Part shown: positions 1-50,164 of the stretch, piece by piece
Numbering within the stretch: the stretch's first letter is position 1
How the letters are laid out: each line of letters opens with the position of its first letter
Source: Candidatus Levybacteria bacterium RIFCSPHIGHO2_01_FULL_36_15
Lineage (GTDB): Bacteria > Patescibacteriota > Microgenomatia > Levybacterales > GWA1-39-11
Assembly: GCA_001782015.1 (NCBI GenBank)
Contig: MFNJ01000039.1
Coordinates: 1-50,164 of the forward strand
Length of the DNA stretch: 50,164 nucleotides
Direction: 5' to 3'
The notes under the pieces: model-generated
Seen by the model: only the letters and a program-made list of their open reading frames with translations
What the model was told of the DNA's origin: nothing
Database searches by the model: none
Position numbers and translations under genes: made by a program

Positions 1-1338
1 ATCTTCTTTTAATCTATTTTTTATAAACAAGATTTCCTCTTTTATTTTTGATGAATTTGAGAGTAAAAGTCCTATTTTTTCCACAGCGTGTATAACAGTT
101 GTATGGTCACGTCCTCCGAGAATATTGCCTATTTCTACAAAAGTCAGCCCAGCATCTTCTTTTAAAAGATACATACAAACATGCCGTGGGAGTACAATTG
201 AAGCGTCTCTTCTTGCTCCTTTAAGTTGGGTATTTTTAATATTATAAAAAGAGCAAATAATATTAATAATGTCATCCGGTCTTATAATTGCCTCTTTCTC
301 TTTTTTTCTTCCTAAAAGATTTGTTATGGTTGTTTCAGAAGTTGGTTTGTTAAGAGTGGTTGCTTCAGTTGAAAGTCTCAATAAAAATCCTTCGAGGGCG
401 CGAACATCAATAATCTTATCCGCTATTATTTTTGCCATGTCAGTAGAAAGTTCCATGTTGAATTTTTTTGCTTTAATCAGTAGAATTGCGCATCTTAACT
501 CAAAATCAGCAGGTTGTATGTCAACAGTAAGTCCTCCTTCAAAACGGGAAGCAAGTCTTGCTTCTATTTTTTGTATTTCATGAGGTGGCCTGTCGGAGGT
601 GAATATTATTTGCTTGCCTTTGTCAATGAGACTGTTAAAAGTATGAAAAAGTTCTTCCTGTACTCTTTCCTTGCCGCTTAAGAACTGTATGTCATCAAGA
701 AGCAATAAATCAACATTTCTAAACTTTTTCCTAAGCTGCGTGGTGGTTCTGTCTCTGATTGCCTCAACTACTTCGTTTGTAAACTCTTCTGTTGTAAGAT
801 AAGCAATTTTTATATCGTGCTTTTCAAATATTTCATTTGCAATTGCCTGCATGAGGTGAGTTTTGCCTACCCCAACTGTTCCATAAATATATAAAGGATT
901 ATATTTTTCACCCGGATTTTTAGCAACAGTAGTTCCTGCTGTATATGCAAGCTGATTACTTTCGGAAACAGCATATGTTTTGAAAGTATAGTCTTTTCTT
1001 ACTCTTTGCGGTCTTTCCTGGCGCGCCACCCTTTTTTCCTCTTTTGGACTAAAAAGAGGACCGATGTTTTCTTTGTCCTCCTTTGTTCCAGCACTTTTTT
1101 TGTTTGATGAAATAAAAACAAGACTTGAATTTATTTGTAATTTTTTATCTAATATTTTTTTAATTAAAGAATAATATCTTTTTTCTAAATATTCTGCGGT
1201 TATATAAGTTGGGGCGGATATGCTGGCAATAGAATCGCGGACCTCAAGTAGACTTGTTCCTTTAAAAAAAGTTAAAAAAGTAGGCTTTGATACTTCAATT
1301 TCTATTTCGCTGAGTACTGATTTCCAGGTGTCATCCAT
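1..1338 (-). CDS. dnaA: Chromosomal replication initiator protein DnaA (C-terminus runs off the left edge)
   Basis: Reverse-strand translation gives MDDTWKSVLSEIEIEVSKPTFLTFF...NPLYIYGTVGVGKTHLMQAIANEI...LLLLDDIQFLSGKERVQEELFHTFNSL...GGRDHTTVIHAVEKI: Walker A/B plus the domain IV DHTTV signature. Not in the ORF track because it runs off the edge. Confidence 0.97.
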   Translation of the reverse strand, partial: MDDTWKSVLSEIEIEVSKPTFLTFFKGTSLLEVRDSIASISAPTYITAEYLEKRYYSLIKKILDKKLQINSSLVFISSNKKSAGTKEDKENIGPLFSPKEEKRVARQERPQRVRKDYTFKTYAVSESNQLAYTAGTTVAKNPGEKYNPLYIYGTVGVGKTHLMQAIANEIFEKHDIKIAYLTTEEFTNEVVEAIRDRTTTQLRKKFRNVDLLLLDDIQFLSGKERVQEELFHTFNSLIDKGKQIIFTSDRPPHEIQKIEARLASRFEGGLTVDIQPADFELRCAILLIKAKKFNMELSTDMAKIIADKIIDVRALEGFLLRLSTEATTLNKPTSETTITNLLGRKKEKEAIIRPDDIINIICSFYNIKNTQLKGARRDASIVLPRHVCMYLLKEDAGLTFVEIGNILGGRDHTTVIHAVEKIGLLLSNSSKIKEEILFIKNRLKED

Positions 1339-1396
1339 AAGTTCAAAAAGCGGGCAAAATTATTTAATAGTTTTAGCAGTAGGAAGAGTTTAGCGA

Positions 1397-1405
1397 TGTG
1401 GATAA
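1397..1405 (-). promoter_or_regulatory. Consensus DnaA box (TTATCCACA), part of putative oriC upstream of dnaA
   Basis: Plus strand TGTGGATAA at 1397-1405, followed by an AT-rich stretch 1420-1500. Confidence 0.65.
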
Positions 1406-1517
1406 CTTTTGTCAAGAGGTATAAACAGACTTTTAAAGTCAAAAAATTCATTCAACAAATTATGTTAATTTTAATCATTCTAAGATTAATTAACCAGTTT
1501 TAACGTGCCCTTTTGTG

Positions 1518-1955
1518 TTAATTCTTTTCAGGCCGAAGGTCCCAAAGCTTGAGACCAATTTGCTTATTGTAAGATTTTAAAAAAGACGTGCCCAAATCAG
1601 TCAGGAATATCTCCGCCGTTGCTGAAACTGTACTTCTTACCAAATGTCCTCCAAAAGAATTCATTTGATCATCCGAAATGCTGATGTGACTGTGAACCAA
1701 AAGTTCATTTTCACAAATACCAACATTTCCGGTTAAGTTGGTAAGTTCAAAAATACCCATGAGGATTTTTTCGCTGTATTTTCTGTTATTTACTTTATAA
1801 TGTGCAAGCGTGGGATTCTCTATTGATCCAATTCCTGAAAAAACTGCATTTTTTATTGAATTTTTACTACAAAAGTCTTTAATTGCAGTGTTTACTTCCT
1901 CTCCCCTTTCAAGCCTGATTAAGTATTTATTGTTTTTAATATTTGCATAAAACAT
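1518..1955 (-). CDS. PPC/DUF296 domain DNA-binding-like protein
   Basis: Translation pattern ...VFSGIGSIENPTLAHY...GIFELTNLTGNV...LLVHSHISISDDQMNSFGGHLV typical of PPC/DUF296. Confidence 0.8.
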   Translation of the reverse strand: MFYANIKNNKYLIRLERGEEVNTAIKDFCSKNSIKNAVFSGIGSIENPTLAHYKVNNRKYSEKILMGIFELTNLTGNVGICENELLVHSHISISDDQMNSFGGHLVRSTVSATAEIFLTDLGTSFLKSYNKQIGLKLWDLRPEKN

Positions 1956-2078
1956 ACAGTTAGATTTTAGAACTGTTTGTTTAATAAATCAATAAATTGT
2001 TTTAAAATGCAAGTTTCTTGCGGTATTCTTACTAATTTTATGTTATTCTATAAGATAGAAAATATAAATTATTAATAT

Positions 2079-2687
2079 ATGTTTACATTACCAGATCTTC
2101 CTTATAATTATAACGCTCTTGAGCCTTTCATAGATGAAAAAACTATGCAGCTGCATCATGATGCTCATCATGCAGTATACGTTAAAAACCTCAATGATGT
2201 TTTAGCAAACTTTCCTGATTTACTAGATGCAAACGTTGAGGATTTGATTAAGAATCTTGGTAAAATTCCGGAGGAAATCCGTACAAAAGTTCGCAATAAT
2301 GGCGGGCAGCACGCAAATCATTCTTTGTTCTGGGTTATTATGGCTGCTCCATCACAGCAAAATATTCCTTCGGGAAATTTGCTCGATGAAATAAATAAGA
2401 ATTTTGAAAGTTTTGATAAGTTTAAAGATAAATTTACAAGTTCTGCTGTAGCTCTTTTTGGCAGCGGGTGGATATGGCTTAATGTGAATGATGGTAGACT
2501 GGAAATTTCAACCACTCCAAACGGTGACTCACCTATTATGCAGGGCAAGGTTTCGTTGTTAAACCTTGATGTTTGGGAACACGCGTATTACTTAAAATAC
2601 CAGAATAAAAGAAAAGATTATGTTGATGCCTGGTGGAGCGTGGTCAACTGGAAAGAAGTTGAAAAACGTTTTGAAAAATTAATATAA
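2079..2687 (+). CDS. sod: Superoxide dismutase (Fe/Mn family)
   Basis: MFTLPDLPYNYNALEPFIDEKTMQLHHDAHHAVYV...GGQHANHSLFW...LFGSGWIWL...LDVWEHAYYLKYQNKRKDYVDAWW. Confidence 0.97.
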   Translation: MFTLPDLPYNYNALEPFIDEKTMQLHHDAHHAVYVKNLNDVLANFPDLLDANVEDLIKNLGKIPEEIRTKVRNNGGQHANHSLFWVIMAAPSQQNIPSGNLLDEINKNFESFDKFKDKFTSSAVALFGSGWIWLNVNDGRLEISTTPNGDSPIMQGKVSLLNLDVWEHAYYLKYQNKRKDYVDAWWSVVNWKEVEKRFEKLI

Positions 2688-2693
2688 AAATAT

Positions 2694-3809
2694 CTAGGCC
2701 ACTTTTTTATTATTTATTGCCATAACTGAAGTTATAACTCTCTTGCCTTCTCTGTCTATGCCTCGTAATTCATAAAGCTTTACTTTTTCATCTTTTAGTC
2801 TTGGATCCAGAGAGAAAATTTCAGCTAATTTTAACAGTTTTCCGCTTGCGTCGGTTGTAACATCTTTATCTATCTCAACTACTTGTGCTTTTAAAACCGT
2901 TTCATCATTTACTACCGGTCTTTTGTATTCACCATTATAAAGACCAATTAATTCGGCTTCATCACTCACTTTCCCTTCTTCTTTCAAAGCATCCATTCCC
3001 TGAAAAGTCATAGCAGCATCAGTGCAAGCTGCGTGTAAAATTGTTTCATCCGTTAAATTGTACGCCAATCCAAGCCTTGTGTCTTTCCAAAAAGGCTCAC
3101 CGTTGTTGTCTCTGTTTTTAGGATCGTGAGGTCCATTAATGTCTCCCGATACTATTCTGGCAAACTCAACAGCAGTTAGTGTGGTGGGTGCATAGCTTCT
3201 TGTGCTCGTAATGGGATCTCCCTTAAATTGATATGGTGGAACCTCCTCTTTTTTGGGAGCTTTATCTTTGCCGTTTCCATCAGATGGAGGTGGTACATAT
3301 GTTCTGTTATCGCAAAGTACTAAACCCCCTGCCTCAGCTAAGATTTTGTGTCCTTTAGAATCCATAGGCTGTGAATACGTTGAAGATACCTCGTAAACTG
3401 CCCCATTGGCATTTTGTTTTTTTCTGGTAATTTGGGAGTAAGCATCAACTCTTCCTTCCTCTACCGATTCATACGTTTCCCCCCAATTAGTTAGTAATAT
3501 TGGCGCATAGCCTCCGGCAGCATACATCTCAAAAGAGAGAAAGCCAAAAACAATAGCTCTTCTTGCATGTGCCATGTGTTTTGAGTTATGGGGATCACCC
3601 CCCATATCCTTAACCAAGGTTACTAGAGTTCTTTTTTTAACCTCAAATGAGGTATGGCATTCTGCTATTGGTTCATCCATTTCACCTCTTATGTTTCTTG
3701 CTTCTTTTCCAGAAACGGAATGAAAATTCTGATCGGGGCCGATCAGGGTAACCACCGGTTTTTGCAAATGTGGCACTGTTGCTGCTCTGTCTTTTTCTAC
3801 TACTACCAT
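2694..3809 (-). CDS. Hypothetical protein, 371 aa
   Basis: Long ORF convergent with sod; no family recognised. Confidence 0.7.
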   Translation of the reverse strand: MVVVEKDRAATVPHLQKPVVTLIGPDQNFHSVSGKEARNIRGEMDEPIAECHTSFEVKKRTLVTLVKDMGGDPHNSKHMAHARRAIVFGFLSFEMYAAGGYAPILLTNWGETYESVEEGRVDAYSQITRKKQNANGAVYEVSSTYSQPMDSKGHKILAEAGGLVLCDNRTYVPPPSDGNGKDKAPKKEEVPPYQFKGDPITSTRSYAPTTLTAVEFARIVSGDINGPHDPKNRDNNGEPFWKDTRLGLAYNLTDETILHAACTDAAMTFQGMDALKEEGKVSDEAELIGLYNGEYKRPVVNDETVLKAQVVEIDKDVTTDASGKLLKLAEIFSLDPRLKDEKVKLYELRGIDREGKRVITSVMAINNKKVA

Positions 3810-3985
3810 ATCTTCCTATTTAACCAACCAATCAATTACTTTAGTAATAATATTTTTCTCTCCTGTTGTCAATAGCCTATAAGATTTTCTAATCTGTTAA
3901 TTTTTCACTTTTAGCCAACCAATCATTTTGCTGCTGGACTTTTTAAGAGATATTTTTTTATAATGATTTTGCAACATAAAAAACA

Positions 3986-4180
3986 ATGGAGAACAGATTT
4001 GAATTTCAAAGAGATAGAGGTCTCCCTGAAGAATTTACTCCTTCTCAACAACTCTTAAAACGTCTCAATATTACCTATTCAGGCAGAGTTCTCTCTAAGC
4101 GTGAAATTATACTTCAGCAGGGGAAAACACATTTTTTAACACCTGAAAATAAAAAATCTTCACATAGGCACAGAAGATAA
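3986..4180 (+). CDS. Small hypothetical protein, 64 aa
   Basis: ORF with plausible composition in a gap between genes; no homology recognised. Confidence 0.4.
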   Translation: MENRFEFQRDRGLPEEFTPSQQLLKRLNITYSGRVLSKREIILQQGKTHFLTPENKKSSHRHRR

Positions 4181-4231
4181 CCTGATATTATTACATTATT
4201 ATAATAATATTGCGGTAAAATACCTCATTGA

Positions 4232-4798
4232 ATGAAGGCGCAAGATAATAAAAATGAATTTCAAGTAGCTACTCTTGCCGGCGGGTGCTTTTGGTGCACG
4301 GATGCACTATTCAACCGGATCAAAGGAGTAATTTCAGTTGTTCCGGGGTATGCAGGAGGAAAAATTGAAAATCCCTCTTACGAAGAGGTAGGTTCTGGAG
4401 ATACCGGCCATGCTGAAGCCATTCAAATTATCCTTGATCCAAAAACAATACCCTATGAAAAATTGCTTGAAGTTTTTTGGCATACCCACGATCCAACAAC
4501 GTTAAATCGGCAGGGGGCAGACACGGGAACACAATATAGATCGGTTATTTTTTATCATAATCAAATGCAAAAAAATATTGCGCTGGTTTCCAGGGAAAAA
4601 ATAAAAAAGGAAGGTTTGTATAAAGATCCAATAGTTACGGAAATTGTTCCGTTCACAAATTTTTATGAAGCGGAAGAGAATCACAAGAGATATTATGAAA
4701 AAAACCATGATTATCCATATTGCGCGATTGTGATCGATCCAAAAATTCAAAAATTAATTAATAAATTTGGGAAAGAAGTAAAAGAAGAGTACAAATAG
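4232..4798 (+). CDS. msrA: Peptide-methionine (S)-S-oxide reductase MsrA
   Basis: LAGGCFWCTDALFNRIKGVISVVPGYAGG...HDPTTLNRQGADTGTQYRSVIFYH signature. Confidence 0.97.
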   Translation: MKAQDNKNEFQVATLAGGCFWCTDALFNRIKGVISVVPGYAGGKIENPSYEEVGSGDTGHAEAIQIILDPKTIPYEKLLEVFWHTHDPTTLNRQGADTGTQYRSVIFYHNQMQKNIALVSREKIKKEGLYKDPIVTEIVPFTNFYEAEENHKRYYEKNHDYPYCAIVIDPKIQKLINKFGKEVKEEYK

Positions 4799-4864
4799 CA
4801 TTAGTGCATTCAATAATTAGTAAAGATTATATTAATCAAATTGACTCTAAACGGATTAATTTAA

Positions 4865-5230
4865 TTACCCCATTGGAGTGTTTAGCTGAAAGTAATTGTT
4901 GTCTGTGTCTGCTAGGGTGGCAATTGTCATGCTTGGATCTTCCCCCGGAAGATAAGGAGTTGCGACAACCTGTGTTCCTTGTATGTTTTTAATTCTTTCA
5001 AACTCTTTTTCAACATCATTTGTTTCCAGATTGAACATAATTCTTTCAGGTGTCGCGTTTTTGCCATGCACTTTATCATGGGGTCCTATAACCAAAGTTC
5101 CTGTTCCAAGCTTGAATCCAACAAAATCTCCCCCGGACCAATCAGGATCTTTTTGAAAAACCTGTTTATAAAAATTAGCAAGAGCAGAAGGATTTTCAGA
5201 AAAAAGTATAATTGAGCTTAAATTTAGCAT
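4865..5230 (-). CDS. VOC/glyoxalase superfamily protein
   Basis: LSSIILFSENPSALANFYKQVFQKDP...IATLADTDNNYFQL pattern. Confidence 0.8.
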   Translation of the reverse strand: MLNLSSIILFSENPSALANFYKQVFQKDPDWSGGDFVGFKLGTGTLVIGPHDKVHGKNATPERIMFNLETNDVEKEFERIKNIQGTQVVATPYLPGEDPSMTIATLADTDNNYFQLNTPMG

Positions 5231-5352
5231 AAGTTTATATTAGTTTATACTTGTTAAGTTTTATAAAAGATTAAGTAAGGATTATGAAAGAAAGATCACT
5301 GAAAGCTTATTCCGGGTGCATCGGCTGATTTGAATTTTGGGAACCTGCAATA

Positions 5353-5733
5353 TTACGTAGATTCGTCAATTTTTAAATATTTTTTTATTTTTTCACCCAG
5401 CATTGTTGGCTCTAATTCGTATTTTGCAACATAGTCAAGCGCTCCTCTTTTGAGAGCTTCCTCTTTTGCTTGAATATTAAAGTAAGCGGAAAAAATAACA
5501 ACAGGAATAAGTTTTGTATCGGCGTCCTGTTTAAGTCTGGCCAGAATATCATTCCCCAGTATGTCAGGCAGGATTTGATCAAGTAGAATAATATCAGGCT
5601 TTACTTTTTTTGCCAAATCCAGACCTCTTATGCCACTGGATGCAGTATCCACTATAAACTCTTTGTTGCTTAGTACAGAAGAGACTATTTTAGTAATTGC
5701 TGCATCATCATCTACAAAAAGAACGTGGATCAT
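5353..5733 (-). CDS. Single-domain response regulator (CheY-like receiver)
   Basis: HVLFVDDDAAITKIVSSVL...PDIILLDQILPDILGNDILARLK...PVVIFSA...ALDYVAK. Confidence 0.92.
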   Translation of the reverse strand: MIHVLFVDDDAAITKIVSSVLSNKEFIVDTASSGIRGLDLAKKVKPDIILLDQILPDILGNDILARLKQDADTKLIPVVIFSAYFNIQAKEEALKRGALDYVAKYELEPTMLGEKIKKYLKIDEST

Positions 5734-5766
5734 AAAAAATATTGGCTTAAGTAAAGTTTAACCATA

Positions 5767-6551
5767 TTGGCGATTTATTGTCAACTTATCGAAAAATTCT
5801 CCATAGAAATCCGACGCTTTCAGCAAAATAATATGGGCGTGTATATACCGTTTATAGCTGCGGTTGTTTGCATTTTTCCCCTCGCCATTTTTATTTACAG
5901 AGGCATTTTGAGATATAATTCTCTGCGCGAAATTTTCATCACTATTTTGGGTTTTGTTGTTCCTTGTATGCCGCTTATCTTCTTTAACCTTACTAATCAT
6001 TGGGATACGGTTCAGGGTATATATAAAACTGCAATATATTCAAAAAACAGTATTTATGTTGCCAACAGCTGGTCTATTTATCTAAAAAGTTTTTGGCCCG
6101 AATTATGGGCTGTGACCTTGGGAGTTTTAAAAATTTTGGGTACCGGTCTTGCCTTAGCATTTCTAGTTGTTCTTTCTATAAAAGGTTATCAGAAAAAATT
6201 GCCCAAACCACTTATTTTTCTTTTGATCACATTCTTTTTCAATTTTATTCTATTACGGTATTATTGGGGAGACCGTCATGTGGTGTATTTTTCTTACTTG
6301 CATCCTTTCATTTTTATCTTCAGCGCATACGTTTTTTTTCTCTCTCTGCTGATCCCTACATAATTACAAATACAAAGACATATAACCGGAAATGGCAGGA
6401 CGTATTTTATCCGCCAATTCCGCAAGCTGAAAATATTGCAGATTTCTCGCAAACCTCAGAAAGCGCTCTTGCGCAAACCGGATGGACAGTTATTTTCCCT
6501 GAAATCGTTTACAATGACGTAGCAAGATGGTGGTTTTCAGAGCAACCTTAA
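5767..6551 (+). pseudogene. Membrane protein remnant, possibly the C-terminal part of a glycosyltransferase-39/PMT-like protein; frameshifted
   Basis: Hydrophobic frame 5767..6363 continues sensibly in another frame (to 6551, ...KWQDVFYPPIPQAENIADFSQTSESAL...WWFSEQP) after an 8-T run at 6332-6339; the N-terminal half of such a protein is absent. Confidence 0.6.
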
Positions 6552-6624
6552 AAATTAACTTTTGTCCTGGTTAGGATTTCAATAGCTTGTTCGTCAAATA
6601 GTACAATCAGGAGATATTAACTGA

Positions 6625-6942
6625 TTAGATAAGCTTAACTATAATCTTAAAGACAGGCGGAAATACCATAAAAGCAAATAGCAGTACAGACACAATAAAT
6701 ATTTTAAAAGCAAATTTTTGATTTCTGATCTTCAATTTCTCAAGAACTACAAAAGCAACAATTAATACCACGGTTGAAAAAATAAATAATCCAAGCAATG
6801 GTCCAACAGATGGATAAAAGTTCAGGAAGTTTTGTACCTCCTTATAACCTTCCTTGAAAATGTTTAAAATCCAGAAAAAAGTTAAAGAAGCTGAAGTTGC
6901 CAAAAGCATCGTGTTTGCTGAAATAATTTTTTTATCTTCCAT
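6625..6942 (-). CDS. Small membrane protein, 105 aa
   Basis: Three to four hydrophobic segments; follows the next gene with a 5-nt gap. Confidence 0.6.
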   Translation of the reverse strand: MEDKKIISANTMLLATSASLTFFWILNIFKEGYKEVQNFLNFYPSVGPLLGLFIFSTVVLIVAFVVLEKLKIRNQKFAFKIFIVSVLLFAFMVFPPVFKIIVKLI

Positions 6943-6947
6943 AATTT

Positions 6948-7457
6948 TTAGATTGGCGCCACTTTAGTTACCAAAACTGCTTCGCTTGCCACAATTAACA
7001 CAAATAATAAAGATAAAATAAGACAACTTATTACAGCTAGCCTTAAATAGTTCAATTTTTGCTTATCCCCAAACGAATCACCCGTTTTTAAAACTATAAA
7101 CAGTGCTGTGAAGATTAGAACAGGAGGAGCAAAAGCTAGAAATTCTTTATGCTCAAATACAATTGTATGAAGCCAGGCTGTTTCCTTGGAAGCTTTAAGA
7201 ATAGTTCTGGGACCATTTTCAGCTCTGTAAGCTGTATAGATTGATAAGCCAGCAATATCCAGCAGGCTCAAATTAATAAAAAGGCCAAGTAAAATTAGCC
7301 TTAACCAGTTAACAGCGAGTTTAATTTTGGTTGTAAAAAAATAAAGGACAATACCTGCGCCAAGGAATATTAAAGAAAACATACCTAGGGCGCCATGGAA
7401 ATTAGCAAAGTGTCTCAAAAGTGATATTTTAGATAGTCCATTGATAAGTTCTGGCAT
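6948..7457 (-). CDS. Integral membrane protein, 169 aa
   Basis: Multiple hydrophobic segments; no family assigned. Confidence 0.65.
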   Translation of the reverse strand: MPELINGLSKISLLRHFANFHGALGMFSLIFLGAGIVLYFFTTKIKLAVNWLRLILLGLFINLSLLDIAGLSIYTAYRAENGPRTILKASKETAWLHTIVFEHKEFLAFAPPVLIFTALFIVLKTGDSFGDKQKLNYLRLAVISCLILSLLFVLIVASEAVLVTKVAPI

Positions 7458-7754
7458 AGTATAAGTATAAATAAATTAAGATCGATAATAAAGACAATGA
7501 TTATACTGTATTTTGACAGTTGTATCTATGTTACCTATTTCAATATAATGAAAATATGAAAAGCTTAAGTGAGTCGGTGATAATAAAAAAATTCCCGAGG
7601 CTGTTTTTTTATGTTAATTATATTCATAACACGGGTTGACATATGAGCAAAAACTCAATGCCAATGATGGGCAGCAAGCTGAATTTGGAAATATTATCCA
7701 AAAGAACAATAGAAGCTCAGTAAGCGTTAGAAAAAACTATTTCCTTTAAACCAT

Positions 7755-8939
7755 CTAGAGTTTTTGAGGATTAATTCTTATAATTCTGTCATCAGATACA
7801 ACAGGATTACCCCTACCGTCTCTGTTACTTGTAGTAATATAAAGCAAATTATCAGGTCCCAAAATAACATCCCTAATCCTACCAAACTCTCCCCTGAAGT
7901 ACTCTTTTAACTCTATCTGATTCCCATTGATTACTGCTTCATAAAGAGTTTGACCTCTTAAGCCTCCAAAGAATAAAGAGTTTTTAATAAACACAGCTCC
8001 GGCAGGAGCCCAAGTAGTAGATGGACCAGAATTAAGCTTTGGAGTTTCCATTCCGGTTTTTGTTTCGTCCCCGGAAATTTCCGGCCAACCATAATTTTTA
8101 CCCCCTTCAATTAAATTTAGCTCATCTAACCCGGATAAAATTCCGGAACGTCCATGTTCTGTTGACCAAAGCCTTCCATTATCATCCCAAGCCAGCCCCT
8201 GAGGATTGCGGTGTCCGTAAGAATATACAAGATTATTAAAAGGATTTCCTAAAGCAGGCTTTCCCTCATCTGTTACTCGTAAAATTTTTCCACCAAGGGC
8301 ATTTATGTCTTGTGCCTGAGATGGACTTTCTGCGTCACCGGTTGTTATATATAAATAGCCATCTGGGCCGAATTTAATGCGACCGCCGTTGTGATTAGAA
8401 GAGCTTGGGATTTTATCAATGATAATTCTATCTTTTTCCAAACGTGGAGTTTGAGCATCGCAATTAGGATTATTCGGTCCGCAAGCAACTGCTAATTTGA
8501 TACTACTATATTGATAACGCTCTACTCTGTTGTACGTCTTTCCGTTTGCCTCATATGTGTAGTAAAAATATATGTAGCGATTTTCAGAGAACTTAGGATC
8601 AATTGTAACCCCTAGCAATCCTCCTTCGCCAATTTCTTTGACCTGATCAAAAGTTGCCACTGGCTTGCCTTGAAGTTTTCCACTACTATCAATAAATCGA
8701 ACTCTTCCAGGACGTTCTGTAATAAGCATGCTTTTATCCGGCAGAAACACAATACTCCAAGGTGTATCTAAATTCTCTGCAATTACTCTAGCCTGAGGAA
8801 TATCACTGCTTGGTAGTGGTATGGAATTTTGTTCAGGAATAGACTTTGAAACCGGTGGGTTTTTGCTAAAAAACTTCAACAAAACAAACCCGCCTGTTAA
8901 AACAGTTATTATTCCTAAAACAATGGGTAAGTTTTTCAT
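7755..8939 (-). CDS. PQQ-dependent sugar (glucose/sorbosone) dehydrogenase family protein
   Basis: VIAENLDTPWSIVFLPDKSMLITERPGRVRFID...NHNGGRIKFGPDGYLYITTGD...YSYGHRNPQGLAWD...STEHG; N-terminal membrane anchor. Confidence 0.93.
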   Translation of the reverse strand: MKNLPIVLGIITVLTGGFVLLKFFSKNPPVSKSIPEQNSIPLPSSDIPQARVIAENLDTPWSIVFLPDKSMLITERPGRVRFIDSSGKLQGKPVATFDQVKEIGEGGLLGVTIDPKFSENRYIYFYYTYEANGKTYNRVERYQYSSIKLAVACGPNNPNCDAQTPRLEKDRIIIDKIPSSSNHNGGRIKFGPDGYLYITTGDAESPSQAQDINALGGKILRVTDEGKPALGNPFNNLVYSYGHRNPQGLAWDDNGRLWSTEHGRSGILSGLDELNLIEGGKNYGWPEISGDETKTGMETPKLNSGPSTTWAPAGAVFIKNSLFFGGLRGQTLYEAVINGNQIELKEYFRGEFGRIRDVILGPDNLLYITTSNRDGRGNPVVSDDRIIRINPQKL

Positions 8940-8972
8940 GTATCCTTAATCCTTAGCAAATAAAGATCCTGA

Positions 8973-9164
8973 TCAGTTTCTGGACTGTTTGTTGCGGTAG
9001 ATTAAGTATCCAATAACTATTAAAGCAAGTACACTGAAAATTAGAGTTATGTATTCTCCGCCTAAGGCTGACTGTGGTTCTCTTCCTGCAGTAATATCAT
9101 GTAGCGCTGCCCAGTCAAGCAGAAGAACAATGACAATCAAAACTATTAGAAATTTTTTCTTCAC
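8973..9164 (-). CDS. Small membrane protein, 63 aa
   Basis: Two hydrophobic segments; located just upstream of the dehydrogenase gene on the same strand. Confidence 0.5.
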   Translation of the reverse strand: MKKKFLIVLIVIVLLLDWAALHDITAGREPQSALGGEYITLIFSVLALIVIGYLIYRNKQSRN

Positions 9165-9322
9165 ACGTCAATAGTAACAAAAATAGTTTTTAAAATCCAA
9201 TCTGGACAGAATTGTTCTTTCTATTTGGTATATTCAGAACCCGACAGTCAGTACTGCCTCAAAGAATAAATGATTCTGAAGACTATTTCTTTATAAGACC
9301 ATTTTATAAGTCTGCTGGTTAC

Positions 9323-9994
9323 TTATTGACATCCGAGGTTTTTTCTACAAGTTGAATTGACAGAACTATTCGTTATTTGCTCACACGTCTGACAAATTTT
9401 ATCAAGGTCGTTTTTTATCTTATTTTGCGTTTCAGAAGATTCTTTGAATTCAATATCTGAGGGTATCTCAAAGACAGGATCAACATCGTCCCACTCTTTA
9501 CATAAACGGTCACCCGAACCGTCACTTAAACTGTCAACCACATTTAGTTTGGTTAAATCAATTTCATAATTAAAAGGGGTTGTCTTCATTTTCAGTCCGG
9601 GAGGATTTGTTGTTTTTTGATTGTTATCAAAACGAATGGCAGGATTCCATATATAAACCCACTGGCCATCATAAAGTATCTGGGTCATAAAAGAGTCCTC
9701 TTCGGTTGTCGCGCCAATCCGGTAATCAAGTTTGGTTTTATTGCCAGAAACATACGCAAATAATTCTGTTGTCACTTTCGGTGTGACAATTGTATTCTGA
9801 CACTTAATTATTTTCGCGGTTGGTTCTTGCTGGCTGGTGGTTATTTTAGTATCCGGAACAGCATTATTGTTAATCTTTGGATTTGTTTTTAAGCTAGATT
9901 TTGAAAAGAAGAATGCAAATAGGAAAAATAACAATAAAAATAACAATAATAGCCACTTTCTACTGCCCTTTTTTTTATTTTCTGTATTTTCCAT
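9323..9994 (-). CDS. Membrane-anchored hypothetical protein, 223 aa
   Basis: N-terminal Lys-rich region plus transmembrane helix followed by a polar domain with several Cys. Confidence 0.65.
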   Translation of the reverse strand: MENTENKKKGSRKWLLLLFLLLFFLFAFFFSKSSLKTNPKINNNAVPDTKITTSQQEPTAKIIKCQNTIVTPKVTTELFAYVSGNKTKLDYRIGATTEEDSFMTQILYDGQWVYIWNPAIRFDNNQKTTNPPGLKMKTTPFNYEIDLTKLNVVDSLSDGSGDRLCKEWDDVDPVFEIPSDIEFKESSETQNKIKNDLDKICQTCEQITNSSVNSTCRKNLGCQ

Positions 9995-10043
9995 AGAAAT
10001 TTGTTACCTGATTATAGTCTAAAAAACAACTTTTGTCCAAACA

Positions 10044-10553
10044 TTAAAGCCCTTTCTGCGCCTCACCGCTTTTTATACTGACTGTGTACCAGTTAAAAGT
10101 AGCTGTATGTCTGTCTTTGATTTCATAAACGTGGACATTATATTCTCCCTCTGACTCATTATCCACCTCAATTTTTCCGTTGGGGACATTTTTCAGATAT
10201 TCCTGCACCTCCGGGAGTTTTTTAACATTTTCTATTGCCAGTCCGCGGCTGATTTTTGTGGATCCAATTTCTGCCAGCTGATTAAGTATTATGGAATTTT
10301 CTCTTTGTAGATCCAGGATGACCACTAAAGTTATTGCCGCTATGATTATTAATACAGGAATAAAAGAGAATCCTTTTGAGAAGGAATATCTTTTAAGGAG
10401 ATTTTTGTCTTTGTTAATAAATGCCAGCCCAACAACGCTTCCTGCTAATACCAAAAATACCATTCCAGCGGATGCAAAACTCAACCCTTTAACTTCGCTC
10501 AAGATAAGCGGAGAAACAACTAAAACTATAATTAGGATGATTAAATAGGACAT
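10044..10553 (-). CDS. Hypothetical membrane protein, 169 aa
   Basis: Three hydrophobic segments and a C-terminal soluble domain. Confidence 0.65.
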   Translation of the reverse strand: MSYLIILIIVLVVSPLILSEVKGLSFASAGMVFLVLAGSVVGLAFINKDKNLLKRYSFSKGFSFIPVLIIIAAITLVVILDLQRENSIILNQLAEIGSTKISRGLAIENVKKLPEVQEYLKNVPNGKIEVDNESEGEYNVHVYEIKDRHTATFNWYTVSIKSGEAQKGL

Positions 10554-10594
10554 TAATAATATAGTATTTTAATGAATTAAAAGTCAATCTGATT

Positions 10595-10903
10595 TCAGAG
10601 TAGAAACCATACTATCTCGGCCATATCTTTTACTAAGTATTCATTACCAGGAAGATTCTCCCTTGCCAGCTTAACCATTTCTTCAGAAATATCTATTCCA
10701 GTTACTTTAAATCCCTTTTCCAGAAGGAACTCATCTATTGGTACACCCGAACCGCAACCAATATCCAATATTTTTGCACCTGTAGATAGCTTATTAGCCA
10801 AATTCTCTAAATATTTCTGATTTTTGAATAAATCACGATTATCCGCGTAGTTTTTAGCATATTGGTTATAACCTGACTTTACCATTTTTCTCTTATTATC
10901 CAT
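10595..10903 (-). pseudogene. Truncated class I SAM-dependent methyltransferase (N-terminal part only)
   Basis: AKILDIGCGSGVPIDEFLLEKGFKVTGIDISEEMVKLAREN... then ends after motif II at 102 aa. Confidence 0.7.
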
Positions 10904-10930
10904 AATTTGATTTTATCAAAATCCAATATG

Positions 10931-11004
10931 TTTACACTGAGCGAAGTTGAAGAATAGCCCAAATCAGAGAGGAAATAGAAAAAGTGAAAAGTTCGTATCT
11001 ATAG
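10931..11004 (+). repeat. Array element copy A (right half, with the CTGAGCGAAGTYGAAG insertion)
   Basis: Plus frame YTERS*RIAQIREEIEKVKSSYL*; ends at the stop codon of the 10999..11385 gene. Confidence 0.8.
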
Positions 11005-11385
11005 TATTTGCGCCTCAGGGTAATCAATGCACGAAGAATTATGTATTTTAATTGCCTCGTTTACATCTCCTCCAATTGTACCTGGTTTAATCATTCTTGT
11101 TATCTGAGAAACTAAATCAACTGGAAATAAGCTTTTTGATCCGACTGATGAGTAACATGATAGGAACTCTACAAGTGCTGGTTTACCCGCTGTACAAACC
11201 TTTTCTTTGTTCCACCTCTCCTCTCGGGCTATCGCAATATTGTTACCCATTTTAAAATTATATTCACTTAGACAGCTAAATAGCGAATTTACTGTTGGAG
11301 TAGATAGTACAAAAAAAGCTAAAACTAGAAAAGCTAAAACGCCAAAAAACATCAATAAATACTTCATAAATTTATGATAACACAT
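10999..11385 (-). CDS. Hypothetical protein with N-terminal TM, 128 aa
   Basis: ORF flanked by array elements A and B; an internal start MKYLLMFFG is possible. Confidence 0.6.
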   Translation of the reverse strand: MCYHKFMKYLLMFFGVLAFLVLAFFVLSTPTVNSLFSCLSEYNFKMGNNIAIAREERWNKEKVCTAGKPALVEFLSCYSSVGSKSLFPVDLVSQITRMIKPGTIGGDVNEAIKIHNSSCIDYPEAQIL

Positions 11386-11510
11386 TGGGTATATTAAGTG
11401 CCAATTGGCTTGCGCTGGGTTTGCCGAAGCGCTCCGTATTCCTTAGGATTAATCGAACTAAAAGTTTAGCACAAGTAATACAGGCTTTTCAGAATCCTTT
11501 ATGTACTTAA
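11380..11510 (+). repeat. Array element copy B
   Basis: GGGTATATTAAGTGCCAATTGGCT start; plus frame TLGILSANWLALGLPKRSVFLRINRTKSLAQVIQAFQNPLCT*. Confidence 0.85.
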
Positions 11511-11516
11511 CGCTAT

Positions 11517-11798
11517 TTAAAGAGTTACTTTTTTCTCACCTTTTACATATTGGCTAATCAGCAAGTTAATCAAGGTTTGGTAGGCAATTCTATTTCTTTT
11601 TGCCTTAGCTTTTATTTTAATTAGGTCTTCTTTATTAACTCTTAAGGTAATACTTTTGGTCTCCTGTAATTGTCTGTAATTCTTGACAGCTTCCTTAAAC
11701 AGTTGTCTGGTATCTTCGAGATCAGAAACACTTTCAAATTTTCCCTTTTCTAAAGCATCTTCAATTTCTTGTTCATACTTATCAAGAGCAATTTTCAT
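11517..11798 (-). CDS. RHH/CopG-BrnA-like antitoxin
   Basis: C-terminal SITLRVNKEDLIKIKAKAKRNRIAYQTLINLLISQYV resembles a ribbon-helix-helix; start overlaps (ATGA) the stop of the upstream toxin-like frame. Confidence 0.7.
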   Translation of the reverse strand: MKIALDKYEQEIEDALEKGKFESVSDLEDTRQLFKEAVKNYRQLQETKSITLRVNKEDLIKIKAKAKRNRIAYQTLINLLISQYVKGEKKVTL

Positions 11799-12095
11799 CT
11801 TTTCATCCCTCCTTTCAAATATTTTTCTGTTAATACTCTGCTCGGGTAGACAGTTTTTAGAAATACTACTTTTCTTTTTGGATCCAAAACATAAGGTACT
11901 GCATAGACATATTTATCTTTTTCTATAACCAATATTCTTTGGTGGGTGTACTTTTTCCTGGTATGTTTTAAGTCATCCAGGATTTTTTTTCTTTTCGATC
12001 GCTTTTAGAATTTCTTCAAATCCAATCCCTCTTGTTTCCTGCAATAATAAACTTTTCTCTACTGAAAACTCGATAGTAAACCCTTGATATTTCAC
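11795..12095 (-). pseudogene. BrnT-like toxin, frameshifted
   Basis: Frames VKYQGFTIEFSVEKSLLLQETRGIGFEEILKAIEKKK + ILDDLKHTRKKYTHQRILVIEKDKYVYAVPYVLDPKRKVVFLKTVYPSRVLTEKYLKGGMKR* join only if one base is removed from the 8-T run at 11983-11990. Confidence 0.7.
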
Positions 12096-12300
12096 TTAAA
12101 TATTATACAAAATATGTATGTACACTGTCAATACGCATGTCAGCTTGTATTGCTTGTCCTGAGTACTTCGTATTCCCTGAATAAGGTTATTTTGGAGATT
12201 TTAGCTTCATTGATCTAAAATTAAAGCAAGTTATACCCTTCTTACTTGATTTTGCAAATTTTTCTAAAGAAAAATGTTGCTAAATCAGTCTAGAAGGAGT

Positions 12301-12334
12301 TATACCCGTAGCATTTTCAAATGCGAAGGGTATA
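12301..12334. repeat. Inverted repeat/hairpin TATACCC-gta-GCATTT-tc-AAATGC-gaa-GGGTATA
   Basis: 7-bp and 6-bp perfect stems separated by a symmetric 3-nt internal loop; overlaps the left end of element C. Confidence 0.8.
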
Positions 12335-12474
12335 TATTAAGTGCCACTTGGCTCCCTAACCCTGAGATTATTAGAGCAACGATTGAGAAGCTATTAATGG
12401 CTTTTAAAGATGTAATTCAAACAAAGTTGATAGGGATGAGGTTGTAGGAGATTAAAAGGTTTCAAATAAATTGA
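12328..12474 (+). repeat. Array element copy C
   Basis: GGGTATATATTAAGTGCCACTTGGCT; plus frame ILSATWLPNPEIIRATIEKLLMAFKDVIQTKLIGMRL*EIKRFQIN*; ends 2 bp from the stop of the 12476 gene. Confidence 0.85.
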
Positions 12475-12475
12475 C

Positions 12476-13348
12476 TTATTTTGGATAGCCAAAAATTGGA
12501 ATAACATAATTGCCATAACGCCATTCCCGTTTGCTTCCTTCCGGGGCAGACACAAAAGTATTGCCGATTGATGTAGCGCTTGATTTGGGATCGATATAAA
12601 CAGAGTCTCCGCAATTTGTAATAGTATTATTTTTAATAATCTGCGATCCGGCTATAGAGGCTATGCCTGTGTGGCAATCATCAATAATATTGCCTGAGAC
12701 TTCTTGGTTGCCGTTAAATTTAAGATCTATTCCCTCATGCCCTGCATCAGATAGATAATTGTTAATTATTTTAATATTGGAATTAGCTGCAGATATTGCG
12801 CCCCACATTACATGTCGGGATATACTATTTTGAATAACACTGTTAGGCTGTTTACCGACAGGGTTAATTCCATTGCGGGTATACTCCACTACTACATTGT
12901 CTAACACACTCCCATCTCCTTGAAAAACTATTGCTTCCCAATCAGCCAGATAAGGTTTAGGGGCTGCGGAGGTAAAAACAATGTTCTTATCTTTTGTGCC
13001 CTTGGCGATTAGCTTTCGAAGAACAAAAAGACCGGAATGAGTTGTTGTATATGACTTAAGTCTGGTAGGGTCATTATCGTTAAAGCCGTCTTTTTCTACT
13101 TCATCTCCCCAACCACGATCATCCCCGACAACAAACTTAACAACAGTAGCAGGCAAAACAGTCAAATTCCCTAAAATTGCAGTATCTCCAGTGATAGTAA
13201 TTTCACCACTCCAGATTTGATTACCAAGATAAACCCCGCTTATCTGTTCATTCTCGGTTTTAGTGGTAGAAAAAAACTTGAAAGCTAAAAATCCGATGGA
13301 TACAATTAGAATAATACAAATAATTATGGCAATTCTTTTCTTACTCAC
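12476..13348 (-). CDS. Right-handed parallel beta-helix repeat protein, membrane-anchored
   Basis: N-terminal TM; repeated N/G/I pattern ...NGINPVGKQPNSVIQNSISRHVMWGAISAANSNIKIINNYLSDAGHEGIDLKFNGNQEVSGNIIDDC... Confidence 0.8.
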   Translation of the reverse strand: MSKKRIAIIICIILIVSIGFLAFKFFSTTKTENEQISGVYLGNQIWSGEITITGDTAILGNLTVLPATVVKFVVGDDRGWGDEVEKDGFNDNDPTRLKSYTTTHSGLFVLRKLIAKGTKDKNIVFTSAAPKPYLADWEAIVFQGDGSVLDNVVVEYTRNGINPVGKQPNSVIQNSISRHVMWGAISAANSNIKIINNYLSDAGHEGIDLKFNGNQEVSGNIIDDCHTGIASIAGSQIIKNNTITNCGDSVYIDPKSSATSIGNTFVSAPEGSKREWRYGNYVIPIFGYPK

Positions 13349-13367
13349 TGTTTTATTGTACCAAAAA

Positions 13368-13394
13368 TCTGCTCGGGAATCGTAACTCTAATGA
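13368..13394 (+). repeat. Array element fragment D (middle part only)
   Basis: TGCTCGGGAATCGTAACTCTAATG matches the TGCTCGAGAATCGTAATTCTAATG segment of element L. Confidence 0.6.
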
Positions 13395-13493
13395 GCTTTA
13401 GGGGACGGTTCTCTTTTGCGTACGGTTTTGGTAATATTGTAATTTTGATTAATTTAAAAAATATTTGTTTTAAAAAAACATGTTACTCAATAG
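13391..13493 (+). repeat. Repeat R1 copy 1
   Basis: About 103 bp nearly identical to 20903..21004 (TGAGCTTTAGGGGACGGTTCTCTTTTGCGTACGGTTTTGG...ATGTTACTCAATAG). Confidence 0.95.
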
Positions 13494-13594
13494 ATTGGTT
13501 TTTAAAGTATTCTCTCAGCATGTCAGGAACAATACTATATCTTTCTGCGGTAAATTCTTTTCTTGCACAACGACAACATTAAATAGATTTTTTA

Positions 13595-14596
13595 TTAAAA
13601 GGTTCTATTCCAAAGTTCTTCAAAATAAGCTGCCGCGTTTGAACTTGGCTCATCCATTACAGGATCATGCACATATATATCTTTTGATTTTCTATGTTTA
13701 GATTGTGCTTCATAGCTTTGGGCTATTTCTCTAGCTTTTTCTCCCAGTTCTTTTGATGCTTTTTTCATGGCATCAGGTTTTTGCGTTGAATCCTCCTGCC
13801 GTTGTTTATCTTTAATCTGGCTTTCGAGCTTTGGTACTTCCGGGTCTATTTCTTTTTGCGAAGGAGGGTTTAGAATTCGATCAGCCTCGTCGTAAATATC
13901 GGTTAAACCTAAGGATAGTTTTTTAATATATTCTATTACTTTTCTTAATATTACATCTGTTTGCGGCAGACGATCCTGAATTATGCCTTCAGCGGTTAGT
14001 TTGGTAAGTGGTTCTTTTGATAATTCATTCGTATACCATGAAGCAGCAATATGTCTGTATTTATCTAACAATCTTTGCGTTGGTTTTTCATCCCCACAGG
14101 GAAGAGATCCATCTAAATTTCTTTCCCATTGGTCAGCGGTTTCCGTAAGCATTTGGAATTGACCCAACCGTTGGAATTGACGATCTGTTCTATTAATCTT
14201 TGGGTCAGCAAAGTCCACGTCCGATACAATGAGTATGCCCATGGGCGCGATATTTATAGAGGGTTTTTCTTCTGATTTATCCTGTGGAGGAAAAACTTTT
14301 ATTTCTTCAAGCCCTGTTTTTACAGTTGCTTGGGTTTTTGAAAGTAAAGGTCGTGTATCGTTAACATCAAAAATTGCATACGGTCTACCATCTTTTCTTG
14401 GTATAGCATCCAAAACAGGAGGAATGGAGGCAAGGTTTGAGGCTTTTATAATATCTGTGCCGGTTGGTTTACTTGGAAGAACTACTTGTGGACGTTCAGG
14501 TGTTCCATGTAAAAGTAAGTTGTGTGTCTTTTCAAAAGAGGCTTCGGTTTCTAACATGTATATTCCTTCAATTAAAATACTCTCGTCAATTGTCAA
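13595..14596 (-). CDS. Hypothetical protein, 333 aa
   Basis: Long ORF with protein-like composition; no family recognised. Confidence 0.7.
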   Translation of the reverse strand: MTIDESILIEGIYMLETEASFEKTHNLLLHGTPERPQVVLPSKPTGTDIIKASNLASIPPVLDAIPRKDGRPYAIFDVNDTRPLLSKTQATVKTGLEEIKVFPPQDKSEEKPSINIAPMGILIVSDVDFADPKINRTDRQFQRLGQFQMLTETADQWERNLDGSLPCGDEKPTQRLLDKYRHIAASWYTNELSKEPLTKLTAEGIIQDRLPQTDVILRKVIEYIKKLSLGLTDIYDEADRILNPPSQKEIDPEVPKLESQIKDKQRQEDSTQKPDAMKKASKELGEKAREIAQSYEAQSKHRKSKDIYVHDPVMDEPSSNAAAYFEELWNRTF

Positions 14597-14715
14597 TGAC
14601 GAGATGTTTTTTCAGAGCTTAGACTTGAACAAAACTATTTATAACCTGAGTATCTAATAAGTTCTGCCAATTGTCAAGATCAATTGATTGTTAAATCAAG
14701 CTAAGCTGAAATTTG

Positions 14716-14754
14716 CCCAGGGATCGTTACGTTAATATAACCAGCCATTTAGCC
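14716..14754 (+). repeat. Array element fragment D2
   Basis: CCAGGGATCGTTACGTTAATATAACCAGCCATTTAGC matches CGAGAAGCGTAACTTTAATATAACCACAGAGTTAGC of element I. Confidence 0.6.
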
Positions 14755-14890
14755 CGTGTTTATAGTAGGCACTTGAGGCGCAATAACCCTTATGGCATAC
14801 TCCGCTGCTTTTCTTGCCGATCTATATCTAAACCTTTCAATCATAAGGAAGATTTTAACAGAAAAGTGTCCAACATAAATGTTATAGGAT
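14755..14890 (-). repeat. Repeat R2 copy 1: truncated 5' end of the 21120..21554 gene plus its upstream region
   Basis: 136 bp, 1 mismatch to 21465..21600. Confidence 0.95.
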
Positions 14891-15018
14891 AATTGTTCCG
14901 GAAGGAGAACTTGACCACCCCATCATACCTTGGGCTGATATTTTAGATGGCATGAGCGTTATTATTACTACTAGTAAAATTGTTATGAGTAAAAACTTTT
15001 TCATAATATGCGTGTGTC

Positions 15019-15342
15019 TTAAAATGTCAGTACTTTATCGTACTCTGCTACCAAAGAATATAAATCCTCAAGCCCGCCCATCGGACATACCTCAGTGTCA
15101 TCCTGATTTCTTAATTTCATGCAAGTGCCACAGGCAATGATTTTTGATTTATCAGAACCAAGAAATGTTTCAACTTGTTCTTGGATATTAAACTGGGAAG
15201 AGCTGCTTTGTTCGTATTCCACACCCTCACCGGTCAGGAAAACCGAAACCATGTCGCCTTTGGCTAACGCCAGATTAGCCAATCTGAAAGCGTTCCAATT
15301 TGTTTCTGCATTATTTGTTGAAAGAACAATAGCAAGTTTCAT
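15019..15342 (-). CDS. DsrE-family protein
   Basis: MKLAIVLSTNNAETNWNAFRLANLALAKGDMVSVFLTGEGVEYEQ...IIACGTCMKLRNQ...CPMGGLEDLYSLVAEYDKVLTF. Confidence 0.88.
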   Translation of the reverse strand: MKLAIVLSTNNAETNWNAFRLANLALAKGDMVSVFLTGEGVEYEQSSSSQFNIQEQVETFLGSDKSKIIACGTCMKLRNQDDTEVCPMGGLEDLYSLVAEYDKVLTF

Positions 15343-15719
15343 AGAGATACTCCTTTCTGAAAAGTTCTTTGGTACCCCTCCAAAAGTCTGTGAATGAGAT
15401 TATCGGTTTGAGTAAGTGAGGTAACTGCTTTTTCCAAAAACGTGTGCCCCTTTTTGGTAATGGTGTACATTCTCCTATCGCGACCGGCTTTGTTTCCATA
15501 CCACTCAGATTTTACCCAGCCATTTGTTTCCATTTTTCGTAAGGTTCTGTATAAGTTGCCAATATCAACTTTTTCCCCACAGTGTTTCTCCAAATCTTCC
15601 AGTAAACCATAGCCGTGAGATGTGTTTTTTGAAAGAAGGAGGAGGATGCAGGGTTCAATAAAGCGTTGAATAACACCGAAGACTCTTGGTCGTAGTGAAT
15701 CATTATACGTAGTTGTCAT
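15339..15719 (-). CDS. PadR-family transcriptional regulator
   Basis: FIEPCILLLLSKNTSHGYGLLEDLEKHCGEKVDIGNLYRTLRKMETNGWVKSEWYGNKAGRDRRMYTITKKG; ATGA overlap with the DsrE gene. The ORF track extends to 15758; start at MTTTYNDS preferred. Confidence 0.9.
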   Translation of the reverse strand: MTTTYNDSLRPRVFGVIQRFIEPCILLLLSKNTSHGYGLLEDLEKHCGEKVDIGNLYRTLRKMETNGWVKSEWYGNKAGRDRRMYTITKKGHTFLEKAVTSLTQTDNLIHRLLEGYQRTFQKGVSL

Positions 15720-15736
15720 ATATGTAATTATCATAT
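15720..15736. promoter_or_regulatory. Putative operator ATATG-taattat-CATAT upstream of padR
   Basis: Inverted repeat directly upstream of the preferred PadR start codon. Confidence 0.5.
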
Positions 15737-15795
15737 AGCATAAGTTTGTGAATGTCAATAATTTTAAGCACTATCAACTAATAAAATCAGAGTAG

Positions 15796-15916
15796 GGATC
15801 AAACTAACTTTGACCGAATTATACAAGCTTTTCAGGATTTGAGGTTTATTGGCAAACTACAACAAAGGTAGGAGGAGATTAAGAAGTTACAGTATAGCAA
15901 ATTATATATTTCTTAG
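15796..15916 (+). repeat. Array element copy E
   Basis: Plus frame DQTNFDRIIQAFQDLRFIGKLQQR*EEIKKLQYSKLYIS*. Confidence 0.85.
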
Positions 15917-16070
15917 AAAGAATAGCAAAAAAGGGACAGTTCTCTACTTGATTTTTTGACTCCTAACATCTTATTTAGGCTTGTAAGGATTATATCATTA
16001 AAACCTAACAAAATACGATGTCCGGTTTCAAAAAAGTGGAATAGGTTCGAATGTTGGATTTAATTTATGC

Positions 16071-16907
16071 CTAAGAAGACTTTGTGCCCAGTAAGAGTCT
16101 CTGAGGTATAGACGTGCTTGTATCAGCCGGTACAGTTTTACGTTCAAGAGTTGCAGGTAATATATTTGCTGCAAGATCAACTGTTTCTAAGTATAAGGCT
16201 TTGGCCAATTCTGCACCTCTCATTCGTCCAATAATTCTAGCTCTAATTTCAATATCATTTGTTGCTCCTCCTGGGTTGAGAGGAGTAATATGTTCGTTTG
16301 CTTGTTTTTGAACTTCTTCAACTGCTTTTGCAGCTGTATTATCTCCTATTTTAAAACTATCTTGTTCAATTGCCCCTTTAAATAATTTATACCAACGTAA
16401 CTTTGATATGTCTCCAAGAGTCTTTTTTACAGGTTCTCCTTGTCTAGTTAATATTCTTTCTCTAACCCCTGAAGCCATTGAAATTATTTGCATAAAATCT
16501 ACTATTCCTTCCATTGCGTCTGATTGCGAAGTATGTTCTCCAGTTCCTAAAATTTCATCAATTTTTCTTGAAGTTTCAAAATTACGTGCAAAAGACTGCA
16601 TCAATGCTAAAGATTCTTCTTGCAGTACTCTAACTGCAACTGCTTCGGCTGGTGCTAATCTGCCTACAAAACCAGATTCTGGTGATTTTGTAAGTGTAGT
16701 TGCTCTTTCCGGATGGTATAAACTGGGATATTCATATGGTGGATATACAGAACTACCATCAGAGGTTAAAGATTTAACTTCTGATACAGCGTCATTAAAA
16801 AGATCAATTGAATTCCCTTTGAAGGCTAAAGCATGTTTTAATACATCTCTGGTTAAAGTAGATTCTGTAGTAGGCGCTGCTCCTTGGACTAGCTCATTAT
16901 TACTCAT
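16071..16907 (-). CDS. Hypothetical protein, about 278 aa
   Basis: ORF track 16071..16991; start MSNNELVQGAAPTTES preferred because the upstream part lies in an array element. Confidence 0.7.
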   Translation of the reverse strand: MSNNELVQGAAPTTESTLTRDVLKHALAFKGNSIDLFNDAVSEVKSLTSDGSSVYPPYEYPSLYHPERATTLTKSPESGFVGRLAPAEAVAVRVLQEESLALMQSFARNFETSRKIDEILGTGEHTSQSDAMEGIVDFMQIISMASGVRERILTRQGEPVKKTLGDISKLRWYKLFKGAIEQDSFKIGDNTAAKAVEEVQKQANEHITPLNPGGATNDIEIRARIIGRMRGAELAKALYLETVDLAANILPATLERKTVPADTSTSIPQRLLLGTKSS

Positions 16908-16957
16908 AACAACGTGAAGTATATCAAATATGAAGTCAAAACACAAACTATGGGGCG

Positions 16958-17106
16958 CTATGTTCGAGGATCGTAACACTAATATGAGCATTCATTTGGC
17001 TTGTATTTACAAGGCTTTCTCTAACTTTAGGCTTACTGTAAATTCTGAGCGAAGTCGAAGGATATCCCAAATCAGAGAGAGGGTTGACCCCTGCGTATCA
17101 TTATGA
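16958..17106 (+). repeat. Array element copy F (with insertion)
   Basis: Plus frame AMFEDRNTNMSIHLACIYKAFSNFRLTVNSERSRRISQIRERVDPCVSL*, uninterrupted. Confidence 0.85.
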
Positions 17107-17111
17107 TACGC
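17093..17111. promoter_or_regulatory. Perfect 19-nt inverted repeat GCGTATCAT-t-ATGATACGC upstream of the Fic gene (putative operator)
   Basis: 9-bp perfect arms, 9 bp before ATG 17121, overlapping a TTGACC-N17-TACGCT promoter-like sequence. Confidence 0.7.
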
Positions 17112-17120
17112 TAGAAACAT

Positions 17121-18173
17121 ATGGATGATACGCAAGTAAACAGCCGGCAGACTAAATTACTGGAATTTTTATTAGTAAACTCTCCGTCTTCAAGATCCAA
17201 AATCGAAAACCTCTTGAAAGATGACAATGTTTCCCGAATAACAATAATTCGAGACTTAAATTATCTTGTCAGCGTTGGTTTAATTGAACATGTTGGGGGC
17301 GGCAAGTATGTACAATACCGTCTCAAGTCAGGAAAAGAATTACTTATTCCCATAGATCTGGAAAAATATTTCTTAACAATAACCGATACTAGAAAAATCA
17401 AATATCCTGTATTTAATTTTAATTTGATTAATCGTTTGACGGGGTTATTTTCCAAAGACGAATTAGAGGTGTTTGAACAGGGAAAGGGCAAATTGAAAAA
17501 TAAATTTTCTTCTTTGGACAAAACTATATTAAAGCGTGAACTGGAAAGGTTTACGATTGAACTTTCATGGAAATCTTCCCAAATAGAAGGCAACACTTAT
17601 TCTCTTCTTGAAACAGAGGAGTTAATAAAAAATAAAAAGGAGGCAAAAGGGCACGATAAAAGTGAGGCAATAATGATTCTCAACCACAAGACGGCCTTTG
17701 ACACGATTTTAGAAAAGAAAGAAAGCTTCAAAGAAATCACGGTTGCGGATATTAGGATAATTCATTCAGAACTGGTAAGGGAATTGGATATAAAATCTGG
17801 CATTAGGGAATCTGCCGTGGGAATTACCGGAACGAAATATCTTCCATTGGATAATAAATGGCAGATAGAAGAAGCTCTAAATAAATTAATAGTTCAGACA
17901 AAAAAAATCAAATCAATACCGGAAAAAGCTCTAATTTTTCTTGCTGTTATTGCTTATTTGCAGCCCTTTACCGACGGCAACAAAAGAACCTCCAGAATGA
18001 TCAGTAATGCCATTCTTCTCGCGAACGGCTATTATCCTCTTTCCTATAGAAGTGTAGACGAAGTTGAATATAAAAAGGCTTTAATTCTTTTTTACGAACA
18101 AAATAATCTTTACCATCTAAAAAGAATCTTTTTAGAACAACAGCGTTTTGCGATCGATAACTACTTTCTCTAA
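17121..18173 (+). CDS. Fic/DOC-family protein with N-terminal HTH; degenerate Fic motif
   Basis: Winged-HTH-like N-terminus (SSRSKIENLLKDDNVSRITIIRDLNYLVSVGLIEHVGGGKYVQYRL), SSQIEGN inhibitory-like motif, and YLQPFTDGNKRTSRM in place of HPFxDGNGR. Confidence 0.92.
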   Translation: MDDTQVNSRQTKLLEFLLVNSPSSRSKIENLLKDDNVSRITIIRDLNYLVSVGLIEHVGGGKYVQYRLKSGKELLIPIDLEKYFLTITDTRKIKYPVFNFNLINRLTGLFSKDELEVFEQGKGKLKNKFSSLDKTILKRELERFTIELSWKSSQIEGNTYSLLETEELIKNKKEAKGHDKSEAIMILNHKTAFDTILEKKESFKEITVADIRIIHSELVRELDIKSGIRESAVGITGTKYLPLDNKWQIEEALNKLIVQTKKIKSIPEKALIFLAVIAYLQPFTDGNKRTSRMISNAILLANGYYPLSYRSVDEVEYKKALILFYEQNNLYHLKRIFLEQQRFAIDNYFL

Positions 18174-18361
18174 TTTTAGGCTTGCTGTAAGTCCTGAGTA
18201 CTTCGGCTCACTCAGCACCGAAGGACTTGTCCTGAGCGGATTATAATCTCTTCGAGCCTGAGCGATGGTCTCAGAGCCGAAGGCCTGAGTGTAATCGAAG
18301 GAGTCGAAGGATAGCCCAAATCATAGAGGAAATAGAAAAGCTACAGTCCGAGTTTCTGTAG
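18164..18361 (+). repeat. Array element copy G, expanded by palindromic CTGAG/CGAAGG sequence
   Basis: TTTSNFRLAVSPEYF... then RIAQIIEEIEKLQSEFL*; internal CTGAGTACTTCGGCTCACTCAGCACCGAAGGACTTGTCCTGAGCGG inverted repeats. Confidence 0.75.
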
Positions 18362-18378
18362 CTCTCTATCTATCCTTT

Positions 18379-18585
18379 TTAATTCTTCATCTCCTTTTTC
18401 TGCTTTCTATAAACCATTTTCTCTAAAAATTCCAACTTCTTATTTTTTACTGATAACCACAACTTTAGACCTGATAAGAAAAAACCTAGGAAATATATAA
18501 AGCCGGTTAACCACTCGGAAGGATTTCTTATAACAAGATTGGTCAAAATAGCTGAAATAAATGGACCACTAATAATATCAACCAA
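18379..18585 (-). CDS. Small membrane protein, 68 aa
   Basis: Hydrophobic ORF next to element G. Confidence 0.5.
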   Translation of the reverse strand: MVDIISGPFISAILTNLVIRNPSEWLTGFIYFLGFFLSGLKLWLSVKNKKLEFLEKMVYRKQKKEMKN

Positions 18586-18645
18586 GTATTGAATAATTTT
18601 AAATCACCACTGGTTTTCAAAATCTGTAATCTTCATATTGATATA

Positions 18646-19050
18646 TTAATACCAGGGTCTTTCTTTTAGTTGTTCAGTATTTTTTAAGACAATCACTCCT
18701 TCGTTTCCATAAAATACGGACTGACGGGTTTCAGGTGATGTAATAACAATTACTTCTTTGTCTGGATGATCTTCTCTATCCCTTAATGCGACACCAAACT
18801 CAACAAGTGCCCCCAATACATTGCCTTGAGGGATAAAAATAAATACATGACTTCTAACTATTGCCACAATCATGGCTCTAGAGGCTTCAGCAGAAATTCT
18901 TGGATAATCTAAATATGGTTTTGGGAGCTTTTCGCCTTCCCACCATTTCAAGGTTATATGATGTCCCCTGCTTTCCAGTTCGGAAGACAGTTGTGAAATT
19001 TGACTTTTTCCTGAATCAACTTTTCCAGCTAAATAAATCTCTTTACTCAC
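18646..19050 (-). CDS. Nucleoside 2-deoxyribosyltransferase-like protein
   Basis: MSKEIYLAGKVDSGKSQISQLSSELESRGHHITLKWW...SHVFIFIPQGNVLGALVEFGVALRDRE. Confidence 0.65.
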   Translation of the reverse strand: MSKEIYLAGKVDSGKSQISQLSSELESRGHHITLKWWEGEKLPKPYLDYPRISAEASRAMIVAIVRSHVFIFIPQGNVLGALVEFGVALRDREDHPDKEVIVITSPETRQSVFYGNEGVIVLKNTEQLKERPWY

Positions 19051-19193
19051 AGATGGATTATATCAGAAGTTCGAAGATTTAGATTATTTTGAAGCTAGAG
19101 AAATACTTTGCTCCCCCGTGAGGTGTACTTCGCTCTCTAAAAACTTTAGCGGAAGAGAGCTTCGAACGCCTTTTTCACGTAGGGCATTTTTCT

Positions 19194-19442
19194 CTAAGGC
19201 TTCATTACTAATCTTTTATTTGTAAAAGCTTTTCCTGAACCTGATTTTAAATACTTTTCAAACTTTTTTGCCAATTTTTCCGTTTCAAAAGAAGCATAAA
19301 ATATTAACTTCCAAGGAATATAAGGTTTAGTTGCAAATGATTCTCTGTTATTATGTTCTTTAAATCGTTTTTTTAAATCATTTGTCCAACCTGTGTATAA
19401 TTCTCCATTTTTTAGGCTTCTTAAAATATATGTATAAAACAT
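19194..19442 (-). CDS. GIY-YIG nuclease family protein
   Basis: MFYTYILRSLKNGELYTGWTNDLKKRFKEHNNRESFATKPYIPWKLIFYASFETEKLAKKFEKYLKSGSGKAF. Confidence 0.93.
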   Translation of the reverse strand: MFYTYILRSLKNGELYTGWTNDLKKRFKEHNNRESFATKPYIPWKLIFYASFETEKLAKKFEKYLKSGSGKAFTNKRLVMKP

Positions 19443-19600
19443 AAATTGGCAAAAATATCAGCCTTGAGCCATCTGAAGCCTTGGCGAAAGATGTGCTCGA
19501 GAATCGTAATTCTAGTATAACCACAAAATTAGCTTGAGTTAGTCCTGAGCAGAGTTGAAGGATAGCTCAAATTAGGGAAAAAATAGAAAAAGTTAATAGC
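19443..19600 (+). repeat. Array element copy H
   Basis: Plus frame LENRNSSITTKLA*VSPEQS*RIAQIREKIEKVN. Confidence 0.8.
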
Positions 19601-19602
19601 AA

Positions 19603-20076
19603 CTATTTTCCCGATAAACCTTTTATTAAAACAATAAAAAGAGAGCCTAGAATAAAATAAGTAATATAATAGGCAATTGTTATTCCAACGACAATAAATA
19701 TTTTTGCAACTTTTGATTTAGATTCACTTCTAATTATTTTTAATGATAAACTCCACCCGAGAAAACCGATTGCAGCACCTATTGCCCCGCCCTGTACTAG
19801 TAGGAAGAATGCGGGTAGCATTGCTAACCATTCGTACCATTTCAGATTCTTGAAATCAAAAATATTTTTAGGTTTTCCTGTCTGTGTTTGAGTTATAACT
19901 TTTGTATTTATAGAAGGTTGTGGGGTTGCTAGTTGATTAACTACCGATTGTGAGAATGCTAGGTTTATATCAGTCTCATTCCATCCTTGAGACAGAAGAT
20001 TTGCCTTAATTTCTTCTTTAGCTTTTCCTTGTGATAACTGACCTCTGATATAATTAATAAGCTCAACTGTAACCAT
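19603..20076 (-). CDS. Hypothetical membrane protein, 157 aa
   Basis: N-terminal helical domain (ELINYIRGQLSQGKAKEEIKANLLSQGWNETDINLAF) plus C-terminal TM segments. Confidence 0.65.
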   Translation of the reverse strand: MVTVELINYIRGQLSQGKAKEEIKANLLSQGWNETDINLAFSQSVVNQLATPQPSINTKVITQTQTGKPKNIFDFKNLKWYEWLAMLPAFFLLVQGGAIGAAIGFLGWSLSLKIIRSESKSKVAKIFIVVGITIAYYITYFILGSLFIVLIKGLSGK

Positions 20077-20084
20077 ATTTTTAG

Positions 20085-20252
20085 TATATCACAAATTTTG
20101 GTATATTAAGTGCCAATTGGCTCGAGAAGCGTAACTTTAATATAACCACAGAGTTAGCTTGCTTAATCAAGACATTTGAAGATTTCAGATTGGTTGCGCA
20201 AATCAGGGAAGAAATAGAAAAAGTGAAACCTTCCCTGGTTCTTGCTATCTAA
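20085..20252 (+). repeat. Array element copy I (best-preserved open frame)
   Basis: Plus frame TNFGILSANWLEKRNFNITTELACLIKTFEDFRLVAQIREEIEKVKPSLVLAI*, no internal stop; lies between two minus-strand genes. Confidence 0.88.
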
Positions 20253-20258
20253 TATCCG

Positions 20259-20747
20259 CTACTTAGGTTGCCAATTATCCCAAAGTCCTTCTTTAGGCTC
20301 GTATGGAAGCGGATAAAAATCTTTAGCAGTATATTTCTCTATTTTAGGGAAAGTCCAACCATCTTTTCCTTGAATATACTGCATTAAAATTACAGTTGTT
20401 TCTGGTGTTCCATAAGTCCAAATCAAATGCCTACAGGTTCCGCAAGGTGGCGTACCATGTTTCTGAACTTCCGGAACTGGGTCTGCAACAACTATACTTT
20501 TTATTTTGGCTTTATTTGACTCCTGAAGAATCATATTTGCAATAGCATGCCTTTCGCCACAAACGGTAGCATGTGCTATATTTGGTTCAAAGCATCCTCC
20601 GTCATGAATTTTTCCATGATCTGATATTATAAAGGAATACAAAGTGTCAATATTACCTTTCTCGTGGCGGATTTTGTTATACTTAACAATTGCTTCCTTC
20701 GCATATTCAACTAATCTTTTTTCTTCTTGTGTTAAATTTTTATCCAT
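20259..20747 (-). CDS. Cytidine/deoxycytidylate deaminase-like protein
   Basis: IAHATVCGERHAIANMILQ ... PPCGTCRHLIWTYG zinc-ligand pattern. Confidence 0.85.
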   Translation of the reverse strand: MDKNLTQEEKRLVEYAKEAIVKYNKIRHEKGNIDTLYSFIISDHGKIHDGGCFEPNIAHATVCGERHAIANMILQESNKAKIKSIVVADPVPEVQKHGTPPCGTCRHLIWTYGTPETTVILMQYIQGKDGWTFPKIEKYTAKDFYPLPYEPKEGLWDNWQPK

Positions 20748-20760
20748 ATTTTTAGTATAA

Positions 20761-20845
20761 CAAACTTGGTATATTAAGTGCCACTTTACTCTATGTCCTG
20801 AACGAAATCCGAACTTTTTTTCGCGAAAATCCGGACGCTGAATTT
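20761..20845 (+). repeat. Array element copy J (left part)
   Basis: ACTTGGTATATTAAGTGCCACTTTACTC; frame KLGILSATLLYVLNEIRTFFRENPDAEF*. Confidence 0.7.
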
Positions 20846-20902
20846 TGAAAAACTTTAAAGCTCGGGTGGGCCAAAATTCCTCCCCCCAACTCCCTTCCTT
20901 TT

Positions 20903-21004
20903 TGAGCTTTAGGGGACGGTTCTCTTTTGCGTACGGTTTTGGTAATATTGTAATTTTGATTAATTTTAAAAATATTTGTTTTTAAAAAACATGTTACTCA
21001 ATAG
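20903..21004 (+). repeat. Repeat R1 copy 2
   Basis: Nearly identical to 13391..13493. Confidence 0.95.
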
Positions 21005-21007
21005 TAC

Positions 21008-21227
21008 GAGTTTCGCACATCCCGTCATCTCTTCGAGTCTGAGCCCTGAGGGCTCTTCCCTCAGAGTCAAGACCTGAGGATCCACCAGCTGGCGGAAACG
21101 AAGGATCTCTGAACTTATTTCAGTCTTGCATTCGCCCGCTTCGCTCTCGCTTCAGCGAGGCGAGCAAGAGATTCTTCTCCTTTGGCAAGCTCAGGATCAG
21201 AACGACAACTGCTAAAGTCGTGTTTAC
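21008..21227. repeat. MITE-like repeat (GAGTTTCGCAC...CCGTCATC...AAGAGATTCTTCTCC...ATCAGAACGACAAC...TCGTGT)
   Basis: Shares long blocks with 43467..43598. Confidence 0.8.
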
Positions 21228-21554
21228 TTGATTCCAAGTGCAAGCACCTTCAAATTTTCCTTCAAAAAACCTTAACTGTGTATTATCTCCATTTTTAACG
21301 TGTTCCGTAATTTCTATTCCCTGATCGGTTACATTAACTTCCGTCAATACGTAAGGTGTCTTTCTAGGTGAGGTTTGATGTTGTAATTTCATACCGGAAT
21401 CCCAAGCTATTTTCCAAAAACCCTTACAGGAGTAAGGAGCAACTTTATAGTAATCCTTGCCCCACGTGTTTATAGTAGGTACTTGAGGCGCAATAACCCT
21501 TATGGCATACTCCGCTGCTTTTCTTGCCGATCTATATCTAAACCTTTCAATCAT
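21120..21554 (-). CDS. Hypothetical protein, 144 aa, with a C-terminus contributed by the MITE-like repeat
   Basis: MIERFRYRSARKAAEYAIRVIAPQVPTINTWGKDYYKVAPY...; tail LSLPKEKNLLLASLKRERSGRMQD is antisense to the repeat. Confidence 0.6.
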   Translation of the reverse strand: MIERFRYRSARKAAEYAIRVIAPQVPTINTWGKDYYKVAPYSCKGFWKIAWDSGMKLQHQTSPRKTPYVLTEVNVTDQGIEITEHVKNGDNTQLRFFEGKFEGACTWNQVNTTLAVVVLILSLPKEKNLLLASLKRERSGRMQD

Positions 21555-21600
21555 AAGGAAGATTTTAACAGAAAAGTGTCCAACATAAATGTTATAGGAT
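21465..21600 (-). repeat. Repeat R2 copy 2 (5' end and upstream of the 21120..21554 gene)
   Basis: 136 bp, 1 mismatch to 14755..14890. Confidence 0.95.
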
Positions 21601-21720
21601 ATTTGTTCTCAAATGTTTGCTCACTTCGAGCGCATTTTCTACAATCAGATGAAATTATAACTCAGTGCTTGAATGCTGTATAATTAGTAGTTAGTCGTGT
21701 CAGCAATATTGTAGGCTGGC

Positions 21721-22116
21721 ATGATGCGTGGAAGTCATCCCATGTCCAAACCTGTAACCGTTAAAATACTGAAAGGATTCCTGAAAGCGTTCAACCAGCA
21801 TAACTTGGATTCCATTATGGAATATTTTGCAGAGAATTGCGTTTTCTATATGCCGCGAGGCTCGACATCTCGTGGTGATCGGTATGTCGGGAAAACCGAG
21901 GTGCGAGCAGGTTTAGCAAAAAGATTTGAGGGCATTCCGGATGTGCATTACGGAAATGATAAGCACTGGGTATGTGGCGATTTTGGAGTCTCCGAATGGA
22001 CACTCACTGGCACATCTGCATCAGGGAAAAAGATAGAAGTGCGGGGAGTGGACTTGCTTGAGTTCGCCGAGGGAAAAATCATCCGTAAGGATTCTTTCTG
22101 GAAAATCCTTGAATGA
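21721..22116 (+). CDS. SnoaL-like / NTF2-like family protein
   Basis: LKAFNQHNLDSIMEYFAENCVFYMPRGSTSRGDRYVGKTEVRAGLAKRFEGIPDVHYG...GVDLLEFAEGKIIRKDSFW. Confidence 0.88.
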   Translation: MMRGSHPMSKPVTVKILKGFLKAFNQHNLDSIMEYFAENCVFYMPRGSTSRGDRYVGKTEVRAGLAKRFEGIPDVHYGNDKHWVCGDFGVSEWTLTGTSASGKKIEVRGVDLLEFAEGKIIRKDSFWKILE

Positions 22117-22149
22117 CTACAATATGTGAGGAATCAAATCTCTCTAGAA

Positions 22150-22306
22150 AGTTGAACTCCCCAGACCTAGAATCATTATAAATATAGATTTCACCTCAAT
22201 TATCCAGGCTTTTCAGGATTTACGATGGATTGGAGAGATGAGACAAAGATGGAATGAGATCAAGAGATTACAAAGTCATCCTGTCTTTGTTCAAACTTCA
22301 TCTTAA
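22150..22306 (+). repeat. Array element copy K
   Basis: Plus frame IDFTSIIQAFQDLRWIGEMRQRWNEIKRLQSHPVFVQTSS*; stop overlaps the 3' end of the 22298 gene. Confidence 0.85.
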
Positions 22307-22951
22307 ATCCTTTTTCATCTCCTCAAACTCTTTTTTATCAATTTCGCCTTTGGCATAGCGTTCTTTGAGGATATCCAGCGGTGTTTTATCGTCCTTGATA
22401 GTTTTTCCTGAACCACCCAGATAGCGGAAAAGAGCGATAACGCCAAGAATAAGGAGTATCCAGAAAAGTAGCATCGGTAGCCATCCCAAAATACCAAACC
22501 CATTCCAGCCGCCCATTATATTATTTCCACCATAACCCATCATAGGATTACCACCTCCTCCCATCATCCATATCATAGGCATAAAACCAGTACCGCTTGA
22601 AGGAACTTGGGCATTAGGTTCGCAACCACTTAATCTTTTACCCATAGTGACATGCATCTGCTCCTCTCCTTCTTCCCCCATCATATTTGTCATCATCTGA
22701 TTCATGAGCGCATGTCTTTGGGTATCGCCGATTGATTGACCCATAAAATACTCACCAAGCACTTCGTAGTTTTCATCGGTAAGGTTCTTGCATTCAAGTT
22801 GTTTTGATTGCAGTTTCTCCCAAATTACTTTTCCTTCTGTCTCCTCACGAGCAGTATGGTCATCAATTAGAGAGGCTGTTTGTGCCTGTACTTGTGTTCC
22901 CCTTACTGAAAAAAACAGAAGCAAAACAATCAAGATACTAAATTGTTTCAT
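22298..22951 (-). CDS. SHOCT-domain membrane protein
   Basis: Signal-like N-terminus, Met/Gly-rich linker, TM, C-terminal TPLDILKERYAKGEIDKKEFEEMKKDL (SHOCT). Confidence 0.85.
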   Translation of the reverse strand: MKQFSILIVLLLFFSVRGTQVQAQTASLIDDHTAREETEGKVIWEKLQSKQLECKNLTDENYEVLGEYFMGQSIGDTQRHALMNQMMTNMMGEEGEEQMHVTMGKRLSGCEPNAQVPSSGTGFMPMIWMMGGGGNPMMGYGGNNIMGGWNGFGILGWLPMLLFWILLILGVIALFRYLGGSGKTIKDDKTPLDILKERYAKGEIDKKEFEEMKKDLR

Positions 22952-22957
22952 ATGACA

Positions 22958-23440
22958 TTAGAAAACAAGTTTTCTTACCCACTTGGGAACTTTGGATTTC
23001 TCAACCTTATCATATTGAGGAGTGTAGGGCTTGATATCTAAAACAGGCGTACCGTCAACAATATCCAAACCTTTAACTATTATGATATTGCCTTTTCTTG
23101 AAACCAACTCCACTGTGGATATGGCAATCCTGTTTGGCCTTTGGGGGCAACGGCAGGCAAAAATTCCTACATATGGGATATCTTCTCTGCCTTGAGGATG
23201 ATGTTTAAGATGACATTCCCTCTCTTTATCCATCCAGTAAACAACTATTACATGAGAATAATCCTCAATCCCATCAAGGCCTTTTCCATAATTTTTATCA
23301 ATGACAATTTCAGTGACAATATCTTTCCAGCCAGGTAATGTTGGTTTAGTAACGCTATTTTTTGCTTTTCCCAGCGGTTTGATGGTAATAGTGCCATCTT
23401 TGTTTTGACTGTCGAGAAATTCGCAAAAGATTGTTTTCAT
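22958..23440 (-). CDS. TsaA/TrmO-like (YaeB family) protein
   Basis: GLDGIEDYSHVIVVYWMDKE...IPYVGIFACRCPQRPNRIAISTVELVSRKGNIIIVKGLDIVDGTPVLDIKPYTPQYD. Confidence 0.92.
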   Translation of the reverse strand: MKTIFCEFLDSQNKDGTITIKPLGKAKNSVTKPTLPGWKDIVTEIVIDKNYGKGLDGIEDYSHVIVVYWMDKERECHLKHHPQGREDIPYVGIFACRCPQRPNRIAISTVELVSRKGNIIIVKGLDIVDGTPVLDIKPYTPQYDKVEKSKVPKWVRKLVF

Positions 23441-23549
23441 TTTACTTGTTCGAATAAACTTATTTCCAAAGGAAAGAACTTGTTCATTTTAGCACAAAAT
23501 AAACCTAAAGTTTGGGGAAATTCGAAATCACTTTTTAAGCGGAGTTCAT

Positions 23550-23730
23550 TTATAGATTATTCGAACCTTTAAAAAAGCTTGATATTACGGGACAAACTGA
23601 GCATTTATGTGCTCTGCGTCCTATCTGGCTCGAACGATGGGAGGATTATAGAACAACTGACTGGGTTAATTACCTCGAATATCCAGAATTTAGCGCCAAA
23701 CAAATGCAACAATTATTAGACCTCCAATAG
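23550..23730 (+). pseudogene. C-terminal coding remnant
   Basis: Plus frame FIYRLFEPLKKLDITGQTEHLCALRPIWLERWEDYRTTDWVNYLEYPEFSAKQMQQLLDLQ*, upstream frame interrupted. Confidence 0.5.
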
Positions 23731-23740
23731 ATGAAGCTGG

Positions 23741-23989
23741 CTAACCGTGCATTAATAACCTACCAACAAAAAGTACAAGCAATGATCCAGCTACCGCTAC
23801 TACAAAAGACATCATATTAAATCCAGTAATCCCAACACCGAAAAACATTTGTCCCAGATAACCACCCACTACTGCCCCGATAATTCCTAAGACAATTGAC
23901 CCCACAATTCCTCCTCTTGAGCTGGGTGCAATAAAATTGGCAATGCTACCCGCAATAAGTCCAAAAATAATCCAATAAATTATAGTCAT
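23741..23989 (-). CDS. GlsB/YeaQ/YmgE family (transglycosylase-associated) membrane protein
   Basis: IIYWIIFGLIAGSIANFIAPSSRGGIVGSIVLGIIGAVVGGYLGQMFFG. Confidence 0.92.
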   Translation of the reverse strand: MTIIYWIIFGLIAGSIANFIAPSSRGGIVGSIVLGIIGAVVGGYLGQMFFGVGITGFNMMSFVVAVAGSLLVLFVGRLLMHG

Positions 23990-24042
23990 ATTCTCCACCT
24001 CCTCCCTTTGTATGGCATCCTCAAGCAAACAGACTAAACAAA

Positions 24043-24456
24043 CTAATCCGTTTGTTGTTGTTCACCAGAGAGTATTCGTATTAGCTTAACAATCCCCCAA
24101 GCCAAAACAGCATAGACAATAATAGCAACCAGTGCTGATGGCTCAAGAATTGACCTCGTTTCTACTCCTTGGGCATATCCTCTACGGAATATTCCTTCAA
24201 AAGGAAGAATAAAGATTCCTGTTAACCCGTAGATTAAGCCTACAAAGGCGCTTGAGATACTCGCCCCCGTCAACTTAAGAACAAGACGAAAAGCTAAAAG
24301 TATTTCCAAGAGCCCAAAGAGGAAATAGACTAAATATTCAACCGTCTGAGAACTGGTTGCTGTACTTCTAACTGAAGTATTTTTGGTTGTAGTATTCACA
24401 ACTGGATTAATATTAGTTCCTTGTGTAGTTACTGTTTCTTTTGATATTTCTGCCAT
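24043..24456 (-). CDS. YggT-like membrane protein
   Basis: VEYLVYFLFGLLEILLAFRLVLKLTGAS...FVGLIYGLTGIFILPFEGIF. Confidence 0.7.
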   Translation of the reverse strand: MAEISKETVTTQGTNINPVVNTTTKNTSVRSTATSSQTVEYLVYFLFGLLEILLAFRLVLKLTGASISSAFVGLIYGLTGIFILPFEGIFRRGYAQGVETRSILEPSALVAIIVYAVLAWGIVKLIRILSGEQQQTD

Positions 24457-24526
24457 ATTTTTTCACCTCATTTTATTTTTTACGATTAATATAAATTTTC
24501 CCGTACCCGCTTTTGTTGATTAAAGT

Positions 24527-24712
24527 TTAAGGATCAAAATCTACTCTAATGTCAGCTTTCTTAATGACCGTTTCTTTAGGCAAATAGTTGATTAGGGCTT
24601 TTTCTACAAGATTAGTCAAACTTAGCCCCTCCACAATAGCTTGAGCTTTAGCATGTTTAGCTATAGCAGGATTAACAAAAAGAGTTAGCCGCTGTTTGTT
24701 ATTAGTTGTCAT
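24527..24712 (-). CDS. Small RHH-type DNA-binding protein (antitoxin-like), 61 aa
   Basis: KQRLTLFVNPAIAKHAKAQAIVEGLSLTNLVEKALINYL; perfect palindrome directly upstream. Confidence 0.75.
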   Translation of the reverse strand: MTTNNKQRLTLFVNPAIAKHAKAQAIVEGLSLTNLVEKALINYLPKETVIKKADIRVDFDP

Positions 24713-24720
24713 ACTTTATA

Positions 24721-24740
24721 TACTACAACTAGTTGTAGTA
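24721..24740. promoter_or_regulatory. Perfect 20-bp palindromic operator TACTACAACTAGTTGTAGTA within divergent promoters
   Basis: Minus promoter TTGACA-N17-TAGTAT spans the palindrome; plus promoter TTGTCA(24742-24747)-N17-TATACT(24765-24770). Confidence 0.85.
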
Positions 24741-24778
24741 CTTGTCAAGTATTAATTAAAAGTGTATACTGCTTACAT

Positions 24779-25124
24779 ATGCTTACACTAATCATATTTT
24801 TAATTATTGGTTCAATAATAGCCTATCTTGCAATAAGTAATTCAATGTTGGTAATGTTGCATTTTGGACCGTATGTATTTTCTGATATTCCCCTCTTTTA
24901 TATTATTATTGGTTCCCTTTTGATAGGACTCAGTTTATCTTATCTTTTCGCTCTTATCCGTTCAATTTCTACTGGCTTTACTATACGCGGGAAGGATAAA
25001 AAATCAAACAAACTAAAAGTGAAATTGTCGATTTGACCAAACGAATTCACCAACTGGAGTTAGAAAACGAAAGACTAAAAAATAACTCAACGGTTATTGA
25101 ACCTCAAGATAAAAACGCGTTATG
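24779..25124 (+). pseudogene. LapA-domain membrane protein, frameshifted at an A-run (ORF track 24779..25036)
   Basis: After the 6-A run 24998-25003, another frame continues KIKQTKSEIVDLTKRIHQLELENERLKNNSTVIEPQDKNAL* and ends in an ATGA overlap with the next gene. Confidence 0.75.
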
Positions 25125-25598
25125 AAATCATTTCTGGCAAAAGTATGGAAATTATTAAACTTGCCAAAAGATGTTCAGTTATTCTTTATGCGTTTTTTTC
25201 AAAATCAATTTTTAGTTGGGGTTACCGGGATTATTTTTAATGAAAAAAATGAAGTGTTACTTTTTAAACATACATATCGACAACATTCTTGGAGTCTACC
25301 AGGCGGTTATTTAAAATCTGGCGAACATCCCACTGAAGCACTTGAACGAGAAATAAAAGAAGAATCCAATCTTGTCGTTAGCGTTGATGAATCACTCAAG
25401 ACCCGCACCGATCGTACCAGTTCTCGGTTAGATATGTGTTATATCGGCGTATTTATTGGAGGCGAATTTACTCCGAGTCAAGAAGTATCTGAATGTGGTT
25501 TTTTTCCACAGGACAAAATGCCACTTCTTAGAAGTAATCAGGTTTTTTTAATAGACACAGCTCTTCGGCAAAAAAATCAAAAAGTAGATTGTAAATAA
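25122..25598 (+). CDS. NUDIX hydrolase
   Basis: GGYLKSGEHPTEALEREIKEESNL Nudix box. Confidence 0.95.
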   Translation: MKSFLAKVWKLLNLPKDVQLFFMRFFQNQFLVGVTGIIFNEKNEVLLFKHTYRQHSWSLPGGYLKSGEHPTEALEREIKEESNLVVSVDESLKTRTDRTSSRLDMCYIGVFIGGEFTPSQEVSECGFFPQDKMPLLRSNQVFLIDTALRQKNQKVDCK

Positions 25599-25752
25599 CT
25601 TGCTCGAGAATCGTAATTCTAATGTAACCCCGCAAATAGCTTCAATTACCAAGGCTTTCTCTGACTTTAAGATTGCTGTAAGTCCTGAGTGAAATCGAAG
25701 GATAGCCCAAATCAGAGAGGAAATTGAAAAAGTTCGAACTTGTTATTGCTAA
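25599..25752 (+). repeat. Array element copy L (with insertion)
   Basis: Plus frame LLENRNSNVTPQIASITKAFSDFKIAVSPE*NRRIAQIREEIEKVRTCYC*. Confidence 0.88.
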
Positions 25753-25780
25753 CAAATGAGTCTTAGGAATTGCTCCAAAT

Positions 25781-26086
25781 CTAAATTAGACCGGAAAAAA
25801 GTAGAATTAAAACAACAGCGGTGATAGCTGCAAAGATTCCAACAGTTTTAACAAATAGATTAACCGCTTCTTTTTTCTTTCCCTCTATAAAAAGCTGAAG
25901 CGGTTGGTAAAAAAATAGGTATGCCATTACTGCAACAGAGAGAGTAAGCACAAATAAAACTGTGATTGGAGCGAAAAAAGTATCGGGCTTGTTCCTTAGA
26001 GGTTGAGTCACGAAGGTCATAACAGAAACAACAAGGATGATATAAGCTGAAGCGCTAAGGGCATTTATTAAAGGATTCTTGGACAT
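25781..26086 (-). CDS. Hypothetical membrane protein, 101 aa
   Basis: Three hydrophobic segments, flanked by elements L and M. Confidence 0.65.
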   Translation of the reverse strand: MSKNPLINALSASAYIILVVSVMTFVTQPLRNKPDTFFAPITVLFVLTLSVAVMAYLFFYQPLQLFIEGKKKEAVNLFVKTVGIFAAITAVVLILLFSGLI

Positions 26087-26100
26087 ATATTGATTATACT

Positions 26101-26230
26101 AAATTGGCTCCCTGTTCCTAGTATCACACTGACCGATGCTTTATCACAAGTTATCCAGGCTTTTCAAAACCCTGTATGGGCTGAACAGGCAAGACAAAGA
26201 TTAAAACTGATTAAAATAATCAGGCAATAA
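26101..26230 (+). repeat. Array element copy M
   Basis: Plus frame NWLPVPSITLTDALSQVIQAFQNPVWAEQARQRLKLIKIIRQ*, uninterrupted; overlaps the stop of the 26220 gene by 11 bp. Confidence 0.88.
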
Positions 26231-27098
26231 CTTTCCAATCTTCAACCATGTGTTTCACATCTTCGTCTTGCTGGGTATTTGAAGCAGAATGAATTTTAAA
26301 TGTGTTATCTGCAATAGAAATGGTTATGTTAAATTGTCTTTTTTGTTCATCAAATTGGATAATTTCTTTTTGAATATATTGATGAATATTTTGATACGGT
26401 ACAATTAGAACCTTCTTTTCTTTTTCCGTCTGAAGGACAAACATATAGTACATATTACCTCTTTGGTTATTAATAAATGAGCTTTTGGTAATAGGTACTG
26501 TTCTGGTATTTGTATTTTTAAATGAAACATTTTTGACTTGGAAATAGAATGTTTTATCGTTTTTTGTCGCTATTACATCTACTCCTGTATCAACCAACGC
26601 TAGGTTTGCATTGTAATCTTGGTAAAGTAATTCTGAAATTATATACATTTCTCCTGCTTTCCCTATATAGTTGAAATGGTCACCCATGTTATCTGAGTCT
26701 CCTGGTTTTTGTGTTCTTTTTGATTGAGTGGGTGGAGTCCCTCCTAAAGCAATAGCTCGTGCTTCAGGGAAACTTCCAAATCTAGTTTCATAAATTTTAT
26801 CTGAGAACTTACCTTCTCGTCTTAAATCTATTATTACTGGAGGTCTTCCAAGTTTCTTTTGAAGGTCCCGGATATGTTGAAGTAAATCCTCCTCAGTTGT
26901 GGACATTGCCTCTCCAAGACGACTTGGCTTAAGTCCTGCTGCTATGAGTGCTGGTTTAATTTTTCCACCAAAATTCAATATTACTTGGTAAATAAATCCA
27001 GCCTTTCTAATATCTTCCTGCTTTAAGGTGTCTGTTCCCAACTTCTTTGCTAATTCTTTAAGTTTGTCTATTACTTCCGGTTTAGTTAAATTGGCCAT
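26220..27098 (-). CDS. Endonuclease-like protein: N-terminal homing-endonuclease-associated repeats plus C-terminal PDDEXK-like domain
   Basis: Two N-terminal repeats (..LGTDTLKQEDIRKAG..FGG..ALIAAGL; ..LGRPPVIIDLRREGKFSDKIYETRFGSFPEARAIAL) and GKAGEMYIISELLYQDYN...DTGVDVIATKNDKTFYFQVKNV. Confidence 0.7.
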   Translation of the reverse strand: MANLTKPEVIDKLKELAKKLGTDTLKQEDIRKAGFIYQVILNFGGKIKPALIAAGLKPSRLGEAMSTTEEDLLQHIRDLQKKLGRPPVIIDLRREGKFSDKIYETRFGSFPEARAIALGGTPPTQSKRTQKPGDSDNMGDHFNYIGKAGEMYIISELLYQDYNANLALVDTGVDVIATKNDKTFYFQVKNVSFKNTNTRTVPITKSSFINNQRGNMYYMFVLQTEKEKKVLIVPYQNIHQYIQKEIIQFDEQKRQFNITISIADNTFKIHSASNTQQDEDVKHMVEDWKVIA

Positions 27099-27141
27099 AA
27101 TAATATAGGTAAATTAATTGGGTCGATTAAGAACTTTTTGC

Positions 27142-27212
27142 TCCGGCGATAGGACTCGAACCTATAACCTTGTCGTTAACAGCGACCTGCTCTACCATTG
27201 AGCTACACCGGA
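27142..27212 (-). tRNA. tRNA-Asn (GTT)
   Basis: Minus: TCCGGTGTAGCTCAATGGTAGAGCAGGTCGCTGTTAACGACAAGGTTATAGGTTCGAGTCCTATCGCCGGA; full cloverleaf, loop CTGTTAA. Confidence 0.95.
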
Positions 27213-27213
27213 A
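27198..27213. repeat. Direct repeat (tRNA-Asn 5' end), inner copy
   Basis: TTGAGCTACACCGGAA, identical to 27525..27540. Confidence 0.95.
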
Positions 27214-27469
27214 TGTTTACTTTATTAACTCTTTCTTTAATATAGCTTCTTCCAAAGCCAGTCTTTAATGATTTTTCTCTTTTTATTGCACTTTCTTTTG
27301 ATAAACAAGCTTCGTAATATATCAACTTTAAAGGTGCTCTATTTTTTGTTGCTTCAACTTCTCCATTATTATGTTTTTTAAATCTTTCCCTTAAGTCTTT
27401 TGTCCATCCTATATATAATTCTTTGTCCTTTAAACTTTGTAATACATATGTATAATAAAACTTTGGCAT
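27203..27469 (-). CDS. GIY-YIG nuclease family protein; stop lies inside the tRNA-Asn 5' end
   Basis: MPKFYYTYVLQSLKDKELYIGWTKDLRERFKKHNNGEVEATKNRAPLKLIYYEACLSKESAIKREKSLKTGFGRSYIKERV. Confidence 0.93.
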   Translation of the reverse strand: MPKFYYTYVLQSLKDKELYIGWTKDLRERFKKHNNGEVEATKNRAPLKLIYYEACLSKESAIKREKSLKTGFGRSYIKERVNKVNIPV

Positions 27470-27483
27470 TAAGTAATTTTACC

Positions 27484-27524
27484 ACCCGCCTGCAAAAGCT
27501 GATGCTTTAGCATCTGCGGGCAGG
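27484..27524. repeat. Hairpin-forming sequence CCCGCCTGCAAAAGCTGATGCTTTAGCATCTGCGGGCAGG
   Basis: Nested complementarity: GATGCT/AGCATC, CCCGC/GCGGG, CCTGC/GCAGG. Confidence 0.7.
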
Positions 27525-27540
27525 TTGAGCTACACCGGAA
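27525..27540. repeat. Direct repeat (tRNA-Asn 5' end), outer copy
   Basis: TTGAGCTACACCGGAA. Confidence 0.95.
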
Positions 27541-27654
27541 CGTAAAATTTCACTTTGTAAATTAACGTTCCAGTCACGTATTGGTACTGGGATGGAATAT
27601 TAATTTGCGCTAATTATTTTATCATCTAAGATTGCTGAAATCCACACCAATTTT

Positions 27655-28830
27655 TTATTCGTCTCTGAGATACTCTCTAAGTTCGGGAGCCTCCGAGGAA
27701 TGGCGGAGTTTGAGCAATACATTATTTTCAATTTGCGCAACTCTTTGACGCGTTATTCCAAACTTTTTACCAACTTGCTCAAAGGATTTTGCTTCTCCAT
27801 CATCAAATCCAAATCTTGCTATTATTATTTTCCGCTGTCCAGGTTTGAGTGACGCAAGCAATGCCGCGATTTTTCCCCTTCTTTCCGTATTTATTACTGT
27901 CTCAAGCGGAGAAACAGCATTGGGGTCTGGTTGCAGACTTCCTAAATTATCATTGCTGTCCTCCTCGTCTGTTTCAAGAGATTGATCCAGTCTAACCGGT
28001 TCCTGGTAAAGAATTCTTTTTAGCTTCCCAATTTTTTCAGGCGGAAGTTCTGTTGTTTTTGAAAGCTCCTCAAGGGTTGCTTCTCTTCCCAGAAATATTA
28101 CCAACGCCTCTTCATTTCTCATAATCTTGCTGACATCTTTCAGTTTGTTTTTGGGTACTTTTATTGCCCTTGCTTGGGTGGCAAGCGCGTCACTAATAGC
28201 CTGCCTTATCCACCACATAGCATAGGTTGAAAACTTAAAACCTCTTGCGGGATCAAATCCATCTGCTGCTTTCATTAATCCCTGATTACCCTCTGCTATG
28301 AGGTCAGCAAAAGGAAGCCCTTTTCCTGTGTTTTGTTTGGCAACTGAAACAACCAGTCTAAGATTGGATTCTATTAATCTTCTCCTTGCTTTATCTGCTT
28401 CCCGTATCTTCCTATCACATTCTGCCAACTCTTTTGTTTTTTGATCTGGCGGCAGATTAGAGCTTGCGATCTGTTCTTTTAAATTACCCGCTCTATTTCC
28501 TTTTTCTTTTTGTGCTCCAAGAATTTGCTCATCTCCTCTGGTCAATAGAGGAAATCTTCTTATCTCCCTTAAGTATATTCCTACAGAATCTCCTAAGGCT
28601 TCATTTGAAGCGGGTGTGTTAGCTGGTTTTTCTGCGGACGCTTTTACCAAAGAATATTCTTTTTGAATTGCTTGAGCAGTTGCGGCTATAGGTTGATCTA
28701 AATCAGCAATTTCACAAGAGGAGACGATTCCATTTGAGGGCATGAACTCAGGAGCTTTTCTGCCATTATTTTTATTAATTTTACCTGGATTGCTTTGATG
28801 ATAAGATGCTTCTGCTTCAACAATTCTCAT
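27655..28830 (-). CDS. RNA polymerase sigma-70 family factor (RpoD/SigA-like paralog 1)
   Basis: [35 protein letters not shown]-terminal KSFEQVGKKFGITRQRVAQIENNVLLKLRH. Confidence 0.95.
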   Translation of the reverse strand: MRIVEAEASYHQSNPGKINKNNGRKAPEFMPSNGIVSSCEIADLDQPIAATAQAIQKEYSLVKASAEKPANTPASNEALGDSVGIYLREIRRFPLLTRGDEQILGAQKEKGNRAGNLKEQIASSNLPPDQKTKELAECDRKIREADKARRRLIESNLRLVVSVAKQNTGKGLPFADLIAEGNQGLMKAADGFDPARGFKFSTYAMWWIRQAISDALATQARAIKVPKNKLKDVSKIMRNEEALVIFLGREATLEELSKTTELPPEKIGKLKRILYQEPVRLDQSLETDEEDSNDNLGSLQPDPNAVSPLETVINTERRGKIAALLASLKPGQRKIIIARFGFDDGEAKSFEQVGKKFGITRQRVAQIENNVLLKLRHSSEAPELREYLRDE

Positions 28831-28906
28831 TAAAGATATTATTCTAGTTTAAAAATGAAGTTTTTGCAATCAAAACCAAGCTGATCTGGTCAAACCAATA
28901 ATAAAC

Positions 28907-29899
28907 TTAAAGTAAGTTGCTTAGTTTTCTACATACTTCAGGCTTATTGAGCTTACGTATAGACGCTCGCTCGATTTGTCTGACTCTTTCTTTGCTTATG
29001 CCTTTTTTTCTTCCAACTTCCTCAAGTGGTAGTGTCTCTCCGCTGCTTAAGCCGTATCTTAAATCCAGGATTTCTTGATAGCGCTCAGGAAGAATCCTTA
29101 AAGCCTCCTGGACATTCTCACTTAATAACTTTTCTAAGGTTTCTTCTTCCGGATCAGCGGCTTCTTTGTCTTCAATAAAATCTCCTGCTTCACCGTCTTT
29201 ATCTTCTCCAACAGGTATATTGAGGCTCGATGGTTCTTGTGTATCCATTCTCATTAACATTTCAACTTCTTCGGTTTCAATTCCCATTTCTTTTGCCAAT
29301 TCTGCGTTTGATATTAGTCTGCCTTCTGCCTCCATTCTTGTTCTTTTTACTTTATTTATTCCATTTAATATGTTTCTTGGAAGCCTTATACTTCTTGCCT
29401 CATGTGTAATTGCTCTATTTATGCCTTGTATTATCCACCACATTGCATACGTTGAAAATTTCACTTCTCTTCTCCAGTCAAATCTGTCTGCTGCCTTTAC
29501 CACTCCTTCGTTTCCTGCTTGGATAAGATCAAGGATGTCCAGTCCCCTTCCTTGGTGCTTTTGCGCGGCCCAAACTACCAGTCTTAAATTTCTTTCAACC
29601 AGTTCTTCTCTTGCGCTTTTATCTCCTGCTTCAAGCCGTTTTGCAAGCTCAATCTCTTCATGCCCTGTTAAGAGTGGGCGTCGTCCTATTTCTGCTAGAT
29701 AAATTTTTAAATTATCATGAATGTCTGGTCCAAAGCTGTCAAAATCTATATCTTGCCTCCACTCTTTTTCTACAGGCTTAATCTCCTTTTCTTCAAATGC
29801 AAGAAGAGCTTGGTTATCAGGTTCTTCCGGTTCAACCTCTGTCCTAGTGCTAAAAGTTTCAGACCCCCATAATAGCGTTAACAGGTTTACTATGTCCAT
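28907..29899 (-). CDS. RNA polymerase sigma-70 family factor (paralog 2)
   Basis: EVKFSTYAMWWIIQGINRAITHEARSIRLPRNIL; LPLEEVGRKKGISKERVRQIERASIRKLN. Confidence 0.95.
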   Translation of the reverse strand: MDIVNLLTLLWGSETFSTRTEVEPEEPDNQALLAFEEKEIKPVEKEWRQDIDFDSFGPDIHDNLKIYLAEIGRRPLLTGHEEIELAKRLEAGDKSAREELVERNLRLVVWAAQKHQGRGLDILDLIQAGNEGVVKAADRFDWRREVKFSTYAMWWIIQGINRAITHEARSIRLPRNILNGINKVKRTRMEAEGRLISNAELAKEMGIETEEVEMLMRMDTQEPSSLNIPVGEDKDGEAGDFIEDKEAADPEEETLEKLLSENVQEALRILPERYQEILDLRYGLSSGETLPLEEVGRKKGISKERVRQIERASIRKLNKPEVCRKLSNLL

Positions 29900-30083
29900 T
29901 AGCGCATTCAGGCATTAACCGGATTACCGGTTTTTTTCTTCTGAAGTTTTTTTCAGGCAAATCAATTATTATGGCTTTTTCAGCTCTTGGCATACTACAG
30001 GATGGTATTTTAATACAAAATGCTTGTTGTTGTAAGCATATTGTAAAACTTCCTGAAGATTGAATTTTTAAAATGGAGATCTT

Positions 30084-31175
30084 TTATTCCAGATAATCCT
30101 TAAGTTTATTGCCGCGTGAAGGATGTCTGAGTTTTCTTAAGGCTTTGGCTTCAATCTGTCTTATTCTCTCGCGTGTTACGTTAAACATTTTACCCACTTC
30201 TTCAAGAGTTTTGGGCTTGCCGTCTCTTAAGCCGAACCTTTCTTCAAGCACCCTTCTTTCCCTATCTGAAAGCGTTGAAAGGACGCTTCCCAGCTGTTCT
30301 TTTAGGAGTCCCCGTGAGGCAGTATCAAAAAGTGTGGGAGCTGTAATATCATAAATAAAATCACCCAGGTAGCTGTCTTCCTCATCTCCAACCGGCGCGT
30401 CAAGGCTTGCCGGCTGCTGGGAGATTTTTATAATTTCCCGTGCCTTTTCAGGCTCAATTTCAATTATTTCCGCAATCTCCTCGGGAGTGGGTTGGCGGCC
30501 AAGCTCCTGCATGAGTTTTCTTTGAGCCCGCATGAATCTATTGATATTCTCAACCATATGAACGGGAATTCTTATGGTACGTGCTTGGTCTGCTATTGCG
30601 CGGGTTATAGCCTGCCTTATCCACCATGTAGCATAGGTTGAAAATTTAAACCCTTTTTTCCAGTCATATTTTTCAACAGCTCTTATTAATCCCTGGTTTC
30701 CTTCCTGAATCAGGTCCAAAAGTCCCATTCCACGGCCTACATATTTTTTGGCAATTGAAACCACAAGTCTTAAGTTGGATTCAACCAGTTTTGTTTTTGC
30801 GCTTTGGTCTCCTTTTTCCAGTCTTTTTGCAAGTTCCACTTCTTCGCTGAAGGTCAAAAGCGGTATTCTTCCTATTTCTTTCAGGTACATTCTTACGGGA
30901 TCAGTAACTGTTCCGCCCTGTATGATATTGAGCGCCTCAAGTTCCTTTTCAAGGTCCTCAATCGATTTTTGGAATTCCTTTTCTTCTTCAAGAGTATCAA
31001 AGATGTCGATTGATTTTTTAATGAGTTGGTCATAAAGGTAATCAAGCTCTTTAATATTTTCCTCAGGTTTGGGAAAAGCATTTAAAATCTCATCCTGAGA
31101 CACATACCCTCTCTTTTTTGCCATGGCAAGAAGGCTTACTATCTTTTCGTTGTGTACGGCTTTTACATTTGTCAT
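30084..31175 (-). CDS. rpoD: Primary RNA polymerase sigma factor RpoD/SigA
   Basis: [77 protein letters not shown]; adjacent to dnaG. Confidence 0.97.
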
Positions 31176-31266
31176 AGTCTTATAATTTTACCCTTTTTTG
31201 AGATGTGATTCAATAACGTAATTTAGGCATATAGTTTGTAAGATAAAATTTGCTTGAGCGTATTTA

Positions 31267-33057
31267 TTATTTTATAAGAATGACGCTGTTTTGTTTGAGA
31301 AGCTTTGTAAGCTCCAAAAACTCCTGGCGTGCCTCTTCCGCTTCTTTTTCCTGACCGTTTTTTTCTTTTTCTTTTATTTTTTCACTCACGTTTTTTAATT
31401 TACTTTTGAGGGAGTTAGTTTTTACTTCTTTTGCTGTTTTTTGAATTTCAGAAAGATACTGTTTTTCATCTTCCAGAAAAGCAAGTGGGGCAAGATAGCA
31501 TTTATCAAATGCCTCAAGAAGCTCGGAAGGTAAAGTTTTCACAAAATCTCCCATAAAGAAATTTTCTTGTTGGGAAACGTAATCACCCAAAAAGCTATAG
31601 ATTCTGTTATAGGCTGTCAGGCAAAAATCTGTTCCCTGCAGAGTTTCTTCGCATATTAAATATGCTTTATTTACTTGCTTATACTGCAGGATTAAGGAGA
31701 TAAGATATGGTTCAATCATTTCTTCGCGCGTCAATTTTTTCTTAGGCAGAATGTCCTCTTTAACATTTTTTTGATTTTTTATCTTATCCGCCTCTTTGTT
31801 TAAAGATTCAACCGACGTATCAAGAAGTCTACCCAGTTTTTTAAAATAATGCTCTTTTATTACAGCATTTTCTATTAGAGAAAGAACAGGCAGGGTTTTA
31901 TCAAGTATCTTTCTTTTCCCTTCAACAGTTTTTGTCTCAAAATTGCCAACAGCGGAATCAATGATGAAATCATAAATACTGATATCTTTCTTAACAGCCT
32001 TTTTAAAAAGAACGGGATCCTCGTTTACCAGCTCGTCCGGGTCTTTGCCTTCGGGAGGCACAATCACGCTTGCCAAAACATTTTCTTTTTCTACCATTTG
32101 TATGGATCTTCTCTGGGCTTCTTCTCCTGCTCTATCGGTATCAAAGCAGAAGGTAATTTTTTCTGCGTATCTTTTAAGAATTCTAACCTGGCTTTCCGTT
32201 AAGGCGGTTCCTTTGATTGCCACAATGTTTTTAATTCCTTCCTTGTAGGGTGAAATTACGTCAAATTCTCCCTCAACCACAATTACCCTGTTTTCTTTTT
32301 TAATTTCATCCTTGGCAAGATTAAGGCCAAAAAGACTATCGCTTTTTTTATAGACAATGGTTTCTCTGGTATTTATGTACTTTGGTCCTTCCAGGGCGGA
32401 ATTAATATCCAAAGCTCTTCCTGAAAAAGCGATCACGTTTCCGCGGGAGTCTGAAATTGGGAAAATGATTCTATGTCTGAAAAAATCAATAACTCTTCCG
32501 TTTCTTATTGTTGCAAGCCCTGCATTTGTCAGATCTTCCGGTTTATAGCCTTTTTTTCGCATCAGGTAGGACGTTAAGGAATTGTTTCTGTTTGGAGCAT
32601 AACCAAGATTAAATTTCTTGATTATGTCCAAATTTAATTTCCTTTTCTCAAAAAGATAGGCAAGAGCATCTTTTCCCGCATTATGATTTAAAAGAATATA
32701 ATTGTAATAGGTTGAGGCAAGATGATTAAGACTGTAAATTGTTTCCTTCTGTTTTTCTTTTTCAGTTTGGAAAACCGGTCCGGATAATTTTATTCCTGCT
32801 TTATCTGCAAGATATTTCAGGCTTTCCGGAAAATCTGTTTTTTCATATTCCATTAAAAAGGTGAAGATATCTCCGCCTTTTTGGCAGCCGAAACAATGCC
32901 AGATTTGTCTTTCAGGAGAAACTACAAACGAAGGGGTTTTTTCTGAATGAAAAGGGCAATTGGCCTTAAAGTTTCTTCCCGTTTTTTTGAGGGTAAGATG
33001 CTCTGAAATTAAATCTACAATATCTATTTTTTGTTTGATTTTTTCAACATCATCCAT
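31267..33057 (-). CDS. dnaG: DNA primase
   Basis: MDDVEKIKQKIDIVDLISEHLTLKKTGRNFKANCPFHSEKTPSFVVSPERQIWHCFGCQKGGDIFTF...; TOPRIM VVVEGEFDVIS. Confidence 0.98.
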   Translation of the reverse strand: MDDVEKIKQKIDIVDLISEHLTLKKTGRNFKANCPFHSEKTPSFVVSPERQIWHCFGCQKGGDIFTFLMEYEKTDFPESLKYLADKAGIKLSGPVFQTEKEKQKETIYSLNHLASTYYNYILLNHNAGKDALAYLFEKRKLNLDIIKKFNLGYAPNRNNSLTSYLMRKKGYKPEDLTNAGLATIRNGRVIDFFRHRIIFPISDSRGNVIAFSGRALDINSALEGPKYINTRETIVYKKSDSLFGLNLAKDEIKKENRVIVVEGEFDVISPYKEGIKNIVAIKGTALTESQVRILKRYAEKITFCFDTDRAGEEAQRRSIQMVEKENVLASVIVPPEGKDPDELVNEDPVLFKKAVKKDISIYDFIIDSAVGNFETKTVEGKRKILDKTLPVLSLIENAVIKEHYFKKLGRLLDTSVESLNKEADKIKNQKNVKEDILPKKKLTREEMIEPYLISLILQYKQVNKAYLICEETLQGTDFCLTAYNRIYSFLGDYVSQQENFFMGDFVKTLPSELLEAFDKCYLAPLAFLEDEKQYLSEIQKTAKEVKTNSLKSKLKNVSEKIKEKEKNGQEKEAEEARQEFLELTKLLKQNSVILIK

Positions 33058-33205
33058 AATTGAAAACGCAAAGCTCAAAGTTCAAATATCAAAACTAAAA
33101 ACTTTTGACTTTTGATTGTTATTCTCCTGTATTTTACCACATAAGTCAGTCTTGAAAAGCTCAACTGTTCTGAAACACGCAAAAAAGTATTAAAATAATA
33201 GAGTT

Positions 33206-33781
33206 ATGAGGAAGTTTTACAAATTTATTCCCCTTGTTATATTATTGCTGTCTTTAGGATTTTTATTTAAACCAGTTTTTATTTCAAATTTACAGCACAA
33301 AGACACAAAATTTGATTTGTCAGCAAAAAAAGAAAAAGTTGCCGGAGCATCTGTTGCTCCTTCCAGAATTTTTTCTCCAGCGTTAACGGTTAAGCCGACC
33401 CTGCCCGATCCCACTCCGGCTAAAGCTGATCCCGCTGCCACACCAAGTCCCACCTTAGCCCCAACTCCAACACTTGCAATTACTTTAACTGCCCCAGCTG
33501 AACTTGAAGAACTTTTTGCCAAATATGCTCAAGGATATAATATAGACAAAGAATATTTAAAAAAGATAGCAAACTGCGAATCTAATTTTAATCCCGGCGC
33601 AACAAACGGACCGTATGCAGGCATGTTTCAGTTTGCCCAGGCAATTTGGACTTCAACAAGAAGCCTTATGGGTCTTGAGGTAAATCCAGATTTAAGATTC
33701 AGTGCTGAGGAATCAATTAAAACTGCAGCATTTTTAATTTCACAAAACCACATTTCTCTCTGGCCCAATTGCGGAAAATAG
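33206..33781 (+). CDS. Transglycosylase/lysozyme-like secreted protein
   Basis: N-terminal TM, Pro/Thr-rich linker, C-terminal YLKKIANCESNFNPGATNGPYAGMFQFAQAIWTSTRSLMG. Confidence 0.85.
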   Translation: MRKFYKFIPLVILLLSLGFLFKPVFISNLQHKDTKFDLSAKKEKVAGASVAPSRIFSPALTVKPTLPDPTPAKADPAATPSPTLAPTPTLAITLTAPAELEELFAKYAQGYNIDKEYLKKIANCESNFNPGATNGPYAGMFQFAQAIWTSTRSLMGLEVNPDLRFSAEESIKTAAFLISQNHISLWPNCGK

Positions 33782-33792
33782 TAATATTTTTT

Positions 33793-33820
33793 GATCCCGA
33801 TTAGATCGGGATTGATTTTG
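33793..33820 (+). terminator. Putative intrinsic terminator/hairpin
   Basis: ATCCCGAT-tag-ATCGGGAT perfect 8-bp stem followed by TGATTTTG, just after the 33781 stop. Confidence 0.6.
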
Positions 33821-33858
33821 CGTTTTGATTTTTGAATTTTATTTCCTATACTTAAATT

Positions 33859-35385
33859 ATGTTTGCACAGGTTTTGTCTTCTGCAGTTGTTGGACTTGAC
33901 GGAGTTTTGCTTGAGGTGGAAACGGATATTTTGAATGGTTTGCCGGCTTTCAATGTTGTTGGGCTTGCTGACCGTGCCGTTGAAGAATCCAAAGAAAGAG
34001 TAAGGTCTGCTCTTCTTAATTCAGGCGCATATTTACCTTCCAAAAGAATTACAGTTAACCTTGCGCCTGCGGATCTTCCAAAAGAGGGTCCGTCTTTTGA
34101 TTTACCAATTGCCATCTCAATATTAATTGCTTCAGAACAGTTAAAAGCGGATGTTTCCGATGCACTATTTTTAGGTGAACTTTCTTTAAACGGAAACTTG
34201 AGGCATAGTAAAGGCGTTTTGCCAATCGCTCTTTTTGCAAAAGAAAAAGGCTTTAAAAATATTTATATTCCAGAAGAGAATGTTAATGAAGCAGCAGTTG
34301 TGGATACAGTCAATATTTATCCGGTGAAAAATCTTAAGCAGCTGTACTTTCACCTGACAAATCAAAAATTAATAGAAAAAAAAGAACATGTGCCCTACTC
34401 AGAAGAAGGATTTGAAAAAGATTCCGCCTTTGACATGAAAGATGTAAAAGGACAGGAATTTGCAAAAAGAGCGCTTGAAATAGCTGCCGCGGGAGGTCAC
34501 AACATACTTCTTAAAGGCCCGCCAGGCGCCGGAAAAACTTTACTTGCAAGGAGTCTTCCGTCAATATTGCCCCCTCTTGTTTTTGAAGAAGCTTTGGAGG
34601 TAACAAAAATTTATAGTATTGCCGGACTTCTGGGAAAACAGCCAATAATTAAAAAAAGGCCTTTTAGGAATCCTCATCACACTACTTCATATGTAGGATT
34701 AATAGGAGGCTCAGCCAATCCCAAACCAGGAGAAATATCGCTTTGCCATAGAGGCGTTTTGTTTTTGGACGAATTTCCGGAGTTCTCAAGACAGGTTCTT
34801 GAAGCAATGAGGCAGCCTATGGAAGACGGATCTGTTGTTATATCAAGAGCACGGGACCGCGTCACTTTTCCAACACGTTTTATGCTTGTTGCAGCATTGA
34901 ATCCCTGCCCTTGCGGTTTTTTTGGAGACAAGACGCATGAGTGTACCTGCAGTCCTTCGCAGATATTAAAGTATCAGAAGAAAATCTCCGGTCCTCTTCT
35001 TGACAGAATTGATATTCATGTTGACGTACCTCCGGTTAAAGTAGAAAAAATAACAGGCGAAGATGAGGCTTTGGAAACTTCGGATAAAATAAGAGCAAGA
35101 GTGAAAAAAGCCAGAAAAAGGCAAAGCGAACGTTTTAAAGGTTCAAAAATTGTTGCCAATAGCGATATGGGTGCGCGGGAAATAAAAAATTTCTGCAAAT
35201 TAGAAAAAGAAGCGCTTGAACTTGCTAAAAATGCGATGATAAAACTTTGTTTATCCGCAAGATCATACCATAAGCTTATAAAAATAGCGCAAACTATTTC
35301 AGATCTTGAAGGCAAAGAACAAGTTTCTAAAAATCACATTCTTGAAGCTCTTCAATATAGGCCAAGAAGTTATTTTGAAAGGTAA
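33859..35385 (+). CDS. comM: YifB/ComM family Mg-chelatase-like AAA+ ATPase
   Basis: MFAQVLSSAVVGLDGVLLEVETDILNGLPAFNVVGLADRAVEESKERVRSAL...GPPGAGKTLLARSLPSILP...AALNPCPCGFFGD. Confidence 0.96.
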   Translation: MFAQVLSSAVVGLDGVLLEVETDILNGLPAFNVVGLADRAVEESKERVRSALLNSGAYLPSKRITVNLAPADLPKEGPSFDLPIAISILIASEQLKADVSDALFLGELSLNGNLRHSKGVLPIALFAKEKGFKNIYIPEENVNEAAVVDTVNIYPVKNLKQLYFHLTNQKLIEKKEHVPYSEEGFEKDSAFDMKDVKGQEFAKRALEIAAAGGHNILLKGPPGAGKTLLARSLPSILPPLVFEEALEVTKIYSIAGLLGKQPIIKKRPFRNPHHTTSYVGLIGGSANPKPGEISLCHRGVLFLDEFPEFSRQVLEAMRQPMEDGSVVISRARDRVTFPTRFMLVAALNPCPCGFFGDKTHECTCSPSQILKYQKKISGPLLDRIDIHVDVPPVKVEKITGEDEALETSDKIRARVKKARKRQSERFKGSKIVANSDMGAREIKNFCKLEKEALELAKNAMIKLCLSARSYHKLIKIAQTISDLEGKEQVSKNHILEALQYRPRSYFER

Positions 35386-35418
35386 TGCTTGAAGCGTTTA
35401 GTTTATAATAGTATTTCT

Positions 35419-37728
35419 ATGAAGGGATTAACAGAAAAACAGGCAAGAGGATTACTGGTTACGTTTGGCGAAAACAAAATTGAAACAGCAAGAAAAGTTT
35501 CTTTGGTTACCCTGCTTTTGGACCAGTATAAAAACTCCATATCTTTTATTCTTTTTATTGCCTCTCTTTTTTCTTTTATCATACGGGAATTTACCGATAT
35601 GATTTTTATATTGTTTGTACTTGTTTCAAACGGTTTATTCAGCTTTTTTCAAGAATTTAAAGCGGAGAAAACGCTGGAGAAACTTAAAGACTTTACAGTT
35701 GCCAAAAGCCGAATTATAAGGGAAGGAAAAGAAAAAGAAATTGATGCCAGAGAGATTGTTCCCGGAGATACGGTCATTTTGCGGGAAGGAGATAGAATAC
35801 CAGCAGACGGATCCCTGATTTCTCATTTGCCGATGGAAGTTGATGAATCTGTTTTTACGGGAGAATCTTTTCCGGTTGAAAAAGCAAAAGAGGATTTACT
35901 TCTTTCCGGTACTTTTGTGACGCGCGGAAGAGGAGAAATGACAATTGACAGAACAGGTTTAAAAACCAAAATCGGTGAGATAGCAAAGGCAATGAGCGAA
36001 ATCAAAAAGTCAAAAACACCTCTTGCTTCCAACATGGATATTCTTGGAAGAAAAATTGCCATATTCACAATACTGTTTTGTTTTTTTCTTATACCGGTAG
36101 GTCTTTCACAAGGCAGAAATCTGAAACAGCTGATTCTTACTATAATCAGTCTTTCGGTAGCAGTAATTCCTGAAGGTCTACCTTTAGTAGTAACTGTTGC
36201 GCTTGCAGTTGGTGTTTACAGGATGGCAAAGGAGCGTGCAATTGTCCGTAAAATGGATGCAATTGAGACATTGGGTGCAACAAACGTGATTTTGACAGAT
36301 AAAACAGGAACTTTAACAAAAAACAGGATGTCCGTGAAAGAGTTCTGGCTTCCGACGCAGGAAAATCTTAAGTTGCTGCTGCGCGCCTGCGTACTGGGTA
36401 ATACCGCTACCATTATAGAAAAAGAAAACAGGAAAGGATTTGAGATTTTAGGAGACAAGACTGATGCTGCCTTTTTACTTTTTGTGAAAGATAGAGTAAA
36501 GGATATAGAATTTTACCGAAATGAAGGAAAAATAATTTTTGAAAAACCGTTTGATCCGATCACGAAAACGGTTGAAATTGAATGGGAAGAAAAGGATAAA
36601 AAACATTATTTTGTAAGGGGTGCTCCGGAAAGCGTTGTCCAAATGCTGGAAGAAAATACCAGGCGTGAAACTGAGGACAAATTCACTCAGCTGGCTAAGA
36701 AGGGTTTAAGAGTGATTGGATTTGCTCACAAAGGCGGACAGGGTGAGTTCAAACTGTTGGGACTGATTGGTATATATGATCCTCCACGCGAAGAGGCAAA
36801 AGAGGCTCTTTATAAGGCCAGAGAAGCAGGGATAAGAGTGGTTATGGTAACAGGTGATAATCCGGAAACTGCCAAAAATATTTCTGAGGAAGTGGGGTTG
36901 ATAGAAAAAGATGAACTTGTTATGACATCTTCCGACCTTGAAAAGCTTACAGATGATAACCTGCTTGAGATTCTGCCAAGAGTAAGGATTTTTGCAAGGA
37001 CCAGACCTGAGGACAAACTAAGGCTTGTCAAACTTTACAAAAAAGCAGGATTTATAGTGGCCGTAACCGGAGACGGAGTTAACGATTCTCTTGCTTTGCA
37101 GGAATCAAATATTGGTGTGGCAATGGGAGAAAAAGGAACGGATGTGGCAAAAGAAGCAGCTGACATTGTGATTACGGACGACAATTTTTATACTGTTGTA
37201 AAAGCCGTTGAAGAAGGCAGGGCAATCTTTAACAATATCTTAAAGGTAATTTTATATCTATTGTCAACAAACGTAGCGGAATTTTTGGTCATTGCGCTTG
37301 CCATACTGATAAAACTTCCAATCCCATTACTGCCTACTCAAATTCTTTGGATTAATTTGGTCTCAGATGGTCTTCCATCTCTTGCCCTTGCCTCGGACAT
37401 AAAAAGAACAGGACTGCTAACGGGTAAACCCAGAAACATAAAAGAGCAGATATTAAACAAAGAGAGGTTGGTTTATATTGTTTTAATTGGTTTGATTATT
37501 GCTTTGATAACCCTGGGTATATTTGTTTTTAGCCTGGGCAGATTTTCCGAAGATCAGGCTCGCCTGATTACTTTTGACATATTTGTAGGAATGGAATTTG
37601 TAGTTGTTTTTATTATCAGAGGAGGAATTTTTCCGTTAAATAAATTTCTTATCGGATCGATAATACTTTCAGTGCTTTTACAGTTGTTAGTAACGGTTAG
37701 CCCCGGGCTTCGCAGCCTTTTCTCCTAA
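35419..37728 (+). CDS. Cation-transporting P-type ATPase (P2-like)
   Basis: VDESVFTGESFPVEK; ILTDKTGTLTKN; VAVTGDGVNDSLALQESNIGVAMGEKGTDVAKEAADIVITDDNF. ORF track start 35389. Confidence 0.95.
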   Translation: MKGLTEKQARGLLVTFGENKIETARKVSLVTLLLDQYKNSISFILFIASLFSFIIREFTDMIFILFVLVSNGLFSFFQEFKAEKTLEKLKDFTVAKSRIIREGKEKEIDAREIVPGDTVILREGDRIPADGSLISHLPMEVDESVFTGESFPVEKAKEDLLLSGTFVTRGRGEMTIDRTGLKTKIGEIAKAMSEIKKSKTPLASNMDILGRKIAIFTILFCFFLIPVGLSQGRNLKQLILTIISLSVAVIPEGLPLVVTVALAVGVYRMAKERAIVRKMDAIETLGATNVILTDKTGTLTKNRMSVKEFWLPTQENLKLLLRACVLGNTATIIEKENRKGFEILGDKTDAAFLLFVKDRVKDIEFYRNEGKIIFEKPFDPITKTVEIEWEEKDKKHYFVRGAPESVVQMLEENTRRETEDKFTQLAKKGLRVIGFAHKGGQGEFKLLGLIGIYDPPREEAKEALYKAREAGIRVVMVTGDNPETAKNISEEVGLIEKDELVMTSSDLEKLTDDNLLEILPRVRIFARTRPEDKLRLVKLYKKAGFIVAVTGDGVNDSLALQESNIGVAMGEKGTDVAKEAADIVITDDNFYTVVKAVEEGRAIFNNILKVILYLLSTNVAEFLVIALAILIKLPIPLLPTQILWINLVSDGLPSLALASDIKRTGLLTGKPRNIKEQILNKERLVYIVLIGLIIALITLGIFVFSLGRFSEDQARLITFDIFVGMEFVVVFIIRGGIFPLNKFLIGSIILSVLLQLLVTVSPGLRSLFS

Positions 37729-38348
37729 TGTGCGGATTTAAGAAGCTGATAGGTGGCTTGAGGAGAAGCCGATTTAAAAATACAGCTGTTTACAGAAAAA
37801 ATACTTGCTCCAGTTTTCTTTGCTGAAGTAATAGTCTTCTCATTTATTCCCCCATCAACTTCAATAGGGATGTCTGAATGAGCTCTTATTGTTTTTACTT
37901 TTTCCAAAAGTTCGGGCATGAACTTTTGTCCAGAAAATCCGGCATTGATCGTCATGATAAGTATCATTTCAAGATCAGTCAACGGAGCTTTTATTGCATC
38001 AATCGGAGTTTTTCCATCTAAAGCCAAAGCAACCTCACCCAATAATTCTGCTTCTGCTACAAATTCAATCTGGTCAGACATTTTTTCTACGTGTCCCAAA
38101 AAACGCTTAAATCCAGCGTCTGCAAAGGGTCTTAAGTAAGAGATTGGATTATCAACCATCAAATGTACTTCAAAGAAAATGTCTTTTGTATATTTGGCAA
38201 AAGGTGCGGGATCAAGAAATGTAGTATTTGGAGCAAATTTTCCGTCAATGATGTCAATATGAATGGTATCGGTGAATGGTTTAACCAGCTCAATCTTCTT
38301 TTCGATTTCTACCCACTCTTTTTCTAAAATAGCAGGAATTACTTTCAT
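37725..38348 (-). CDS. rpe: Ribulose-phosphate 3-epimerase
   Basis: IPAILEKEWVEIEKKI...IHIDIIDGKFAPNTTF...FEVHLMV...NAGFSGQKFMPELLEKV...EVDGGINEKT. Confidence 0.9.
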   Translation of the reverse strand: MKVIPAILEKEWVEIEKKIELVKPFTDTIHIDIIDGKFAPNTTFLDPAPFAKYTKDIFFEVHLMVDNPISYLRPFADAGFKRFLGHVEKMSDQIEFVAEAELLGEVALALDGKTPIDAIKAPLTDLEMILIMTINAGFSGQKFMPELLEKVKTIRAHSDIPIEVDGGINEKTITSAKKTGASIFSVNSCIFKSASPQATYQLLKSAH

Positions 38349-38460
38349 AAATATCCAATTTCTAATAACTAATGACTAATCAATTTCAAATGCTCAATTT
38401 CTAATTTTTTTTAAACATTTTTACATTAGACATTCATTAGAAATTAGTCATTAGTAATTT
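38345..38460. repeat. AT-rich dispersed palindromic repeat (TAATTTCTAATNACTAATGAC family)
   Basis: CCAATTTCTAATAACTAATGACTAAT...CATTAGAAATTAGTCATTAG inverted. Confidence 0.75.
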
Positions 38461-38900
38461 TCTTCAATTCTTCTTATTTTCTCAATTCTCCTTCTGTGTC
38501 TTTCTTCTTGAGAAAACGGTGTTTCAAGGAATAATCTTACCAAATCATAAGCTTGACTTTCTGTTACAAAAGCAGAACCTAAAGAAAGTACATTTGCGTC
38601 ATTATGTTCTCTGGCAAGCCTTACATTTTCTTCATTAAAACCCATTACTGCTCTTACACCTTTTATCTTATTGGCAACAATACATTCTCCCGCACCGGAT
38701 TTTCCAAATACAATTCCCCTATTTTGTGGATCTTGTGATATTTTTTGTGCTGCGATAGACACAAAATCAGGATAATCGTCATTCTTATCAAATATATGCG
38801 CACCGCAATCCTCTACTTCATAACCATTGTTTCCAAGATATAACTTAATCTTTTCTTTTAACTCGAATCCCGCATGGTCGCAGGCAAGGTAGACTTTCAT
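38451..38900 (-). CDS. rpiB: Ribose 5-phosphate isomerase B (RpiB/LacA/LacB family)
   Basis: KVYLACDHAGFELKEKIKLYL...YPDFVSIAA...GIVFGKSGAGECIVANKIKGVRAVMGFNEENVRLAREHNDANVLSLGS. Confidence 0.95.
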   Translation of the reverse strand: MKVYLACDHAGFELKEKIKLYLGNNGYEVEDCGAHIFDKNDDYPDFVSIAAQKISQDPQNRGIVFGKSGAGECIVANKIKGVRAVMGFNEENVRLAREHNDANVLSLGSAFVTESQAYDLVRLFLETPFSQEERHRRRIEKIRRIEENY

Positions 38901-39814
38901 AGATTTTTTGTAAAGATATTATAAAAATGCATATAGTTTTTCGCAATTTCCCCTATTGCTTGTTCTCGGTTGATTTTGTCATTATTATAATTAATTAGAG
39001 GTTCCATAAATATTGTTCTTCCGATAGCAAAACCCACTACTCCGTTAATATCTTTTGCCGCGGCAAGCCATCTTTCGACCTGCTTTGCATCTTCTCCTCT
39101 TCCCAGGATAACCATGCCAACATTATCCCGCCCATTATTTCTTGCCTGGTTGACAACTTTTCTATAGTTTTCGGAATCCGCCATCCCTTCTATTTTCCAG
39201 ATATCCGGCTCTATTCTATTATTTTGGAATTCAGCAATCATTTTGATAACAAGACCAGGTCTTATTTCCTGATCGTATCTTGTTTTATCTTGCCCGACAT
39301 TGTTCATCTGGGATTTTGTTGGTGGAAGCAATGTTTCGACAAGAAATTTATAACTGTTATTATGGCAATAATCGTTTAATATTTTCAGTTTCTCAAGTTG
39401 CCTAATATTTAGTTTGGGATTTGCTTCCGGGTTGAAACGTACTAATACCTTTACAAAAACAGGTTTATATTTTTCTATGTGAGACGAAAATTCACTGCCG
39501 TATTCAAAATCGAATTCTTCCTGTCCGCTTTTTTCACAGGTTAATGCTGTTATAAAACCATTGCTTTTTGCAGTATGTAGGATGTTGTCTCCGAACTGCT
39601 CGTCAACAAGAATTGCGGCTTGTTCTTTTGGCAAACCGTTTAAAACTGCTTGTTTAAAACCTTCATAGATCATCTGTTTTAATTTAATAATTTTTTCGGA
39701 CTCATCTTGATTTAATTCTTTGTTTTCGGATCCGAGCATATTCTTAATAAAAGATGATCTGTGGTCAAAAGCAAGAATGAATAAAGGTTTGGTGTAACCG
39801 AGATTGTTATGCAT
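38897..39814 (-). CDS. DUF2090/IolC C-terminal-like aldolase
   Basis: LFILAFDHRSSFIKNMLG...AAILVDEQFGDNILHTAKSNGFITALTCEKSGQEEFDFEYG...VVGFAIGRTIFMEPL. Confidence 0.88.
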   Translation of the reverse strand: MHNNLGYTKPLFILAFDHRSSFIKNMLGSENKELNQDESEKIIKLKQMIYEGFKQAVLNGLPKEQAAILVDEQFGDNILHTAKSNGFITALTCEKSGQEEFDFEYGSEFSSHIEKYKPVFVKVLVRFNPEANPKLNIRQLEKLKILNDYCHNNSYKFLVETLLPPTKSQMNNVGQDKTRYDQEIRPGLVIKMIAEFQNNRIEPDIWKIEGMADSENYRKVVNQARNNGRDNVGMVILGRGEDAKQVERWLAAAKDINGVVGFAIGRTIFMEPLINYNNDKINREQAIGEIAKNYMHFYNIFTKNL

Positions 39815-39824
39815 AATAAAATTG

Positions 39825-39930
39825 CTAATTTTTAATGACTAATTTTTAATCAAATCCAAATGACAAAAATTTAGATATTTAAACATTTTCACAGTGATAA
39901 ATATCAGAAATTAAGAATTCGTCATTATGA
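39825..39930. repeat. AT-rich dispersed repeat, same family as 38345..38460
   Basis: TTGCTAATTTTTAATGACTAATTTTTAATC... Confidence 0.55.
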
Positions 39931-39931
39931 T

Positions 39932-40903
39932 TTATATTTTTTCCGCTTTATAATCCGGATTTTCCCTGACTATTTTCTCGATCTCATCTTTTGTAAGTAA
40001 TCCCTCCTGCGCGCCCACTTTTTGCATAACGGAGTTTGAGTTGAGAGATCCCCATTTCATGCATTCATTTATGCTAAGGTTATTAAAATAGGCAGATAGA
40101 AATCCCGAAGTGTACGCGTCTCCTGCTCCGGTTTTTTCCAAAATTTTTTCTTGAAATGGCTTAATATAATAGTAATTATTAGTTTCGTCAAGACAAGATG
40201 CGCCTTGTGCTCCATCTGTTACTGAGATTATTTGCGGTCCTAATTTTTTAAATTCAGACATGAGATCTTTAATATCAGGCTCAAAAACATTTTTCCAGCT
40301 TAAAATTTTTGCTGCTTCCTCGCGGTTTACAAGGACTATTTTTGAAGTTTTTATTATTTCAAGTAAGATATCAGTTGGCGCTTCAAATTGATGTGTTCCG
40401 GGAGTCAGGCCAAGGGGAATACCGTTTTTTTTTGCAAATTCAAGGACAGATTTATAGGCTTCCTGCCAGTAATCGCCAACTGATGTTAAATAAATAAAAT
40501 CCGGCAGGCTGTTTTCTTGGTAGTTAAAGATATGATTTCTCTTTTCATGATGCGAGAAGATAATCCTGTCATTGCCTATATTAAATACTAAAGACAAAGA
40601 AGACTTTCCTTCTTCATTTTTTTGAGCCATTAGCTTTACGCCTTTTTTATTAATTGCTTCCTCTATTTCTTTTGAAAAGATATCGTTTCCAAAATATGTA
40701 TAGAATGTTGTTTGTCTTTCCAGAAGGCTTAATCCCACGGATACATTGGCTCCGTCCCCTCCGATAGTCAAAGTTTTTATATCTATAGGAATTTTGTCAC
40801 CGGAAGTCAACTGGATTTTGTTTTTTATAAATTCAATATGATTTTTATCTTCAATTTCAATAAATAGGTCAATAACTGATGAACCAACAACCAAAATCTT
40901 CAT
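39932..40903 (-). CDS. PfkB-family carbohydrate kinase
   Basis: MKILVVGSSVIDLFIEIED...TLTIGGDGANVSVGLSLL...ILEKTGAGDAYTSGFLSAYF. ORF track start 40933. Confidence 0.94.
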   Translation of the reverse strand: MKILVVGSSVIDLFIEIEDKNHIEFIKNKIQLTSGDKIPIDIKTLTIGGDGANVSVGLSLLERQTTFYTYFGNDIFSKEIEEAINKKGVKLMAQKNEEGKSSLSLVFNIGNDRIIFSHHEKRNHIFNYQENSLPDFIYLTSVGDYWQEAYKSVLEFAKKNGIPLGLTPGTHQFEAPTDILLEIIKTSKIVLVNREEAAKILSWKNVFEPDIKDLMSEFKKLGPQIISVTDGAQGASCLDETNNYYYIKPFQEKILEKTGAGDAYTSGFLSAYFNNLSINECMKWGSLNSNSVMQKVGAQEGLLTKDEIEKIVRENPDYKAEKI

Positions 40904-41028
40904 GTTTCTCTCTATTTTAGTATTTAGGAGCAAAGATTAAAAGAGGCATATTTTCCTCTTTTGGTTTCTTTTTTGTTTTGCTATAATCCACTCAGCCTTC
41001 AACAAGAATTGAAGTTTAACTTTAGATT

Positions 41029-43437
41029 ATGAGTATAGTGAAAATTGTCCTCTTTCTTATTGCCTTTATTTTTATTATATTCGGAGATTTAGTGATTTTT
41101 ATCACCTTCAAAGCTTATAATTCATCCTTTTTACTGGTAAGGAAGTTACAAAGAAAAATACAACGGGTAGGAAGAACCATAAAGAACAAGAAAAAGGAGT
41201 TTTTTTCCAACTTTCCCTGGTTTAATCTAAGCATTAGCAGGCATATTAAAAAGAGGACGGGTATATTTCTGGCAAGCGAAGGCTCTGATTATAATGATTT
41301 CATAGAAAATAAAAAGAAAAAAACACTTCCTGAAAGGAAAAAGAAAAATGACTATTCTCCTAATTTTTTCTACAAGTTTAAATTTTTTTTTCTGGGAACA
41401 TTATTTTCGTTCTGTTTTATTTTTTTACCGGTAGTTGCTTTTATTTTTGCTTCCGATTTGCCAAATCCCTATAGTCTTTCCACTAATTCCATACCAAAAA
41501 CCACTAAAATCTATGACAGGAATGACAATCTTTTATATGAGATATACGCAAATCAAAATAGAACAATAGCAAAGCTTTCCAATGTTCCAGATGAGCTTAA
41601 GCAAGCTACAATCGCTATTGAGGATAAGGAATTTTACAGCCATCCGGGTTTTGACGTGAAAGGAATAATAAGAGCCGCGATCAGCAATTTAAAAAGGGAG
41701 GGTCTTCAGGGCGGCTCAACTATTACACAACAGTTAATTAAGGCAGCCTTTTTAAATCCGGAGCCCACAGTTATGAGAAAAATCAAAGAGATTTCACTGG
41801 CATTTTTAGCTGAAAGAGTTTATTCAAAAGACAAAATTCTGGAGCTTTACTTTAACTATGTCCCGTACGGTGGTACAGCCTGGGGAGTGGAGGCGGCAAG
41901 CGAAATATATTTTGGGAAAAATGTCCGCGATCTTAATCTTTCCGAATCTGCGTTTCTTGCAGGACTTCCTAAGGGTCCGAGTATATATTCACCCTTTAAC
42001 GCGAGCAATAACAATCTTTGGAAAAAAAGGCAAAAAGAAGTATTGTCTGCTATGGTAAAGCAAAAATTCATTACGCAAAAACAGGCAGATGAAGCATATG
42101 GTCAGCCACTGGCTTTCAGGGATCCGGAAATCCCCATAAAAGCTCCGCATTTTGTTTTTTATATAAAAGACCTGCTTATAAAAAAATATGGAATCAGCGA
42201 AGTAGAAAGAGGAGGATTAAGGGTTAAAACAAGTCTGGATTTGAATATGCAGGAAATGGCGGAGAAAGTGGTAAGAGATGAAGTTGAAAATGATGTTTTC
42301 TTAAATATTAAAAATGGCGCAACTTTGATCACCAATCCAAAAAACGGTGATATTCTGGCAATGGTTGGTAATAACAATTATTTTGACAGAGAAAATGGAG
42401 GAAATGTGAACGTAACTACTGCGCTTCGTCAACCCGGATCAAGCATAAAAATCGTGACTTATGCGCTTGCTCTGTCTTCCGGTTTTACCGAGGCAACAAT
42501 TTTGGATGATTCACCATATGTTTTAAGGCTTCCTGAGGGAAATTACATACCGGTAAATTATGATGGTAAATTTCACGGTAGGCTTCCTTTAAGATTGGCT
42601 TTTGCCAACTCTCTCAATATTCCGGCTGTTCGCGTTGCCGAAAAGCTTGGAGTCAGCTCTATTGCTGATTTTGGCAGGCAGATGGGTATATCGTCCTGGG
42701 GCAATTCAAATCACTATGGTCTTTCAATAACTTTGGGTGGCGCTGATACCACAATGCTTGATATGGCGACCGTTTACGGAACAATTGCCAATAGCGGTGA
42801 AAGGGTAAGTCTTGATCCGATTCTTGAGATAACAGACCTGGAGGGAGGTATAATCTATAAAAAGTATCCGGAAAGAAAAAAAGTAGTTGATCCGGGTGTT
42901 GCTTTTATAGTTTCAGATATACTTGCAGACAATAATGCAAGAAGCATTGAATTTGGCCTAAACTCCCCTCTTAAGATTGATAGCTATAGAGTTTCGGTTA
43001 AAACGGGAACATCGGATAACAAGCGCGATAACTGGACAATTGGTTTCACAAAAAATTATGTTGTAACAACCTGGGTAGGAAACAATGACAACAGCCCGAT
43101 GAGTCAGAATTTGGCTTCAGGTATTACCGGTGCTGCTCCAATATGGAACAAAATAATGTCCACTCTTCTTCAAAATCAGGAAGATGAAGTGATTATCTTT
43201 CCTGACAATATTATTAAAAAAATCTGTCTTGGCCGTAGCACATATTTTATTAAAGGTACGGAAAGTTCGGTTAACTGCAATTTCAATTTGACTCCTACTC
43301 CTTCTGTATCTGTATCACCCGGCGCTCAAATCTTGAATACACCGCCAGCTACCCAAAACAGTCGGGATATCCGCAGAAATAAAAAACAAACTTTTCAAAT
43401 CTTAGGTTTTAATCCTGATTTTGTCCGGATTATGTGA
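41029..43437 (+). CDS. Penicillin-binding protein 1A-type transglycosylase/transpeptidase
   Basis: AIEDKEFYSHPGFDVKGIIRAAISNL...LQGGSTITQQLIKAAFLNPE; RQPGSSIKIVTYALAL; SVKTGTSDNKRDNW. Confidence 0.97.
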   Translation: MSIVKIVLFLIAFIFIIFGDLVIFITFKAYNSSFLLVRKLQRKIQRVGRTIKNKKKEFFSNFPWFNLSISRHIKKRTGIFLASEGSDYNDFIENKKKKTLPERKKKNDYSPNFFYKFKFFFLGTLFSFCFIFLPVVAFIFASDLPNPYSLSTNSIPKTTKIYDRNDNLLYEIYANQNRTIAKLSNVPDELKQATIAIEDKEFYSHPGFDVKGIIRAAISNLKREGLQGGSTITQQLIKAAFLNPEPTVMRKIKEISLAFLAERVYSKDKILELYFNYVPYGGTAWGVEAASEIYFGKNVRDLNLSESAFLAGLPKGPSIYSPFNASNNNLWKKRQKEVLSAMVKQKFITQKQADEAYGQPLAFRDPEIPIKAPHFVFYIKDLLIKKYGISEVERGGLRVKTSLDLNMQEMAEKVVRDEVENDVFLNIKNGATLITNPKNGDILAMVGNNNYFDRENGGNVNVTTALRQPGSSIKIVTYALALSSGFTEATILDDSPYVLRLPEGNYIPVNYDGKFHGRLPLRLAFANSLNIPAVRVAEKLGVSSIADFGRQMGISSWGNSNHYGLSITLGGADTTMLDMATVYGTIANSGERVSLDPILEITDLEGGIIYKKYPERKKVVDPGVAFIVSDILADNNARSIEFGLNSPLKIDSYRVSVKTGTSDNKRDNWTIGFTKNYVVTTWVGNNDNSPMSQNLASGITGAAPIWNKIMSTLLQNQEDEVIIFPDNIIKKICLGRSTYFIKGTESSVNCNFNLTPTPSVSVSPGAQILNTPPATQNSRDIRRNKKQTFQILGFNPDFVRIM

Positions 43438-43466
43438 TTTTTAGGCTAGCAGGTTCAACAACTCAT

Positions 43467-43598
43467 GAGTTTCGCACTCCCTGTCATCCTGAGGAGTAAA
43501 ACGACGAAGGATCTTCTGAGTCTGCTTTAGACTTGCATTCGCAAGAGATTCTTCTCCCGCCAGGTGGGATCAGAATGACAACCGCGAAATTCGTGTAA
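43467..43598. repeat. MITE-like repeat, second copy of the 21008..21227 family
   Basis: GAGTTTCGCACTCCCTGTCATCCTGAGGAG...GGATCAGAATGACAACCGCGAAATTCGTGT; terminal inverted repeats TTTCGC..GTCATYCTGA. Confidence 0.85.
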
Positions 43599-43646
43599 CT
43601 GACCTTCTTGAAAATATAACTCTTTTTCTGTATAAAAAGGATAGGT

Positions 43647-44738
43647 ATGTATTCACGCCTTTCAACAATAAATTCGATGCCTCATCTTAAAGATAAAAAG
43701 GTGATTGTTAGAATAGATTCAGACGTAGATATAAAAGATGGAAAAATAACAGACGATACAAGATTAGTATCTTGCCTTGAGACAATAGACTATTTGATTC
43801 AAAAAGGATCAACTGTGGTTTTGGTTGGACATTTAGGTAGACCTGAAAAACAATATGAAGTCTTGGATTTTCCTTCCACCATCCCGGTTTATCTTAAAAA
43901 ATTCAGTCTTGAACCGGTTGCGCTTTGGTTTGAGGAAAAATTCAAGGGAAATCTGCAGGACATAAAGTATGATAGTTTTTCAGGCTGGAAAATAACTGAT
44001 AATTTATTTTTGCTTGAGAATATAAGGTTTTATAAAGGCGAAGAAGAAAACGATGCAAGATTTGCTGCTTCTCTTGCCAAAATCGCAGATTTTTACGTCA
44101 ATGAAGCATTTGCAGTTTCACACAGAAAAAACGCTTCGGTTTCTGGAGTCACTCACTTTCTGCCCTCCTTTGCCGGGTTGCATCTTGATCAGGAGATATC
44201 AATATTGACCCGCATCATGGAAAACCCAAAAAGACCGCTTGTAGTTTTAATAGGGGGCGCAAAAATTGAAACTAAGCTTCCTATGGTTGAGCAAATGCAT
44301 CATATAGCAGATTATGTTCTGGTGGGTGGAGAGATTGCGGAGCAGGATAAAGTTTTGATAAAAGTACAGCATGAAAAGATTGGCGGACAGAAATCAATGG
44401 TCTTTGTAGCAGATGTAAAAGATAATCTGAAGGACGTGACACCAAAAAGCGTAGAGAATTTTGAGCAGGTGATAAATATTGCCCAAACTATTGTTTGGAA
44501 CGGACCGATCGGCGAGATTGGAGAAGACAAGAAAAATGAAGAAGGGACAAAAAAAATTGCTCAAGCAATAGCATCCTCTCATGCTTATAAAATTGTGGGC
44601 GGTGGAGATACTCTTGCTTTCCTGAGCAAGGAAAATCTGCTTTCAAAGTTTGATTTTGTTTCAACCGGAGGCGGAGCAATGCTTGAATTTTTATCAGGCA
44701 AAAAACTGCCGGGAATTACTCCTTTATTAAAACATTAA
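43647..44738 (+). CDS. pgk: Phosphoglycerate kinase (short, divergent)
   Basis: VIVRIDSDVDIKDGKITDDTRL...VLVGHLGRPEK...LLENIRFYKGEEENDARFAASLAKIADFYVNEAFAVSHRKNASVSGVTHFLPSFAG...IVGGGDTLAF...FVSTGGGAMLEFLSGKKLPG. Confidence 0.95.
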   Translation: MYSRLSTINSMPHLKDKKVIVRIDSDVDIKDGKITDDTRLVSCLETIDYLIQKGSTVVLVGHLGRPEKQYEVLDFPSTIPVYLKKFSLEPVALWFEEKFKGNLQDIKYDSFSGWKITDNLFLLENIRFYKGEEENDARFAASLAKIADFYVNEAFAVSHRKNASVSGVTHFLPSFAGLHLDQEISILTRIMENPKRPLVVLIGGAKIETKLPMVEQMHHIADYVLVGGEIAEQDKVLIKVQHEKIGGQKSMVFVADVKDNLKDVTPKSVENFEQVINIAQTIVWNGPIGEIGEDKKNEEGTKKIAQAIASSHAYKIVGGGDTLAFLSKENLLSKFDFVSTGGGAMLEFLSGKKLPGITPLLKH

Positions 44739-44751
44739 AGCAATAAATTTA

Positions 44752-45261
44752 TTAATCTCTCTTCAAAAGATAATCTTTCAGGTATCTTATGGTGGGTAGA
44801 TCAGCTGTAGTTACAAAATGCTGCTTTAAAACTCTTCTTTCTTCTCTTGGCCCCATATCTTTATGATCAATTTCAATAAAGACGCCTACGCCATTTTCAT
44901 ATAGATAATATGTATTTTGTGTTATTCTGAAATTTACCCCCTCTTCTTCGGGTTGGTTAAAATCAACTCTAAGTTCAGTAGCCTTGTATCTTTTTTCAAA
45001 ATCAGCAACACCAAGCATTACACCAATACTGAAACATTCCATTTTCGGATCAGAAGAAACAGATCTTCCACAGGGTTTTATTTTTTCTTTAAGTTCTTTG
45101 TCTATTTCTAAGATGTCATCTGTTACTCTAAGCGCCTCATGCGGAACTTCTCCATAAGGATCTAGCCCCTCATAGTCTTTGCTATAGGTAGTAGTTAGTT
45201 GCCATGAAGCCAGGTCTAAAACATCGGTTCTGTGTGCGGGTTGTGATTCTGGTTTGCTCAT
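44752..45261 (-). CDS. Hypothetical protein, 169 aa
   Basis: ORF with protein-like composition; no family recognised. Confidence 0.6.
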   Translation of the reverse strand: MSKPESQPAHRTDVLDLASWQLTTTYSKDYEGLDPYGEVPHEALRVTDDILEIDKELKEKIKPCGRSVSSDPKMECFSIGVMLGVADFEKRYKATELRVDFNQPEEEGVNFRITQNTYYLYENGVGVFIEIDHKDMGPREERRVLKQHFVTTADLPTIRYLKDYLLKRD

Positions 45262-45330
45262 GGACGGAGTATATAAAAAACCAAACGTTATTGCAAACTA
45301 AGCTATTATTAAAAAGATTATTTAAATTGA

Positions 45331-45912
45331 TTACGAAGAATTATTTTTGATTTTCTGAATTACAATTTTTAACGCTTCCTCTTGATTTGTATCATACGTA
45401 TTAATTACCAAATCATAATATTGTTTATCCCAATAAACCCAATTTGGGTTTTCCGCAGCGTATAGTTTTCTCCATTTTTCCAAATCATTTTTCTCTCTTT
45501 CAATTACGTCTTTTTTTGCTTCTTCCACAATTATTCCTTCCCTGTTAACAAGCCTGTCAATTCTTATCTGCGGTTGGTCCTCTCCTTTTTTATTTTCGCA
45601 TACCAGAAGAATTTTAAAAATTCCTTTTACCCCCTGGGCATTGAATCCGGCAAGTTTTGCTTCCAAGATAATATTGCTGTCTTCTTCAAGAATTTTTTTA
45701 AGCTGTTGATCAAACACAAGGTCTTCCTCATCCGGTCTTAAATGCGTATCGTGGGATTTTAGATCCATTTTTTTCCTCACAGCTTCCCAGAAGATTTCTC
45801 CTCCTTCAATGTGTTTCCAGGAAAGAGTTTTAGCAAGGTTTCGGGCTAAAGTGGTTGAGCCGGCACCGATTCGGCCGGAAACGGTAATGATTCGAATAAA
45901 TGGAATATTCAT
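45331..45912 (-). CDS. Cytidylate kinase-like P-loop kinase
   Basis: IRIITVSGRIGAGSTTLARNLAKTLSWKHIEGGEIFWEAVRKK...DRLVNREGIIVEEAKKDVIEREKNDLEKWRKLY. Confidence 0.85.
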   Translation of the reverse strand: MNIPFIRIITVSGRIGAGSTTLARNLAKTLSWKHIEGGEIFWEAVRKKMDLKSHDTHLRPDEEDLVFDQQLKKILEEDSNIILEAKLAGFNAQGVKGIFKILLVCENKKGEDQPQIRIDRLVNREGIIVEEAKKDVIEREKNDLEKWRKLYAAENPNWVYWDKQYYDLVINTYDTNQEEALKIVIQKIKNNSS

Positions 45913-45954
45913 TTTAATTAATAAAGTTCATAAGTTAAAAATCAAAAGTTGACG

Positions 45955-46040
45955 TATGTCATTCTGAGCGTTAGCGAAGAATCTCATCATAGACAAAAAA
46001 ACAACAAGAAGATCCTTCACTTCGTTCAGGATGACATTTT
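45955..46040. repeat. Palindromic repeat ATGTCATTCTGAGCG..GCGAAGAATCT ... AGATCCTTCACTTCGTTCAGGATGACAT
   Basis: Two inverted arms around a short spacer; related to the GTCATCCTGAG motif of the MITE-like copies. Confidence 0.85.
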
Positions 46041-46079
46041 CAAATTTTGAACTATAATTTTACACTTTGCATTTTGAAT

Positions 46080-47195
46080 TTATTGGACAGGGGCTTGAAT
46101 ATTAATGTTATTTTTGGCCAATATTATCGCTTCTTCCACCAACCTATTTGAATATCCGTATTCATTATCGTACCACGCAATTATTTTTACCATATTTCCT
46201 CCCACTACTTGAGTAAGTGATAAGTCAACAATAGAAGAGTATGACTCTCCAATAATATCAGAACTTACCAGCGGTTCGCGTGTTACAGCCAGAATATTTT
46301 TATACTTTTCTGAATTTGCCGCGCTTTCCATGGCCCTATTTACCTCCTCAACAGAAGTCTGCTTTTTTATGAGAAAAGTAAAATCTGAAAGTGATCCTAC
46401 GGCAACGGGAACGCGCAAGGCAAGCCCGTTGAATCTCCCGGAAAGTGTAGGTATTGTTTTTGCTGCGGCTTTAGTCGCGCCGGTTGAGGTCGGAACAATA
46501 TTTAAGGCTGCTGCCCTTGCGCGCCTATAATCTTTGTGCCCTCCATCCTGAAGTCTCTGATCAGAGGTGTATCCGTGAATTGTAGTCATCATAGCTTTTT
46601 CTATTCCAAAATTATCTTCGATTATTTTTGCAACAGGCGCAATACAGTTGGTAGTACAGGAGGCGTTACTGATAATTTGCGGAAGTTGATTCCCTGAATT
46701 TTTATCAAGATTTACTCCCAAAACATATGTTCCGCCTGATGCTTCATCTTTGAAAGGCGCGGAAAGGATTACGGATTTTGCGCCGGCATTAATATGTGGC
46801 TTTATTTTTTCTTCTGTAGTGAATGCTCCTGTTGATTCAATAACTACGTCAACATCAAGATCTTTCCATGGCAGGCGACCCGGGTCTCTTTGAGAAAAAA
46901 TAGGGATCTTTTGATCATCGATAATTAATGAGCCCAGATAATCTTCCCTGTTTTGAATATTTGAATTTTGTGAATTGGGATTTGTTTCGAATTTAGAATT
47001 TAGGATTTCGAAATTATGCCCTTTGAGCGGTCCATAGACCGTGTCGTATTTTAAAAGATACATCCATCCGGCAAGATCTGTGCTTTCTCCGGCGTTTATA
47101 GCAACAACCTGAATCTGGTCTTTAAACTTTTCAATGATTACTCTGTGCGCTACTCTTCCGATCCTGCCGTAGCCGTTAATAGCAAGTCGTATCAT
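46080..47195 (-). CDS. gap: Glyceraldehyde-3-phosphate dehydrogenase, type I
   Basis: MIRLAINGYGRIGRVAHRVI...SNASCTTNCIAPVAKII...TTIHGYTSDQRLQDGGHKDYRRARAAALNIVPTSTGA...WYDNEYGYSNRLV. ORF track start 47231. Confidence 0.97.
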   Translation of the reverse strand: MIRLAINGYGRIGRVAHRVIIEKFKDQIQVVAINAGESTDLAGWMYLLKYDTVYGPLKGHNFEILNSKFETNPNSQNSNIQNREDYLGSLIIDDQKIPIFSQRDPGRLPWKDLDVDVVIESTGAFTTEEKIKPHINAGAKSVILSAPFKDEASGGTYVLGVNLDKNSGNQLPQIISNASCTTNCIAPVAKIIEDNFGIEKAMMTTIHGYTSDQRLQDGGHKDYRRARAAALNIVPTSTGATKAAAKTIPTLSGRFNGLALRVPVAVGSLSDFTFLIKKQTSVEEVNRAMESAANSEKYKNILAVTREPLVSSDIIGESYSSIVDLSLTQVVGGNMVKIIAWYDNEYGYSNRLVEEAIILAKNNINIQAPVQ

Positions 47196-47249
47196 AGTAT
47201 TAGAATACAATATGTTGAAAGATGAATGCAAGAAGAAAAATAAATAAAA

Positions 47250-47365
47250 TTTCTAATGCCTAATTACTAATTTTTAATAAATGAATAATGCTAAAATGTT
47301 TTAGAATTAAGATCTTGAAGACTGGGATTTAATTAGAAATTAGATATTGGAAATTGGTCATTTGT
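47250..47365. repeat. AT-rich dispersed repeat (TAATTTCTAATNNCTAATGAC family)
   Basis: AATTTCTAATGCCTAATTACTAAT...GGGATTTAATTAGAAATTAGATATTGGAAATTGGTCATTTG. Confidence 0.65.
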
Positions 47366-47413
47366 ATAAATGTTGTGCTTTATGCAGTATTTTAATAAAC
47401 TAATACTTGACTT

Positions 47414-48133
47414 GTGAAAAAGAAGGTTGGAAGAAAAGTTTACAATTTTTTGCTTTTTCTGGATAGCTCTCAGGCAACGGTTCTGGTTTTCACGGAACTT
47501 CTATTTGGCACCTTTTTAAGTATTATCTCATTTTTGATGTTTTCTAAAATAGCAAAAGACATACTTGAGAACGATCAATTCAGGTTTGACAGTACTTTAA
47601 TTAACTTTATTTATAGTCTCAGAACTCCACTGCTGACAAAAATAATGAATTTCATAAGTTTTTTAGGAAATGACGTAATAGTTCTTGGAGCATTTATAAT
47701 TATTATCCTTTTAATCAGGAAGAGATACAGGCATGAGGCAATACTTTTCGGATTCATCTTTGAAATGGGTTTTTTTATCAATCTATTTTTAAAATTTCTT
47801 ATCAGAAGACCAAGACCTGACATTGCCCCACTTCTGGTAGAGTTAAGCTATAGTTTTCCCTCCGGTCATTCGATGAATTCTTTTGTATTTTATGTAGCTG
47901 TTGCTTATTTTATTTTCAGATTTACCCGCAATAAAAGGTTAAGCACTCTTATTTTTTTCACATGCTTGTTATTGATTTTATCAATTGGATTTAGCAGGAT
48001 TTATCTGGGAGTGCACTATCCTTCAGATGTGCTGGCAGGATACATTGGCGGCGCATGGTGGTTTGTCACAGCTCTTTTAATAGAAAAAACCATAACCTTT
48101 TATAAATTGTTCAAAAGTTCAAGAAAGGAGTAA
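47414..48133 (+). CDS. PAP2-family phosphatase membrane protein
   Basis: KFLIRRPRPDIAPLL...SYSFPSGHSMNSFVFY...SRIYLGVHYPSDVLAGYIGG. Confidence 0.93.
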   Translation: MKKKVGRKVYNFLLFLDSSQATVLVFTELLFGTFLSIISFLMFSKIAKDILENDQFRFDSTLINFIYSLRTPLLTKIMNFISFLGNDVIVLGAFIIIILLIRKRYRHEAILFGFIFEMGFFINLFLKFLIRRPRPDIAPLLVELSYSFPSGHSMNSFVFYVAVAYFIFRFTRNKRLSTLIFFTCLLLILSIGFSRIYLGVHYPSDVLAGYIGGAWWFVTALLIEKTITFYKLFKSSRKE

Positions 48134-48193
48134 ATGGTTTCCTGTTGTGCAAAAAGCTTGAGATAAACTAAATAATTTGGTATCATTAGCGTT

Positions 48194-48325
48194 ATGCCGG
48201 AAAAACTTGTAACTATTAATAAGAGAAAAAAAGCAAAAAAGCATGGTTTTTTGAAGAGAAACTCCACAAAATCTGGAAAAAAACTACTTAAAAGAAGAAG
48301 GCTAAGAGGGAGAAAAAGGGTGTAA
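48194..48325 (+). CDS. rpmH: 50S ribosomal protein bL34
   Basis: 43-aa frame MPEKLVTINKRKKAKKHGFLKRNSTKSGKKLLKRRRLRGRKRV; immediately upstream of rnpA (too short for the ORF track). Confidence 0.92.
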   Translation: MPEKLVTINKRKKAKKHGFLKRNSTKSGKKLLKRRRLRGRKRV

Positions 48326-48335
48326 AAAATTCCTA

Positions 48336-48432
48336 ATATCTAATTTCTAATATCTAATGAATGACTCAATTTTCAGATCTGTATTAGGCATTAATAATTG
48401 GGGTTTAATTAGCAATTAGTCATTAGAAATTT
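48336..48432. repeat. AT-rich dispersed repeat (TAATTTCTAATATCTAATGAATGAC...GTCATTAGAAATTTT)
   Basis: Inverted ends; same family as 38345..38460 and 47250..47365. Confidence 0.75.
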
Positions 48433-48440
48433 TAATTGCG

Positions 48441-48764
48441 ATGTTTAAAAAAAATGCCAGGTATTCCTTCAAAAAAGGAATGCCAGCAAAAAACTTTAGC
48501 AGCCGTTTTTTTAATTTAAGATACCAGAAGAACAACAATGAGGGTTTAAGATGCGGAATTGTGGTTGCAAAAAAAATAGATAAAAGATCAACGGTTCGCA
48601 ATAGGCTGAAAAGAATATTTTCCGAAGCTTTAAAAAAAGTTTTGGAAGAAAAAAATATTAATTTTGACCTTGTTTTTTTCTTAAAAAAAGAATCGGTAGG
48701 CAAAAATTTTTTTGAGATACAAAAAGAGATGGAAGAGGTTTTAATAAACACAGCAGTAATTTAA
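48441..48764 (+). CDS. rnpA: Ribonuclease P protein component
   Basis: GIVVAKKIDKRSTVRNRLKRIFSEALKKVL. Confidence 0.93.
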   Translation: MFKKNARYSFKKGMPAKNFSSRFFNLRYQKNNNEGLRCGIVVAKKIDKRSTVRNRLKRIFSEALKKVLEEKNINFDLVFFLKKESVGKNFFEIQKEMEEVLINTAVI

Positions 48765-48769
48765 AATTT

Positions 48770-49582
48770 ATGGGAGATTTCTTTTATACATTTTTTATTG
48801 TTCCAATAACAAATGTTTTAGTCTTATTTTATTATGCGCTTTACTCCTTGCATATTCCGTATGCATTGGGGTTTGCAATTATTGCCTTAACTGCTTTTAT
48901 CAGAATACTTCTTTATCCTCTTATGTCAGCACAGATAAAGGCATCTAGCAAAATGCAAAAAATTGCGCCGCACGTAGCAAACTTAAAAGAAAAACATAAA
49001 GGTGATCAGAAAAAACAGCAGGAGGAAATGATGAAGCTTTACAAGGAGCATGGTGTTAACCCTGCCGCCGGCTGCTTGCCGACGCTCATACAGCTTCCGG
49101 TAATCATCAGCCTTTATAACGTATTGAATTCAACAGTTTCCGCAAGATCGGTTGCAAGTATTGATAAGATAAACAATATCTTGTATTTTCCATTTTTAAA
49201 AATAGATAAAATATGGGACACAAGCTTTTTTGGCTTGGGATTATTTGAAACGCCCTCAAAAATGCTGACTCATGCTCCTTTTGTTCTTATACTTCCGGTA
49301 GTTGCTGGACTTAGTCAGTTGGTTCTTTCGAAGATGATGATGTTGGAGCATGCATCTATTCAGCCAAAAAAAGATGATTTTCAATCAGCTTTTCAATCCC
49401 AATCACTGATTATTTTTCCTTTGATGATTGGATTTTTTTCCTACACTCTGCCGGTGGGCCTTTCTCTATACTGGATAACTCTAAACATTTTTGGTATACT
49501 GCAACAGTATCTTTTGGTAGGAGTAGGAAGTCTTGGAGTTTGGATTAATAAGACAAAGAATTTATGGATGAGAAATCAGTAA
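48770..49582 (+). CDS. yidC: YidC/Oxa1-family membrane protein insertase
   Basis: LGFAIIALTAFIRILLYPLMSAQIKASSKMQKIAPHVANLKEKHKGDQKKQQEEMMKLYKEHGVNPAAGCLPTLIQLPVIISLYNVL. Confidence 0.97.
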   Translation: MGDFFYTFFIVPITNVLVLFYYALYSLHIPYALGFAIIALTAFIRILLYPLMSAQIKASSKMQKIAPHVANLKEKHKGDQKKQQEEMMKLYKEHGVNPAAGCLPTLIQLPVIISLYNVLNSTVSARSVASIDKINNILYFPFLKIDKIWDTSFFGLGLFETPSKMLTHAPFVLILPVVAGLSQLVLSKMMMLEHASIQPKKDDFQSAFQSQSLIIFPLMIGFFSYTLPVGLSLYWITLNIFGILQQYLLVGVGSLGVWINKTKNLWMRNQ

Positions 49583-50007
49583 AACAAACAGCAGAGAAGT
49601 TGCTTTCCCAGCTTGATATAAAATCTGATGTAAAAGTAGAAATAACAGAAGATTCTTATAACTTATTTCTAGAATCTGAGGACAATGCGTTAATAATAGG
49701 AAAGCACGGTAATACCCTTTCTTCTTTTGAGCTTATACTTGCTCTTATGCTTGCAAAAAAGCAGGGAGAATATAAAAGAGTTATTATTGAGGTTGGAGGA
49801 TACAGAAAAGAGAGAGAGGAATATTTAAAACAGCTTGCAGAAAGACTCAAAGAAAGCGTTGTTGCCACAGGTTATGAAAAAACAATTCGGGGACTAAAAC
49901 CATGGGAAAGAAGATTGGTACATATATTCTTGAAAGACGACAGCGATGTAGCAACTGAATCTACTGGTGAGGGCAACGATAGGGTTCTTGTAATAAAGAA
50001 GAAGTGA
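49564..50007 (+). CDS. jag: Jag/KhpB-like KH-R3H RNA-binding protein
   Basis: LESEDNALIIGKHGNTLSSFELILALMLAKKQGEYKRVIIEVGGYRKEREEYLKQLAERL...LKPWERRLVHIFLKDDSDVATESTGEGNDRVLVIKKK. Confidence 0.93.
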   Translation: MDEKSVKQTAEKLLSQLDIKSDVKVEITEDSYNLFLESEDNALIIGKHGNTLSSFELILALMLAKKQGEYKRVIIEVGGYRKEREEYLKQLAERLKESVVATGYEKTIRGLKPWERRLVHIFLKDDSDVATESTGEGNDRVLVIKKK

Positions 50008-50164
50008 TCAAAAAAATTGAGAATTTAATTTTTCTCGCAACTATCTTTTTACTTCCCACTCAAATAAGTAAGCATTTCTGGCCGGATTTTTCTTTTGTTT
50101 CCGGTATTAGAGTTGACTATCTTTCTCCCACGCTTTACATCACAGATATACTTCTGGCGATTTT
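50004..50164 (+). CDS. N-terminus of a membrane protein (O-antigen ligase-like), truncated by window end
   Basis: GTG start overlapping the jag stop: VIKKIENLIFLATIFLLPTQISKHFWPDFSFVSGIRVDYLSPTLYITDILLAIF. Confidence 0.55.
   Translation, partial: MIKKIENLIFLATIFLLPTQISKHFWPDFSFVSGIRVDYLSPTLYITDILLAI

Follow-up and report, generated by a model that had tools for sequence, protein, structure and literature searches.

Why should a nuclease gene stand directly 5′ of an intact tRNA-Asn(GTT) gene, overlap it, and have upstream, on its far side, a second copy of the tRNA 5′ end? The locus lies within the window, by which we mean the whole 50,164-nucleotide stretch of DNA analysed; genomes are referred to by G numbers, with G000 the window genome, and loci by L numbers. 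On the minus strand the order of parts is TTCCGGTGTAGCTCAA, a hairpin, TGGTA, a short spacer, the nuclease gene and the complete tRNA-Asn (Table 1). A first-pass annotation made from the DNA letters had described a GIY-YIG gene ending within the tRNA 5′ end, and this is borne out by the match to PF01541 and by the stop codon, a TAG that coincides with nucleotides 8–10 of the complete tRNA. The exact 16-bp repeat that it had pointed out is also present, the two copies being identical over all 16 bp; we estimate that about 3e-4 such pairs would be expected by chance per 1.6-kb region. The tRNA-Asn is where it had been placed, but is two bases longer, reaching 27140 rather than 27142. Similarly, the hairpin exists with its limit at 27485 rather than 27484, but it is not merely a sequence beyond the gene. 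The 5′ tRNA copy resumes with TGGTA right after the hairpin, so that the hairpin sits within the D-loop of an incomplete copy of the tRNA 5′ part. The GIY-YIG gene is the sole ORF of at least 60 aa between the repeats, and we found no integrase gene in the insert of about 330 bp. The window genome, about 92% complete, has one tRNA-Asn match in all.

Table 1. Features of the tRNA-Asn locus and its flanks, with positions in the window.
Feature	Position	Strand	Basis or remark
HNH_repeat (PF18780) gene, 3′ of tRNA-Asn	26220..27098	-	Outside the element
Complete tRNA-Asn(GTT)	27140..27212	-	ARAGORN; Infernal 67.5 bits at 27141-27212
16-bp direct repeat, copy within the complete tRNA	27198..27213	-	TTCCGGTGTAGCTCAA
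GIY-YIG nuclease gene, single domain, 88 aa	27203..27469	-	PF01541, E 3.6e-16
TGGTA, tRNA nt 16-20, 5′ fragment resuming past the hairpin	27480..27484	-	Sequence and two-block alignment
GC-rich hairpin, 40 nt, in D-loop of 5′ tRNA fragment	27485..27524		CCTGCCCGC...GCAGGCGGG
16-bp direct repeat, upstream copy	27525..27540	-	tRNA-Asn 5′ fragment: tRNA nt 1-15 plus one base
Flank from sigma-factor gene to tRNA fragment, 114 bp	27541..27654	-	Place and length match the G004 empty-site flank
Sigma-factor gene, 391 aa	27655..28830	-	Synteny marker outside the element

The sigma-factor gene next to the element is the first of three tandem RpoD-type genes (391, 330 and 363 aa; 27655–31175), and it is the 363-aa protein that is conserved beside tRNA-Asn in relatives. 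On the other side, the HNH_repeat protein shares 94% identity with a protein of G044, a member of another family of the same order, which suggests from the sequences that this gene was recently transferred.

The tRNA-Asn locus in related genomes

The first-pass annotation had recommended a search for empty sites in sister genomes, and this search found them. In G004 (same family), G010, G035 and G040, the main sigma-factor gene (rpoD) is followed by a single same-strand tRNA-Asn with no GIY-YIG gene, and the gap between the two in G004 is about 110 bp, compared with the 114 bp that precede the fragment in the window. Among the relatives compared, no empty site carries both copies of the repeat and the locus is not occupied in every genome. 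The flank in the window genome aligns poorly to those of the four genomes, so the empty-site argument at the window locus is one of synteny. In genus g15, by comparison, the flank and fragment of G016 align contiguously with the tRNA 5′ ends of G048 and G017, which lack the insert, and at the level of sequence we take this alignment as direct evidence of insertion. Besides its fragment, nuclease gene and complete tRNA-Asn, the G016 locus has one more tRNA-Asn copy downstream, nearly complete, whose D-loop holds the same hairpin (L059, ~1380–1460). In G043 the rpoD–tRNA-Asn locus holds a different GIY-YIG gene, and the 5′ fragment there ends at the anticodon.

Rfam matched the tRNA alone at the window locus, and a group I intron at this site was therefore rejected, although the same models picked up group I introns at two other loci, where they split tRNA-Asn(GTT) at the anticodon (L117, 187–406, in G036; L118, 1063–1312, in G048). 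The intron insert in G036 appears to contain an HNH-like ORF.

The unit of hairpin, nuclease gene and tRNA 5′ end interrupts the conserved rpoD–tRNA-Asn arrangement, with the fragment upstream and a well-scoring complete tRNA downstream. The syntenic empty sites, the G016 alignment and the recurrence of the unit at many tRNAs, described below, all support the insertion proposed at the outset; as a reading of sequence comparisons, insertion at the tRNA with a duplicated or regenerated 5′ end is well supported. What settled in the 5′ portion of this essential tRNA gene was probably a minimal GIY-YIG nuclease unit of the free-standing kind.

Nuclease genes at other tRNA genes

With the window protein as query, we found 17 GIY-YIG genes in the 1.37-Mb window genome, nine of which have a tRNA on the same strand no more than 150 bp away (p ~4e-14 under random placement against 47 tRNAs in 1.37 Mb). 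A GIY-YIG gene stands directly 5′ of seven of the 30 tRNAs examined in this genome, and directly 3′ of two. The tRNA-adjacent loci are at Asn (L001), Gly (L003), Leu (L006), Pro (L010), Trp (L011), Gln (L012) and Lys (L015), and those on the 3′ side, L008 and L009, both follow Ser tRNA. The window itself has a second GIY-YIG gene (19209–19442), 50% identical to the one studied here and with no tRNA nearby.

The relatives' set comprised 60 genomes, the window's own and 59 of the same order. GIY-YIG matches occur in 56 of the 60, with a patchy distribution of 0–17 copies per genome. At 71 of the 117 loci a tRNA lies within 150 bp, a proportion biased as a rate because the loci were collected by similarity to tRNA-adjacent queries; 70 of these tRNAs are on the same strand as the nuclease gene and one on the opposite strand, and the other 46 genes have no tRNA within this distance. 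In the relatives and in other Patescibacteria/CPR genomes we found a unit that recurs at many tRNA types, in which a piece of the tRNA 5′ end, often bearing a hairpin in its D-loop, is followed by the nuclease gene and a complete tRNA. The mirror arrangement, with the nuclease gene 3′ of the tRNA, also exists. A scan of species genomes yielded 80 named loci. Loci with a close downstream tRNA come from Beckwith-, Collier-, Magasanik-, Kuenen-, Nomura- and Roizmanbacteria, Microgenomates, other Patescibacteria and one unnamed bacterium, and the single tRNA-adjacent record with a non-CPR name bears a Zixibacteria label (L248). No tRNA was found near the homologs labelled Bacteroidota, Desulfobacterota and Planctomycetota, so a tRNA habit across the wider GIY-YIG family is unsupported, and Rfam gave no matches on 20 loci mainly from groups of this type. 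Viral contigs provided one homolog (L269), 5′ of tRNA-Lys, which does not suggest phages as the chief carriers.

Upstream of the nuclease gene, loci of the 5′ class often have an additional piece of tRNA 5′ sequence. To see which tRNA type this upstream region matches best, we masked the complete tRNAs and set the adjacent tRNA against as many as six tRNAs from every other type. The type of the adjacent tRNA ranked first at 20 of 55 5′-class loci, against 2.75 expected (p ~9e-13; L020/L193 and L022/L261 are apparently the same contigs, making the effective number 53 rather than 55). In the 3′ class, a clear 3′ remnant was seen at only 5 of 34 loci (L023, L095, L129, L130 and L132). Fragments extend to the anticodon at L006, L011, L066, L087, L127 and L180, and the ORF stop falls exactly on tRNA U8-A9-G10 at about one fifth of the 55 5′-class loci. 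At L087, L089 and L097 a further tRNA fragment lies between the nuclease gene and the complete tRNA; such stacked fragments at one tRNA suggest repeated insertions. A quickly built tree of 196 proteins (about 80 columns, fine branching uncertain) largely separates tRNA-adjacent from non-adjacent proteins, with 29 changes against at least 54 when shuffled, and its nuclease lineages follow tRNA type and side, with 58 changes against at least 67 in 300 shuffles.

Inserts within the fragments are themselves recurrent. Two-block alignment placed an insert inside the tRNA fragment at 29 loci, and by reading these we recognised D-arm-loop hairpins in about 22 distinct fragments from about 12 tRNA types, with several unrelated hairpin sequences among them. 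We rejected the possibility that the hairpin is a dispersed repeat in the window genome, where its pattern matched once, although palindromes resembling it are scattered through genomes of relatives.

The origin of the two tRNA 5′ halves is not uniform. In the Trp case the complete tRNA resembles the relatives' tRNA and the fragment does not, such that the fragment looks foreign. The Leu case is the reverse: the fragment scores 0.89 against one relative's tRNA-Leu and the complete tRNA 0.69. Hence Leu fits a pattern of foreign replacement and Trp is the opposite; the Asn copies of the window are identical. The Trp case rules out a foreign new half and a native fragment as a general rule, and because the two cases are opposite, a simple replacement of the native half by a foreign half does not fit all loci. 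This may reflect a fragment that moves together with the unit, or variable conversion tracts.

Candidate mechanism and rival readings

The AlphaFold2 model of the window protein has a confident GIY-YIG fold (pLDDT 92), and in its domain, its catalytic residues and the absence of any further domain the protein is a single-domain, UPF0213-like member of the GIY-YIG superfamily. Its nearest solved relatives are UPF0213 (structure 1zg2; profile E 1.5e-14, Foldseek E 4e-4 with a modest TM of 0.53) and Slx1, and the I-TevI catalytic domain is more distant. The catalytic Tyr, Tyr, Arg and Glu (Y8, Y19, R29 and E65) are kept in 87–88 of 89 tRNA-adjacent proteins, and six of the 89 have an internal stop. 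The window protein is a catalytic domain alone with no extra DNA-binding domain.

The predicted nuclease likely drives insertion by cutting tRNA genes, as in the free-standing homing of phage SegB. It would cut uninterrupted tRNA genes in the D-arm or anticodon-loop region, and repair templated by a copy of the occupied locus, in which the tRNA sequences serve as homology arms, would then install the nuclease gene together with the rebuilt tRNA, amounting to intronless homing. The captured tRNA promoter would drive co-transcription of the nuclease gene. As for the D-loop hairpin, its most likely role is either to inactivate or mark the additional 5′ copy or to control the mRNA of the nuclease, or its translation; blocking of cleavage and service as a nuclease substrate are further candidate roles. 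Points against this mechanism include the bare catalytic domain, which does not explain recognition of one tRNA type, and the 5′ sequence of the rebuilt tRNA, which is unchanged and leaves self-immunity unexplained. We put forward only tentatively the more ambitious proposal that Patescibacteria harbour "cut and rescue" drives, that is, a diversified family of single-domain GIY-YIG nucleases in which every lineage targets a single essential tRNA gene. Such drives would cut uninterrupted copies and thereby spread, bringing along a rebuilt tRNA end, and the D-loop hairpin in the discarded 5′ copy would block re-cutting.

A different possibility, which deserves attention although we find it doubtful, is that a structure-dependent nuclease for single-stranded or branched DNA (UPF0213/Slx1-like) acts on tRNA genes or hairpins while they are single-stranded, as they would be in DNA uptake or replication, and that the unit spreads by transformation and not by double-strand-break homing. 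The closest solved relatives, UPF0213 and the branched-DNA enzyme Slx1, favour this reading, as does the unusual structure of the regions upstream of tRNA-adjacent genes, whose mean folding z-scores are -2.25 in the 5′ class and -3.50 in the 3′ class compared with -0.77 in the others (from plain and not dinucleotide-preserving shuffles, a measure that replaced an uninformative count of perfect stems). Single-domain GIY-YIG "Ssn" enzymes of Neisseria reportedly cut single-stranded palindromic repeats. Palindromes of the form CCYGCYYGC...GCRGGCRGG (L168–L188) are dispersed in 22 of the 60 genomes, with 0–11 in each, and across 59 genomes their number correlates with that of GIY-YIG genes (Spearman 0.47, p 1.4e-4). 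However, most palindromes in the relatives are found at a distance from both tRNAs and GIY-YIG genes, and the unrelated sequences among the fragment hairpins also speak against this reading.

The nuclease could also be cargo without a role. tRNA genes would then be general hot spots of insertion or recombination, and the duplicated 5′ end would be either an attachment repeat of the integrase type or what is left of a tandem tRNA copy after decay. Integration at tRNA genes is indeed common, and the palindromes insert elsewhere too, but an insert of this size lacking an integrase gene, the strict co-orientation (70:1), the tracking of tRNA type by nuclease lineage, the frequent ending of the ORF on the tRNA itself and the retained catalytic site together make this unlikely. 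Co-orientation, overlap with tRNAs and the conserved active site would also agree with a host function tied to tRNA expression (processing, or an RNase or toxin regulated by tRNA supply) and kept for co-regulation. This we consider highly improbable in view of the patchy occurrence at 0–17 copies per genome, the empty sites in relatives, the stacked fragments suggestive of repeated insertions and the upstream tRNA fragments of matching type.

Relation to known elements

By analogy, the nearest functional precedent for homing by such a unit is SegB of phages T4 and T6, a free-standing GIY-YIG homing endonuclease that is encoded beside tRNAs and cuts within tRNA genes (PMC13096335). Nuclease genes of T4 often borrow upstream promoters, and RNA hairpins lie upstream of segB and mobE (PMC2988022). 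Like SegB, for which a regulatory RNA hairpin upstream of the gene has been described, the window unit encodes a GIY-YIG protein among tRNA genes; we found it outside any intron or intein, present or absent at a conserved locus, and of a nuclease lineage tied to its insertion site. Unlike SegB, it is located on a bacterial chromosome directly at a tRNA 5′ end and encodes a putative nuclease of a single domain. A matching 5′ tRNA fragment, a rebuilt tRNA, and the many tRNA types tracked by nuclease lineages further set these units apart from SegB.

Mobile ORFs of fungal mitochondria, found in Allomyces atp6 and in Glomus atp6, atp9, cox2 and nad3, come with duplicated gene ends (PMC3630166). 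They pair an endonuclease gene, which is GIY-YIG in the atp9 example, with a replacement gene end, and the displaced native end remains; the window locus likewise has a duplicated host-gene end beside the nuclease gene. The fungal elements occupy the 3′ ends of mitochondrial protein genes, whereas the CPR units occupy mostly the 5′ ends of bacterial tRNA genes, and a foreign origin of the replacement is inconsistent in the latter. Group I introns also reside in tRNA genes, at the anticodon and often with an endonuclease, including tRNA-Asn of relatives (L117, L118), but they are spliced RNAs within one tRNA copy, whereas the GIY-YIG units have no intron match and leave both a fragment and a complete tRNA. 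Integrase-type elements share the restored tRNA and the direct repeat of a tRNA end that brackets the insert, and differ from the present unit, which lacks an integrase, is mostly found at the 5′ end and consists of one 88-aa nuclease gene. Our search of the open-access literature, in which subscription papers are mostly not covered, turned up no report of GIY-YIG units located at tRNA genes in bacteria. By comparison with these systems, the units are best filed as a combination of a known free-standing homing endonuclease with gene-end replacement, here in a little-described form.

If this assignment is correct, the numerous small "GIY-YIG family" proteins of ultra-small bacteria would be selfish genes at tRNA genes, and would provide a cause for tRNA gene replacement and for the repeated duplication of tRNA ends. 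They would be a bacterial parallel to the gene-end-replacing elements of fungi and an example of a natural nuclease that carries the repair of its own breakage, and might include small enzymes with tRNA-gene-sized specificity. For annotators, tRNA fragments and tRNA-overlapping ORFs in these genomes would then be real structure.

Insertion sequences in the rRNA genes of CPR bacteria are mostly LAGLIDADG-encoding and intron-like; their GIY-YIG cases are sparse and were judged not to fit spread by homing, and the main text of that study does not mention tRNA (PMC11270868). These inserts and the tRNA units have in common the same clade and homing-endonuclease domains, GIY-YIG included, in essential RNA genes. 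Two further loci concern RNA genes other than tRNAs. At L226 (3001–3765) a GIY-YIG gene immediately precedes a tmRNA gene on its 5′ side, a hairpin marking where the two meet, and at L004 in the window genome (1501–1740; G000:C2:12616-12855) a GIY-YIG ORF with one in-frame stop is apparently located within the 3′ part of 16S rRNA.
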